A DNA stretch of 64,000 nucleotides from Choanephora cucurbitarum (taxonomy: Eukaryota; Mucoromycota; Mucoromycetes; Mucorales; Choanephoraceae): the NCBI GenBank assembly GCA_025331435.1, contig JAIWNI010000031.1:186001-250000 (forward strand), written 5' to 3'. The position numbers were made by a program, and so were the translations under genes. Shown in pieces: positions 1-64,000 of this stretch. The notes beneath the pieces are model-generated. The model was not told the DNA's origin, made no database searches, and saw only the letters and a program-made list of their open reading frames with translations. The first letter of the stretch is position 1, and every line of letters starts with the position of its first letter.

Positions 1-1235
1 AAGAAATTGCCCAAGTTGCTACCATTTCTGCTAATGGTGATAAGCATGTTGGTAATTTGATTGCTCAAGCTATGGAGCGTGTTGGTAAGGAAGGTGTCAT
101 TACTGTCAAGGCTGGTAAGACTATTGATGATGAATTGGAAGTTACTGAGGGTATGCGTTTCGACCGTGGTTTCATTTCTCCTTACTTCATCACTGATACC
201 AAGACCCAAAAGGTTGAGTTCGAAAAGCCTTTGATCTTATTGTCTGAGAAGAAGATTTCTTTGCTCAGCGATATCTTGCCTGCTCTTGAATCCGCTGCTA
301 CTCAACGTCGTCCTCTTTTGATTATTGCTGAAGATGTTGATGGCGAGGCTCTTGCTGCCTGTATTCTGAACAAGCTTCGTGGTCAAATCCAAGTTGCTGC
401 TGTTAAGGCACCTGGTTTTGGTGACAACCGCCGTAACATTTTGGGTGATATTGGTATCTTGACCCAATCTACTGTCTTCTCTGACGATCTTGATCTTAAG
501 TTGGAAAAGGCCACCCCTGAATTATTCGGTACCTCTGGATCTGTTACTGTCACTAAGGAAGATACTATTATCATGAACGGCGCTGGTTCTAAGGACATGA
601 TTTCTCAACGTTGTGAACAAATCCGTGGTGCTATGACTGATGCTAGCACTTCCGAGTACGAAAAGGAGAAGCTTCAGGAACGTCTTGCCAAACTCTCTGG
701 CGGTGTCGCTGTCATCAATGTCGGTGGCGCTTCTGAGGTTGAAGTAGGTGAAAAGAAGGATCGTTTCGATGATGCCCTCTGTGCTACCCGTGCTGCTGTT
801 GAAGAAGGTATTGTTCCTGGTGGTGGTGTTGCTCTTTTGAAGGCTGCTAAATCCCTCTCTAACTTGAAGGGTGCTAACTTTGATCAACAGCTCGGTATCA
901 ACATAATCCGTCAAGCTATTCAAAACCCTTGCCGTACTATTGTCGACAATGCTGGAGGTGAAGGTTCTGTTGTCAGCGGTAAGCTTATGGAAGAGCATCC
1001 TGATAACATTAACTGGGGTTATGATGCTTCCACCAACGAATACTGTGATATGATTGAGCGTGGTATCATTGATCCTACCAAGGTTGTTCGTACTGCTTTG
1101 GTTGATGCCTCTGGCGTTGCCTCTCTTTTGACCACAACTGAATGTATGATTACCGATGCCCCTACTAAGTCTGCTGGTATGCCTGCTGGTATGCCTGGTA
1201 TGGGCGGTATGGGCGGTATGGGCGGTATGATGTAA
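1..1235 (+). CDS. HSP60: Mitochondrial chaperonin HSP60, 3' part (gene starts before the window)
   Basis: Group I chaperonin that folds imported proteins in the mitochondrial matrix with its HSP10 cofactor. The frame is already open at base 3 and runs without an intron to the TAA at 1233-1235, giving about 410 residues of the usual 570 or so. Visible family features are the end of the first equatorial/intermediate segment ([10 protein letters not shown]), the apical-domain stretches EGMRFDRGF and PGFGDNRR, and the second equatorial segment with [12 protein letters not shown] and the nucleotide-site-proximal DASGVASLL. The tail is a methionine/glycine repeat (GGMGGM) ending in MM, typical of GroEL and HSP60. 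The N-terminus and any targeting peptide lie outside the window. Codon use looks biased (many GGT, GCT, AAG codons), as expected for a highly expressed gene. Identification is secure. Confidence 0.97.
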
Positions 1236-4200
1236 AAAAAAAAAAGAAAAAAGAAACCATTTCTGAATATAGAAAAAGAAGACAGAATCATACTCCTCAA
1301 AAAAAAAGATATACCACATACAAAACAATTCTCCCTTAATACAATTCATGTACATTACACAATAATAAACAAAAATGGCTTTTTACGTAGATAAAATTAG
1401 ATTGACACAGATTTACCTCGTTTTATGAATTCAGCTTTTAGGGCAGCACAATCAATGCATCTTATTTTATGCAATCAGGGCCTTTAGTCTGTGCAAGGTC
1501 AATCACTAAAGTTAAGCTTAAATTGGACTGCAAGTCATGGTAAAACAAACACCAAGTTTCACACGTGCACACTGGTTTTTGTACGCAAAACAAAAATAAA
1601 AATAAAAAGGGGAAAGATTACACAATCGAGTTTTATCGCTTGATCAAAAAGAGAAGGGGTGATACACTAAACAGAAGCATCGTACTTTCAAATGATAAGT
1701 AGATAGAAGTTGGTGTACCAAGCGATTGTATCTCATGTCATGCAGGATAAGGCCAGTAAAGTAGCACTGTAAAAAAAGAAAAGGTCTTTTAAAGGCTAAA
1801 AAAAACCTTCTCCATCAGGTTTTTGTGACCAAATCGCAGGCTTTTTTTACAGTGTAGCCTCAAAAATCAAAGTATTAGGTCTGACAAGACACCTTTTTTT
1901 TGAATTTGACAAGTTAGATATTTCAAAACTTGTTTAGAAAAAAAGGCCACTTCATATAACTTTTTTCTCGAGGATATTCCAAGGTTTAGACACCTGTATC
2001 AAATCACTCTTTCTTCTTCTCTCTGCACGCAGAGAATGAACTATATTCCTCATTTGTATATCAAAAGGTTTGGTTTGAAACTTCTCAAAGTCGACCGATT
2101 TCTAAGTTGGCAACCATTCAAGAACAATGATCAAAACTAGACAAAATACGCTAAAGAGTTTATTGGAACTTAAATTCCAACTAGGCACTAATTTGTCATA
2201 CACTCTGATCTGTGAGTTGTAACTGGCCTTCATTATGCGCTGATCTAATAATCTCTTTCTTCTTTCTAGTACATAACGGAATATTTGGCCTATTGCAATT
2301 ACTCTCTCAAAGATCAAACAGAGTAAAGCGCGTATCCAATCTATTGTGATCAGCCAATTTTGTTGATGAAAACCTGCTCCTTCTCTTCTTTTACCTTTGT
2401 ATCTTCATAACTAAAATGTCACACTACAATCAAAGACATACAGTTATTTAGAATGGTACAAACAATTACCAAGAAAATTGCTTAGCTCTTTGTTGTCCCA
2501 GCCACTTATAGAGAAGCCATTCCTTTTTTATAAGGGTGACTCACAAGACTCTTGTTATTTGAATGCAACTCTACATTGAATAAGTTAAAATGCTATCTCT
2601 TATCTCTCTTTTCTCAAAAAAAAAAAAAAATAGTCAAGGATGCATATCTAACAGTGTAGCCTTGCTACAGAGACTATTTTAGTGAACTTCAAATACAACC
2701 TTTTCATCTTTAAATCAGAAGTATTGAATTTCGCTTCATGTAGCTGTTGATAGTCAAGTTTTGTATATTTGGTCTAACAAATTTAATATGGACAACATTC
2801 ACTGCTCGGAAACAGACTTCTGTGTATCGTTTTCCTTACCAAACATGAATACCCTTCTTCTTTCCGTACAATCATTGGCAAATCATTTGAGTCTCTAAGT
2901 GTGAGATATCTTCAGATCACTTGATAGTAGAAGCGGTTATTATACTACTCGCACATAAGTGCTTTTTCGCATCTGAGCGGCCTTAGGTAGGTATTTTTCT
3001 CCAGTGTACAGTAAAAAGGTAGATTTGAATTTGTTAGCTACCTCAATAAACGTTTTCCTTAACCATGACTTCTTGCTATGATCGTCATCTCGTAACTTGT
3101 TGCAAAAAAAAAGAGGATGTTATAAAAACCGATTCGGTATCTTTAAAGCCAAACAACTATATAGAAGCAATCAGACAAAACAATTGTGTGTACAGCTATA
3201 TCTAATCGTGTGTTCTTCCTATTTTTGCCTAGCCTCATAGTATCTTGACCTGCAAAATTGTCATCTAGACACATTCTGAAATTTGTTTCAACTAGGCGCT
3301 TTCACACTCCTTTATTGTTGTGGTCTCTTTGCAGGAAACAACTTTGAGACTATAGGAGAAATCAGTATTTGCTCTTGTAAACTTACAGATTGGAGAAAGC
3401 AATTATTTGGTTTGTCGTTACTAGTATTATAGATGGCGATCATGGACAACTATATGAAAAAGCAATAAACTCATAGTGACATCGGAGAGTGTGTACAAGA
3501 GTTATTTAAGTCCTTTCTGTAAAAACATCGCCAACAGAAAAAAAAGATATGTTGCAAAATTCACTTTGAAAATGCGCCACTTTTCTTTGTTTGGCGTATT
3601 ATCTTTCAGATATGGTAAAGATTGAAAGGCATCAAAGAAGGAGAAAAGAGAGAGGAGGAAGAGGGGGAAATGGCCTTACACTGCTAGATTTTTAAAGAAA
3701 AACTTAAGTCTGGATTGTATCACCTTGTTTTGATGTACCAGATTGAAACAAGATTCAAGTAAAGATTATTTGATCATCTGTGCTTTTTCGTCTTATTACT
3801 ATGTAGTGTCACTGCTTTCTACAGACCAAGCCAAATATCGCAACTCGTTCATTTTCCCCTTTTTTTTTAGTCATAGAAAAGAAAGGAAGAACGGGTAAGA
3901 TTAGATTCAAATGTTTGTGTTACGGCACCGTCATAGAGAAGCAAACAAGTTACAATTCAATAGTAGTGTGCTTTTTGCCTTGTATGACAAGCTTTTTTTA
4001 ACGCTAAAAATGTATATATTTCCTTTGTGCTATTGACGAATCCGAGTGTAGCCATCAATAAAAGAGCAGCCTTTATTCTCTTTTTGTTTCTTCAATTCGC
4101 TTCATTTAGAAACCCCGCTCTATATGTCTGAATGAGTTGGGATATATATATTTATTTATTAATGAAATAAATGTAGAAAAAAACACATTTCTTTTAGTCA

Positions 4201-4620
4201 TGCAAAAAGAAGACGTATTATGTCTTATTCTATTAATCCAAAAGTAGAGGCAATGTATATTATACATACCATATATACTCATACACCATGATCCAATAGT
4301 GGATATGGAAAATATTTTACCCCTCGCAAACATGCATACAGAAAAGTGTGACATGGTTCCAACATTTGTTTTTTTGGGTCGTTTTATCGTGCAGCTTACT
4401 TTGTCCCTTCTTTCTTTCTTTTTTCTTCTTCTTCTTTTTTTTTGTCTCTTATTGGCTCAAGAAGGGAGAGAAAAAAACAGTCGCTGAAAAACTTTTGTTT
4501 GATTTTTTTATCAGCCTCAACTTAGAAGGATAGTTATACATTTTCGGGAAGTGTTGACATTTACCAGCAGCTCAAAAACAGAAGAAAAGAAAAAGACCTG
4601 GATTTCTTCACTCGCTTATT
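1236..4620. other. Long gene-poor interval (about 3.4 kb)
   Basis: No reading frame here has family-like composition, and the short open frames contain only low-complexity translations. The DNA is AT-rich with many homopolymer A/T runs. Near the HSP60 end this must hold its 3' UTR, and near 4.4-4.6 kb pyrimidine-rich promoter DNA of the WOPR gene. I see no tRNA, rRNA or repeated element. A non-coding transcript cannot be excluded from sequence alone. Confidence 0.5.
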
Positions 4621-6404
4621 ATGTTAGTAACTGAAACTTTTCATGGCTACATCGAAACAACACAAGATGTTCTGTTAATTTTTGAAGGCTGTCGACGTGG
4701 ATTGTTACCAAGGATATGTAGACGTCTTCAGGAACGAGAGCGAAAAATGATTCGGTCCGGTTCTATTTTTGTCTTTGACGAACGGGAGTCAGGTATTGTC
4801 TACAGTAGATAGAGAAGCAAAATAACTTATTATTGAGTAAAATAGGCATCAAGCGTTGGACAGACGGCAGAGTCTGGAGCCCATCACGTATCTTGGGCAA
4901 TTTTCTAATTTATAGAGAACTGGATAAGAAGGCAGCAGGCGAAAAGAAGCTCTCTCAGCCAAGCATGTTGCCTACGTCTACTAGACGAAGCTTCAGTCTT
5001 GACAATACACTCATTGACAGAAACAAAGAGCGTCAGTTGATTGGCAGTCTATCTGATTCTTATCGTTTCAAAGAAGACGGGCTGATTAAAAAGACAATGT
5101 CTATCATTGTAAACGGTGTTGCTCAACATCTGATTTCTTACTACGACCCAAATGAAGTCTTACAAGAGAAATTGCGCTCTCCCTCTTCGGTTCCTGAATT
5201 AGCCAGCCTAGAAATCTCACCTGAATTGTTGGTCAAACAAAACTTTCGTATACCACCTCTTGTCGAACCTACTTTTGACCTCCCCGACCATCTTGGGCAT
5301 CATGGTCATCACCAGCAAGGTTCGCTTACTCCTCCAGATCCTACAGCTTCTAACAGCTATAATCGAATGATACACCCTCTTAGAAGCATGTCCGTTGGGT
5401 CTATTCGTGGCCATGAGCAAATGGTTATGCGCAACGAAGGCATCATGTATCATCCTTATCAACAACAACAACAACAACAACAACAGAGAATGGGTCCTCA
5501 ATCGCCATCTCTCCAAAATCATTTCCAACACTCACTTTCTTCTCCGAACCCAACGAACAATATACCAGCTAATATTTATCACCACGATCAACCTCACCCA
5601 CAGACTAGTACAAGTAGTGTATTCCCAACAACCTCTACTTCTACTACCATACCATCACCATCTACCTTAACTTCTTCCCCTAGTACACCCATGCTCTCAC
5701 CTGCTCGTTACCATCAACAAAACCATCAGCGCCACTACTCTACTTCTTCTGTCTCCTCCCCTCCGCTCCCGAGATTTGATCCCCGTAATTACACAGCAGC
5801 AGCAGCGGCAGCAGCAGCGGCAGCAACAACAGAATCTTTCTTTGACCGCCAGTCTCAACCAAACACGATGAGCCAGATGATGTCTAACCCATCTGTTGAT
5901 AGCTATCATCATTCAACACAACCACCACAACATAACGAAAGGTTCGCCTCGCCCAACATTGGTCAACTTTTGAATCCTATTCACCCTCTTAATAGCACAA
6001 GTACAAACAGTACGACCAACAATAACGGCAATTCAGCTAATGATCACCATACTGCAAGTAGCTCATCTCCTTCTACTCCACCTCCCACAGGCGATGTCTT
6101 CTTGAATCACTCTCATCAGCAGCACCCTTATGATTACAATAATGTTGTCAACCCTACACCTACTACCAGCTCTTCTTTGCGTAACTCCATCAGTCACTCA
6201 GACGAAACTAGTGAGAATAATACCCAAGCAATACCTAGTCACCATCACCCTTCACACCAAAACCATCGACACCATAGTATCCATGAAATGAGCGATCATC
6301 AACACGGTGATGGAGTGAATGGTTACTACATGAACTACTACCAACGTCCTTCTTTGCCTGACACACAGATACATAACGGCTTCATGTTCCATTCACAACA
6401 TTAG
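4621..6404 (+). CDS. WOPR-domain (Gti1/Pac2/Wor1/Ryp1 family) transcription factor
   Basis: DNA-binding regulator of the fungal WOPR family, whose characterised members control morphological switching, nutrient response or sporulation. Exons are 4621-4792 and 4846-6404, giving 576 aa. Exon 1 carries the first conserved box (ETFHGYIETTQDVLLIFEGC, then RRGLLPRICRRL, and DERESG). The 53-bp intron splits the Gly codon just before IKRWTDGR.WSPSRILGNFL.YREL, so the intron sits inside the DNA-binding box. The second WOPR box (DRNKERQLIGSLSDSY.FKEDGLIKKTMS) follows around residues 135-180. The rest is low complexity: a CAA-encoded Gln run (about 5458-5485), a GCA/GCG-encoded Ala run (about 5797-5830), and His-, Ser-, Thr- and Pro-rich tracts, as in other WOPR proteins. 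The family call is firm; the paralogue (Gti1 versus Wor1/Ryp1) is not resolved. Confidence 0.93.
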
Positions 6405-7454
6405 TGATACCATCTTATTATTATTTTGTATTCCAGCAAATTGACAATTTTTTCTTCTTTGAATGTATCTACATACACGTAGATGTATGTGACATTTATA
6501 CACTTTTTATTACATACTCCATGTACACTATTTTTGGAAAGTATCCGTTCGCAGAAAGAAACAAAAAAAAAACAAATGTTCAGAAGACTTTAAAAACAAT
6601 CAAAATAAAAATGAAATATTTAGTAAATTGTTTCTACGAAGTTGTTTTTTATGATACTTTCGAACTGCTTTATAGAGGTAGTTTATTTGTTTAATGAAGG
6701 CTTTTATATTAGCGTTTTGGAAGGCCTCGGCTATCTACTTAAAGAGACTGAATGTTAAGTTATTCTTTTGAAGGCAGATAGCCAATCAGAATATAGCCAT
6801 TTGCATTTTTCTAACTAAGTACAAGCATCGCATAGTTAACTTTCAGATTCATCTTTTTCTTCTGCTCTTTTTCGAGCTTGTTATCACTGATCTATGTCGT
6901 ACAGGTAACCTTTTCTATTAAGCTTCCAATCTCTCGGATCGACTTTGATTGACTTAAACAACTGCAAAATTTCAATGCTGTTTCAGTCAATTTTAGTCCA
7001 GAAAATATCTTGGATGGTAAGAGAAAACAACTCCATTTATTTCTCGGTATTTTCAGTTGGGTAAAAAGAAAAAAAAAAGACACTTCTGATTTTCTGTAAT
7101 AATCTCAAACCCGCACTGATGGCTCATGTTAAAGAAAGCAGAATGCAATTTCCGCACTAAAATTAAGACTAAGAATAACATACATGCAACTTTCTTTAAA
7201 AGATACGCAAATAATGAAGTTATGATATTAAAAAGCCAGTAGCACTTAGTAGCTTTACGCTAACACGAGAAGAAGATTTGTTCTCCCAAAAAGAAAAGAT
7301 TACAAAAGCAATCAATACATCCTTTGAACTTTGGTAAGTTTACCACAAATGCCTAGTGTTACACGAATAAAAGGCTAGATTTTTATTTCAATGGTGCTAG
7401 GTTTAAATTTCTTGTTTCTCTTTTCTTTTCTTTTTTCTTGAAAAGGATATCATT
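6405..7454. other. Intergenic interval between the WOPR gene and the IP3R homologue
   Basis: About 1 kb of AT-rich DNA. It presumably holds the 3' UTR of the WOPR gene and the promoter of the channel gene. A pyrimidine-rich stretch (7415-7440) lies just upstream of the ATG at 7455. No coding or RNA feature is supported. Confidence 0.5.
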
Positions 7455-10400
7455 ATGTCTATATATACATCTGCATTGCCCAATAATGGGCAGAAGAAGG
7501 ATAACGGGAAAACTAATGAGGCATTACTTAGACTGGGCGATGAAATCATCTTTCATGACTATAATAACAACGTTCTTACTGCTCAAAATCCACTTGAGAC
7601 TCGGGCATGTGTTCGACCAGATTCTTCCCGAAATGCAATGGGCACTACTGTTTTTCGGATAGAACCTCAACAATCCTATGCTGCTCAAAGAGAGCTTGAA
7701 AATTTCATCGATCGCGATGATTATGAAGTGCTCAAAAGTAAGGCAACTCGCGAGGAGCTCAAGCATCTCGTTTTTCTCGAACAAAAAGCGGCTAAAGAGA
7801 CAGCGCAAAATGAATCGGAAAGGGATCGGCTATTAGGCAAACCTGTCTTATACGGTCAGATTGTACAGCTATTTAATCGACACTTCAATAAATACCTGAC
7901 AGTCACCGGTAAGACTCAGCGATCGTCGACACACCAAAATCGATTGCAAGTCGACTTGTCTAATGAATGGATTGGTTATTTTCGTATTGTACCGAGGTAT
8001 CGAATTAAATATGTGGGCGATACTATTCGGATAGGCGAAACAATAGCACTTCAATCTGTCCGACCTGAGGGGTTCCTAAACGTAGACTACTCAAAGAGCG
8101 AAGATGGAGATGAATACCAAGTTTTCTCGCATACACAAACATGTTCTTGGGGGATGAAACTGCATTATTCACCTATTACAGATCAAGATGCTAAACGAGT
8201 TAAATTTGTAAACTCGGGACAATATATCAGGCTCTATCATAAGGAAATAGAGGCATATTTAGAGGCGCCAGCCATCAATGGGTAATGTAAAAAAATGCAA
8301 GAACAGAAAAGACTCAAGTTGTATGCAAAATGGAGCGGATTATCTAACTAGGAAATTAATAGAGATACAGTTATACTGAGAAAGCATACGATAAACCCTC
8401 TAAATCCAAAAGAAAACGACTCTCCATTGGCTTTTTGGGAGGTAATATTGTGTTGAAGGAATTGTATGAATCGCAATACTCACAGAGAATCCAATTAAGA
8501 TCGAAAACCTGGATACTTCGGGAAGCTCAAAAGTAAGATGGAAGAAATCAATTCGCATACGGCATGTTGTATCTCGAGCTTATCTTTCCATTGATCCCAC
8601 TCATGTCCGAATTGATGTCGCAAAAGGAAGGACAACATGTACTTTAAAACTAGTCCAATATCCAGTTGTTCCCATCGACGTAAATCAAGATACCACTCTA
8701 TTTGAATTGACACCCATTTCAGCACCTACAATCAGCAGTATACCCTATGGATCCATGGTGAGAATAAAGCATGTAGCAACCGGATGTTGGCTACATGCGC
8801 CTGACAGTCAAGAAGATACACCTCAAGCCATCCAAACGACTCAAATACACTCTTCGCCTATAAATGTAGCACCATTGACTTTATCTCCTTTGCTAGGAAG
8901 CAAGAGACATTCTCGGTTTGAATCTACTGAATCCTCTTTTACACCTTTGGTAGATCAAGCCCAATATGTGGAGCCATTGGATGCAGCGGAAATCATGGGC
9001 AACCATTGGAGTCCCTCTGCTACCTATCATAGCATCAGTGCATCTCATGACTTCTACTATCATGATTGTTTTTCAATTACGCTAGTTGATCAGAAAATGG
9101 CAGATAAGTTTAATTTTGTGAACGAGATGGTGCCTACGTTACATCGCTATTTATCAAAAAACAGATTCTCTGAGAAGGAGGTCTATCCGATTCAGGACGA
9201 CGAGTTTGAGTCCGTCTCACAGGTCTTGGGTGCATTGATTCATTTCTGTACTATAAGCAAACAAGACGATCCTTTGAAGAGAGAAGGCTTGCCTATTGTG
9301 TATCATCAGGCATTGCTAAAAGATGTTGACATTGCTACTCTTCTGGTTAATATTATCATGGCACCATTCGACCACAAGAAGCGGGACAGCTTTAAAGAAA
9401 AACTCTCTCAACATCAGCAAAAGAAGGCAGATGGCCAGATGAGTGAAAAAGAGGTGTCCTTAGAAGATCTTGAGTATAATCCTAAGCTCAAGAAAATTCT
9501 CAAATTGGCATATCACTTGTTACGGGCTTTTCTCAATCGTGGACCTATCATAGAGCAAGATAGCAGTGAAAACGAAGAAGCTTTAGAAAGGAACAAGACA
9601 TATCAGCTTTTCACCTTAAATGAATTTGGCTATGAAGGCATCAACTTACTTATCCGACATTTGAATTATGGATTGGGCGCATCAGATGTACTAAATCGAC
9701 TTTTGGAAGCGATTGAATATAAGAACATGATGAGTCAATCTGTTCTAGATAGTCTAGTTGAAAAAACTTTGATCAATGTACAACATGTTGTAGATGCATT
9801 AAGAAGTGACAACTCCTGGAGCAAGCCTATCCAAAAAACAGATTTCAGCTGCATTCGTCTGTTGAGCGCTGTATGTTATCGTGCTGTTGCACCTACGAGA
9901 GCAAACACGACAGCCACATCTTTGCTGCTCAGATTCAGAGACAGATTATCAGAAGATTGGTTTCAAGTAGGAGACCAGTCCTTTATCAGGATGCGTTTGA
10001 AAGAGCAAGGCGAAGTTGAGATAAAGATATGCAATGATATTTGGCGAGATTTAGAGAGCTTATCTGAAATACAGCCCAACATATTTTCTTTTGTGGAGGA
10101 TGCTTTAGATTTGGCTTATTCGCTTTCAAGCCAGACAAATACAAAAATTAGTACTCTTATTAGTGAGTGTATTAGCAAGGAAGTATGTTTTCAATGTCTG
10201 AAAAACAAAAAGCTGCCGCCTACACTACGTGGAAAATTTTGTGATCTTTTAAGAGGTAGGATCTAGAAAAAACAATCAGAGTGGCAGAGAAGCTAATTGA
10301 ATTTTGTATAGTTCTCTATGTTGATAACTCAAGACTTGAAAAAGTGCCTCTCTATGACTACACAATTTACATCGAATCTATTGATTTGAACAGCGACCAA

Positions 10401-13400
10401 TATCCTTTCGGTTCATCTAACATAGATTCAGAGTTCTTCCAGAGCTTGAAACATTGGATATTTGGATATCTTGAGACTCAATTCCATCAGGTAAAAGCAG
10501 TAGACAAAGATATTAGAAGAGATAGTTATACGAAACCAACGTGTCCATTTATAGTATATTGAGAGCTCAGAGGATGTGCGCTTTTTGTCTTGCGTCCTTA
10601 AATTGATACATGTCCAACTTACTCTTGGATTCTTCCATACCACTGAAGATATAGCTGTACTCTTCCATACTCTTATACAGGTGCTAGATGGTCGTACGGA
10701 TGCCAGGTAAGATAAAACTTAGTTTATAGATTTTTTGTGCTGACACTTAATTGATACCTCTTATAGAAGCGAAGAACATCGCAAGTATATGATGGATGCT
10801 AATATGCCTCGAAAATGGCCAGAGAGATACGAATTGGCAGAAAAAAAGCAAATGGTTATGTCAACAAAGATACAGATTCTGTACATCTTTGATTTAATTT
10901 TCGACTTAAGACTTAGAGTAAGAATGTCCAAATTAGCGCAAATATGGAAATGGGTTCTTGAAGAGTAAGTATATGCCCTTTGCCGTCCTGTTTTGTTTTG
11001 ACCAGTCAATGTTCTAGTGAATCTGCTGAATATCATACATCTCCTGATTCTTCTGGATTGAAGTACATTTTGCAAGTGTTTGATCAAACAGAACTTCGTA
11101 ATCGGGAAGAGAGCCTAATGCCCATTCTCAAGGACATGCTCAAGTATCAATACGCACCTTTGAAGCACATCGCAGTTGTAGTCATGCATCGTATCTTTAC
11201 TGATAGTGAAGGTATTATACAAGTATACGAAAATTTTGCTTAAATCGACTGACCTTGTTTGAAAAAACAAATAGAATTGTTCAAGAAAGTCAAAGAAGCT
11301 GTAATCCTTACTGAAAAAGAACAACATAATACCTACCTCCTCATCAAGGATCAACTGAACCGGTTACAAACATTGAATCTTGTGAATATTGAAAATGAGG
11401 AGCAATGCTTACAGCACTTGTCTCGATTAAAAGATTCGATTGAGACATTAGAAAAACTTCTAATTGTTCCTTTGTCAGGCGATCAAGTATCAGCCCGATA
11501 TGACGAAAGTATTTATTATCGTATTTTCAAGAGTCTTGACGCCCACGATATCCTTGTTGGCGTGCTCAAGTCGCTTCAAAATATTCCAGCGCCCTATTAC
11601 CATGCTTATGTTGCTTCTATCGTTTCCTGTCTTCGCTTACTTTATAGTACAATGCAACACGATAAGCAGTTTCAGAGCCAATTTGTTCTAAACCATATGG
11701 ATCTTTTGATTGAACTTATCCAATTATCGCCTTTGATTGCTGAAATTTTTGCACTTCTTTGTTCAAGCAATTCATACATCAGCACGCATATAAAGGAAGA
11801 GCACATCACCCGCATTATTACTGCCTCTGAAGGACATCAAGGCGAGCACCTGCTTGTACTTCATGACCTTTTGTATGCACAAGGAAAACTAGTCAAGCGT
11901 AATCAAGATATTGTTATGCGTTTTTTTATGGATCATCGACATGAATTCATGCCTTTTGATAATGCCGAAAGTTTGGTACATATGCATAATTCCGATTATT
12001 GCATCAACTTGATCAGTATCTTGGCTACATGTGGCCAAGGCGAAAACATGTTTGGACAATCGTTTGCTCGTACGGTTCTTACGATACAGGACATCTTTCG
12101 AATACTTCATGACAGCCAAGTCAATATAAAACTTAAGGCGGTCATACTCAAGTTTCTTGCTTCGATTTATATTGAAGATGTTGAACTTCCTTCCAATGTA
12201 CTTGCTTACGACAGTCCAGATATGTTGAGGTTAATTACCATGTCCGAAGTTGTTCTGTCTCAATGCTTGTCTGGAAAGCATGATGAAGAATTTTTGCGTT
12301 ACATATTCCATGGCATCATCACCTTCTTGAAGTCTATTTTTGAGTACCACATTTCAATTGAAACTGTGGTGGATTTGGAAGCACGTTTCACACAGTTAGT
12401 GGATCAAATAGTAAAGCTAGTACCTCTTGCAGCTCACGAAGAGAAGGACTTGCAACTTGTACTTGGGTGCCTGGACAGCATGATTAACGTGGCTGGATTT
12501 AGAGGAACCATACAACCTATATTGTTGAGAGACACAATAAAGGATGCCACATCTACACTTGATCAGCTTTATGCACGAAGTCAGCATTCCCATTCAAATC
12601 TACAAGGCTCTGATGATATACCAGTGGCAAAGTTCGTTCCTATACAAGATACAGCTAACATCAGCTTTCAAAAGCTGTTCTCTGATATCGAAGCGAGTGC
12701 ATCTGTTAAGAGATACCAGAAGGACGAATATAGAAGACTCTGTAAGTAAAAAGCATAGATTTTTTTTTTATGATTTTACACATTATTAATACTTTTATTG
12801 ATGTATGTACTTATATATACAGGCTCTCATTTTGCCTTATCGGAGTCAGACTCAGATAACAACAGCAACATCAAATCATTGATTGTCTATTTGGGTACCA
12901 TCACTACAACCTCAGTTAATAAGCGCACAGAGCAATATCAAGTAGCAACAATTCAATTGTTGAAAGAGATTTCAATGAAGTATATACGAAAGCTATGGAA
13001 GATCAATCCAAACGAATCTCTTGTTGAATATGAGAAGTTAGAAAGACAGAAAGTCAAAACACAAAACACTCTTAATGATCTCGGTTGCACGCTTGTAGCT
13101 CAGCACTTACTTTCTTCTCCAAGAAAGCAAATTTTTAATGCCGCTTTGAAGCTATTGATCTCCCTCTTGGATGGTGGCAACAAAAACGTTCAAGTAAGCT
13201 TTTATTCGATGTTATCTTCTTCTTTTAAGTACATGTGCTAATGAAGATGCTTCTTTTGTATAGGACAAGTTAGAGGAATACTTTTACAGTATTAGAGAGG
13301 AAAGATTTTTCTATTCTTTCCATCAGCGTCTGCAAAGTGGAATCAGTGCCTCCAAAGATATGCAGATTTACCTTGCTCGTCGAATGTACAAAATGAATCG

Positions 13401-16248
13401 CCAACAATACGTACTTGAGAATCTTGCACAGCAGCGAAAAAAGACGCTCAAGAAGCACAAGAGAGATTCATCTGCAAACTTCTTAGATCCAAACTCGCTC
13501 AACAACTATAAGCCTATCCTGAAATATACTCTTGCAGGGCAATTGACTCATCAGGAAAAGGAAGCCAATGCTATATATAGAGAAATTACTCAAATCATGG
13601 TTGCAAGTAATGACTCGGTATCGATGCATAACTCAGTAACAAAGGACCTTGAAGTTACTAGAGATGCTATGCGAGCTTTACAATTGATGGTTGAAGGACA
13701 TAACTTACATCTACAAACATATTTGGCCAAACAGCCTGATAACATCAAGAGCTTTAACATTGTTTTAGATGTTGTCGAATACTTCCATGCCATTGTGCCT
13801 CTTTGCAATCAAAAGAACATTGATTTGATCATCCAAGTAGTAGACACGATTACTGAATTGGCTCAAGTAATAGCTTACTACATATTGTTACTTGCTTTCA
13901 ATCTAATATGATGTTTGAAATTAGGGTTGTTTAGAAAATCAAGTTACCATATTTAACAACAAGATTGTCAACCCAGTCAATGTTATCCTTAGAGAACCAT
14001 ATATAGGTTGCGATATTGATAAAGTTAACGAACTCAAGGCAAGTTGATGTTGTGTTACATTGTGTGGAGTCTAATGGATTTAAAATAGTCAAAGGTGGTT
14101 ATTTGTTTACTCAGTTTGTTGGAAGGCGGTATTGAAAACAGTGAAACTTTGTATCGAGAGATGGTTGAATCGCTTGATCTATCTGCTGTCAAGAGCAACA
14201 TGGAATTGATCTACAACACAAACTTACCTAACTTGAAATCGTTTGAGAAATTGGAATGTGGTTTTCTGTATTGCATATTGATTATGACACTTCATCCAGC
14301 TTTAGATCCAGATCAGGTTAGGATTGAAAACCCCTTTCTTTTAGTAGGCAATAGACTGACTTGCGAACGATAGGCGGCTTTGTTCCTTGAAGACAACAAA
14401 GCTTTCGAGTATTTCCAAAGCCATACCGGAAAAATAGAGATTTTGATGGATTATGGACAGGAAAAGCAGCTAACTCGAGTTCTGTTTCCTATTCCTGAGA
14501 TTTGCCGGTTCTTGAGAAAAGAAACAAGGCAGAGATTTTTGTGGAATGCCAAGCGGTAATTTGCACTAAAAGAGGATACAAGCAAGTGAACAAAACTAAC
14601 TTCTTATGATTAGAGAGTCTCCCTCAAGCAAAATAGAAGATTTTGTACAACAATCCGAAATCATCATTTTTGAGTGAGTTTATTCTTCAAAAAAGAAAGA
14701 AAGAACTGACAAACAACATAGAATCGAAAATCAAGCACATATATCAAGCAGTCCATACCTTTCTTTGCTGACGATGTATAGTGCTTTTTGGTGGGAGTCA
14801 GCTTATGGTGTGACGGTCTTGCTGAATATGCTTTTGATGATGTACCCCAATTTACTGGAGGTGACTCTTGAAAGCAAGGTCCATCTATTAGCAACAGTCT
14901 GCCGCTACTTCCTTGGATTGTTACATCTAGTACTCTGGTTGTTACTAACTACTGAATTTTATTTGATTAGATTACCTGTATTGATCAACAGACGATATGG
15001 GTCTCTAAGCACTGATTTCATATCAACGTTCAAGGCTACTATAACAGAATCACGCTTTTTGTATCATATAGCAATGGTGGTACTTTCTGTAGTAGGGCTG
15101 TTCTATCCAGGGTTTTACTCGGTTCATCTATTAGATCTACTTTTCCGTGATAGTGTATTACAAGGAGTTATTTCAAGCATCACACTTAACATTCACTCTA
15201 TTTCACGCACTGTGAGTACATTCTGATTTGTTTTGTTGTTACTTTTGGTAAACTTATATTGGATCTCGTTTTTTTTGGTAGGCTCTCCTGGGTATCATTG
15301 TGATTTATATTCATAGTATCATTGCTTACATGTATTTCAGAACGGAATTTGATACGTCAAAAGGGCTCTTTTGTGGATCTTTATCAGAGTGCTTCATTAC
15401 TGTTCTATCACATGGGTAAACACAGCAAACAATCAGAAGCTGAAACGGATACTAAAGATGAGAAAACATAGTGTACGATCTGGTGGCGGTATTGGTGATA
15501 TTTTAGAACCAGATGAACATATGCGACCTAGTGGATGGAGAACTGTTTTTGAAATGTCGTTTTATTTGGTGGTAGTTGTGTTCTTGTTAAATGTTATTTT
15601 CGGTATCATTTTTGACACTTTTGGACATCTTCGTGATGGTAACTATTTACTCGAAAACATTCAAATGCAACAATTGAGCCTAAAGAATCTTTTTCCTCTT
15701 TTTTTCGTAGAGAGATCATCCATTCAGCAAGACATGAAGGATTGTAAGTACTTTTTGAAGAGCTTTTGTTATAACGAATCAATCTATTTACAGTTGAAAA
15801 TTAGCTTGTTTCATTTGCAGTATTCCCGCTGTAGAGTTCCAGCGTCATACAAAGAAGGGTTTCGAGGACCATGTGAAGAATGATCATAATATATGGTATT
15901 GTTATGTGAAAATCGATTTGTACCGTCATAGTCTAACCCTTAGATTTGTAAAGGCAATACCTGTTCTTCTTGGTTCATCTGCGAAACAAAGATCCAACAG
16001 AATATACTGGTCCAGAATCATATGTTGCAACATGTCTCAGAAATGGAGATTATAGCTGCTTTCCAATTAACAAAGCGCTAGGGTTGAAGAAGGAAGAGCA
16101 AGATGATGATGAAAGATTGGAAAAGCTTGAAGAAACTAATCAGCTACTCATTAAAAAACTTGGAAAATTAGAGGAACAGCTCGAGAAACTTAATGAAAAT
16201 CAATCTCGTTCAAGACAGAATAGTTTAATGATACAGAGCTTTTCCTGA
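7455..16248 (+). CDS. Inositol 1,4,5-trisphosphate receptor homologue (intracellular Ca2+-release channel)
   Basis: Twenty-exon model, 2,543 aa. Exons: 7455-8281, 8363-8441, 8488-10255, 10312-10490, 10555-10706, 10767-10964, 11018-11211, 11275-12741, 12823-13193, 13264-13866, 13925-14038, 14089-14316, 14374-14555, 14614-14673, 14722-15211, 15282-15415, 15472-15638, 15711-15743, 15805-15895, 15954-16248. All phases agree. Order of domains: N-terminal beta-trefoil (suppressor-like, about 25-260), MIR repeats (about 260-460), RIH domain (about 480-890), helical middle, RIH-associated segment (about 1740-2060), a multi-helix channel region (about 2150-2400) with selectivity filter GGGIGD (animal form GGGVGD) and S6 FGIIFDTF.HLR. 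After the channel come a C2H2 linker (CFIC...H.K.DH), the motif KDPTEYTGPESYVA and a C-terminal coiled coil. Animal IP3Rs are about 2,700 aa, so this is near full length. It should sit in the ER or vacuolar membrane. Several IP3-contact residues look changed (see findings). Intron 11 (14039-14088) uses a GC donor. Exact borders of introns 1, 2 and 17 are less sure. Confidence 0.93.
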
Positions 16249-16771
16249 ATACAAAGATAGAAAGCAATAAAAGACTAAACTACACTAAATGGAAGATACA
16301 TTACTCGAAGTTAGTGCTTTAGGCTAATAAGAAAGAATTTCTTTTTTTAGGTAGCTTTCTATTAAAATCTTGAACTGACTGTAACTTGGAACATGTACTT
16401 GATTCAGAATATAGAAAAAATATGATTTCTGTCTTTGTTTAGTTGCATGAAACCAATACTTCGGTTAGACTGATTTAGCTACTTAAGTAGCCTACACTGT
16501 TTGTGCACTTCAATAGCATTAAAACTGACTTAAACACAGATTCTCCAAGCCAGTGAGGAAAAAATAGGTTAGGCTGGTTAAAAAAAGGAAACACATTGTC
16601 AATTGATTATCGAGAGAAAGTTAACGTTAATAGGAAGCAGCCTATCAGTATTAAACTTATTATAGTTAGTATAGACGGTTCAAAGACTCTCTAAATGGCT
16701 ATCTTACTGTTCTTGCTGATTTCCTCGCTCTTTATAATTCCCCTATCGTATATCAATTGAAGATTTAAGTT
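16249..16771. other. Intergenic, AT-rich
   Basis: Just over 500 bp downstream of the IP3R homologue, containing its 3' UTR. No other feature seen. Confidence 0.5.
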
Positions 16772-17452
16772 GTGGCTCGGTTTTCAGCTGATTTGCATAA
16801 CAGAAAACAGGTTTTCACGAATCCAGTGTTGGCTCAATTTACCGATTTTAGGTTTGGTGATACTAATGAAGTAGTTGTCAACTTTATCAGACATCTTGAT
16901 ACATTGGCTGCGCTTCAGAAGAATTCATTGCCCTTAGGCTACCCTATAAGGTTTACCCTTACGTCAATATACGGATCCAATCAGTTTTATTGGTCAAAAT
17001 TCGGTTACAACGAGTAGGCATGTAGATTTAATGGTAGCAACAAATGCGAACAATTCTTGGGACAAGCTGAAGGTCCTTTGGATTATGCAATACGAGAAAG
17101 CCATCAAGGAAGAGAAGCTCAACAGTAGTGTCGCTGAGGCAGAGTTGTATTGAGTAGATGAAGCAACTCGGAAGTGGTATTACATGATAGCTCCCCTTAC
17201 TTACAGTATCCACTATAGAAGGTGGGTGTTGAATGCCTTGATGTAAGACTGTTTCGTCTGTGCGAGTTGAAGGTACTGATGGATTCTCTTTTCTTCCCAT
17301 TCTCCTTCCGTTATATTATTGGTAGTTACAGAGTTTATTTATTTTAGTTCAGGTACACAGATTATGAAGACCGTCAACAAATTATCCGTTTTGGAGAACA
17401 AGGAGAATGGATTGTTCAAGGAGTGCCTGTAGGTGGTAATACAAATACTTGA
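16772..17452 (+). pseudogene. Short decayed coding relics of unknown family
   Basis: Three open stretches follow each other in different frames: 16772-17017 (81 codons, ending FGYNE), about 17026-17155 (containing SWDKLKVLWIMQYEKAIKEE) and about 17348-17452 (containing DYEDRQQIIRFGEQGEWIVQ). Their composition is protein-like rather than low-complexity. Stops and frame changes interrupt them, and I find no convincing splice signals that would join them. They precede a clearly dead tyrosine recombinase, so they may belong to the same decayed insertion. A small spliced orphan gene is the alternative. I do not recognise the family. Confidence 0.3.
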
Positions 17453-17639
17453 CGACATTTGGCACATTGGCGCATCTGCAGAAATGTATCTTTAAGTAAT
17501 GGTTGCATAGATATCATTGAATATATGCTAGCAAGATAAATTAGGTTGAGTATCTCGAGCATCATCAGCCTGAACAATAACCATTATGCCGACGAATAAG
17601 AAAGGCTCATTACTGCTTCTCAGTATCGAGATTTTCCAA

Positions 17640-18123
17640 AGAAAACTGCCTAAAAGACTTCATCCTCCGTGTTTGCAACCCAAAGAAGCACAGGCCAAAA
17701 AAACGCCATGTTAGGTGCCCTTCAAGATGATTCTATGTGCCCAATCTGCCTACTTCACGTGTTTATGACTCGCTCCAAAGATTGCCAACTCCCATGATTA
17801 GAAAACCATACAGCTTTCTTGGCTTACATTACAAACTGTGATTTGGCTCAACTCATGTAATCTATTACAGTGCCTAATGTGTTGAAAACCATGATGAATG
17901 AAGCTGATATTGGTATAAAAGTGTTCAAGCCTCACTCAATTCGATCAGTATTGAGTACAAAGGTGGTGCAGTTAGGCCATCAGATTGAAGGCGTAAATAA
18001 GCACATATTGAACTTTATCGGCTGATGCAATCGAAAAATATTACTTCGAACTTGCTTACCAGGATAGTATTAGTAGCAAGATCATAATCTCTATTTTTTC
18101 TGGTATTACTGAAACATTTTGAG
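17640..18123 (+). pseudogene. Decayed tyrosine recombinase (Crypton/DIRS-like integrase relic)
   Basis: One frame reads the C-terminal half of a tyrosine recombinase with in-frame stops. It shows CPICLLHVFM, a stop, AFLAYITN, a stop, then VLKTMMNEADI and FKPHSIRSVLSTKVVQLG, where HSIR matches the conserved H-x-x-R of the catalytic pocket. Next comes IEGVNKHILNFIG and a stop. A one-base frame change then gives IEKYYFEL, placing a tyrosine where the nucleophile is expected, and DSISSKIIISIFSGITET. At least three stops and one frameshift make it inactive. The upstream half is too degraded to trace reliably. Recombinases with this C-terminal signature occur in repeated elements of Mucorales (from memory, not searched). 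Whether it was a Crypton, a DIRS-type element or a captured integrase cannot be told from this fragment. Confidence 0.65.
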
Positions 18124-18770
18124 ATCTTCGGGAAAACAATTTGAGATAAGAATCAACGTACTAAGGAGCAACAAACTTTTGATAATGGTAATAGCAGCTG
18201 TATTTGTGTTAGTAAGAATAGAACACAATGACAAAAATACAATACAGTAAACATGCTTTTCTTCTTTTATTCTTTTGGATATGCAAGTTTCCCAAAGAGA
18301 AAAGAGAACAAGCAGTAGGTCAAGAGTATATGTTCATATAAAGAAACAGGATAAGTGTAACCTAATCTAGAAAGTTTTGTTGGTCACAAGAGAAGGCAAT
18401 GATGGAGAGAAGAGAATACAAAAAAAGAAAGAAGTGTGTGTGCAAAAGCAACATCTTTCGCTACAAACAATAACACACCTTTGAAATATAACAGAAAAAT
18501 ATCCCTTGGCTAGAAAGGTATAAAGAGTGATATACATAGGCACCCTCGAATTTCGTCAAAACTACAAATAAGAAAGTGCGGCTCATAGAACTAGTAGCGC
18601 ATCTTTCATCTTCATTGCGACAACAGCAAGAATGCGTAAATTCTGTATTATGGCTTAAACGCACTTCTATCGGAAGGTCAAGCTGAGTTCTATTTCCGAG
18701 ATTGTATCACGACTTTAATTGTACTTTTTTTAATATTTTTCTCGCCTTTCTTTTTCACTTCTTATTTACA
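18124..18770. other. Intergenic interval upstream of the metacaspase
   Basis: About 650 bp. The last 70 bp before the ATG at 18771 are T/C-rich, as expected for a promoter and 5' leader. Nothing else supported. Confidence 0.5.
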
Positions 18771-20803
18771 ATGGCATATCCAGGATCTTACGGTACACAT
18801 GGTTACGGGGAACCACCCCAGCAGCAGTATGGTGGTTACGCACCTCCACCTCAGCAACAATACAGTGGATATCCTTCTCCACAACAACAATATGGTGGCT
18901 ATCCACCTCCACCTCAACAAGGTTATGGTGGATACCCTCCTCCTCCACCTCAACAACATCAGAGTTATGGTGAGTACCCTCCTCCACCTCAACAACAACA
19001 GAGCTATGGCGGCTATCCCCCGCCCCAACAATATAGCGATAGCCAATATGGTGGTTACCCTCCTCCACCTCAACAGAGCTATGGTGACTACCCTCCTCCT
19101 CCACCTCAACAACATCAGAGCTATGGTGACTACCCTCCTCCTCCATCTCAACAAGATCATAGCAGTTATTCATCTCAATCTCACTATGGCAACTATCCCC
19201 CTCCTCCTTCTCATGAAGATACAGTAAGTATAACGGGATTGGTTAATTCATGGACCTAGAGTCTTATAAGTAACATTCTAATTATGATAGCATCCTCGTC
19301 AGCAAACAGGTGGAATTGAGCCCCCATCTTATCAAGGTAAGAAAGGAAGAATGAAGAGGACCGAGGTTGATTGTTTATTCACACAATCCTCTATTTTATA
19401 GGCCCTGATCCTGTCTTCAGACCTGATGATCCAAATTTGAATCAAGCCAATTATCCTCAACCACCCAACTCAACCCATAATCAAGGAGGTAAATTACATA
19501 GTTTCATGAAAAAGAAAAAGCTACACTGGGTAGAATGAATCATTTTACAACTACAATCTATATAGTGCCTTATGGACAACAACAAGGTGACCCCTCTGCT
19601 AATGATTATGTTATGCATGTCAACCCTACCATGCAAAATCAAACACCACCCAACTTTAAGTTATCCACCTGTCAAGGAAGAAAAAAAGCTCTTTTGATTG
19701 GTATCAACTACTTTGGAAGTCAAAACCAGTTAAATGGTTGTATTAATGATGTTCATAACATGAAGGCATTCTTAACCGAAGGTCATGGTTTTAGAGAAGT
19801 AAGAGTATACAAAATACAATGAGAAGGTGGATGCAATTGACAAGGAGAGCATAGGAGGACATGGTGATTCTGACAGACGATCAAGAGGATCCTAAATTCA
19901 TCCCCACCAAACAAAATATTCTTAGTGCCATGCAATGGCTTGTTAGTGACGCAAGAGAAGATGATTCGTATGTTCATCGCTTGGGCCGCATATACTCAGA
20001 GCTAACTTGTAAGGGTTATTTAGATTCTTTTTTCATTTCAGTGGTCATGGTGGTAGAGTCGAGGATCTGGATGGTGATGAGGATGACGGTTACGATGAAA
20101 CCATCTATCCTGTTGACCACGAACAATATGAAGGCGAATCTGGACAAATTGTAGATGATGCAAGTATTATGCTATTTATCTTTTTAGCCTCAAACCATCT
20201 AACTTCAGTATAGCAAATGCATGAAATTATGGTACGTCCTTTACCAAGAGGTGCTCGTTTAACCTGTATCTTTGATTCCTGCCACTCCGGAACTGCTCTT
20301 GATTTACCCTATGTTTACTCAACACAAGGTGTAATCAAGGAAGAAAGTATCTTTAAAGATGCAGGTTCTGGTCTTTTGAGTGCAGGTCTTGCTTACGCTA
20401 CTGGCAACAAATCAGGTGCCCTGTCCTCTTTAATCGGTCTTGGCAAGAGTTTGATGAACAAGAAGAGTGTGGACGAACGTATTAAGCAGTTCAAAAGTTC
20501 TGAAGCTGATGTTATCATGTTTTCTGGCTGTAAAGATAGTCAAACATCTGCTGATACTGTTGAGAATGGTGAATCCACAGGTGCCATGTCTCATGCTTTT
20601 ACCAGTAAGTTTCTTCTTTTGATTCCTAAGATTTCTTTTTTGTAATCCTCTCCCTTTACATAGCCGTCATGCGCCAAAACGGGCAATTGAGCTATCTTCA
20701 GTTGTTGAATGGTGTCCGAGATATCCTGCGATCAAAGTATTCTCAACGTCCTCAACTGTCTTCTTCCCACCCAATTGATGTCAACCTGCTGTTTATTATC
20801 TAA
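18771..20803 (+). CDS. Metacaspase (type I, peptidase family C14B)
   Basis: Caspase-fold cysteine protease cleaving after Arg/Lys; fungal members act in stress response, aggregate clearance and death-like programmes. Eight exons: 18771-19223, 19291-19336, 19402-19488, 19566-19798, 19855-19967, 20024-20159, 20214-20604, 20664-20803; 532 aa. Residues 1-190 are a prodomain of Tyr/Pro/Gln/Gly repeats ([14 protein letters not shown] units), usual for type I fungal metacaspases. The protease domain begins at [15 protein letters not shown]. Catalytic His is in FHFSGHGG (about H319), split off by an intron, and catalytic Cys in IFDSCHSG (about C379). The start is the ATG before AYPGSYG; an upstream in-frame ATG at 18702 would add a hydrophobic stretch and is less likely. 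Intron 6 (20160-20213) appears to start with GCAAGT, since only a GC donor keeps frame into QMHEIM. Identification is secure. Confidence 0.95.
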
Positions 20804-20908
20804 TAAAAAACTAAGCCACATGTTGACAACTTGTCACATTGTTCACTTAGCCCAACTAAAATAGATTTTTCGTCTATTTTTCTTTATTGTGATTATTAGA
20901 TAGATAGA

Positions 20909-21481
20909 ATGGCACCTGCTAAAAAAGAAGAAAAGAACACATCTGCTACTGTTGAGCAAGAAGAACAAATGGAGGTCGATGAACACTCCGAAGTAGAAGA
21001 ACATGAAGAGGAAAACTCTGACGAAGACATGGAAGAAGAACCTGACATGGTTGTCAGTGCTGATAAGATTGAAATTGTAAGTCATTCACTACAAATATAT
21101 AATCGTCTTTTAACACGTATTTAGGTTGGTAGTCATTCTGACCCTACAGCCATGACTTTCTGTTTCAAGCAGGAAGATCATACCCTTGGTAATGCTCTTC
21201 GTCATGTTGTTAACAAAAAGTAAGTTATAACAATCATTGTATCTAAGTCAGTAAGTTTAACTATTTCATGAAGCCCTCATGTCGACTTCTGCGGTTATTC
21301 TATTCCTCACCCTTCAGAAGCCAAGATGAATGTTCGTATTCAAACTACAGATAAGACAACAGCGATAGATGCTTTAAAGTCTGGCCTCAGCAACTTGTAT
21401 GATATGGTTGCTCATGTACGCGAAACTTATGCAGCTGAATTAGCAAAGAAAGAATACGTTGAGTTTGATGAAGTTGCTTGA
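20909..21481 (+). CDS. RPC19: DNA-directed RNA polymerases I and III subunit AC19 (RPAC2)
   Basis: Small alpha-like subunit shared by RNA polymerases I and III, pairing with AC40 to nucleate assembly. Three exons (20909-21076, 21125-21219, 21274-21481) encode 156 aa. An acidic N-terminal tail of about 50 residues, rich in Glu and Asp, precedes the conserved core: FCFKQEDHTLGNALRHVV, then VDFCGYSIPHPSE and the dimerisation helix ending in the C-terminal region. HTLGN and GYSIPHPSE are hallmarks of the family. The gene begins only about 105 bp after the metacaspase stop, on the same strand. Length matches fungal AC19 proteins (about 140 aa) plus the acidic tail. Confidence 0.95.
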
Positions 21482-22053
21482 AAGAGAGAGGAAGCTATCA
21501 CCCTTTACATATATTACATACGCCCATACACTTATACACACATACATCCCTACAACCATACAACACCCTCTTTTCTTATTTTTGCTTATTATTAAAACAC
21601 CATCATCATGTAAACACCATATACATACCTACATAAATACATTTCACTATCTGTTTTTTTATCTATGTTTTGTGGATGCTTCGCTGAGAGAGAGAGAATG
21701 CAAAGTTGGACACTTGTCTATTATTTAAGAATAGATGTAAATGCTATCTGCACTATGCTTTACAGCTACAGACTTAGTAAAAGCTTATCCTACTAATGGA
21801 TCTATCACACATGTAACAACAATTATAGCAGCTTAGTCTCCCAAAAGAAAATAAACACATCTTATAGAGATAAAGACAAGGAGTCAGAAAACTATCGATC
21901 TGTATGTGTCTGGGTTGAGAAAGAACGAGATCATTCATGCAAATGTCAAATTTACTGTTATTCCATGTGAGGCTTGAAATTCTAGAGCTCAAATTTTTTT
22001 TAAAAAAGTTTCGCGCTATTCTTTCCAATTAATTTTTTCTTTTCTTTGTCATC
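21482..22053. other. Intergenic between AC19 and TERT
   Basis: About 570 bp, AT-rich, including the AC19 3' UTR and the presumed TERT promoter. No additional feature seen. Confidence 0.5.
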
Positions 22054-25000
22054 ATGGCAGAGATACCTCATTATTTTCATCAGATATTTCAGTCCGTAAA
22101 GACATTAGAGGCACATATAAAAGAACAAGGGGGATTTTTGGATCTATGTCAGCAAGAGCAGTTGGCTATATCTGAACTTTCAAAGCAAACAGTAATAGCA
22201 AGTCCTGCTGCAACCTATCGATCAACTCAAATTCAGTTGAATGATGATATACATACTATAGACCAAGTAAAGATGGATTCAATTGTTTATTTAGTGGAAA
22301 AAGAGAGAGAGAGTGTGTGTGTGTGCGGGTCTGTGCGCATGGAGTGAAATGAGTTTATACGTTTGCATAAACTGAGCATTAAACATGTAATAGATATTGC
22401 ATCACTTGACTATATATATAATGTCTGACTGGAGAAAAGAAAATGCAATTGTAGCAGGCTATGAAATGGTAAAGGAAAAGAACAGATTGGAGTCCAACAA
22501 CATCCATCTCATTGCTTTGACATATTTTTACTGATATTGTTGAAAAAGAAAGAGAAGGTGCCTAAACAAAAATTCGGTGCCACAGTTCTAAACGAAATTA
22601 AAGCAGATAAAGCTTGGGCTATTGTATTGAAGAGGTGATGAGATTTGACTTCTATATAACAAGAGAACCAGAAAAATAACCTATGCTATCTTTTTCTTTT
22701 TTTGTAATTAGTTTGGGGAGGGATAACTTTTGTCATCTTTTGTTGAACCAAGTTGTGTTAAAGCGTTTACCAAATGGGTCTTACTATCAACTATCAGGCC
22801 CATTTAAATTTGACAGGATAATACAAACGAAGGCTAAAGAAAGATCGACCAAGAGAAGAAAACACAAGATGGGACAATTCAATGTTTATTTTAGTACTTT
22901 CTTGTCTGATATTGGGTCGAATGCAAGCCAAATTTCACGTTTTTTGGACACATTGCTTTATTCTAAAAAGAGATCAACGAGCCCACCATTGTCAAGACGT
23001 CAAAGAAAGCGATTAAAACTTAGAAATGACACAGAGACATTGTCGTCTCCCAAGGCCGAAGTGCCTGCAATTGGCCTTCTTGATATGTTTTATTGTGCAA
23101 ATCGAGTTGATCCGAATAGAAACAAGGTTATCTTGAGTTTGCCTAAAGACAGTACGTATAGCCGGTATCCCATATCATATGAAACCCCTAATTCATTTCT
23201 CCTCTTCATAGACGTATTGCATCATGAGACAATCAAGCGTCAAGACTTTGCTGACTACTGTCTCTCCAAAATGTTTCCCAGAGAGTTTTCTAAGCCGACT
23301 AGAAAAGTAAAAACAGAAAGGGCGGAAAGCATAACAGTAATGATGATACTAATTGTTTCCTCAAACAAATGCTAGAACAAGTTTCTTAAGCGATTCAGAA
23401 TGATTCGAGATATGATCAAAACGATTCATAAACGACACAACTCAATCAACATGCAGAATGTACTGAATAGGCGATGTCCAAGACAAGCAATAAAAAAAGA
23501 TGTGTCCTTGGCCGCCTCCTCTCATTATGAAGTAACTACAGTTTTGGAAGTTGAAGGCTTTTAACAAGCTAATTGATTCTGTAGGTTTTCGAACTAGCAA
23601 AAGAGATCTTGCGCAGAGCTTTTCCAGCAGAGTTCTGGGGCTCTTCATCCAATTTTAATATTGTTTGCAGAGGTGAGTTGATGCCTACAGAAAAAAAAGG
23701 AGAGCAAGAACTAAGCTCTATTGTTTTGTCAGCCTTAAAACATTTTGTCAACCGAAGAAAGTACGAAAAATTGGCCATCACCGAGATTATGCATCAATTC
23801 AAGGTAAGTACAACACATCTTGTTCTGTTTGATACTGAATTGCTTAAACCCTCCCCACCCCTCCCTCAGATCAAAAAATGTGAATGGCTTGTGAAATCAT
23901 CAGATACAACACGATTCGTACCTTCCGATTTACAAAAAAGAAGAGAAGTGTTAGAACAAGCTTTTTACTGGCTATTTCACGATTATGTTGGACCTGTCAT
24001 TCGAGTAAGACCATATGCATACCTTTTGTTTTCTTTGTACCGTTCTGCTTTCTAAAATCTTTTGTTTTCTAGACTCTATTTTATGTCACAGAACATGCTA
24101 CTTTTGGTTTTAATACTTTCTATTTCAGAGCAGATATTTGGCAAGAAATATCCAACCTACACTTATCTACATTGATCTCAGATAATTATCTAACGGAAGT
24201 TACAGATATGGTAGGACGTTTTTCTCTCTATCGCCAAATTTTTTGCTCTCCTGTTTACCCTCATCCTTCCCTTAGGTAGAGGTTTCGAGACTAATGACAG
24301 GTGTTGGAAAAATTCGATTCCTGCCGAAAGAAAATGGTCTTCGTATGATAATTAATATGCGCAACACAATCAAATATGTAAGTTATCTTTTTTTCTGATA
24401 TATGAAGTTTATTTAGTTGTTTATTCTGATTATAGAATGAAGACAAAACCAACGGCTCATATGATGAAAAACGTGTTGATGCAAATAACATCCTGAGTCC
24501 TGCTTTCAATGCTCTAAAGATGAAACAGGTAAGTTAAAGTCAGTGCATGCGGTTGGTAATAGTCTACTGAAATATGCTTTTTTGAGTAGATGGAGAAACC
24601 AGAGATACTAGGAAGCTCAATCTGTAGACAACATTTATTCTATGAACGATTTAAGGAATACAAGAAGCGAGCAAGTGTACCAAATTCAAAGTAAAGTATA
24701 TATAGCACCGGGATTTATCTACTAACACAATCAAAGGTTTTATTTTGTAAAGACAGATATAACAGGATGCTACGACTCAATTGATCAAGAAAAAATTCTG
24801 GCCTTGCTGAACACAGTTATTGATTCAGTAAGTATTTCATACTTTGTGTTTAGCATGTATGTTTACTTTGGCTATCTATTATAGAAGCAATACATGCAGC
24901 GTAGCATTTATAATATTCGCCCCTTTTCTGGGAGTATAGTAACAAGAAACTATGTGTCGTTTGGTTCAGAAGACTATATGCCAGGTTTAAAAGATTATCT

Positions 25001-26400
25001 CTTGACGCTGAAAGGTGTTCGTCCTGAATCAATTTCTATGGATCAGGTAATATTGACTTCACCTTCTCTGTATTGAAACTAAATGTTGCTATCGCCTCAA
25101 GAGCTCTTATTCAACTACTTCAGGGCAACATGTCTTGGAGTTGCTAAAAGAAAATATCTGTTCCAGCACTGTGAAGGTATTTTCATTTCTATTTTGCCAA
25201 AAGCATATGTTGATTATCTGTCTTTTTCCTTTTCGTCAAAGATTAACCATAGATTATTTCGACGCAATCACGGTATTACACAAGGCTCATCTTTATCAGC
25301 CTTACTTTGCAGGCATGCAATATAGATTATCAAAAGAAAATTTAGATATGTGCTAACTGAATATATATATTTCAATAGCTTATATATGGCACAGCTCGAA
25401 AAGGAGAAGTTACAGTTTGTAAGAGACGATAAAGATGGAGTGAGTAGTCTGATTTCATTCATGTTTGTATTTGCTTCTCATTTTGTTCAAGATTCTTTTT
25501 GTCTATGCTGATGACTTTTTGTACATTACTAAAAGTCGCAAGAATGCTCAAAAGTTTATACATACAATGACAACAGGTAAACACAAGTAATAGAGCTAGG
25601 AGAACGGATTTGTGCTTATATTGTCATTTCTATCTTTTAGACATACTTGATTTTGGTTTCTCGGTGAACAAGTCCAAATGCGTATCCAATTTAGAACAGG
25701 ATATCAACGGTAGAGACAGAAAAAGAAAGAAAGAGACAGATTACACAAGTAGATAATAATATTTTCCTTCAATAGAGTTTAGTTGGTTAGGCTATAAGTT
25801 CAATACGAAAAATTTGGATATCTACATTGATACAACTCGTCGAAGAAAACAGCGTGAGTCACATTATAGTTTGCATATATAAACAACAGCACTCAAGTAT
25901 CACTTGTAATTCTAGGTGTTTCTTCGCTTCTAACAGTAGAATATACTCGCCACCCAGCAAAGGCATTATTGAATACGGCCGTCAGAACGATAAAAGCAAA
26001 TTTTCATCCTTTACTCATGGACAGCACACTCCACACCAAAGAAGCAGTGAAGCGAAACTTGTATGAAAACTTTTTGTTTGCCGCTCTCAAAATGGAGGGT
26101 CAACTCAAAGCTCTCTCCAAGAGCATTATAGGATTTATTAATGAGAAATGCGTTTTGGGTAAAAAGTTATTGATATCTCACTTATTCGCTCATCGTCTAA
26201 CACATCTTTGTTTAGATATCATTATACAACTTGGATGTATTGTTGTCCCACTTTCGCCTTATGGTATTCATCGGTCAGAGACGTTATTCTTACTGTTTTC
26301 TGCCTTCTTTTGTGCATTTAATAAGAGACAGTCGGTCTATCCTCATCTTATACCATGTCTCAAAAACATCATGAAGCGATATCAGAAATCAGTTAAATAA
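22054..26400 (+). CDS. TERT: Telomerase reverse transcriptase catalytic subunit
   Basis: Extends telomeres by copying the telomerase RNA template. Model of 21 exons, 1,007 aa: 22054-22266, 22394-22468, 22558-22634, 22712-23306, 23376-23531, 23585-23803, 23870-24004, 24073-24210, 24276-24377, 24436-24528, 24590-24690, 24737-24827, 24885-25046, 25102-25176, 25242-25312, 25379-25439, 25492-25576, 25641-25709, 25776-25853, 25916-26158, 26216-26400. TEN domain: exons 1-4 (LPNGSYYQLSGPF). RNA-binding domain: CP/T motifs (IHKRHNSINMQNVLNRRCP; PAEFWGSSSNF). Reverse transcriptase: motif 1/2 (GKIRFLPKENGLRMIINMRN), motif A TDITGCYDSID with the first catalytic Asp, motif B' HGITQGSSLSALLC, motif C YADD with the other two Asp, motif E WLGYKF. 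The C-terminal extension follows. Intron 15 (25313-25378) uses a GC donor. The last intron (26159-26215) is 57 bp with no in-frame stop, so it could be retained. Exons 1-3 are least certain. Confidence 0.92.
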
Positions 26401-26434
26401 AGTTGTCTTCTTTTAATATATGTACAAATCTAAA

Positions 26435-27469
26435 TCAAAAGTCTTCCTCGTTCACTTTTCTTGCATTCTTCCGTTGTTCTAATTTCAAGGCTTTCTTTTC
26501 TTGTCGTCTACTAAGTGCAGTAGGTACTGAACTGACTGCATACATCTTTTGTTGCTCAAAAAACTCATTTAGAGTCTCAGGGCTTACATCATCCAGTGTA
26601 AATTGACCCAATTTGCCTGTTCGATAATGCTTCAAGAAAAACTTGGCTGCCATCGTCAAGTCCATTTCGCCTCCCTTTGATATAGCACCAATACGTTTAG
26701 CTACACCTTCCAATAAATGGTTCACGTCATTTGTTGGCTGCTCCTCAGGCAGCTTGAACCAGCTAGCATAGTCATAAGCACCAAACTGATTCAAACGATA
26801 GAGTAGATAATCCACCATAACTTGCTCATCGCTCAAATGATCTCGGATCCCGCCTGTTAAAGCTACCTTCAGACTCCTCACAGGATCGGCAATATGAGGT
26901 ACCATAACACCAGGCGTATCTACCAAATAGACAGTGGGATCTTCAAGTACCTTGATTGTCCCAATCACTGTACGTGTGATACCTGGTTGTGCCCCTGTAG
27001 CTGCTGCTTTTCCTTTTCCAACGCCTACACGGCGAAGTGCATTAATTAAAGATGATTTACCTACATTAGGCATGCCTACAACCATCAGCGTCACTTGTGG
27101 AATTGGATGAGCAAGATCGGCAGCATGATTCAGGATCTGTCGGACATTGATGTCATTTTGACAGCTAGTAAACAAGACTGGTGTTGTGGGTGCATGCTTG
27201 TTGAAAGCCGTGAGTATAGGCGCCTTGGAGGATGGGTCAGCTAGATCAAACTTGTTGTATACAATCAGTCGAGGTCTTTTACCAACCACTTTCTCAAAGT
27301 TAGGATTAATGGAAGAGAGAGGGATTCGAGCATCTCTCACTTCGACTACTAGATCAACTGAATTAAGACGTTCTGAAATAAGTCGTAGGCCTTTTGCCAT
27401 ATGGCCAGGAAACCAGTTGATCACTCGGTCATATGGAAATGAAGTTCTGGGTATAAACCGCTGTGCCAT
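26435..27469 (-). CDS. MTG1: Mitochondrial ribosome-assembly GTPase (MTG1/YlqF/RbgA family)
   Basis: Circularly permuted GTPase needed for assembly of the large mitochondrial ribosomal subunit. Single exon; about 344 aa from the ATG at 27469 (MAQRFIPR). An upstream in-frame ATG at 27487 adds only six residues. Motif order is permuted as in YlqF: G4 (YNKFDLAD) comes before G1 (GMPNVGKSSLINAL), then G2-like GAQPGITRT and G3 DTPGV. Also seen is the family's INWFPGHMAKGL near the N-terminus. The C-terminus is Lys/Arg-rich. The gene converges on TERT, with stop codons about 35 bp apart, and diverges from the RBM42-like gene across about 136 bp. Confidence 0.95.
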   Translation of the reverse strand: MAQRFIPRTSFPYDRVINWFPGHMAKGLRLISERLNSVDLVVEVRDARIPLSSINPNFEKVVGKRPRLIVYNKFDLADPSSKAPILTAFNKHAPTTPVLFTSCQNDINVRQILNHAADLAHPIPQVTLMVVGMPNVGKSSLINALRRVGVGKGKAAATGAQPGITRTVIGTIKVLEDPTVYLVDTPGVMVPHIADPVRSLKVALTGGIRDHLSDEQVMVDYLLYRLNQFGAYDYASWFKLPEEQPTNDVNHLLEGVAKRIGAISKGGEMDLTMAAKFFLKHYRTGKLGQFTLDDVSPETLNEFFEQQKMYAVSSVPTALSRRQEKKALKLEQRKNARKVNEEDF

Positions 27470-27605
27470 ACTATAAAAAAAATTCAAGAACTAAAGAATC
27501 TCCTCTCCCTTCCCCCTTTTACTTCTGCCTAACTTTTTATATGTGACTTGTGCAGGTTATTTTTTCTTTTCTTTTCTCTTTCAACTTTCTAGAAGAATTA
27601 CACGA

Positions 27606-28705
27606 ATGCCAGACGAGAAGGAAAGACAAGAAACAACAAACGAGATAGAGAAGCAAGAACAAGAACAAGAACACTACGCTGCAGAGGAGTATGCAGTCAA
27701 CGACTATGCGCCTCCAGTAGAATACACTGTTCCCAAGGGTTATTATGATGACAATGGCAATTTTGTGGAATACTCTGAATACGATTACACTGCCGATCAA
27801 AATTATACTGACCCAAACCAATATTATTATGGTCAAGATTACGCATCTTATGCTGATCCTAACTACAATTATGACTATTATTATGACCAAAGTGCTTATG
27901 ATACCAGCAATGCTAATGTGACTGATGTTTTGCCATCAACAACGCCTTCAGTTACTGCAACGCCAACAGCTACACCACCTGTCTCGACACCTACAGCAAA
28001 CACTTATTATGGCAACAGTACTACTGGAGCTAACGCGACCACTACTTATGGATACAACAATAGCAACACAAGCCATTTGCCCATCAATGCTCCTGTAGGT
28101 GCTAAAGTATATTATCCTTCCACAGCCAACGCGAATAATCCTGTAGGACCAGTTATTATTACAAAGTCAGGATATGCAGGACCTACCAGCTCAACTCTTG
28201 GCTCACCTGCACCCACCTCATCTTCAGCAGACGATGGCAAGAAGGGCAAAAACAAGAAGAAAAAGAACATTGTTCGAGCAGCTGGTGGTGAAGTGTGGGA
28301 AGATAACACATTGTCTGATTGGGATGAAAACGACTTTCGTCTTTTTGCTGGTGATTTGGGTAATGAAGTGACGGAAGAGCTACTTTACAAGACATTTTCC
28401 AAATACCCAAGTCTGGTGAGAACTCGTGTGGTGCGAGATTCTCGTACGATGAAGACAAAGGGATATGGTTTTATTAGTTTCAAAGATCCTGACGATTTTG
28501 TTAGAGCATGGCGAGAGATGAACGGTAAGCCCTACTATTGGATATAGCGTTATATTGATGATTCTCTTACAATCAAATTATAGGCAAATATGTAGGTAAC
28601 AGACCTATCAAACTACGTAAGAGTAATTGGAAGGAGCGTAATATCGATGTGAAGCAAAAGAAAGAGAGAGAAAGATTTGGCCCTTACACAAAGCCATTAA
28701 AATAA
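27606..28705 (+). CDS. RBM42-like RNA-binding protein (single RRM)
   Basis: Two exons, 27606-28524 and 28584-28705; 346 aa. The N-terminal two thirds is low complexity: acidic/Gln, then Tyr/Asp-rich, then Thr/Pro/Asn-rich, ending in a basic KKGKNKKKK cluster. The C-terminal RRM is very close to animal RBM42: WDENDFRLFAGDLGNEV, then KTKGYGFISFKDPDDF.RAWREMNGKYVGNRPIKLR and the trailing KSNWKERN. RNP1 is KGYGFISF and RNP2 is LFAGDL. The intron falls inside the NGK codon group. RBM42 proteins associate with splicing and mRNA-stability complexes; the precise role here is inferred from similarity only. Confidence 0.9.
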
Positions 28706-29014
28706 ATGTACATAACAAACAGTTAAGGTCTTCAGGTAGTGTGTATATTATATGTGTTTGAGTAAGAAAATTGTCTATATAGCCATTCTGAGTTATGATA
28801 TATTGAATAGAGATTGTTGTACAGTTTTCCCTAGGTACCTCATTCTATTCTTTTTTTGAAAAGAACTTTTCAACTGCACTATACCTTAACTCCCTTTACT
28901 CCCAAAAAAAATGCACTCAAGTATAAATGGCAATCAAATTTCATATTAGATTAAAGAACTTTATGTATAGATGTTTTTTCTCGAGATGTACAATGTTAGG
29001 TTTTCTTTTTCTCC
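28706..29014. other. Short intergenic between convergent genes
   Basis: About 310 bp holding the 3' UTRs of the RBM42-like gene (plus) and the TM2 gene (minus). No other feature. Confidence 0.5.
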
Positions 29015-29531
29015 TTATCGAAGGTGACAGCCTTGGGGATGGTCATTGAGGACATTCAATGCGATTAAAATGACATCAACAGTCCACCAAATACCACCAA
29101 GACCAGCTGTGATTAATTTGAGAATACCGAGGAAAATGTATCCCAAATAGAAACGATCAACACCTAAACAAGTAAGGTCAGAAAATAGGCAAAAATGACT
29201 CACTTTTTCTCTCTTATTGTATGGTTTTGTTCTTACCCAATGGACCGAGGAAAATGGAGAGCATGAGAGCAACAAACCAACTACGATCAGAAACACACAT
29301 TTCGTTCAAAACTTGATCAGGTTTTTCGGGAATATGAGGAGGAGCGGCCTTGCTACCCTTGAGGGCAAAATAGAATGAAAGAGTCAAGACAGCAGTAACA
29401 GCAATCACGATAATCCATGAACCAATAATTCTGAAACGATGCTTATGGGTAAAACGTTGGAATCTTTGTCTAAGAGAGCCATTTTCATGGAGAATGGGAG
29501 TTTGTTCCTCAACACTACCGTATTCAGTCAT
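29015..29531 (-). CDS. TM2-domain membrane protein
   Basis: Two exons on the minus strand, 29531-29237 and 29163-29015; 147 aa. Residues 40-60 form a first membrane segment (IIGSWIIVIAVTAVLTLSFY). After CVSDRSW comes the TM2 domain: helix ALMLSIFLGPLGVDRFYLGY, a turn, then helix GILKLITAGLGGIWWTVDVI. The conserved DRFY and GGIWW.VD motifs are present. The 73-bp intron splits the Gly codon of GPLG-VDRFYLGY. The function of fungal TM2 proteins is unknown to me. Confidence 0.88.
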
Positions 29532-31810
29532 TTTTTTTTGTAATGATTAAAAGTTAAAGAAAAGAAGAAGAAAAAAGAAATCAAGGGGAGGATGATGTAA
29601 AAAATGGATCTGTTTCAGGTTGGCTTAGGATATGAACCTTTTTTTTTTTACTTGTACAACTATCTGTGTAACGTATTCCCCTGATGCCTTGTTTATCAGT
29701 AAGACCGATTCACCATGAATGTGGAGAAAAAAAGACAGAAAGACAGGTGGGTGTTTTTTTATAAAAAAAGAGTTCCGAAGAGCCCTATAAATAAAGACAT
29801 ATAGATGCTTCATTTTCGATAGCAACTTGCTTTTTGGTTTTTATAGTAATTTCTAAAAAGAAATCTCTATCCGAAGTATGCATGTTAGGTTTTGCTTCAT
29901 CAGGGTAAATGATCAACAGACCCCGAGAAAATTCATACTTTGTTCATATGTACGTGTATATGTTCTGATAAATTTGTTTTTCAATTTTTTAAACCCTCAG
30001 TTTGATGCTGTATTCATCACAATAATGTTAGTGGGTTGTTTGGAAAGCAAGAGATGTATTAATAATTGCAATGCATATGATGAGGCTGATTCTTTTAAAG
30101 CATCTTACAGAAACTACTTCTGATACAACAATAGTGACCGTATTTTATCTGAATAATAAGAAATGACTCGGAAAACCGAAAAAGCATACATGGCTTACTG
30201 TCTTTGATATATAATATTTTACGATTACTCTACTGCCGGCATACATTTCACTTTGAAGGCATAAAAGTTGCTTCAAGCAAGAATAGAGTTTTGGGATGTC
30301 AAGTCAACCTATTTTTCTTTTTCGGCTTTGGCGCTTTCTCCGAAAAAAAAAAGGGAAATGAAGCCGAAAAAAATGATGTAATGAGAATGTTCGTTTGTAC
30401 GTCAAAGAGGATTTACACTAAACAAATAGGTACAGGATCACAGACGTTTTTTTTTATCGTATGACACAAAATCCAAGATTTGAAACTTAAATTTGGTTTT
30501 TTTTTATCTAACAATGGGAAATGGTGAGCTCGTGTATTCATTGTATGTTCGTATTTACATCTTTCTGTTAGAAGCTATTTGTTAGTCCACATAAATAAGA
30601 GTAGGCGTTATACAAAGTTCATTGCTAAAGAATCTGTCGCGAAAGCAAACATTCTTTTGTAGCTTGTCATAAGAAGAGATCAACTTAAAAAAAAAAGATG
30701 GATTCAAAAGCCCAGTTTGTTTACAACAGTGTGAGCTTTTTTTCTGTCTATACTTATAGAACTCGTTGGTACTGTTAAACTACTGACATGACCTGTGTGT
30801 TTTTTCTTTTACATTCAAAAGAGATCCATTGCCTCTGTATTATGTTACAGAAAAGTTATTGTAACAAAATCGCACCCATTGTTTCTAAGTTTAATTGGGC
30901 TGCTTCCTTTCACGTTAGCTGCCATTCTGTTTTTATCAAAGATGCATTCACACATCATTGAATTTCTAAGTAGAATGGGCCTGGCTTTTTTTTTTTTGAT
31001 CTGATAACTAGCCTCATGTCAAACTAATAGATTTGAGAACGCTGTCGTCTCTGTGTAACCCGATTCCGTTCTGAGAAATTGCTTTGAGTTCTCAAAGCAA
31101 AGGTAAGATGACTTCGAAATCACATAAGCTTTTTTTTTGTTTTTTGGAAAGAAAAACTAATTGAGAATATTAGTATGAATATTTGATTCAAATGAAACAC
31201 TAAAGTATGATCTAAAAAGAACTGCAGAATACTATTTGGAGCCTTTCACTGAAGCCTCCTTTCAGTATGAAACCTTTGTAGAGCTAATAGCTTGGTGATT
31301 ACAGTCATAAGCTTAAGGCTTACTTTTTTGTAACTACAGATCTATTAGTCTTATTAAGAACCACCTGCAAAAGGGCTTCAAGACTTATTTCTTTTGAAGA
31401 ATTGGCATAGACGAGACTACTTTCGACAATGAAGCCGCTTTCAGCTTTATTTTCATCTATAATCTCTGCTAAGCAAAGTGATTTGCAATGAGTTTGAGAA
31501 CTCGATGCACGTGTGGAGCTGTATAGACGTCTTGAAGATGTTTCCTATAACAAAAACATATGTTGGTCCTTGTCAATTCCATGAAAGTCAGACTTTTCAA
31601 CACTTGTTGATGATGTAAACTTTATGCTTTAAATAGTGTACTGTTTATAAGTTCAAGAGTTCATTAGACAATATCAGTAGACTCTTCATATTGACGGCGA
31701 GAATCTAATACTTTTCTTCAGCATCTCAAATCTGTTGAACATTTACCCTGATGAAGCACTTTCCTGCCTGCAATAAGAATATAAAGTCAGAAAGTGAACT
31801 CTGAGGATAA
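29532..31810. other. Gene-poor interval upstream of the retrotransposon
   Basis: About 2.3 kb of AT-rich DNA between the TM2 gene start and the left LTR. Short open frames are low complexity and lack recognisable motifs. No RNA gene or repeat was identified. Confidence 0.5.
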
Positions 31811-32065
31811 TGTCATGAGCGCTGGATCTGAATTCTGAGAGAATCCATCTGATTGGTTGATAGGCAAAAGAACTTCCTTTAGCCCTTAGAAAATTCTGGA
31901 TACTTCATATCGCCCTAACGACTACTAGAAATTTCTATGCTACTTAATATAAATAATCCTCTTATTCATATTCAATAAAGATCATCTTTTTATTCTTCCT
32001 CATAAATATCTGCTTTCCTGCCCTTTTAGGCAACTTCTGAAGATTCGAACCACACACTTATTTTA
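31811..32065 (+). repeat. Left LTR (255 bp)
   Basis: Starts TGTCATGAGC and ends CTTATTTTA; matches 36737-36991 over its whole length by eye. It contains a TATA-like TATAAATA at 31948-31955 and an AATAAA at 31974-31979, the expected promoter and polyadenylation signals of an LTR. Confidence 0.95.
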
Positions 32066-32083
32066 TGGTGGAGAAGCTGTTCT
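32066..32083 (+). other. Probable primer-binding site
   Basis: TGGTGGAGAAGC directly abuts the left LTR. TGG is the complement of the universal tRNA CCA end, which fits a minus-strand primer-binding site. The tRNA species was not determined. Confidence 0.6.
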
Positions 32084-32133
32084 CTTAAACCCCCCCGGAA
32101 GATCCTACATCACTGATATTACCTGCACTACTT

Positions 32134-34200
32134 TTGCAACTACTACAAATGTCAAGCCAAACTGAAAACAACATTATCACTGCTCTCAATCAAATCGTCA
32201 CTCAGAACCGCTACGCTGCCCTGCAGAACATGCGTCTGATTTACAACTATGTACCTGGCTCCAACATCGAGCTCTGGCTACGGCTATACCATGAAAAGGG
32301 GCAACGACTAGGCCTAGACGACAACATGCTCATTGATCAACTCCCTTCTTACCTCCCACTGGATATGGCTCAATGGATCTTGTCTAGTCCGTCACTCAAT
32401 ACATGGGAAAAGATCAAGGAAGCCCTGATCCAAACATACGGTATCCCGGTAGCTACTCAGAAGCAAATGTGTAAAGAAAAGCTCGAGTCCTTGCGACAGG
32501 GTAACCTCCCAACAAGACAGTTCAAAGCAAGATTTGAGCTGATCTTACAGGAATTGCCGGAAGGTGCTACGCTCTCTACGGAGGTCTTACGGTCCATCTA
32601 CCTGCGCGTCATGAACCAACAGCTCGCAATCAAAATCTTTGGCTTTGTAGACTCCAGCTGGACATGGGACAAGGTTGCGGACAAAGCAATCAGCATCGAA
32701 GACATGTTGGTTGCAGACCATCAACTCGCGGCTGCCCATCTTTTCGGAGGGCAGGCTACTATGCCAACACCGCCTCCCCAACAGGTCCCTTTCACGCAGT
32801 CACAGGCCCTGGTTTCGCCTCATTCTGGTCCATCTCCCATGGAGATTGATGCTTTTCGCCCTCGCGAGCGCAACGGAAAATCTCGTGGCAACCACGGTTC
32901 TACTCCGAAAGGAAAATACAATCAATGGGTTCGCCCTGGGGTTCCTCTATGTGGTCACTGTGGTAGGGAAGGGCATCTGTCCAAGAGATGCCGACAGAAC
33001 GGAAAGGGTGCTCGTGTAAATGCCTTGGTAGAATCAACTCCTGTCGCTGATGCTCCCGACTGGGTGCCATACGGGTCGCCAGAAAACGAGATGCTTCCAC
33101 CTGCTGCAGCCTCTGTCAATTACGCTGTGGTCCATGAAGCTCAAGAGTCAGTACCTGTTGCTCCTTCACCCATCGACAACAAGGATGCCATCCACTCGCT
33201 TTGTTATCTGAGTCAAGCGGTAAAATACCGTGAGGGTTCTACTCTCAAGTGCTCTCTCCTGGGACAAGACACAACTTGCCTGATCGACACGGGTGCAACT
33301 GTTTCGGCGATTTCAGCAAAGCTCGCTCACAGTCTCAAGATACCTATTGACGCCACTCAACGATTGTGCTTCACCACCGCTACTGGTCAAGACACTTGGA
33401 CGCACGGGGCTGCCGAAGTACGAATCCTCCTAGGAGAAATCCCTATGCAACTTCGTTGTCATGTTGTGGATCAGCTCGCCTACCCTATCATCGTGGGCAT
33501 TCGAGACTTAAAAGCTCACAAGGCTGTCATTGATCTAAGCTCAAACACAATTCAATTCCCTGGTTCTTCTGCTGGTGTGTCCCTCGGTTCTCTCTCTGGT
33601 GGTCTCTCTGGTGGTCTCTCTGGTGGTCTCTCTGGTTCTGACTCGGCTCCGATGGCTACTCACGGTTTCTCTGTTAAGGCGCCCAAACGCTACTTGGATA
33701 AACCCCATAGCTGCGTCATGAGCGATACCTTAAAGCTTCCTGGTCATCATCACGCCTACTGTACTATCCGCGGTCCTCGTAATACGCTTGCAATGGTCAC
33801 CACTCCAACGGACCTGGCCGCCAAAAGTCTGGTCGCTGTGGCCGCTGGCATCGTTCAATTTGATGATCAAGGAGAAGCTACTGTAAAACTTGCTAACTTA
33901 GATATTAAAAATCAAATCATTAATAAAGGACGACGTATCGCCATTGCTGAGTACTTACCTTCGTCTTTTGAATGTATTTCACTATCCTCCTTATGCGCCT
34001 TGCAAGAAACTAAGAACTCATCTCCTTCGTCGTCTCCGGACTTCTCTAACGCCTTAGGTGATACTCTCACTCCCTCACAGGCAAAACAAATGGTCTCACT
34101 ACTCCAGGACTTCTCAGATTGTTTTGATAGTACCTCCAGCTCGACTACTCCTCTTGTCAAGCATCGTATCGACACAGGGCGATCACAAGGCCGGTTTCAA
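32134..34200 (+). CDS. Retrotransposon Gag and aspartic protease (5' part of the polyprotein)
   Basis: Open from the ATG at 32134 (alternative ATG at 32149) through about 680 codons before frame is lost near 34179. Gag-like helical region: residues 30-190. CCHC zinc knuckle: CGHCGREGHLSKRC (about 274-287). Aspartic protease: LIDTGATVSAIS with the D-T-G active site (about residue 388), followed by IIVGIRDLKAH. A tandem Gly-Leu-Ser-Gly repeat encoded by a 12-bp unit lies at about 33592-33640. The frame then continues into the RT leader region, where two closely spaced +1 changes (about 34179 and 34190) break it. Codon use is richer in GC than in host genes. Confidence 0.9.
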
Positions 34201-35580
34201 GTCCTCCTCACCGCGCCTCCGCTGCCGAAAACAATACTATCAATGGCCTCATCGATGAGATGCTCCAACAGGGTATTATTCGTCCTAGCCGTTCTCCGTG
34301 GTCTTCGCCTGTTGTCTTGGTGCCTAAACCAGATGGTTCAGTTCGCTTCTGTGTGGATTATCGCCGTCTGAATGCAGTCACTACAAAGGATGTCTATCCT
34401 CTCACTCGAGTTGATGATGCACTACACAGTCTGGGAAACGCCAAGTACTTCTCAACGATGGATCTCACTTCGTCCTACTGGCAGATTGAGTTGGATGAAG
34501 AAAGTAAGCCCAAGTCAGCTTTCGTTTGCCGTCGTGGTTTGTTTGAGTTCGTCCGTATGCCCTTTGGTCTCTGCTCTGCTCCCGCTACCATGCAACGTCT
34601 CATGGACTCCGTTCTCGCTGGCCTCAAGTGGCAAACTTGCTTGGTCTACTTGGATGACATTATCACATTCAGCCCTACATTTGAACAACATCTCAAGGAT
34701 CTACGCGAGGTGCTCGAGCGCCTCCGCCAGGCCTCTCTCAAGGTTAAGCTCTCCAAGTGCCACTTTGGCAGTTCTCGAATCTCTTTCTTAGGTTACGTCT
34801 TGTCTCCCGCTGGTCTCCATACGGATCCTGAAAAGGTCCGTGCTGTTGCTTCTCTTCCGGTTCCTTCCTCGGTTGAAAGTCTCCGCTCCTTCCTTGGTCT
34901 CGCTGGTTACTACAGGTGTTTCATCAGTCGGTTCTCCCAGGTCGCTGCTCCGCTCACTGAACTTCTCCAGGAAGATGCTTCGTGGTCTTGGTCTGAACGT
35001 CAGCAAGAAGCTTTTGACTCTCTGCGTTCCGCTCTGCTCTCTGCGCCTGTCCTTCGCTTCCCGGATTTCACTAGACCTTTTGAATTGCACACTGACGGTG
35101 CTTGCTCTTCTGGGATTGGTGTTATCCTTTGTCAAGCGTGATCCCGACAATAACAGAGCTTACGCAGTTGCCTACGCGTCCCGGTCCCTATCTCCTGCTG
35201 AGAAAAACTATGGTGTGTCAGAAGTCGAAGCATTGGCTATCGTGTGGGGCATCCGAAAGTTTGCTCACTATCTCACTGGTACTAGGTTCACAGTCGTTAC
35301 GGATCACCATGCTCTGCAATTCCTCCAGTCCAAGAAGTCGACCGATCTGCGTGGACGTTTGGCTCGCTGGGCTCTCATGCTACAACAGCACGATTTTACC
35401 ATTGTCTACCGTCCTGGTCGTGATAATACTGGTCCTGACGCTCTTTCCCGGTATCCTGTCTCTTCTCCTTCGGTGTCCTCTTTGGTGTGTTCTCTGGCTA
35501 TTCCTGATCTTGTGTCGGCTCAGTCTTCTGATCCCTTCTGTCGTGAAATTCGAGGCAAGTCGTCTCTTCCCCTCTGGTTT
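34200..35580 (+). pseudogene. Retrotransposon reverse transcriptase and RNase H, frameshifted
   Basis: The reverse transcriptase is open in one frame from about 34195 to 35135. It shows the conserved fingers (PWSSPVVLVPKPDGS.RFC.DYR.LN), palm motif A (FSTMDLTSSYWQ), motif B (MPFGLCSAPATMQ) and motif C with the catalytic YLDD. RNase H begins with HTDGAC and, after a +1 frame change at about 35136, continues with YASRSLSPAEKNYGVSE.EALAIVWG and DHHALQFL. The readable frame ends at 35584-35586 (stop). All catalytic motifs are present, but no single frame joins them. Confidence 0.9.
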
Positions 35581-36764
35581 TGCTGACGAGTCCGGTGTCC
35601 TCTTCTTTGGTGCCCGTCCGGTGCTGCCTGAATCTCTGCGAAATGAAGCATTCGACCTTCTTCACTGCAACACTACTACAGGTCACCTAGGCACATCTCG
35701 TACACTACAACGGTTTATTCGTCTCTTCTACTTCCCAAACATGCAAGAATGGATAAAGAATAAAATCAGTTCCTGTGAAGTCTGTCAAAGGGTCAAGACT
35801 CCTCGCGTTACCCTCGGCCGAACGGCAATGGTGCATTCAGACTCACCTACGCAACCCTTCGAATATATCGCTATTGACACATTTGGTCCACTCCCGGTCT
35901 CTCGGTTGATGAATCGTTATATTGTGGTTGTTCAATGTCTCTTCTCGAGATATGTGGTACTGTATCCCATTCCAGAAAACAATGACTCTTGCTTGATCCG
36001 TTCACTGCTGAATCTCTTTGGCCATTATGGTCTCGTACGGTGTATCCTCAGTGATAATGGCAAGCCATACACTGGGCAGTTGGTTCAAAAGCTCGCTAGT
36101 CATCTCCAGGTGAAGCAAAAGTACACACCCGCGTATCACCCTCAGGCAAACGGGTTAGGTTGAACGCTTTATGGAAACCCTACGCAACATGATTGTCTCA
36201 TATATGGAACTGCGAACTCAACAGAATACTTGGGATGAACATTTGAACGAGTTCATGATGGCTTACAACTCAAGCGTGCACGAGTCTACGAAGTTCACCC
36301 CCTTCAGCTTGGTCCATGGCCGTGAACCGCGCATGTTGGTCTCTCCCGATTTTGGTTCGAAACCTCTGTCCCCTGCTGAACATCGAGCTCAAGTACAAGA
36401 CTATCTCAAACGAGCCTACGCTGTGGTTCAGTTGGAAAATGTCCATACACAGGCCAAGAATGCCATGCTGTTCAACGAACACCGACAGACACCGACATTC
36501 CAACTTGGCGACGCTGTGCTGGTCTACTTTGCTGTTCAGTCGAACTCATCAATGGGGCGTTCTGGAAAAATAACTCGAAGTTGGCGTGGTCCTTTTCTGG
36601 TAACGGAACCTCTTTCTCAAGACAGGTATAACTTGGTGGAAGTCTCGACAATGAAAAGCTGGACAAATGTGCATGCCTCGCGAATGAAACCGTACAACTA
36701 TGAGAATGTGGCCATTCCTCTGAATAACCCCCCGGATGTCATGAGCGCTGGATCTGAATTCTGA
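35580..36764 (+). pseudogene. Retrotransposon integrase, frameshifted
   Basis: Linker and HHCC zinc-binding region (H...GHLG, then CEVCQRVK) are followed by the catalytic core with first Asp in IAIDTFGPLP, second Asp in CILSDNGKPY and the YTPAYHPQANG motif. A +1 change at about 36158 separates this from the segment 36171-36764, which carries the helix after the third acidic residue and the C-terminal region (SWRGPFLVTEPLSQDRYNL). A stop at 36762-36764 ends the frame 27 bp inside the right LTR. No chromodomain was recognised. Confidence 0.88.
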
Positions 36765-36991
36765 GAGAATCCATCTGATTGGTTGATAGGCAAAAGAACT
36801 TCCTTTAGCCCTTAGAAAATTCTGGATACTTCATATCGCCCTAACGACTACTAGAAATTTCTATGCTACTTAATATAAATAATCCTCTTATTCATATTCA
36901 ATAAAGATCATCTTTTTATTCTTCCTCATAAATATCTGCTTTCCTGCCCTTTTAGGCAACTTCTGAAGATTCGAACCACACACTTATTTTA
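36737..36991 (+). repeat. Right LTR (255 bp)
   Basis: Direct repeat of the left LTR, apparently without a mismatch. The integrase frame overlaps its first 28 bp. Its TATA-like box falls at 36874-36881, and its end lies 69 bp before the start codon of the dioxygenase gene at 37061. Confidence 0.95.
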
Positions 36992-37060
36992 ATAACATTG
37001 GATTTGTACCACACATCCTTTTTTATCTCCTTTTTTTTCGCTTTTCTCTTCAAAAAACAA

Positions 37061-38136
37061 ATGATCACTGATATAAACAATATTCCTGTTGACCAAGCAC
37101 TCAAAGAAAATGGATTTGTCATTGTCGATAATCTAATTCCTGAAGACATGTTTGAACGCTTAAAAGAAGCTTGCGACCGCGTTGTAGAACGTGCACGTAA
37201 AGGAGATTGGAAGTATAGGTAACCCCGTCTAAACAAATTCATCTTTTTCTGTATATTTCATTTACTCACTAATGATCAAATAAAGACGGCTGGTTGGTAC
37301 TCAATTTCCCCCTTGGACTGAAGGAACTGATGTATGGGGCGTACAGCACTTGATCCATCCAGACCTTCACGAACCTGTTTTTGCGGAATGGTACGGCTGC
37401 ACAAGGTTGCTTGAGACTGTCCAACAATTAACAAATGCCAAACACAACGAGCTTCAATTAGGTAACAATTTAACTTTACAAATGCTTCACCTTTATCCCG
37501 AATTATCCAGTATGAATACTTAAATGAGATTTTATTTAGAATTATTTAACTTGTTGATTAATCCACAGGATTCGGATTTTGATCTAACATGGCATCGAGA
37601 TGCAATCAAAGCAGAAGCATCAGAACAAGAAGAAGCCGAAAAGCTCTCTATTCCTCATTATGGTACTCAATGGAATACGTAAGTAAATGAAAAAGATAGA
37701 AAGGAAAGAAATAATAATAGCCCTATTTAGAGCACTTTATGAAGACGCATGCTTGTACGTTGTTCCTAATTCTCATAGGCGAGTTCGTACTGAATCTGAA
37801 CGGAATATCACTCTTCATGACCCAAAGAGTAACAAGATGCCGGGACAGCTAAAAGTCGTGCTAAAACCAGGCCAAACTGTCTTTTATGATAACAATATCT
37901 TACATCGCGCATCTTATGTCTGCTCACAAAAGCGTGCGACTTTGCATGCCAGTATGGGAACAATTGAAGGCGGCCATTATAGAGCGTCATGTATTCTTCA
38001 ACATGGTCTGGGCTGGATGAAGACCGATGCATTCAAGAATACTTTACCAGCATCTCTTCTTCAGCCTCTTGCTAATCTTTTAAAGATGGCCGAAGAAGCT
38101 GGTATACCCGATTTGGAAGCGAAACCTATTCACTGA
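37061..38136 (+). CDS. Phytanoyl-CoA dioxygenase (PhyH) family Fe(II)/2-oxoglutarate oxygenase
   Basis: Four exons (37061-37218, 37286-37461, 37540-37678, 37731-38136), 292 aa. An N-terminal ENGFVIVDNLIPEDM stretch is typical of PhyH proteins. The metal-binding triad is visible: H-x-D in TWHRDA (H130, D132) and the distal His in NILHRASYV (about H216). Basic residues downstream could bind 2-oxoglutarate. Substrate cannot be inferred; fungal PhyH-family enzymes act on varied lipids and secondary metabolites. The gene starts only 69 bp after the right LTR of the retrotransposon, so its native promoter has been displaced or replaced. Confidence 0.88.
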
Positions 38137-38637
38137 CGGATATTTCCCTATTTGACAGAATACATAATTTAGTTGTATCGTGTATGTACTAAAATGGATC
38201 AGATTCATCTCAAGGAGCGATTGTTGAAAATGAGCTGATTAGAGTTTTAAGGGGTGTGTATTCAAATAAGAAATTGTCTGTTTTGTGTAACAACACAACG
38301 TTAGCATGGCTTGATATCAAAGTACAACGAAGTGGCAAGTCAATTAAGAGACTGAACACATTTATCTCTTTTCTTACTTGCAACTAAAACGTCGAAACAA
38401 AAGACGCATCATATAATTGAGATATTTGTATAAACGCTTATTCTTTTCTCTTTTTCGTTTGTCATTTGCCTGTAACATTCATGCTCAAAGGCAAAATCGA
38501 TAAAAAAGGCAAGTTTAAGGGGGGAAGAGAATTAAGTCTATATATGAATTGCAACATCCAGTTGTCTATTTGTTGCCTCAGTTTCTTCTTTTCTCTTCTT
38601 TTCTCCCGTCTTTTCTTTCTCTCATTTTGATCGAACA
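38137..38637. other. Intergenic with pyrimidine-rich promoter
   Basis: About 500 bp. The last 60 bp before the ATG at 38638 are almost wholly T/C. No other feature. Confidence 0.5.
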
Positions 38638-40151
38638 ATGGACACTTCCCAATACATTAATAGAGCAATTCAACCAGATAGTTCAGAACAAGCTGCCAAA
38701 ATAGTCTCACTTCTTTCTTTTTCCTTGCTATCTTCTCTTTTTGGAATAAAGACATACAATGTTCACTTTAGATATCTGACTTATTCTCGATGGCTTGTAT
38801 TGACACTCTATGTATTCTCGTGGGTGTTTACAGTGACTAGTATGGTGCTTGTTACAACAAACAACAGTATGCTATTTAAGTTCATTTTAATTCCATTTCC
38901 TTACATTATTGCTTTAGATAACTATACGTCGTGCTTTCTCTCTATTATGGTCTGTGACATTTTCTATGCGGGAACCAAGATCGCTATTTATGCATGGTAA
39001 GGCCTTATCTTTCTTAGTTTGTTTATTGTTTCCTCTGCTTCATGTACCAAACACATCGTCAAACAGGCTAATTGAGAAAATCTATGTGGTTTCTTCTATT
39101 CGGCAAACAAGATGGAAATCCAAGGCCTATCGTTTCAATGCTTCTCTTTTGTTGCCTTATATTGCAATTTTTACACTTATGGTAGATTGACATTGTTTAG
39201 TAGAAAGGAAAAAGTCTTAACGTCTTACATAGTTAGTATTCCATGTAGCAGAAATCGATGAAACTGGAGCCTGTATTATCGGCTTGAAAAACGTTGCCTC
39301 TCTTCCTCTTCTAGTGAGTCATTGATAACGATAAAAGATAATCAGACAGAAACAAAAACTAACATCACCTTTCTCTCATTCTCTATAGATCTATGACTTT
39401 GTAAGGTTCATTTACAATCGAAAAGCATAGACACATTGTATTTAACGGTGCATTTCTTTTTTTCTATAGATAATCAATCTTTATATGACTATCTTTTTCA
39501 TAAGGCCCTTAACAAAATTAGGGTCTACATCGAAAATAGGTTGGAAAGCTTCCAGACTCAACGAGGTTGCACTTCGTACTTTGGTCGCCTCTATTGTCTG
39601 TTTAGTTGCCTCATTTGCCAACATTTTTGCTCTCATCATGTTTAAGGGAAGAGAAAGAGGCCTAGTTTGTCTAACATGCTGTACTGTTGATGTCACTATT
39701 AATGTGATCACAGTGCATTGGGTAATTAGCATACCAGATAACAGAAGAAAAATACAGGCAACTCATTTTATCTTTTTTGTTTTAGGTGACATCACAAACA
39801 CCAGGAAAACGCATTAAAGATACTGGAGCAGATATTTCAACACATCTCCAGAGAGAATCGATGTCAAATGACAATGAAGCCAATCCAGCTGAGGCGTTTC
39901 ATAGTAATCATAGTGATGTTGATTTGAGGGTCGCACAACAAACCAGTAACAAAGTTGGCGAAGACTTTTATGGTTTCACTAATCCCGACTTTACTCACTT
40001 CAAAGCTGCACCTCCTTATTATCCTTCTAACGACAAAAATACACTTAAACAGAAAGAAGTAAAGTTCGACCAAATCTCAGCAGATAGCCATATCTCTGTA
40101 CCATCTATTCATGAATCTCAAAACAGCCGAAGATCCCTGACAAAGCAATAG
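38638..40151 (+). CDS. Orphan seven-helix membrane protein
   Basis: Six exons (38638-38996, 39067-39181, 39233-39313, 39389-39400, 39470-39721, 39786-40151) give 394 aa. Exon 4 is only 12 nt, encoding IYDF. About seven hydrophobic segments are seen: near residues 22-40, 52-75, 80-118, 138-160, 172-200, 212-236 and 241-260. A hydrophilic Ser/Asn/Asp-rich tail of about 120 residues follows. The layout, with an outside N-terminus and a long polar C-tail, resembles GPCR-like proteins. I see no diagnostic motif of a named GPCR class and do not recognise the family. Splice phases are all consistent, so the gene is probably real and intact. Confidence 0.75.
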
Positions 40152-40281
40152 GCTATGTATTTTATCGCAAATGTTGCTATTCAATTGTACTATTTTAAAT
40201 AAACTCTCAAGAATCATACAGAAAACAATGAAATTTACAACCAACAGCCTTTCTTCTCTTTTAAAATACATATATTAGCTT

Positions 40282-41305
40282 ATGAACGACGATCAAGACT
40301 CATCACAATTCTACTCATCCAATCTCTCTATTGATCAGCTCAATAGATTTGATTCTGATGACTACAGAATTGACCAAGTACCAATGGATCTTGAAGATCC
40401 CTTAAACCCATCTTCTGGATTAAGCCAGAGTGATCAACAAGACTTGCAAGAGGCAAGTGATAGAGAAGATAACGCGGATAGCTCGAGGGTAGATGATGCT
40501 GCTAAAGAAAGTACTGCACTATCTGTCTATAGAGAAACTCATCCAGACCACGATCAACTTGAAGCTGGCGGACGTGAGATTGCAGACCATGAAGCTATTT
40601 GGGGTGTGTCTTCTTTTCGACCACCTCATTGGGGTCTTGATAAATTGAGAGACAACAATCCATTGACTTATTGGCAGTAAAAATTCAAAATTGGCTTTCT
40701 ATAAGCAACTCGATATCTTATATTTTCTTCTTTAAATGAAACAATAATTGACAACAACGATAGGTCTGATTGTCCAAACCCAAGATTGGATCATACAATT
40801 GACATCTACTTTCATAAGGCAACTTTTGTACGTCAGGTCTCTTTGTTTATTGATTTCTTTCAAGATGAAAGCTATACGCCCAAGACAGTTTCTGTTCGTG
40901 GTGGCTTGACTTATCGTAACCTTCAAGATATTGAGAAGATTGAATGTGGTCATATTGTTGGCTGGGTCAATATAGATATCACTCAAGCCAAGTAAATATC
41001 TTTTCTTTATTATCGGCATTTGCTTGCTCATTACTACTTTTCTCTATAGCGATGGAAAGCCTTTTAGATTGTTTTATCTTCAGATTTGTATCCTTAGCAC
41101 ACATCTAAATGGTAGAGATACACATATCCGTCAAGTCAAAGTATATTCAGGAGAACCGTAAGTCCACATTGTATTTGCATTAATTTCGACCTAATGTGCT
41201 TATAATCTACAAAGAAATTACGCATTTGTAGAAGAGGCTCAAGAAAAGAAAGTAGAGGAAGTGAAGCCTGTCAATAGAAGAAGATTCCATATAGGTGTTC
41301 GATAA
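40282..41305 (+). CDS. APC10: Anaphase-promoting complex subunit 10 (Doc1)
   Basis: Processivity and substrate-recognition subunit of the APC/C ubiquitin ligase, part of the D-box receptor. Four exons (40282-40676, 40764-40991, 41050-41157, 41215-41305), 273 aa. An acidic, low-complexity N-terminus of about 100 residues precedes the DOC domain: [58 protein letters not shown] and [13 protein letters not shown]. The C-terminus does not show the canonical Ile-Arg tail; it ends HIGVR. The gene begins 130 bp after the orphan membrane protein, on the same strand. Confidence 0.94.
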
Positions 41306-41371
41306 TTTGAGTCGTTTATTTATGTGGTATTTACAATAAAAAATGAGAGGTATCTTTCAAAAAATCGACGT

Positions 41372-41629
41372 TTACTTCTTGTTGCCTGTACCGTTAAGGC
41401 CATCAACAAAACCATTAAGTGCGCCATTGACAGTACCAGTAACAGTGTTCAAAGTGCCTTGGACAGCACCGGCAAGGTTAGCAGTGGTTTCTTGAAGTAA
41501 GCCATTACCATGCTGTGTTTGACCTTCGGACTTGAGACGTTCGTTGCCAACAGCTGAGCCAACAGTTTCTTTGGCATCACCGACAAATTGATCTTTCTTT
41601 GCTTCAGTCTTGGAGGGTTGGAAGGACAT
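41372..41629 (-). CDS. CsbD-like stress protein
   Basis: Single exon, 85 aa. It contains the CsbD pattern DQFVGDAKETVGSAVGNERLKSEG, followed by a Thr/Asn/Gly-rich amphipathic tail. CsbD-like proteins are small, highly charged and often induced by stress in bacteria and fungi; biochemical function is unknown. It lies tail-to-tail with APC10, with stops about 66 bp apart. Confidence 0.85.
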   Translation of the reverse strand: MSFQPSKTEAKKDQFVGDAKETVGSAVGNERLKSEGQTQHGNGLLQETTANLAGAVQGTLNTVTGTVNGALNGFVDGLNGTGNKK

Positions 41630-41926
41630 TGTTGTTAATATTTAAACTATATAATAAAGTGTGATCAACGTCTTTTTTAACGACCTCTTTTATATTAAAA
41701 TGAAACATTTCAATGCGTCATGGTTGCATATACCATTATCATCATCGTGACTTCATGATCGCCCTCTTGTTTCAATCTCAGAAGCTACGTGTAACTTGAG
41801 CTTATTTATGTCTCTAAAGGCATCTTAACGTCATTAGGATAATCCATATTTGTGTATTTATTATGATCATTCAAAGAAAGAAAAAAGGTAGAGTCTATAA
41901 AACAAAAACGAAAAAAAGAAGAAAAG

Positions 41927-44596
41927 TTATTCAAGCATATCATCATTATCGCCATCCAAATCAACTTTTTGTCGCTTAGTAACACGACCGCCCACACTTT
42001 CTTCTTTAGCGTAGTGTTTGCCAGTCTTTTCTCGTAATGATTCCACATTGTCTTCGTCCTGTGCCCATTCAAGTACAAGATGACGACCATACAAGTGAAT
42101 ATTGGCCATGTTGTCATATACGTTCTTTGCTTCTTGCTTTGTAAGGAAATCAAGGAAAGCAAAACCACGGTGTCCTCCATTGAACTTCTTTGGCATACGG
42201 AGTGATTTCAATTGACCATAAGTACTAACAAGAATTGTCAAAACTCTGTTTTCTTTTTTTCTTCTTCTTCATGTACTTACCCAAAAAGTTCTCGCAAATC
42301 TTTATCGGTAGCTTCAAAGGGCACGTTTCGCACCACCAATTTGGTTGTATCAGGTGTCTTGGATTTCTTGGACTTGTTATTTGTATCAGCCTTACGATGT
42401 GAAAGCTTAAGCTCAAGTGCATGATTATCAAGTTGATATCCCTATGACAAAAACAAACAAAAGAGTTTAGTTTTTTCTTTCTCTTTTCTAATTCTTGCCA
42501 ACTACCTGCATAGCATTTAAAGCCTTGAGAGCATTTGATTTGGTATCAAATTCAACAAAACCAAAGCCCATACTGAGTGTCTTACCAGGGTGCTTGGGAT
42601 CAGGCTTTACATTAATACGGGATGATCGGTAACCTGTAATACCCTTGAAGGCTTTTTGAAGTGATTCAGGTTTGGTATCGAAATTGAGGTTCTTGACGAA
42701 CAAAGTAGTGATATCACCGCTGTCATCAGTGTCTGCAGAAGAGGCCAACAGGTCAGCTGCACTTTTGACCTTTTCTGGTTCCTTTTTATCATTGTTGCCA
42801 TTAGGATCACGAACGAAAGAATCCTTGAACAGACCGCTGGGAGCCTTCTCAAGATATATCAAGGAATCCTTGTAACGACGGTAGGCCAATGACTTGAAAG
42901 CAGTTCTAGCCTCACTAGGTTCAAGGAATTCGACCACAGCAATTGTCTTGGCAGGAGGGATCAACAGACGACCCAACTCACCAAACTTGCCAAACAACTC
43001 TCGCAAGTCCTCTTCTGTTGTGCCATAAGGAATATTCTTGACCAATATAATGGTATCACTTCTGTCCTTTTTACCAAATGTGTCCAATACAATACCATGC
43101 TTTTCAAAGAATTCCTTTGTTTCATTGACAATCTGTGTCTCGGCTAATGCTAAACGAACAGCCACATTATCAGCATCAGGGTTTAACACCTCAGATTTAG
43201 ATACGCCAAGACGATCCGCAATTGATTCAGCAATAGCATCAGCCTAATTGATGAGAAAAAAATGTATAAATGACACAAGAAAAAAAAATAATACTGATTA
43301 GACTTACACTCATATACAAGGAATTCCAGTTAAAGTCATTGCCTGCGAGATTTCTACGTTTCTTTTCCTTCTCCTTCTTGACTGCACTTAGTTTAGTACC
43401 GTTCAAGCCCAAGATTTCTTCATCTTTGCTAGGAGGCTTTTCGTTTGCAGGAAGAATATGCAAAAGACGACCTTGAAAATCTTTCATGTCAAGACTTTCG
43501 TAGGCACTGACAGCATGTTCAGGCAACAAATAAAGAATATAAGCATATCCCTTGGACTTCTTTGTATCTTTGGCAATAGGCATATGAACTTCAGATAAAG
43601 CACCGTACTGACCAAACAAATCTCTTAAATCCTGTTCAGTACAAGCATAAGACAAGTTACGAACAAACAAACGACCTGTATCTTGGATCTTGTCTTTGGC
43701 ATCTTCTTTTTCTTCCTTCTTCTTTCGGTCTTCTTCTGTTTGCTCCTGACTATCCTCTTCCATAGCTTCTGCTGCATCTCCCTCTACTGTTTCTTCCATT
43801 TCTTCATCTTCAGCCTTGTCTTCAGCTTTATCCTCAGTCTTTTCTTTACTCTTGTCTTGCTTCTTATTGACTGGAAGCTCATCATAAAGGTCATCATCTG
43901 AATCAGCATAGTTGACTGTAGTGCTCTCGTCTGCTTCCTCTTTCTTCTTTTCCTCTATAGCTGACTCGTCATTAGTCCATGTCTTGCTTTTAGATCGAGA
44001 GGTCATGACGTCCAAATATTCCTTAAGTTTAGGATCGTTTTTGTCAGCATTCAACTTGTTAACAAACTCTTCTTTTTCTTGGTCCTTGCGCTGCTTATCA
44101 CGGAAAGCATCTGTTTCCTCTACGGCAAATTCATTCTGTTTTTTCTTGTTGCTGCCTGTCAATCGATCATGAGCAGAAGAGCCTTCTGAATATTTACTCC
44201 AGGCACGAGGAAGGTTTTCAGAGCCATAAGCAATGGCCTTTTCTACAGTAATTCTAGATGTGTTGATAAAAGTATTGTTGTAATATTGAATAGCGGCCTC
44301 TGCAGTAGCTTCATTCTTATAACCAATAAAACCAAATCGGCGTGATGTGCCCCACCTTTAGATAAGTGTGAGCCTTTTTCATGTCTGTAAATATGTTTGC
44401 TTTTTCTTTTAACCTACTGTGTCTTCATTAGCTTAGCATCAGTCACCTCGCCCTTTTTGGCGAAATGTTCTCTAAACTTTTCTTCAGAAAGTTCTTTGGG
44501 TAAGTTCTTGACAATCAAACGAGACCTAAAAGTTGTTTGTTTGAGTGGTAAGTATGCTTTGAGGTTGAGTCAGATCAAGAAAGATCGTTCTTACAT
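41927..44596 (-). CDS. MRD1: Multiple RRM protein MRD1 (RBM19 homologue), 35S pre-rRNA processing factor
   Basis: Binds pre-rRNA and U3-associated particles and is needed for early 18S processing. Exons on the minus strand: 44596-44595 (AT of the start codon), 44525-44418, 44355-43308, 43243-42506, 42441-42281, 42224-41927; 784 aa. Five RRMs are seen, the number in yeast Mrd1: about 2-80 ([10 protein letters not shown]), 265-345 (RLFVRNLSY), 449-520 ([12 protein letters not shown]), 560-640 ([11 protein letters not shown]) and 665-745 ([12 protein letters not shown]). An acidic/Lys-rich linker lies between RRM1 and RRM2. The start codon appears to be split by intron 1: ATG is AT|gtaag...ttttag|G, and TCTCGTTTG then encodes SRLIV as in RBM19. 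The total is a multiple of three only with this model. Confidence 0.92.
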
Positions 44597-45243
44597 GGTG
44601 ATCTGGTTTCTTCGAGAAAGAAGAGAAAAAAAAATAGACAGGTTCAACTCTAAATTTGTGCTTACAACAGTCACAAAGCAGCCACTAAAGTGTCAATGCA
44701 TAAACATTGTGTTACCTTTCAAATGAAGGTTATATTGAACTTATTTATCTTGTCTGCTCATGCATCAAAATCAATCGTTGACGATTCGGCCAAAAACTGC
44801 CATCACTTAAGCTTAAAGCTGTTTCATGTGTTATCATGCAATACACACACGCACTATTGTTTGATAAAAAAAAAAAGAAAAGAAGGTCTCCTTATCATGC
44901 CTGTCTAAAAAAAAACAAGCTTTCTTTTATTAAACAAAAGAATGTAGTATGACTTTGACCTCATGCATCTTTTATCAAGAGTCAATCTCATTTATTGAGT
45001 CAAGTTGCGTTTTTGTTGTTCATGTTGATGCAACACCTTATTACTTAGCACCCGATTGGCTCTATTGATTTGGTGTGTGAAAAAAAAATTCACACTCTTT
45101 AAACAGATGGCGCAATTCAGAGTCAATGTCAGGACATGGTAATCACGCAATTCAAAATTTTATAGAATGTATAAATAAGCAAGTATGAACATACAACCAA
45201 ACAGCCCTATTTACTTTTTTTTTTTGTTATATCACTCACTATC
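44597..45243. other. Divergent intergenic region
   Basis: About 650 bp between the divergent MRD1 and TauD-family genes, so it should contain both promoters. A poly-T run precedes the TauD start. No motif is asserted. Confidence 0.5.
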
Positions 45244-46365
45244 ATGTCTGCTGCTGTTTCTCGACCTAAAATTCAAAAAAACTGGCGAAGTTTTCACGTT
45301 GAAGGAGAAAACCATACATCTGATGCTCAATTCCCTGATCGTATCATTGGACCTTCTGTATGGGATGGCAAAACGCTAGAAGAGCATCATGAACAATGGA
45401 CCTATCACTTGACACCAGAAGACATTGATGATATTGATCAAGCATTACGCCACTTTTTGTCCTTGGATATTCCTCTCTCTCAAATCACATCGGATCATTT
45501 CCCTCTAGGTCACTTCAAGGACGTCTTATTAGAACAACGCAAAGGCCTATTTCACGGTCTGGGCTTTGGCCTGTTGCGTGGATTCCCTATCGAGCGCTAT
45601 GAACGCAAGGAACAAGTCATCATTTTTATGGGTATTGGGTCCTATATTGGTGTACGTAAACCTCAAAACGGTAAAGGACATGTCTTGGGCCATGTTAAGG
45701 ACTTGACAGAACACTCAACTACAAAGCAAGTCTATCTGCAAGATGATCCCACAACACGTATTTATGCTACTCGTAAAGCACAACCTTTTCATGTGGACGG
45801 CACAGATGTGGTAGCCCTACTCTGTTTATCAGAGGGTTATGAGGGCGGATTAAGTTCAATCATCTCTTCTCATACAGTCTACAATTGCTTAAGAGAAACA
45901 AGGCCTGACATAGTTGAATTACTGAAACAACCTTGGCTATGGGACCGTAAGAATGAACATGGGCCAGATGAGCCTGGCTATCTAGCTGCTTCTCCCTTAA
46001 ACTATCACCAAGGTCGTTTGTTTACCTTTTGGGGACCTCATTTCCTCGAGACAGTCAACCGGTTCCCTGGCGTTCATGTTGAGCAAGAGAAGTTTGAAGC
46101 CATGGATTATATCCAAAAGTTATGTGAGCAAGAGGCACTCAATATGCGTCTAAGAGTAGGTGATATTCAACTCGTCCAAAACTATCAGATTCTGCATGCT
46201 CGCACAGCCTATAAGGATATACCTGGGCATACACGTCACTTGCTACGTCTGTGGTTCTCTGTAAATACAAAAGAATATGGCTGGGAGTTGCCATTTGCTC
46301 AAGATGATTATCATTATAATTATCAATATGCCACAACACAAGTGGTAGCACTTGAAGCTGAATAA
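45244..46365 (+). CDS. TauD/TfdA family Fe(II)/2-oxoglutarate dioxygenase
   Basis: Single exon, 373 aa. Metal-binding residues are visible: H-x-D in PFHVDGTD (H183, D185) and the distal His in ILHARTAY (about H318), followed by Arg residues in RHLLRLWFS that would hold 2-oxoglutarate. The sequence resembles the fungal TauD-like group often annotated as taurine catabolism or clavaminate-synthase-like. Substrate is unknown. In contrast to its neighbours it has no intron. The next gene starts only about 55 bp downstream. Confidence 0.88.
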   Translation: MSAAVSRPKIQKNWRSFHVEGENHTSDAQFPDRIIGPSVWDGKTLEEHHEQWTYHLTPEDIDDIDQALRHFLSLDIPLSQITSDHFPLGHFKDVLLEQRKGLFHGLGFGLLRGFPIERYERKEQVIIFMGIGSYIGVRKPQNGKGHVLGHVKDLTEHSTTKQVYLQDDPTTRIYATRKAQPFHVDGTDVVALLCLSEGYEGGLSSIISSHTVYNCLRETRPDIVELLKQPWLWDRKNEHGPDEPGYLAASPLNYHQGRLFTFWGPHFLETVNRFPGVHVEQEKFEAMDYIQKLCEQEALNMRLRVGDIQLVQNYQILHARTAYKDIPGHTRHLLRLWFSVNTKEYGWELPFAQDDYHYNYQYATTQVVALEAE

Positions 46366-46420
46366 ATAAATGAATTTCTTTTTTTTTTCTGCATTCTTCT
46401 TTTTTCTTTATTTATTTGAA

Positions 46421-47606
46421 ATGACAGAACAACAAAAAAAGCCCTCAGTATTCGAGGAATCAACGCAATATCAACATTGGCGCTTTAGTCCAGAGAAGAT
46501 CTGGGATATTCGAAACAAGAGTACAGAGGCGGCCATCAGTCGAGTGAGGCGTAACTTGCAAGAGGAGATTGTAAGATATAAGTAGTTTGTACGCTCTCTT
46601 TCTATTTTATTCAACTAAAATTTGCTTATGATAGAATGAACATACCAACACAACCGAACATATTGAACGCGATTATCTTTCAGCAAAAGAAGAGCATGCA
46701 CTTTGTAGTTTTTACGAGATCCAATTACAGGCGATGAGCAAACACTGTCATTTCTCCAATCTAGTCATGGCAACCGCAGTCATCTATATGAAGCGATTTT
46801 ATCTGCATAATACTGTAATGGACTACCACCCAAAAGACGTTTTGTAAGTTATTAATGGGCCTTCCCTTCTTTACTTTCTGACTCTTTGTTAGTTTAACTT
46901 GTTTGTTTCTGGCTACTAAGTCTGAAAGTGAACGGATCTCAATTGATGATTTTGGCAAGACGTTACGTTTACCAAACACAGCCAATGTATTGAAGCTTGA
47001 ATTCACTCTTTCTCAGGGTCTCAAGTTCCAATACTATGTTCATCACCCTTATCGACCTGCCTATGGTTTTTTTCTAGATATGCAAACAGCCCCTGCCATG
47101 GATATGAAGGCATTGAAAGAAACTTATAAGCGAGTGGATAAGACAATTGCTGATATCCTGTTGACAGATTTGCCCTTGATCTATCAGCCCTCTCAGCTTG
47201 CTCTTGCAGCCTTCATGATAGCAGGCAAAGACAACCAATTTGACCAACAGATAAAACAGTATATTCAACATCGTTTCAGTGAACAAGAGGCTACTACTTT
47301 ATTGGATGTGTTGGAAGGCATTCTAGCCTACTATAGAGCAGTTCCAGCCAAGGTGACTCAAGAGGAAGCAAGAAAGATTGACTACAAATTAAAGCTCTGT
47401 ATGAATCCTGCCATGAATCCAGATTCTGCCATGTAAGTTAAAAATACATATGTATATAAAGAAACATAAATAACACACATACATATGTATATACGAATAT
47501 ATATACAAATAGCTATAAAAAGAGATTGGCAGAAAGAGAAGAAGAAGAGAAGCGAAAGAAGGCAAGGTTGGCTGGTGATTCGCCTGCTTCATTATCCTCT
47601 TCTTAA
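46421..47606 (+). CDS. CCL1: Cyclin H (TFIIH/CAK subunit)
   Basis: Regulatory cyclin of the CDK-activating kinase and TFIIH. Four exons (46421-46570, 46635-46843, 46893-47432, 47513-47606), 330 aa. Hallmarks are [13 protein letters not shown] at the N-terminus, the first cyclin fold with [13 protein letters not shown]...[20 protein letters not shown], and the second fold with [16 protein letters not shown]. The C-terminus is basic ([18 protein letters not shown]). The TAA stop occupies 47604-47606 and overlaps the stop of the ING gene on the other strand. The start follows the TauD-family stop by about 55 bp of T/C-rich sequence. Confidence 0.93.
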
Positions 47607-48525
47607 ATCGTCTTTTTCTTTTTTAACTCTGGTGTGCAATTCTTGCAGTACCATTTGCCTTTTGGAGGCACCTTTAGACCCACACACTCTAGATGAAACC
47701 ATTCAATTTCACACTGCAGACAAAATAAAGTCAATTCATGCTTCCTTTTTCTCCACTCTTTTTTGTTCTTCTTACCTCTTCGTTATCGCATGCCACCATT
47801 TCACCAAATGAAACTTGAGAACAGTAACAATAAAGTGGTTCATTAGGATCAATAGGTAAATCACTTAAAGAAACAGCACTACAGCATACAATAAGTCACA
47901 TATATATTTCTCTTTTTTCATTTCAACTTACGCTTTAGCATGCTGAATGGCATCTTGAGTTGAAAGGTAATTTGATTCCTGCTCGTTCTTTTTCTTCTTT
48001 CGACTTTGCTTATGTGTCTCTTTATGTATTGATTCTCTGTCTTGTTCATCTTGTTCATCTAACTCTTGTTCTTCATGACTTCGCTTTGATGATCTGGCTG
48101 GACCTATCAGTTGTTCATCTTCAATCTTCTGCAAGTCGTTATCTAGACGTGTACAGTGTCGATCGACTGTATCGTAAGTTGATTTGGCTAATGCGAACTT
48201 TTCTTCACCCTTCTTGAGTGCTTCATCTAATAACTGACCAATGTGTTCTAGTTGCTTTCTTCGCTCTTCTGCGGTTAGTGTTTTGTTGAAGCTCAAAAGA
48301 TGCTTTGATTCATCAGCTACTTTCTGCATCAACGCTTCAGCATGCTCATCTAGCTGTCGTATAAGTGCGTAGTTCCGCTGTAACTCTAAGGGTAAAGCTT
48401 CTACAGCTTCAAAAACAAATGAATATGATCTATCAATCAAACTTGTTTGTTGTTATCTTTTAATTCAACTTACTGTCCGAATATTCGTCTAAATAAGTGG
48501 CTGCTATATGAGATTCCTTCTTCAT
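47603..48525 (-). CDS. ING-family PHD-finger protein (chromatin reader)
   Basis: Subunit type found in histone acetyltransferase or deacetylase complexes (yeast Yng1/Yng2/Pho23; animal ING1-5). Exons on the minus strand: 48525-48474, 48400-47932, 47878-47776, 47713-47603; 244 aa. The ING N-terminal domain shows [26 protein letters not shown] and a coiled region [17 protein letters not shown] Lys/Glu-rich linker follows. The C-terminal PHD has the C4HC3 spacing in [19 protein letters not shown], then [13 protein letters not shown], then KGKWYCKNC. The aromatic Tyr and Trp of the H3K4me3 cage are present. It appears closest to the ING4/5 or Yng2 branch by eye. Confidence 0.92.
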
Positions 48526-49682
48526 TACTTCAAACAATAAACATAAAGGACTCCAGAGTGTTTTTCTTTCTCTGCCTCTGTCTTTTTTTTTTTTTTTTCT
48601 TTGGAAACTCTCATTTCAAACTCCTTTACGCGCTTTATAGCCTGTTTCTCTGACTTGTGTAAGATGAACTCTGATCTATTAACACTCATATGCTTAATTT
48701 AGACACATGAGTGAATCTAATACTAGCCTTGAATGTGAAAGCATCTGATAAAGCATGAACAGCTGATTACTAATGAATTACTATTAATTAAAGGCTGTGC
48801 CTATTGCTAAGCACGAAGCAGAACACTTAGGCACACTTAAACTTATATACTAGTTTCTATCTGTTGATTAATACATAACAGAAAAGGACGAAAAGAAAAA
48901 GAGTGCAACAATTGATACAGTGTAAGACTTGCGTGTTTCAGAGACAAACTGTATCTGTTTGTTTGTAGTACATGGTTAGGTCAACAAAGAACTAAGATTA
49001 TACTATTCTATGATATTTCACACTCTGAAGGAATCAAACAAGCATACTGCTTTAAGGATAACTAAGAAAGTATTCAAGAAGTAACATTTGGTCCAAGTTG
49101 ACTTTACTCAATAGTGTAACAGAATTACTGCTTTTTCTATTTTTATTTTGTACCAATACAATCATTGTTAAGATACGATTGAGAAAGCGTGTTATCTCCT
49201 CTTAACCTGACATAGAGAAAACAACATTAGAGATTATTATCGTGTGGTAGAAAGAATGACTCTCTTCTATCAAACCAACTATACTAAAAAAAAAAGAAGG
49301 AAAAAGTTGTCGCAACCATCTTCATTTTCTATTTCTTATTTTCCTCAAGTAGCACGATTTATTGAAAAAAGAAAAAAAAAGGGTGTGCAATCTATTTTGG
49401 GAAATGGCTGGGTTTCTTATCAGATCTAGTTGAGTTGTTCTTTTTTTTTACAGAAAATCAATAGAGCAAAACAAAGATGAAAGTAAAAAGTAACATAGCA
49501 ACCTATTTCTCACTGTCTATGTATATGTCTGTCTGTTTCATTGTGCATAACCCAAGTATGTATGTATATACTTTATTTGGAACGATCGGGAAAATATTTA
49601 TCTGATCCTTTTTAAAAGAAAATTGCCTTTTTTTTTTATTCACTCTTTTTTATTCTCTCTTTTTTTTTTTTGCATCTCAATT
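48526..49682. other. Gene-poor intergenic interval
   Basis: About 1.16 kb of AT-rich DNA between divergent genes (ING minus, Suc/Fer plus), with T-runs near both ends. No feature beyond presumed promoters. Confidence 0.5.
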
Positions 49683-50717
49683 ATGTCATCATTTCTCATT
49701 ACATTAGGTAGTTTGATTATAGGTAGTGAGTCAAGTTCTGTTCCTCCTTCTCCTCCTAAATCAGAACAAGCCACCAAGACAGAAGAACCACAAGTTGAGT
49801 TGGACCAGATTCCACCAAACGATGTACTTGTTGAACGCGATTGCAACACTTGTCCTGAACAAGAGTGTGAAGAACACCAACAATACCCTTCTTATCTCGA
49901 CCTTGATAACAACTCACGGTTACTTGGCTCCATGTCTCCATATGGTCGGCATATCATGATTAGTACAGCCCAGTGCGATTGGCCAGAGCGTATTGAAGAA
50001 GACTATGGTACATTGGCAGCTAACCTACAGGCTCTTTTGGTAGCCAGCCCTATGCCTTGGCGTACTTTTGTTACAAATACATCTATGATTTCTTCTCATG
50101 CTACCAATGTACGCTGTGGATTGGATGTAGTCATCTTGCCAGACAATATTGTGGTAGCCAATGTCACACCAGATGATGCGGAACTGTTGTACCAAGTGTT
50201 CGTCAAAATGCCTCTGCCTGAGAGTCCAGTTCAACCAGAGCAATTCAGCCAATATAACCTAAAGGACTTGGTCGTCTATCCAAACCCTTATGACTCTATG
50301 GTTCTGATATGTTCGCATCGAAAAAGGGATAAGCGATGTGGAGTGACAGCACCTTATCTGAACAGAGAATTTGATCATGTCTTACGAGAATTAGATATTC
50401 CTGATGGAGAGGGTGGTACAGCTGTCTTTATGGTCAGCCATATTGGAGGTAACAGACACTAAAAAGTGACATAGAGGAAGTCATGAAATGCTTAGTTACT
50501 TTCTTGGTTAGGTCACAAATTTGCAGGCAATGTGATTGTCTATATCAATCAAGGCAGAACGGGTATCTGGTATGGCCGCGTCAAGACTTGTCATTGTCGT
50601 GCTATTGTAGAAGAAACGATTATGAATGGAAGAGTGATTAAAGAGCTGTACAGAGGTTCAATGAACCATAGTTTTGGTCATGTTGAACAGACTAAATGTA
50701 AAAGGATTCAATGGTAA
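49683..50717 (+). CDS. Suc/Fer (sucrase/ferredoxin-like, AIM32-type) protein
   Basis: Two exons (49683-50448 and 50512-50717), 323 aa. Signature elements are a Cys pair near the N-terminus (CNTCPEQEC), TAQCDWP, a central LICSHRKRDKRCG and the C-terminal HIGGHKFAGNVIVYI typical of the thioredoxin-like ferredoxin domain in Suc_Fer/AIM32 proteins. Yeast AIM32 is a mitochondrial iron-sulfur redox protein; similar function is plausible but not shown. The N-terminus has a short hydrophobic stretch (SFLITLGSLIIG). The intron splits the Gly codon of GGHKFAG. Confidence 0.88.
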
Positions 50718-51774
50718 TCACAACTAATAAAAAGTAAAATAATGTACATAGGCTTTCAACAGAAAAAATCGCATTTTATCATGTCTGTTTCTTTGTTTTG
50801 TGTGGGAGTGTATACTTTTGAATTGATGAATCATTTGCTTGAAGACAGAAAGCGGGATAGATTGCGCTAAGGTACTGTTTGCAGATTTACTTGGAAAGAT
50901 GCAAGGCAAATCTCTCTAGAATGTGCATATTATAAGCTGAGAATGTTCCTAAATGAATAATAACTATCAGCCTTTACGGATTTGGCGATTGAAAAAGAAC
51001 TGGATCTGTTTTTCATACTAATCAGATGAGAATCGATTCTTGCTACCAGCCGTCGAAATCCCGTCTTTCTACGAAAGCTTGGATGACAGTCGGTCTTTCA
51101 ACCTTGGATATTAGTTTAACAGTGTTGTCAGGATTATCTGATTCAAACTTCCCCTTGGTCTTCTTTTATCGCCAATGTTGTCATAAGATATCGCTAGATT
51201 CCAACGAACAAAGAAGTTTATTGATCTGTTATTTGTAAACACTATGCTATCCCTTCTGATTTCGACAACTAGATATGTCATTCTTTCTGTCTTATATTAC
51301 TTGTGAGCTATAGGCATATTTCAACAAACTCTGAATAGATTGCTGTACTTACTACCAAGTTATGCCATCTATTTGATAGATAGAGTTTGATTTACTGAGG
51401 AAACCTGTACTCGACTCGATAGTTTCCATATACAAGTCTGAACAATGAGCGCTTTTCTTTTGTTTAAGCACTTCTTTGTGTATTGAATGATATGATTAAC
51501 TCAATCTTAGCATCTAGTTAGTTAATCTCTTGCATTATCATTGGTTTCCTGCATTTTGAGTGGGTAATAGTCAATAGATGTTAAAGCAAAACATTTGATT
51601 GGTCAAAAATTTATACGTCACGTTCTGTCCTTTTTTTATGTGGATGTGTGTGCGTATGCGTGTGCCAGTGTGCGCGCGTATACGCGGGAAAGTAAAGTCA
51701 CTTTCTCAGTACGTAATGCTTCCTTCTTTCTTTTTCTTTTCCTATCCACATATAAAAAAAGAAACCTAGAAGCA
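50718..51774. other. Gene-poor intergenic interval
   Basis: About 1.06 kb, AT-rich. Just upstream of the RPT5 start is a short alternating purine/pyrimidine patch (GTGTGTGCGTATGCGTGTGC at about 51643-51662). No gene or RNA is supported. Confidence 0.5.
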
Positions 51775-53200
51775 ATGACGACTTTAGAAGACAAATCTTT
51801 ATGGGAATCTCAAAACAACGATGATGATATTGGTCAAGATATCCTTCGCTTGGCACCTGATGAAATCACAAACAGAACTCGTTTATTAGAAAATGATATC
51901 AAAGTCATGAAATCCGAAATTGTTCGCCTTCAACATGAACAAGCTGCTATGAAAGAAAGAATTAAAGACAACAAAGAAAAGATCAAGATGAACAAGCAGC
52001 TTCCTTACCTTGTTGGTAATGTGGTTGAGGTAACAGTTTCTTTTTTTGTATCAGTTTTATCAAAGGACGTGTTTTGACAGTTTTTTTTTAAAAAAACAAC
52101 AACTAGTTACTTGATGTTGAACCTGATGAAGAAGACAGTGAAGGTGCTAATGTCGACTTGGATGGACAGATTAAGGGTAAATGTGCAGTCATCAAGACTT
52201 CCACAAGACAGGTAAAAAAAAAACGGTCATAAAGAAAGTTCCATTCTATAGGTATTAACGCATAACATAGACTATCTTTCTGCCGCTTATTGGTTTGGTA
52301 GATGCTAATGAATTAAAGCCTGGAGATTTGATCGGTGTGAATAAGGACAGTTATTTGGTCTTGGATAAATTGCCAAGTGAATATGATTCCCGTGTAAAGG
52401 CAATGGAAGTAGATGAAAAGCCCACTGAAGACTACAACGATATTGGTGGATTAAACAAGCAGATTGAAGAATTGGTAGAGGCTGTTGTTTTGCCCATGAC
52501 ACATGCTGATCGATTTAAGAATCTGGGTATTAAGCCTCCTAAGGGTGTGTTGATGTACGGTCCTCCTGGTACAGGTAAAACTCTGTTGGCCAGAGCTTGT
52601 GCTGCTCAGACCAACTCAACCTACCTCAAGTTGGCGGGTCCTCAGTTGGTTCAGATGTTCATTGGTGATGGTGCTAAGCTTGTTCGTGATGCCTTTGAGT
52701 TGGCTAAAGAAAAGTCACCTGCTATTATCTTTATTGATGAACTGGATGCTATCGGTACAAAGCGTTTCGATTCTGAAAAATCGGGTGATCGTGAAGTACA
52801 GCGTACTATGTTGGAACTCTTGAACCAACTGGATGGTTTCTCTTCAGATGACCGTATTAAGGTAATTGCTGCTACAAATCGTATTGATATCCTGGATCCT
52901 GCCTTGCTGCGTTCTGGTCGTCTAGATCGTAAGATCGAATTCCCCTTACCCAACGAAGAAGCCAGAGCTCGTATCATTCAAATTCACTCTCGAAAGATGA
53001 ACGTGAACAAGGATGTCAATTTTGATGAACTTGCTCGTTGTTGTGATGAATTCAACGGTGCTCAATGTAAAGCTATTTGTGTTGAGAGTGGTATGCTTGC
53101 CTTACGTCGTGGTGCTGTTGAAATCACACATGAAGACTTCATGGAAGCTATTCAAGAAGTACAAGCCAAGAAGAAGATGACCTTACAATACTATGCTTAA
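51775..53200 (+). CDS. RPT5: 26S proteasome regulatory ATPase RPT5 (PSMC3)
   Basis: AAA+ ATPase of the 19S base that unfolds substrates and opens the 20S gate. Three exons (51775-52029, 52107-52211, 52271-53200), 429 aa. N-terminal coiled coil: residues 35-75. OB fold around residues 76-150. AAA module: Walker A GPPGTGKT (about 217-224), Walker B IIFIDELD, sensor/[14 protein letters not shown]. The C-terminus ends in YYA, the hydrophobic-Tyr-X tail that docks into the 20S alpha ring. The in-frame extension upstream to 51595 lacks conservation, and the ATG before [10 protein letters not shown] matches family starts. Confidence 0.96.
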
Positions 53201-53563
53201 ATATTTCTTACATATCCCCAAATAAACTTTTTTTTTTCTATTAAACATCGTAACGTATGCATCTGTTAATGAACTATTAATTTTGTGTACGCTGGAAACA
53301 AATAAGGACTAGTTTCTTAACTTCTTGCACCACAAGAAAAAGGAACGACAATGCCGCCCGAAATCAGGAGTAGTCATCGTTATTGGATGATGATGTTTTT
53401 AAATTACAGTCAGACGCTGAGTTGAGTACGGACGGCGCTTAAAGTCATTTAAAGGCAAACAAAACTCCATTTTTTTCTGCAAGTTTTTCTATTTTCTTTT
53501 TCATTCCTTTCTTTTTCCCTCCTTCTCTCTTAACTTTGATATCCTCAAACTAATAATATACCA
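53201..53563. other. Short intergenic interval
   Basis: About 360 bp containing the RPT5 3' UTR and, from about 53470, T/C-rich promoter DNA. Nothing else seen. Confidence 0.5.
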
Positions 53564-56500
53564 ATGGATATGCAACTGTCAGAAAAACCTAAAGGGTATG
53601 CACGATTTAGCTTAAAGAAATAAAAGAGATTGAATTCATTCTGACTCATGTTTGACAGGTCTTCTGATCCGGCTATTTCACAAACACCTACAGTATCTAA
53701 TACACCAAAACAACCTCGACGCTTACAGAATATGTTTGATGTAGGCGATTCGGAAGATGAGGAAGAGTGTTTGACCGAGAAAGGAGAAGAGCCCGAAAAG
53801 ATGCCAACAGTTGAGCCAACGCCTAAGAAACTCAAAACAGTCGTACAGTTTCCTGACCAGTTAGAACAACGCTTTTATCATCAAAACCCCAAACCGCCTG
53901 TAGACGATGACGAAGAGTCCTTATCACCACCTCCACTTACTCGAAAAGAAAAACTTTTGAATTATCTTCATGCCAAGTTTCCGAGTCGAATTGTCCGACG
54001 AGTTCTAAAATGTACCATAGCCTACTTTATCTCTGCCTTGTTTAGTTTGATTTTACCATTGGGTCATGCTCTAGGTCCAGCACCGTTCCTGGCTACCACA
54101 GGCATGCTCTTTAGCCATCCTGGCCGAAGCATGGGTGCTCAATTCGATGCTACTGTTACAGCTGTTCTTGGTGTGTTAGCTGCTATTGTATATGCATTTG
54201 CAGGCATGGCAGCTGCTGTTGCTTACAATGTACGTCATCCAGATACCTACCTAACAGGTCGCACCATCAATGCCATCTTTTTGTTCGTCGGAATTTTCAG
54301 TGCCCAAATGTTGCGTCAAATATACCCTAAATTCCATTTTTTCTCACTGCAGTTCATGATCATACAGATTTTTAGTATGACACGTGGTGTCGACTATTTT
54401 TCTGTCCCTTTTGATTTGCCATTGCACTACGGCTTACCCCTTTTGATTGGACATGGCATTTCACTTGTTGTCAACTTGGTGATTTGGCCAGAGACAGCTG
54501 TTGATGGCCTTGGTAGAGCATTGGAAGAGACAATCACAAGCAGTCGAGACATGCTGAATATGATCACAAAACAGTTCTTTTTGGACCCTCAATCTGATGC
54601 GGTTGCTGAATCAGTCGTAGACGAGCTAGCAGCCAAAATGCGTCGAGGCATGACAAAAGTAAAAACAGCTTATCGTGAAGCCAAGTATGAGATGTCTTAT
54701 TCTTTTGTTCGTCCTCAACAACTAGGGCCAATTCGAAAATCATTGGATCGATTGACAAAGCATCTCAACATTTTAGGTGGTTGTTTAAAGACAGAACGTG
54801 AATTGTTTGAAAGTGCAATCGAGACACTTCATGCAGAAATGAGGGATTTTGATAGTGACAATGAAGACAACGAATCTACACTGGATGGCCGCCAGCACCG
54901 AGGATATGCAAGTGATCAAGAAGATAATCATCGTACTTCATTAGCAAAACATTCTTACAGTGAAGAGGACCTAAATTTACTCCGCACTGCGCTACGTGCC
55001 ACAAACGACTTTGTCAACAATAAACACCCAAGCCCGAGATCGTCGAGGCCTAATTCAAGAGCCAATTCAAGACCAAATTCACGACCCGTTTCGGCTCATA
55101 ATTCAGAAGACGAAGATGATTATTCTGAGCAAAACCAACGCTCTGTTTCTTCCCTTAAGTCTTTCCTCAGTCTACCTAAACTATCAATACCAAAACCCAA
55201 ACCGCCTCAGAAGACAAAGAAGCAAACTGAATATGATCATCGCCATCTACTTTTGACTTACTTGGAGAGTCTCCGAGATCCTTTGATGGACCTCTCTTTG
55301 GATTGTGCTAATGCATTAGAATGCGTTTGTGATAGTGTTGCTTCTGAATTTGATATCGAGACAGATGATGATGCCATTCGCAAGACTTGGAGATCCTTTC
55401 TTCGACATACCTTTAAAGTGGGTACCAAGGAACCTGATCCAGAAGATGATTTCAGAAAGTCGTTTGAACGTCATAAGGGCAGCGACCAATGTAATTGTTC
55501 GCAAAACATTCGATTGGCCATTGTTCAGTTCGACAAAGCTGAGCGTGAACGTATGCATGCACTGTATGAAATCAACAAAAATCGTATTGGATGTGAAGCT
55601 CTTGATTTAGGCATGCGTCAAGAGCTTTTTCTTGTCTTCTTCTTTATATTTACTTTACGCGAAGTAGCAAATGAGCTACAAGAAATGACAATGCATATGG
55701 ACGAAATTCATATGCAATCAAGAAAGTCAAGTTTCAATGGAAAGAGGCGCAAGCGTCTCTATTTCCCTGGATTGAATCAAAAGGTATGGCAAAAATGGGT
55801 CAAAGCAAATAATCATCAAAGTGTTCGAGACAAAGGTGGTCCTGCTTTTCGTAAGTATAGACAGAGAGTAAAATAAAAATAGGCGTGCTAAGATTTTTTT
55901 TTTATTAATCAAGGTAATTTGACAACACATATGCCCTCGGATGAACCAAAGAAAACAGAGGCAGAAGATGAATATCTCTTAACAAAAATACAAACGAATG
56001 GCAGCTTGATGAGACCAACCCGAAGAGAATCAGTAGCGGTTCAAAAGTCATTGACCCGCATTGATTCAACTTTGGAGGAAGAACCTAGCTCACCCGCCAT
56101 GCTTCGACATCGTCATAAACAACAAGATCCGATGAACAGCAGTCTGCATGATATTCGTATAGAGGTACCTCAAGCTCCAGCTGAAACAGCCAGCAATCAG
56201 TCATCTACCAAGGAAGTAAGAGAGAAAGCACCATTGATGTTACGTATTCGTTACTCCATTTGGTTTCATTTACAATACTTGAATCGCTATGAATTCAAGT
56301 TTGCTCTAAAAATGGCCATTGCCGTCTTGGTGTTGACCATTCCTTCCTTTTTACCAGTATCATCTGCATGGTATTTCAATGTTAGAGGACAGTGGGCACC
56401 TATGACTGTCATTGCTATTATGAATCCAACAAGTGGTGGTACATTGGAAGCTAGTTTCTGGCGTGTTGTGGGTACTCTTATAGGTGCATTTGTTGGATGG

Positions 56501-57765
56501 GCTGCTCTGGCTGCAGGTGAAGGTAGTCCTTACCTTTTAGGCCTGTTTGCTGTACTTTTAGGTAAGAGAAGAGAAAGAAAATGGCAAGATGTGGATCTTT
56601 TTTAACATTTGTTTATAAGCTCTTCCTTTCTTTTATATTCATTTGGCAAGTACCTTTAATAAGGTTGGTGTTGTATGTCTGGTGACATATGAAGTAGTTG
56701 CGTTAAGTAGATATGCCAATCCACCTCTCGATGAGACGATTGATGCTACTGTGTGGTAAGTTTCACAGCCTTCCTTTTCTGCTTTTTGCTGTATTACAAT
56801 CAAGCAGACTATTCATTTATTTAACTTTAGGAAACGAACAATTACACTTATTGTAGGTATTTGTGCTGCATTATTACTCAATTCGTAAGTCAATTCGAAA
56901 TACAGTTTATAAGCAATTGGCTCAGACACGTTTTCTTCATTATTGTAGCTTGATTTGGCCATTTGTTGCACGACATATGGTACGAAAATCAGTTGCTGCA
57001 TGCATGAGCAGCTTAGAAGATTATTACACCTTTGTCATGGGGACTTTTCTATACCATGATCCACAAACAATTCCATCTGATACTGATATCAACCGAGGTG
57101 TCAAGATGGAGAACAAGATTCAGTCAGCCATTGATGCCTGTTCCGTCATGCTTGAGTTGACAGACAATGAACCACGATTCCGAGGTCCCTTTCCTAAGCT
57201 GTTTTACAAAGAAATGATTGTTTCTATGCGAAACTTATTAGATCGCTTACTGAGCATTCGCGTGGCATTATTGCAAATGCCATTGGTAGTCAAACATGAT
57301 ATCTGTAAACAAGCTTATCACTTAGACAGGCGTGATATGGTAAGATACACACTTTTATGTAAATGCATAGAGTATAACTAAAAATGAATTAAGATTGCAT
57401 CGATTCTACTTTGTTTTCATACATTGTCAGCCTCGCTTAGATCTAAAACTCCTTTACCTGTATATATGCCATCTGCCCGTGCTATTCGTACGAAACTAAT
57501 GGAGCATCGTCGCACTGATGCCAAAAAAACAAACTGGATCAAATTTAGAAATCTGACATGGTTTGCTATGGCTTGCTCCTCAGAAGAAATGATCGATGAA
57601 CTCGAATATTTAACTAAGCTTATACGATATATTGTTGGTGAGAGTGAACATGCTGACTTAGCCAAGCGAATTGATGATTTTGTTAATCTTCAAGAGTGTG
57701 GTGGAAACAGAATGACAATTATATCCACTGTTTCTGATGATCCTGTAGAACATAAATATCAGTAA
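53564..57765 (+). CDS. Brefeldin-A-sensitivity-related / FUSC-type membrane transporter
   Basis: Seven exons (53564-53595, 53659-55850, 55914-56561, 56620-56755, 56831-56884, 56949-57339, 57394-57765), 1,274 aa. Two hydrophobic blocks are separated by a long polar region. The first spans about residues 115-290 (RRVLKCTIAYFISALFSLIL; GPAPFLATTGMLF.HPGRS.GAQ), matching the ArAE/BRE4-like N-terminal six-helix domain. The second spans about 860-1000 (KFALKMAIAVLVLTIPSFLP; RGQWAPMTVIAIMNP..GGT) and matches FUSC/ALMT-like channels. The centre is acidic, with a Ser/Arg/Pro-rich repeat (SRPNSRANSRPNSR). Fungal relatives include yeast BRE4 and aromatic-acid-exporter-like proteins; substrate unknown. 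Exon 1 encodes only about 11 residues. Confidence 0.87.
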
Positions 57766-59803
57766 ATACAAACTTATGAAATACTTTTGTCTTCCCCCCC
57801 CCCTCCCTTTTTTTTGTATTAATTTACTTTTCCTTCCTCTCTTTGTTTAAGAGAGAAAAAATTCGTTTTAACAGCATTTACAATAAATTGCGCGCTTATT
57901 ATGAAAAAAAGAAAACAAATACTCATGGTAAAACTAGTTTAATCAAGTTGAACTATGAATGGATGATTTTGTTCTATTACTTTCTTTATGCTTTGTGTAA
58001 GCATCATTAATGAAACAATGGCTTGAGATGCTTAGCAAAAGAAAACTTTGTTGAAAAGAAAGGATGAGAAATAACCTTTTCTTTTCTTTTTTTCTACAGC
58101 AAAGTTGGCTGTTTAGATTTCGCTACTTGCATATTTTCTCCTGAAGTACACTGACAATGCAAGTTTTCAGCGGTAACAAACCCATCCCTTATACGTATTT
58201 GTGGAACTAATGTGTTGTTTAACGAGCTCATATCCAGATTTTCTATAAGAAAAGTTATCGTACACTTTCAAAAGTGCAGATCATTTTTTTTCTTGACAAG
58301 CACGCAACTTTTTTTTGGAACCAAAAAATCACTTTATCTTCTGGTAGTATGTATTGAAAGCAGAGTTCCGAAATATGCATATGTTGTACTATTCAGTACA
58401 TATATCGATTTTGCGAGTTAAATATGCTACCCTAGCATAGCTCAACTATGTCTCTTTTCGGGAAAAAGAAGATTCTTTCTATGTCCTCTATCTTAGGCAC
58501 TCCTGTCTAAACCAGAATGTTTAATGATAATCATCATCAGAAGCTCACAGACAAGTATTCTGTACGACCCAAAAAACAAGCTCCTTTAAATTAAACAAAT
58601 TTGCAATTCGTTTGCATAGAAAATTATAAATTGAATTAAAAACTGGTACTTACAATAAGAAAGAGTAGCTAAAAAAAAAAGGTTCTATCTGGTTTATGTT
58701 TCATAGCTTATTTTAAGTTCGCAACATGTCAATGATAAACTATATGGTTATCTTTGGCCAGGTTTTGTTTGTTGATAAAGAAAGGAGACCTATATGAAAA
58801 ACGATCGCTAAAGAAGTGTTTTCTTTTCTTATGAATTTGATTTTTCTGCAACTACATTCATGCCTTCTGTAATTCATACCAGATCTAAGATCTATTCTTG
58901 TTATAGTATGGAAAGAATGGTTTCGCACAGAAAAAAAAGCATTGTTGTTCTTTTAAGGATGCCAAACGATTTTCTTCTCATTCCTTGGTAGTAGCTCGCT
59001 CCTACAGGCATATCATACTTAACAATAAAGAGAAAGAGAGGGAGAGAGAATAGGAGTTGGATAAGAACGCTTCTGGTTAAGATTGAATCAATGTACATGT
59101 AATCGTCATTGGCTCGAATGTATTCCATTGTTCTCAATCACCTCCTTAGATTTAGGACACTCTCTTCTCTTTTTTTTTACCTTCCCTGTATTATAATGCA
59201 TATGCTCCTTATTAGCTAATTATCACATAGCTTACTGATACCGCATTTTGGCTCACCGATAGTATTGCTCTCTCTTTCTTTCTTTGTGATTATATTGAGC
59301 TACCCATCTTTTTTGTTTGAGTGTATGTCCATGCAGGGTTCGCTTTTTTTATGTTGGAAGAAAACGCTTTTCTTTTGGTTTTGAACAAAAGGGAGGATGG
59401 GGGAGAAGAATCTGCAGGATTCAAGAAGTGTTTGTCAAGATGACAACGAGTCAAGGGTCTTTATCGTAGATTCTCTTACCATTTGGAAAGTCATGAAAGT
59501 AAAATAACTTCATATCTCTTTATTGCAACATGCAAGAAGAAGCTAACAGAATAGGATGAACCATGACATGCTTTTATATTAAATCATATAAAATATTTAT
59601 TAAGAATTATTATAAACATAAATCAAAGGAAAGACTGCCATACATATTAGCGAAGTAAAAAAAAAAAAAAAAAAAGAAGAAAGAGACGAATGGGAGAAGA
59701 AAGAGGGAAAAAGGAGGAAAGCATACATATATATTTGAATATACATAAAGAAGATAAGAAGCGAGAGAATGTGTGAGCAGATTACTTTGGTTGTAAGGTC
59801 TGA
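57766..59803. other. Gene-poor interval between convergent genes
   Basis: About 2 kb, AT-rich, between the BFR/FUSC gene (plus) and the FAR1-type gene (minus), which converge. Includes an unusual C-run near 57795. No coding or RNA feature is supported. Confidence 0.5.
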
Positions 59804-61562
59804 TTAGGACCAATGGCTTTCTTCTATTGAGTTGCTGTTATCACCAGATCTGATCATCGGTAAAGAGTAATTTTGATGAGCAAAACCATTGCTGTTGTTT
59901 CGGTGCATACGTTGTTCATATTCGTGTTGTCGTAGCATAGTCTGTTGTTGTTGTTCAACCTGATTTGGGTCTTCTTTTATCTGACCAAAAAACTCCTGAG
60001 TTGTAGTCAATCTATCACCTCTTTGCTGTTGGGTAATGAAATTGGTTTCAAATCCAAAAGGCACACTTGATGAGTTTGTAGAGAATGCAGTTGTAGGAAT
60101 AGTGTAAGGAGGGAAACTGGTGGAGTATGCTGCATTGGTAGTGGCAGAAGCAGATGTTACAGCAGAGTTTGGATCAGTTGTATAGTTAGCATTGCTACCT
60201 GCATTTGCTTCATGGTGTTGGTTGGGATGCTGTGATACGGAATAAGACTGCGATGCCATGACAAATTCATTAGGCGATTGCATGGATTGCTGAGGTGAGC
60301 CAACTCCTCCTCTGCCGTTCATGGTATGTCTTTGTGATTGTTGTGGTTGAAAAACCATAGACGAAGAAGATGAAGATGATGAAGTAGGTGATGCTAATGG
60401 GAAAAAAGATGGAGTAGAACCAAATGTCTGTGGTGGTGGTAAAGGCGACTGTTGCTGGTTGTCAAGGAATGAAGGCGAGGACTCGCTGTACATTCGCTTC
60501 ATCGTATTATTAGGTGGTTCATAAGAAGGAGAGCGATAGGCTGATGGTGATGTTCTTATTTGGATGGTATAGCTTGGTATATGAACCATTTGAATTCCTT
60601 TTTGAGTTTCAGGGGCTGTGCTACCTTTGCTATGTGCAACAGCAGTGTCATTGTTTGATTTGAGTGATCTTCTCTTTTTTGTTGGTGAAGCCATCATCGC
60701 CATAATATCATCATCCTCGTGATCGTTGCTGATTGACAGTCTTTGTGTATTGGTCACAAACAAAGGTGTTGAGTTGTTGCTATCATTGGGTTGCTCCAAC
60801 TGGATCATTTCTGGCTCAAGATCTACCAATGTACTGATATTTTCTGGTGTTAATCTGGCCAATTGACAAAAGTTTTCAAACATTCGTTGCAAGTCGTTTT
60901 CCACAGCAAATGCCCAATCTTCATGGTTTGCAACAATGGAACAAAGGCGAGCACTCAAAAGAAGCAGTCGTTGCGAACGTTCTACCACACCACGCTGTCT
61001 AATTCTTTTTCTTTCTTCTGTCAAACGGTTGTAAAAACGACGTTCATTCCAAGTGATGTTGGGAAACTGTTGTTTAACTGCCTCACGAATTTCATGTGTT
61101 TGCAAGCGTTTTCGAGCAAGTTGGATGATTGTATCATTGACTTCTGGAGGCCAAGCCTTGACCATTTCATCAGGTGACATCATTTCGTGATTGTGTTCGG
61201 AGGCATTGGGATTCATTGATTTGCGAAACTCCCATTGTTCCTGTTCGTTTTCAGATAAAACAACACGCCACCGACAATCACATCGTTTGGAAGGTCTTTT
61301 GCGCTGAGGTGAAGGCTTTGGGTTTCGTTGAGAATCTGGCAATCCTTCTCTCGAACAGTAAACATAAATATTCTATAGATAATTTTTCCTTGTTAATTCT
61401 TTGTCTGTAAGTTTCTTGTGTTTACACTATCCATACTCTATTAGCGCTTGCTTCTTGCTTTACTGTGAATCCAAACTCAGCACAGACACTACGGCAGTAT
61501 TCTATAGCAGTGACGCTATCAGGAAAAGGTTTCTTCAATAATCGTTCATATAATGGTTCCAT
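59804..61562 (-). CDS. FAR1-type zinc-binding transcription factor
   Basis: Two exons on the minus strand (61562-61437 and 61372-59804), 564 aa. The N-terminus carries a FAR1-like DNA-binding module: AIEYCRSVCAEFGFTVKQEASANR, then YVYCSREGLPDSQRN, a basic patch, CDCRWRVVLSENE and the histidine pair EHNHEM. This gives the C-C-H-H pattern of the WRKY-GCM1 fold shared with MULE transposases. Residues of about 105-160 look like a helical region ending in a basic stretch (EERKRIRQRGVVERSQRL). The C-terminal half is Ser/Gln/Pro-rich, with Gln runs, as in fungal activation regions. The 64-bp intron lies within the DNA-binding module. Target genes are unknown. Confidence 0.8.
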
Positions 61563-62952
61563 CTAACATATGATGTTAGTACAAGAAGACAATAAAGATC
61601 AGTCATCATCTTACAGAGACTCGAGTGAAGGTATTGGGTTTAGGATCGTTCATTGGGATTTGCTCTTGCTTTATCATGCCTTTCTAAAGCGAAATGTTAA
61701 TTATCTAAAGAAGTCTTCATGCTTGAATTACATACAGTTAAAGTGTTTGGAATTAAAAGATTGAAGTATAAAAGAAGAAAGACGAATGAATTGTATATTT
61801 TTGGGGTTTGTTATATATACACAGAATAAACATACACATACATACACATATATGTATACAGTGGTATGCTTTGATAATACAGATAAAGAGAAGAAAAGAA
61901 GAAAAAAAATAAAAACAATCAAAGATAAGAAAAAGAGAAAAAAGAAGTTTTTTTTTTTACTGAACTCCAACTTGTTCGAATTGCTTTATTGTTAATGGTG
62001 CGTGTAACTACTATTGAACTATAAATTACAGAGAGGGACTGTTCTTGGTTCAAATGAGGGGGATGAGGGAGATACTAGTGACCCGAGATGTACGCACAGA
62101 TCAGTCTGTTGAGTTAATAAAATGAATAAGGAGCTTCAGGGCAATGATTTGTAGCAAAGGAGATAGTCAAGAACTCAAAGAACTTTGTTATTGAAAACCA
62201 AACATAAAAAAAAGGAGATTAGGGTGGGGAAAGCGATTATAGGGAGAATGTCTATGTGGGCGGGTTCATTCATATTTTGTAATTGCATCATCAGCTTACT
62301 ACTGTTTGACTGTAATTTCAAATTAGCCCATAAATAACCTTCTAACCTGTCTTCTCGATCTACATGACAAAAAAATTGACTCCTTTCTTATTTGTCAAAA
62401 GCATCCCCCCTCCTTCCCCGATTTAATTAAGAAATGTCACTGCTATGATAGCTCTCGTGACTACAGCTTACAATATGAACAAATATGTAAATATAGCATC
62501 CATAAGGGAGAACAATAAAGAAAAGAAACAACACATACACGTTAAAGAAAACAAGAGAGAGAGAGCGTAGAGCTGTCATTCAGGTATTACACAAATTCAA
62601 ACCTTCTTTGTTTGTCAAACACACTTGTGGAATTCATGCTGTTTTAGTGTGTGTAAAGTGAGAAAAACACATTGTTTCCTTTACCAAAAAATTTTAAACT
62701 TAAAACAAATATAGACGGAAGCAATCAATCTTAGTGTTGTATATCTCTTTTTTGTATAAATCACTTATGATAGTCCGTTTCCTTCTTCCCTCTCTTTTAT
62801 TATTATCATGATTGTTCTTTCCTATAATCATGCAGTGTATTGGCGGGCTTCTTTTCTTTCTCCCTCCTTTTTTTTTTACTCCTAAGATGTGTGTGTACGT
62901 GTGTTTCAAGAAAAAGAGAAAACTCGTGCATAGGAGAGAGAGAAAAGAAGTC
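61563..62952. other. Gene-poor intergenic interval
   Basis: About 1.4 kb, AT-rich with GA-rich and T-rich runs. Open frames in it translate to low-complexity Lys/Phe-rich peptides. No supported feature. Confidence 0.5.
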
Positions 62953-63338
62953 TTAGCGAGGAGAGTCAGTACTTGACTGTTGTAAAGCAATATTGTTGGA
63001 ATTGATAGCTCCGTTTGTAGCGCCAAATACAGCAGTTGAAGTAAGTGAGTTGTTGATGTATTTTTGTAGCAATTGATTCTCCGTCACCAACGATTGATGC
63101 TCTTTTCTGGCGGAATCTACCTTAGAAATCATGCCTGCCTCAATTGTCTTAGCTCTCTTTCCTTTAAGATAAAAAAAAGCTTACTCTTTAACTGAGACTG
63201 GAGTTCAAGCACATGCCTTTAAAGCAGGGTTAATTCGTTTCTTTCTTTTGGATTTTTTCTCTTTATTTACTTTATCAGTTCTTCTCTTTCTCCGTTATCG
63301 GTTGATGTGTCGAGATCGTCAAACTGTGAATTTGCCAT
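62953..63338 (-). CDS. Short coiled-coil (SCOC-like) protein
   Basis: Three small exons on the minus strand, 63338-63271, 63216-63185 and 63161-62953, encode 102 aa; phases agree throughout. An acidic N-terminus (MANSQFDDLD) is followed by a leucine-rich helix (ELQSQLK) and the conserved block ISKVDSARKEH.SLVTENQ.LQKYI.NSL, which closely matches the SCOCO domain (VDAVKEEN..L.SENQVLGQYI..LM). Animal SCOC binds ARL1 and acts at the Golgi and in autophagy. The same role here is inference. The middle exon is only 32 nt. Confidence 0.8.
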
Positions 63339-63534
63339 GAGATGTACTCCTACTTTGTTGAAAATGAGAGCAAAAAATAGACACTTTTTCTAATACCAAC
63401 ACATCTAAATGACCAACCGAATTAGCAAGTCACATCTTCTAACAATAAATACATGAGTCGATTATCATGCTTGGCGTGCAGCCAGTACATCGCTTCTAGT
63501 ACAAAAGGATGCTGTTGTGTTATTGAAATCAGTG

Positions 63535-64000
63535 CTAGAGTGACCAATGGCTCTTGAGAAAGCAAGGGGGAGCTTGTTGAAAGAGAAAAGTTGTTATCTC
63601 AGAAATGGCAATAGCCAAAGCAGACAGTTTGTCACGCCCACTTACGCCACAGCCGTTCCTGACAGACGGGCATTCAAGGCTCGAGCAGCGGAATGTGCCT
63701 TTCGTATCTCTATACGTTGTTTTGCCCTTCAGTTGTATGAGCTGATTTGTGCCTTGAAGCGTGTAGAAGCTATAGACACAGGTTTGCAAAGAGTCGTTTT
63801 CGTTAGTAATGCTGACTGTTGTGTTGTGGACATACCTATCTTGTTTCCAAGTACTACCATAGCGCAAGTGTTGTTTAATTCTGAAGCTAACACTTGTAAC
63901 TCTATCATCAATCATCACGATCAACTGCTTCTGGTCTGGCTCAGGTTCTGTCTTCTGCTTGCCTTTCGGGTCCTTAACTCCTTCTAGCTTAGGGTTCAAC
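63535..64000 (-). CDS. C-terminal fragment resembling TnpB/Fanzor-like proteins (runs off the window)
   Basis: An open frame on the minus strand from the window edge to a stop at 63535, about 154 residues visible. It shows a zinc-ribbon-like arrangement: QTCVYSF, where the second Cys of the usual C-x-x-C is Ser, then about 30 residues later FRCSSLEC. The motif GRDKLSALAIAI comes next, where Arg-Asp is followed by a helix as in the last RuvC-like motif of TnpB/Fanzor proteins. Upstream YGSTWKQDRY and TVSITNE resemble a Mucorales-repeated protein family I recall but could not search. No RuvC-I or RuvC-II motif is in view, since most of the gene lies beyond the window. It may be a degenerate copy. 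The opposite-strand frame (63547-63987) looks like its shadow. Confidence 0.45.
   Translation of the reverse strand, partial: LNPKLEGVKDPKGKQKTEPEPDQKQLIVMIDDRVTSVSFRIKQHLRYGSTWKQDRYVHNTTVSITNENDSLQTCVYSFYTLQGTNQLIQLKGKTTYRDTKGTFRCSSLECPSVRNGCGVSGRDKLSALAIAISEITTFLFQQAPPCFLKSHWSL

Follow-up and report, generated by a model that had tools for sequence, protein, structure and literature searches.

Choanephora cucurbitarum carries an intact IP3R/RyR-superfamily channel gene in which the Ca2+-activation site is retained and most IP3-contact residues are replaced

The forward strand of the window, by which we mean the whole 64,000-nucleotide stretch of DNA analysed, carries at positions 7455-16248 a gene of Choanephora cucurbitarum whose 20 exons close in frame and encode a protein of 2543 residues. 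In our model the exons lie at 7455-8281, 8363-8441, 8488-10255, 10312-10490 and 10555-10706 (exons 1-5), 10767-10964, 11018-11211, 11275-12741, 12823-13193 and 13264-13866 (6-10), 13925-14038, 14089-14316, 14374-14555, 14614-14673 and 14722-15211 (11-15), and 15282-15415, 15472-15638, 15711-15743, 15805-15895 and 15954-16248 (16-20), with one GC-AG intron and several acceptors that are ambiguous on frame alone. The gene is real and intact, and looks to be single-copy; an intact 20-exon gene for 2543 residues is what the original prediction had read from the DNA, and the deposited C. cucurbitarum protein P0001 departs from the model in only 4 residues, all at a single splice site. Mucor and Cokeromyces proteins (P0002-P0006) are 57-59% identical to the Choanephora protein over 94-99% of its length. 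A search of the window against Rfam returned zero matches. The find had been presented as surprising on the grounds that IP3 receptors are considered absent from Ascomycota and Basidiomycota, a premise that does not apply because the host is a mucoralean fungus (Mucoromycota, Mucorales); IP3R homologues in Mucor spp., moreover, are already described in an excerpt of PMC9694693. An ascomycete or basidiomycete origin is ruled out, the protein being that of Choanephora.

Membership of the encoded protein in the IP3R/RyR superfamily is firm, based on Pfam matches, similarity to IP3R3 and the fold of the ligand core. The domains follow each other in the order Ins145_P3_rec (the N-terminal β-trefoil, residues 61-237; 7635..8165, +), MIR (residues 251-413; 8205..8820, +, with introns 1 and 2 inside), RIH_assoc (residues 1873-1967; 13645..13987, +, with intron 10 inside) and Ion_trans (residues 2163-2406; 14786..15715, +, with introns inside), all above the Pfam cut-off, so that the β-trefoil/MIR head read at first sight is recovered. 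The RIH and RIH-associated domains claimed alongside it fared less evenly: RIH_assoc was found, but the RIH (RYDR_ITPR) profile left the protein unmatched, while matching all three relatives scanned, and the RIH/ARM1 region, encoded together with the second half of MIR by exon 3 (8488..10255, +), has a predicted fold resembling residues 281-782 of IP3R3 in an AlphaFold model. Likewise, the proposed C-terminal coiled coil is heptad-like on reading the sequence (residues 2500-2528; 16114..16200, +), but its match to APG6_N is sub-threshold (E 0.0085). Among solved structures, IP3R3 is the best match (E 1.8e-110, 373 bits, 4 stretches passing), and RyR1 is matched at E 4.3e-67. Pfam finds no SPRY or RyR domain in the protein, whose 2543 residues compare with about 5000 in RyRs.

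Pore and zinc-finger positions are retained, in agreement with the GGGIGD pore, S6 and C2H2 linker originally proposed. Alignment places the selectivity filter RSGGGIGD at residues 2351-2358 (15476..15499, +), the S6 gate LLNVIFGIIFDTF, in which N2583 and F2586 are retained and I2590 is replaced by F, at 15584..15622 (+), and the zinc-finger linker CFIC...H...H at 15807..15887 (+), adjoining the residues of the ATP pocket, where the three contacts examined are all intact. The Ca2+-activation residues, defined from an excerpt of PMC9663519 as E1978, H1980, N1981, E2042, Q2045 and T2654, are retained six out of six in the Choanephora protein, their equivalents aligning to VEGHN (E1978, H1980 and N1981; 13690..13704, +), TELAQG (E2042 and Q2045; 13852..13927, +, with intron 10 inside) and TEYTGPESYV (T2654; 15997..16026, +). 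Across fungi this site is 93% retained, against 49.5% for random sets, of which only 0.8% score as high. R1982, in the second shell of the site, is retained in 0/31 fungal proteins, and the position of E2042 is occupied by D in 12/12 chytrids.

Alignment shows that most IP3-binding residues known from animal receptors are replaced in the Choanephora channel. The loop RKHTINPLNPKENDS (residues 282-296; 8379..8423, +; exact register uncertain) stands where animal receptors have the IP3-binding loop RTTGRQSATSATSS, the ARM1 helix HQALLKD (residues 575-581; 9304..9324, +) replaces RQKLMRE, with A for K508 and K for R511, and ERNKTYQ (residues 669-675; 9586..9606, +) replaces Y567-R568-K569, here in a register made uncertain by an insert nearby, which several other Mucorales share. 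At the 11 IP3-contact positions the Choanephora protein has one identity (R265 in one alignment, T266 in another), and 32 fungal proteins (36 fetched, minus P0001, which equals the window, P0006, P0015, P0020 and P0085, plus the window's own model) are 13.5% identical to animal IP3Rs; a second alignment of 24 fungal rows, in which the register of the loop differs, gives 12.5%. K508 and Y567 are each retained in 0/32 of the proteins scored, T267 and R269 in 0/31 of those with a residue there, and the position of S274 is E or D in all 31 that have one; R265 survives in 6/32 and R511 in 29/32 (C in 2), where Choanephora itself has K. Random sets of binding-core columns that are invariant in canonical receptors are about 35% identical in fungi, and the 13.5% of the IP3 site therefore gives no hint of the conservation required of a functional classical site. 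Sets as low as this make up 2.2% for all 11 positions, 3.9% for the 9 named in the excerpt of PMC9663519 and 9.3% once the 3 of the 11 positions that vary among the 8 canonical rows are dropped, leaving 8; with these two stricter sets the permutation result is weaker (p 0.04 and 0.09). The IP3 site is thus no better conserved than the surrounding domain, and the comparison is only suggestive (p 0.02-0.09, depending on the positions chosen) of its being worse. Basic residues at the 11 positions number 5 in Choanephora, 3-6 in Mucorales, 1-4 in chytrids, 2-3 in RyRs and 7 in four of five canonical vertebrate rows, the fifth being gapped.

With the IP3-holding residues mostly changed and the Ca2+ site and pore kept, the opener is probably Ca2+ or another signal, and we lean slightly towards Ca2+, rather than classical IP3 binding, as what gates the Choanephora protein, taken as an intracellular Ca2+-release channel. 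The gene product would be one subunit of a presumably tetrameric IP3R/RyR-superfamily channel in the membrane of the ER or another store; cytosolic Ca2+, together with ATP, would open it through the Ca2+ site shared with RyRs, giving Ca2+-induced Ca2+ release, and IP3 would be without action through the classical clamp. The presence of R511 in 29/32 fungi, the loss of R1982 and the chytrid D for E2042 count against this reading.

Gating by IP3 after all, through a remodelled basic pocket built from the KKH/RKH loop, the equivalent of R511 and other basic residues, is in our view unlikely, even though the N-terminal fold is retained in the predicted model, Mucorales keep several basic residues at the contact positions and trypanosome IP3Rs, with a poorly conserved IP3 site, are reported in the excerpt of PMC9694693 to be IP3-activated, a precedent because of which the loss of contact residues is no proof of IP3 insensitivity. 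The uniform replacement of K508, Y567, T267 and R269, the acidic residue at S274 and the scarcity of basic residues in chytrids all weigh against such a pocket, as does the lack of any match to an X+Y PLC in this genome assembly. The original prediction of an IP3R-type channel in a fungus accordingly stands as to superfamily membership and the intact gene, but the same replacements leave the IP3 gating it implied unsupported.

In this one C. cucurbitarum assembly, a profile search returned no PI-PLC-X (E <= 0.001) or PI-PLC-Y exons, with control genomes likewise giving 0 matches at E 0.001 and hence no positive control for these families; a search of the same kind located PIP5K on 6 contigs and IPK on 4. 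When the threshold was relaxed to E <= 10, one weak PI-PLC-X-like exon appeared (E 0.007, short of the cut-off), in a secreted-looking frame on the same contig as the window. An X-domain query had 0 matches in the assembly, and two X-box DNA patterns had 0 and 1, the single match, in whose reading there is no listed frame of at least 60 residues, being at chance level because reversed control patterns gave 2. According to an excerpt of PMC10406608, the IP3/Ca2+ pathway persisted up to the split between Mucoromycota and Dikarya, with the full pathway reaching into Mucoromycota, a statement that counts against a PLC-less, IP3-independent reading.

Relatives of the Choanephora channel occur in Mucorales, Basidiobolus and chytrids. 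These early-fungal homologues (e.g., Mucor lusitanicus P0002, the Phycomyces "IP3 receptor" P0008) have the same architecture and share both the IP3-contact loss and the Ca2+-site retention, at 28-65% identity for P0002-P0030 in BLAST local alignments spanning 13-99% of the query. Canonical IP3R1-3 resemble the Choanephora protein in domain order, GGGxGD filter, zinc finger and Ca2+-activation site, but differ in their IP3 contacts, lost in Choanephora, in the I2590 gate position and in belonging to a separate clade. RyRs have the superfamily, the Ca2+-activation residues and the absence of a classical IP3 site in common with it, but are twice as long, match it with a lower score and have the SPRY and RyR domains that it lacks. 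The five molluscan IP3R-like proteins (Lottia P0031, Liolophura P0032, Haliotis P0033, Ylistrum P0034 and Mytilus P0035) share with the fungal ones a YWQIE/FWxIE stretch after the loop; unlike the fungi, they retain the set K508, R511 and K569, and they are without the GGGxGD filter and have an altered Ca2+ site.

For the first tree, 85 of 128 sequences were aligned and 12 near copies or fragments dropped, leaving 73; selections of 44, 25 and 18 rows went into the later trees. In the 44-row tree the fungal channels form one clade, and they group with the molluscan IP3R-like proteins at 95-99% SH-aLRT, apart from canonical IP3Rs, which likewise runs against the IP3 gating first implied. The Choanephora channel did not fall among IP3R1-3 orthologues in the trees, subject to a long-branch caveat. 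The fungal channels would thus be a clade of their own, whose nearer relative is a molluscan IP3R-like paralogue and not the canonical IP3Rs. It is rather doubtful that this grouping reflects long-branch attraction and that the fungal channels are simply diverged orthologues of animal IP3R: while long stems lead to both groups (1.13 and 0.63), the branches of RyR and the protists are also long (flagged in the first tree) and the molluscan group is small (n=5), the same grouping recurs whether 641 or 2144 columns are used, and again when RyR is left out and the columns are restricted to the slower half, and AU tests reject mollusc+canonical (p 3e-50 with 25 rows, 0.0002 with 18) and fungi+canonical (p 0.0003 with 18 rows), at p-values that are optimistic because the tested clades were named after the first tree. 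Building on the grouping, we consider it possible, though only tentatively, that non-Dikarya fungi and some molluscs carry an ancient second class of the IP3R family that split off before animals and fungi diverged, with fungal members that would be IP3-independent (the RyR-like Ca2+ site kept, the IP3 clamp lost) and the PLC step missing in at least this mucoralean.

Five basic residues at the 11 positions mean that an anionic ligand could bind in another way. The fungal loop form [DN]PL[DN]Px[ED], recurrent across fungal rows and different from the animal loop, together with the IPK-family exons, would fit a higher inositol phosphate or pyrophosphate made by such kinases, or some other metabolite, acting through this fungal-specific loop; as the loop may be structural and the candidate ligand is purely hypothetical, we consider this improbable. 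A relic or mis-spliced model is scarcely credible: although the model rests on DNA and protein comparison and contains the intron irregularities given above, the 2543 open codons, the conservation in P0002-P0006 and the retained Ca2+ and pore sites rule out a relic.

Mucorales are agents of crop rots and of human disease, and to our knowledge no ER Ca2+-release channel from this group has a demonstrated function. Full-text literature searches returned nothing on an IP3 receptor in Phycomyces blakesleeanus, on an InsP3 receptor in early diverging fungi, or on phospholipase C in Mucoromycota combined with calcium signaling and inositol. A published survey describes fungi as lacking IP3Rs (excerpt of PMC3410928), the excerpt of PMC10406608 treats early-fungal homologues as belonging to a retained IP3 pathway, and the excerpt of PMC9694693 counts them simply as IP3Rs. 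If the IP3 clamp is gone from all of these, homology has been over-read as function, and if the second-class reading is true, what passes for a "retained IP3 pathway" in early fungi would be no IP3 receptor but a release channel opened by Ca2+ or by a different ligand. The molluscan link, if true, would redate a split within the IP3R family. Release of stored Ca2+ in early fungi becomes testable through an apparently single-copy gene.

Capsaspora IP3R-B, an IP3R-family channel, was reportedly described by Alzayady in 2015 as IP3-insensitive. No match of that name occurs among the relatives found, nor is any row named Capsaspora among the 42 returned by a search with P0036, which are mostly carnivore and other mammalian IP3Rs, RyRs and Balamuthia. 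Among the 13 rows from a profile search with aligned chytrid, Basidiobolus and two mucoralean proteins, 6 fungal proteins and 2 others were new.

The window by itself sufficed to rebuild the channel gene as 20 exons between 7455 and 16248 on the forward strand. Of its introns, 18 are GT-AG and one is GC-AG, and the frame closes at 2543 aa, as originally predicted. The deposited Choanephora cucurbitarum protein (P0001) differs from it only by four residues at the intron-2 acceptor, so that 18 of the 19 introns match the deposited gene model, and in the 33.4-Mb assembly holding the window the Ins145_P3_rec and RIH_assoc profiles each match once, in this gene. The prediction of an IP3-receptor-type channel in a fungus holds for the family, the intact gene and the pore, and the Ca2+ site is likewise kept, but the IP3-contact residues are changed. 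Choanephora belongs to the Mucorales, Mucoromycota (NCBI taxonomy); taken by itself, the gene is of a kind already known, here in a fungus of an early-diverging lineage. In the sections of the literature available to us, IP3R and RyR genes are described as absent from fungal genomes (PMC3410928), IP3R as lost across several or all fungi (PMC7016017), and Mucor spp. as encoding IP3Rs (PMC9694693); the sections covered by our search said nothing about the IP3 site in homologues from fungi.

One protein search returned 79 matches, 30 of them fungal and the remainder from animals, protists and unnamed proteins. By general taxonomy the fungal ones comprise 20 Mucorales, 3 Basidiobolus and 7 chytrid-type proteins; a further search added 6 chytrid-type proteins, and no row in either list is named as Dikarya. 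P0015, a partial homologue from Rhizopus stolonifer, is the only protein of Rhizopus, Lichtheimia or Mortierella among the 79 matches, a gap that may stem from gene loss or from the reach of the search. P0018, an IP3R-like protein of 2921 aa from Dichotomocladium elegans, additionally carries PF00027 and PF02197 (cyclic-nucleotide-binding and PKA-regulatory domains), either as a real fusion or as an annotation join.

In rat IP3R1, IP3 is contacted by T267, R269, S274, R504, K508, R511, Y567, R568 and K569 (PMC9663519, in part). The equivalent positions were scored in 32 fungal proteins (17 Mucorales, window protein included, 3 Basidiobolus and 12 chytrid-type). R265, T266 and G268, which we assume to belong to the site, were scored with them. 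K508 and Y567 are kept in none of the 32, and T267, G268 and R269 each in none of 31; R504 and T266 each persist in 1/31, R568 in 3/32, R265 in 6/32 and K569 in 7/32. R511 is kept in 29/32, the S274 position is acidic (E or D) in 31/31, and most fungi have a loop [DN]PL[DN]Px[ED] where animals have RTTGRQSATS. Over the 11 positions other than S274, mean fungal identity is 13.5% (12.5% at IP3-contact positions when 24 fungal rows were aligned a second way), compared to 34.8% over 161 binding-core columns invariant in at least 7 of 8 canonical rows. A value as low as that of the 11 positions came up in 2.2% of 5000 random draws of columns; the corresponding share was 3.9% for the nine positions of PMC9663519 and 9.3% for the eight self-invariant IP3 positions; therefore, from the alignments, only the absence of any sign that these residues are held in fungi is firm, and that the site is worse than its surroundings is not proven. 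What speaks against a lost site is that Mucorales have 3-6 basic residues at these positions (window protein 5), compared with 7 in vertebrates (four of five rows, the fifth gapped) and 2-3 in RyRs, so that some anion may still bind in another pose.

The Ca2+-activation residues E1978, H1980, N1981, E2042, Q2045 and T2654 (PMC9663519, in part) are 93% identical across fungi and all present in the window protein, while sets of 6 columns drawn at random from 138 invariant ones are 49.5% identical and only 0.8% of them reach as high; the E2042 position is D in 12/12 chytrid-type fungi. Of two further residues named in that source, the second-shell R1982 is kept in 0/31 fungi and N1971 is unplaceable, because the fish receptor used as reference carries R at that position. 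The selectivity filter of the window protein reads GGGIGD, as claimed for the pore, and D2551 is replaced by E in 6 fungal proteins. The zinc-finger cysteines are kept in 28/28 fungi with a residue there and the histidines in 28/32 (one replaced, three gaps). ATP contacts, checked at N2637 (28/32), W2639 (27/32) and K2633 (23/32, R in 4), are mostly retained. Gate residue F2586 is found in 31/32 (one gap) and the I2590 position of the S6 gate (window 15584-15622) is F in 30/32 (two gaps), so that both gate rings would be aromatic.

As to the source of IP3, PI-PLC-X and PI-PLC-Y had no match at E 0.001 in this single assembly, and the X-box pattern E-x-D-x-W-D-G had none either. Exons of PIP5K (6 contigs) and of IPK (4 contigs) did turn up in the same kind of profile search, so intron-split domains are detectable in this genome, but none of the 14 control genomes of that search matched X or Y at E 0.001. 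With a laxer threshold a single weak X-like exon appeared (E 0.007; 19.8 bits against a family cut-off of 23.1). Its frame, at locus L018 (1399-2016, reverse strand) on the window's own contig, opens with a hydrophobic stretch and looks like a secreted PLC-like protein. The lack of X and Y is suggestive only, because it concerns one assembly and PMC10406608, in the section available, states that the IP3/Ca2+ pathway was retained until the Mucoromycota-Dikarya split.

A Ca2+/ATP-gated release channel best fits this pattern of kept and lost residues: cytosolic Ca2+ and ATP would gate Ca2+ release through the site common to RyRs, and we infer a tetramer in a store membrane that is gated by Ca2+ independently of IP3. 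Oomycetes offer a parallel, their IP3R homologues having a poor IP3 site or none and PLC not having been found in P. infestans, according to parts of PMC4820453 and PMC9694693. The strongest counter-example is the IP3R of trypanosomes, for which activation by IP3 is reported though its site is poorly conserved (PMC9694693, in part). What turns this known kind of gene into a testable variant is the contrast between a retained Ca2+ site and an IP3 clamp that is not retained in the fungal homologues compared, together with the negative search for an X+Y PLC.

In a channel-domain tree (73 rows, 641 columns), fungi form a single clade, which five IP3R-like proteins of molluscs join at 95% SH-aLRT; with 44 rows and 2144 columns, fungi plus mollusc-like proteins receive 99% support, and canonical IP3Rs plus amoebozoan-like proteins (Balamuthia and unnamed rows) 98%. 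AU tests on 25 rows, with groups defined only after the first tree, rejected mollusc-like with canonical (p 3e-50) and a split of amoebozoan-like plus RyR from all others (p 0.008); when only the slower half of the columns was used and RyR was removed, the topology was unchanged and fungi with canonical was rejected (p 0.0003). An ancient second class of fungal and molluscan channels is a lead, given post-hoc groups, long branches, quick searches and thin taxon sampling. The molluscan proteins (P0031-P0035, P0043) lack the GGGxGD filter, having [RY].GLIGDMF-like sequences in five and HHGLSDGMY in Lottia, and are possibly channels of other selectivity; P0031-P0035 nonetheless retain the K508/R511/K569 equivalents.

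Just upstream of the channel gene lies a Gti1/Pac2-family regulator (4809-6404, forward). A Ty3/gypsy-type retrotransposon-like stretch of overlapping frames (32089-36163, forward), whose GC content is about 50% where its surroundings have about 37%, carries reverse transcriptase, RNase H-like and aspartyl protease domains, the last over cut-off, with Ty3 capsid and gag below it. A ribosome-binding GTPase-like gene (26435-27490, reverse), a TauD-type dioxygenase (45175-46365, forward) and an ArAE_2_N transporter-like gene (53645-55876, forward) are ordinary neighbours.
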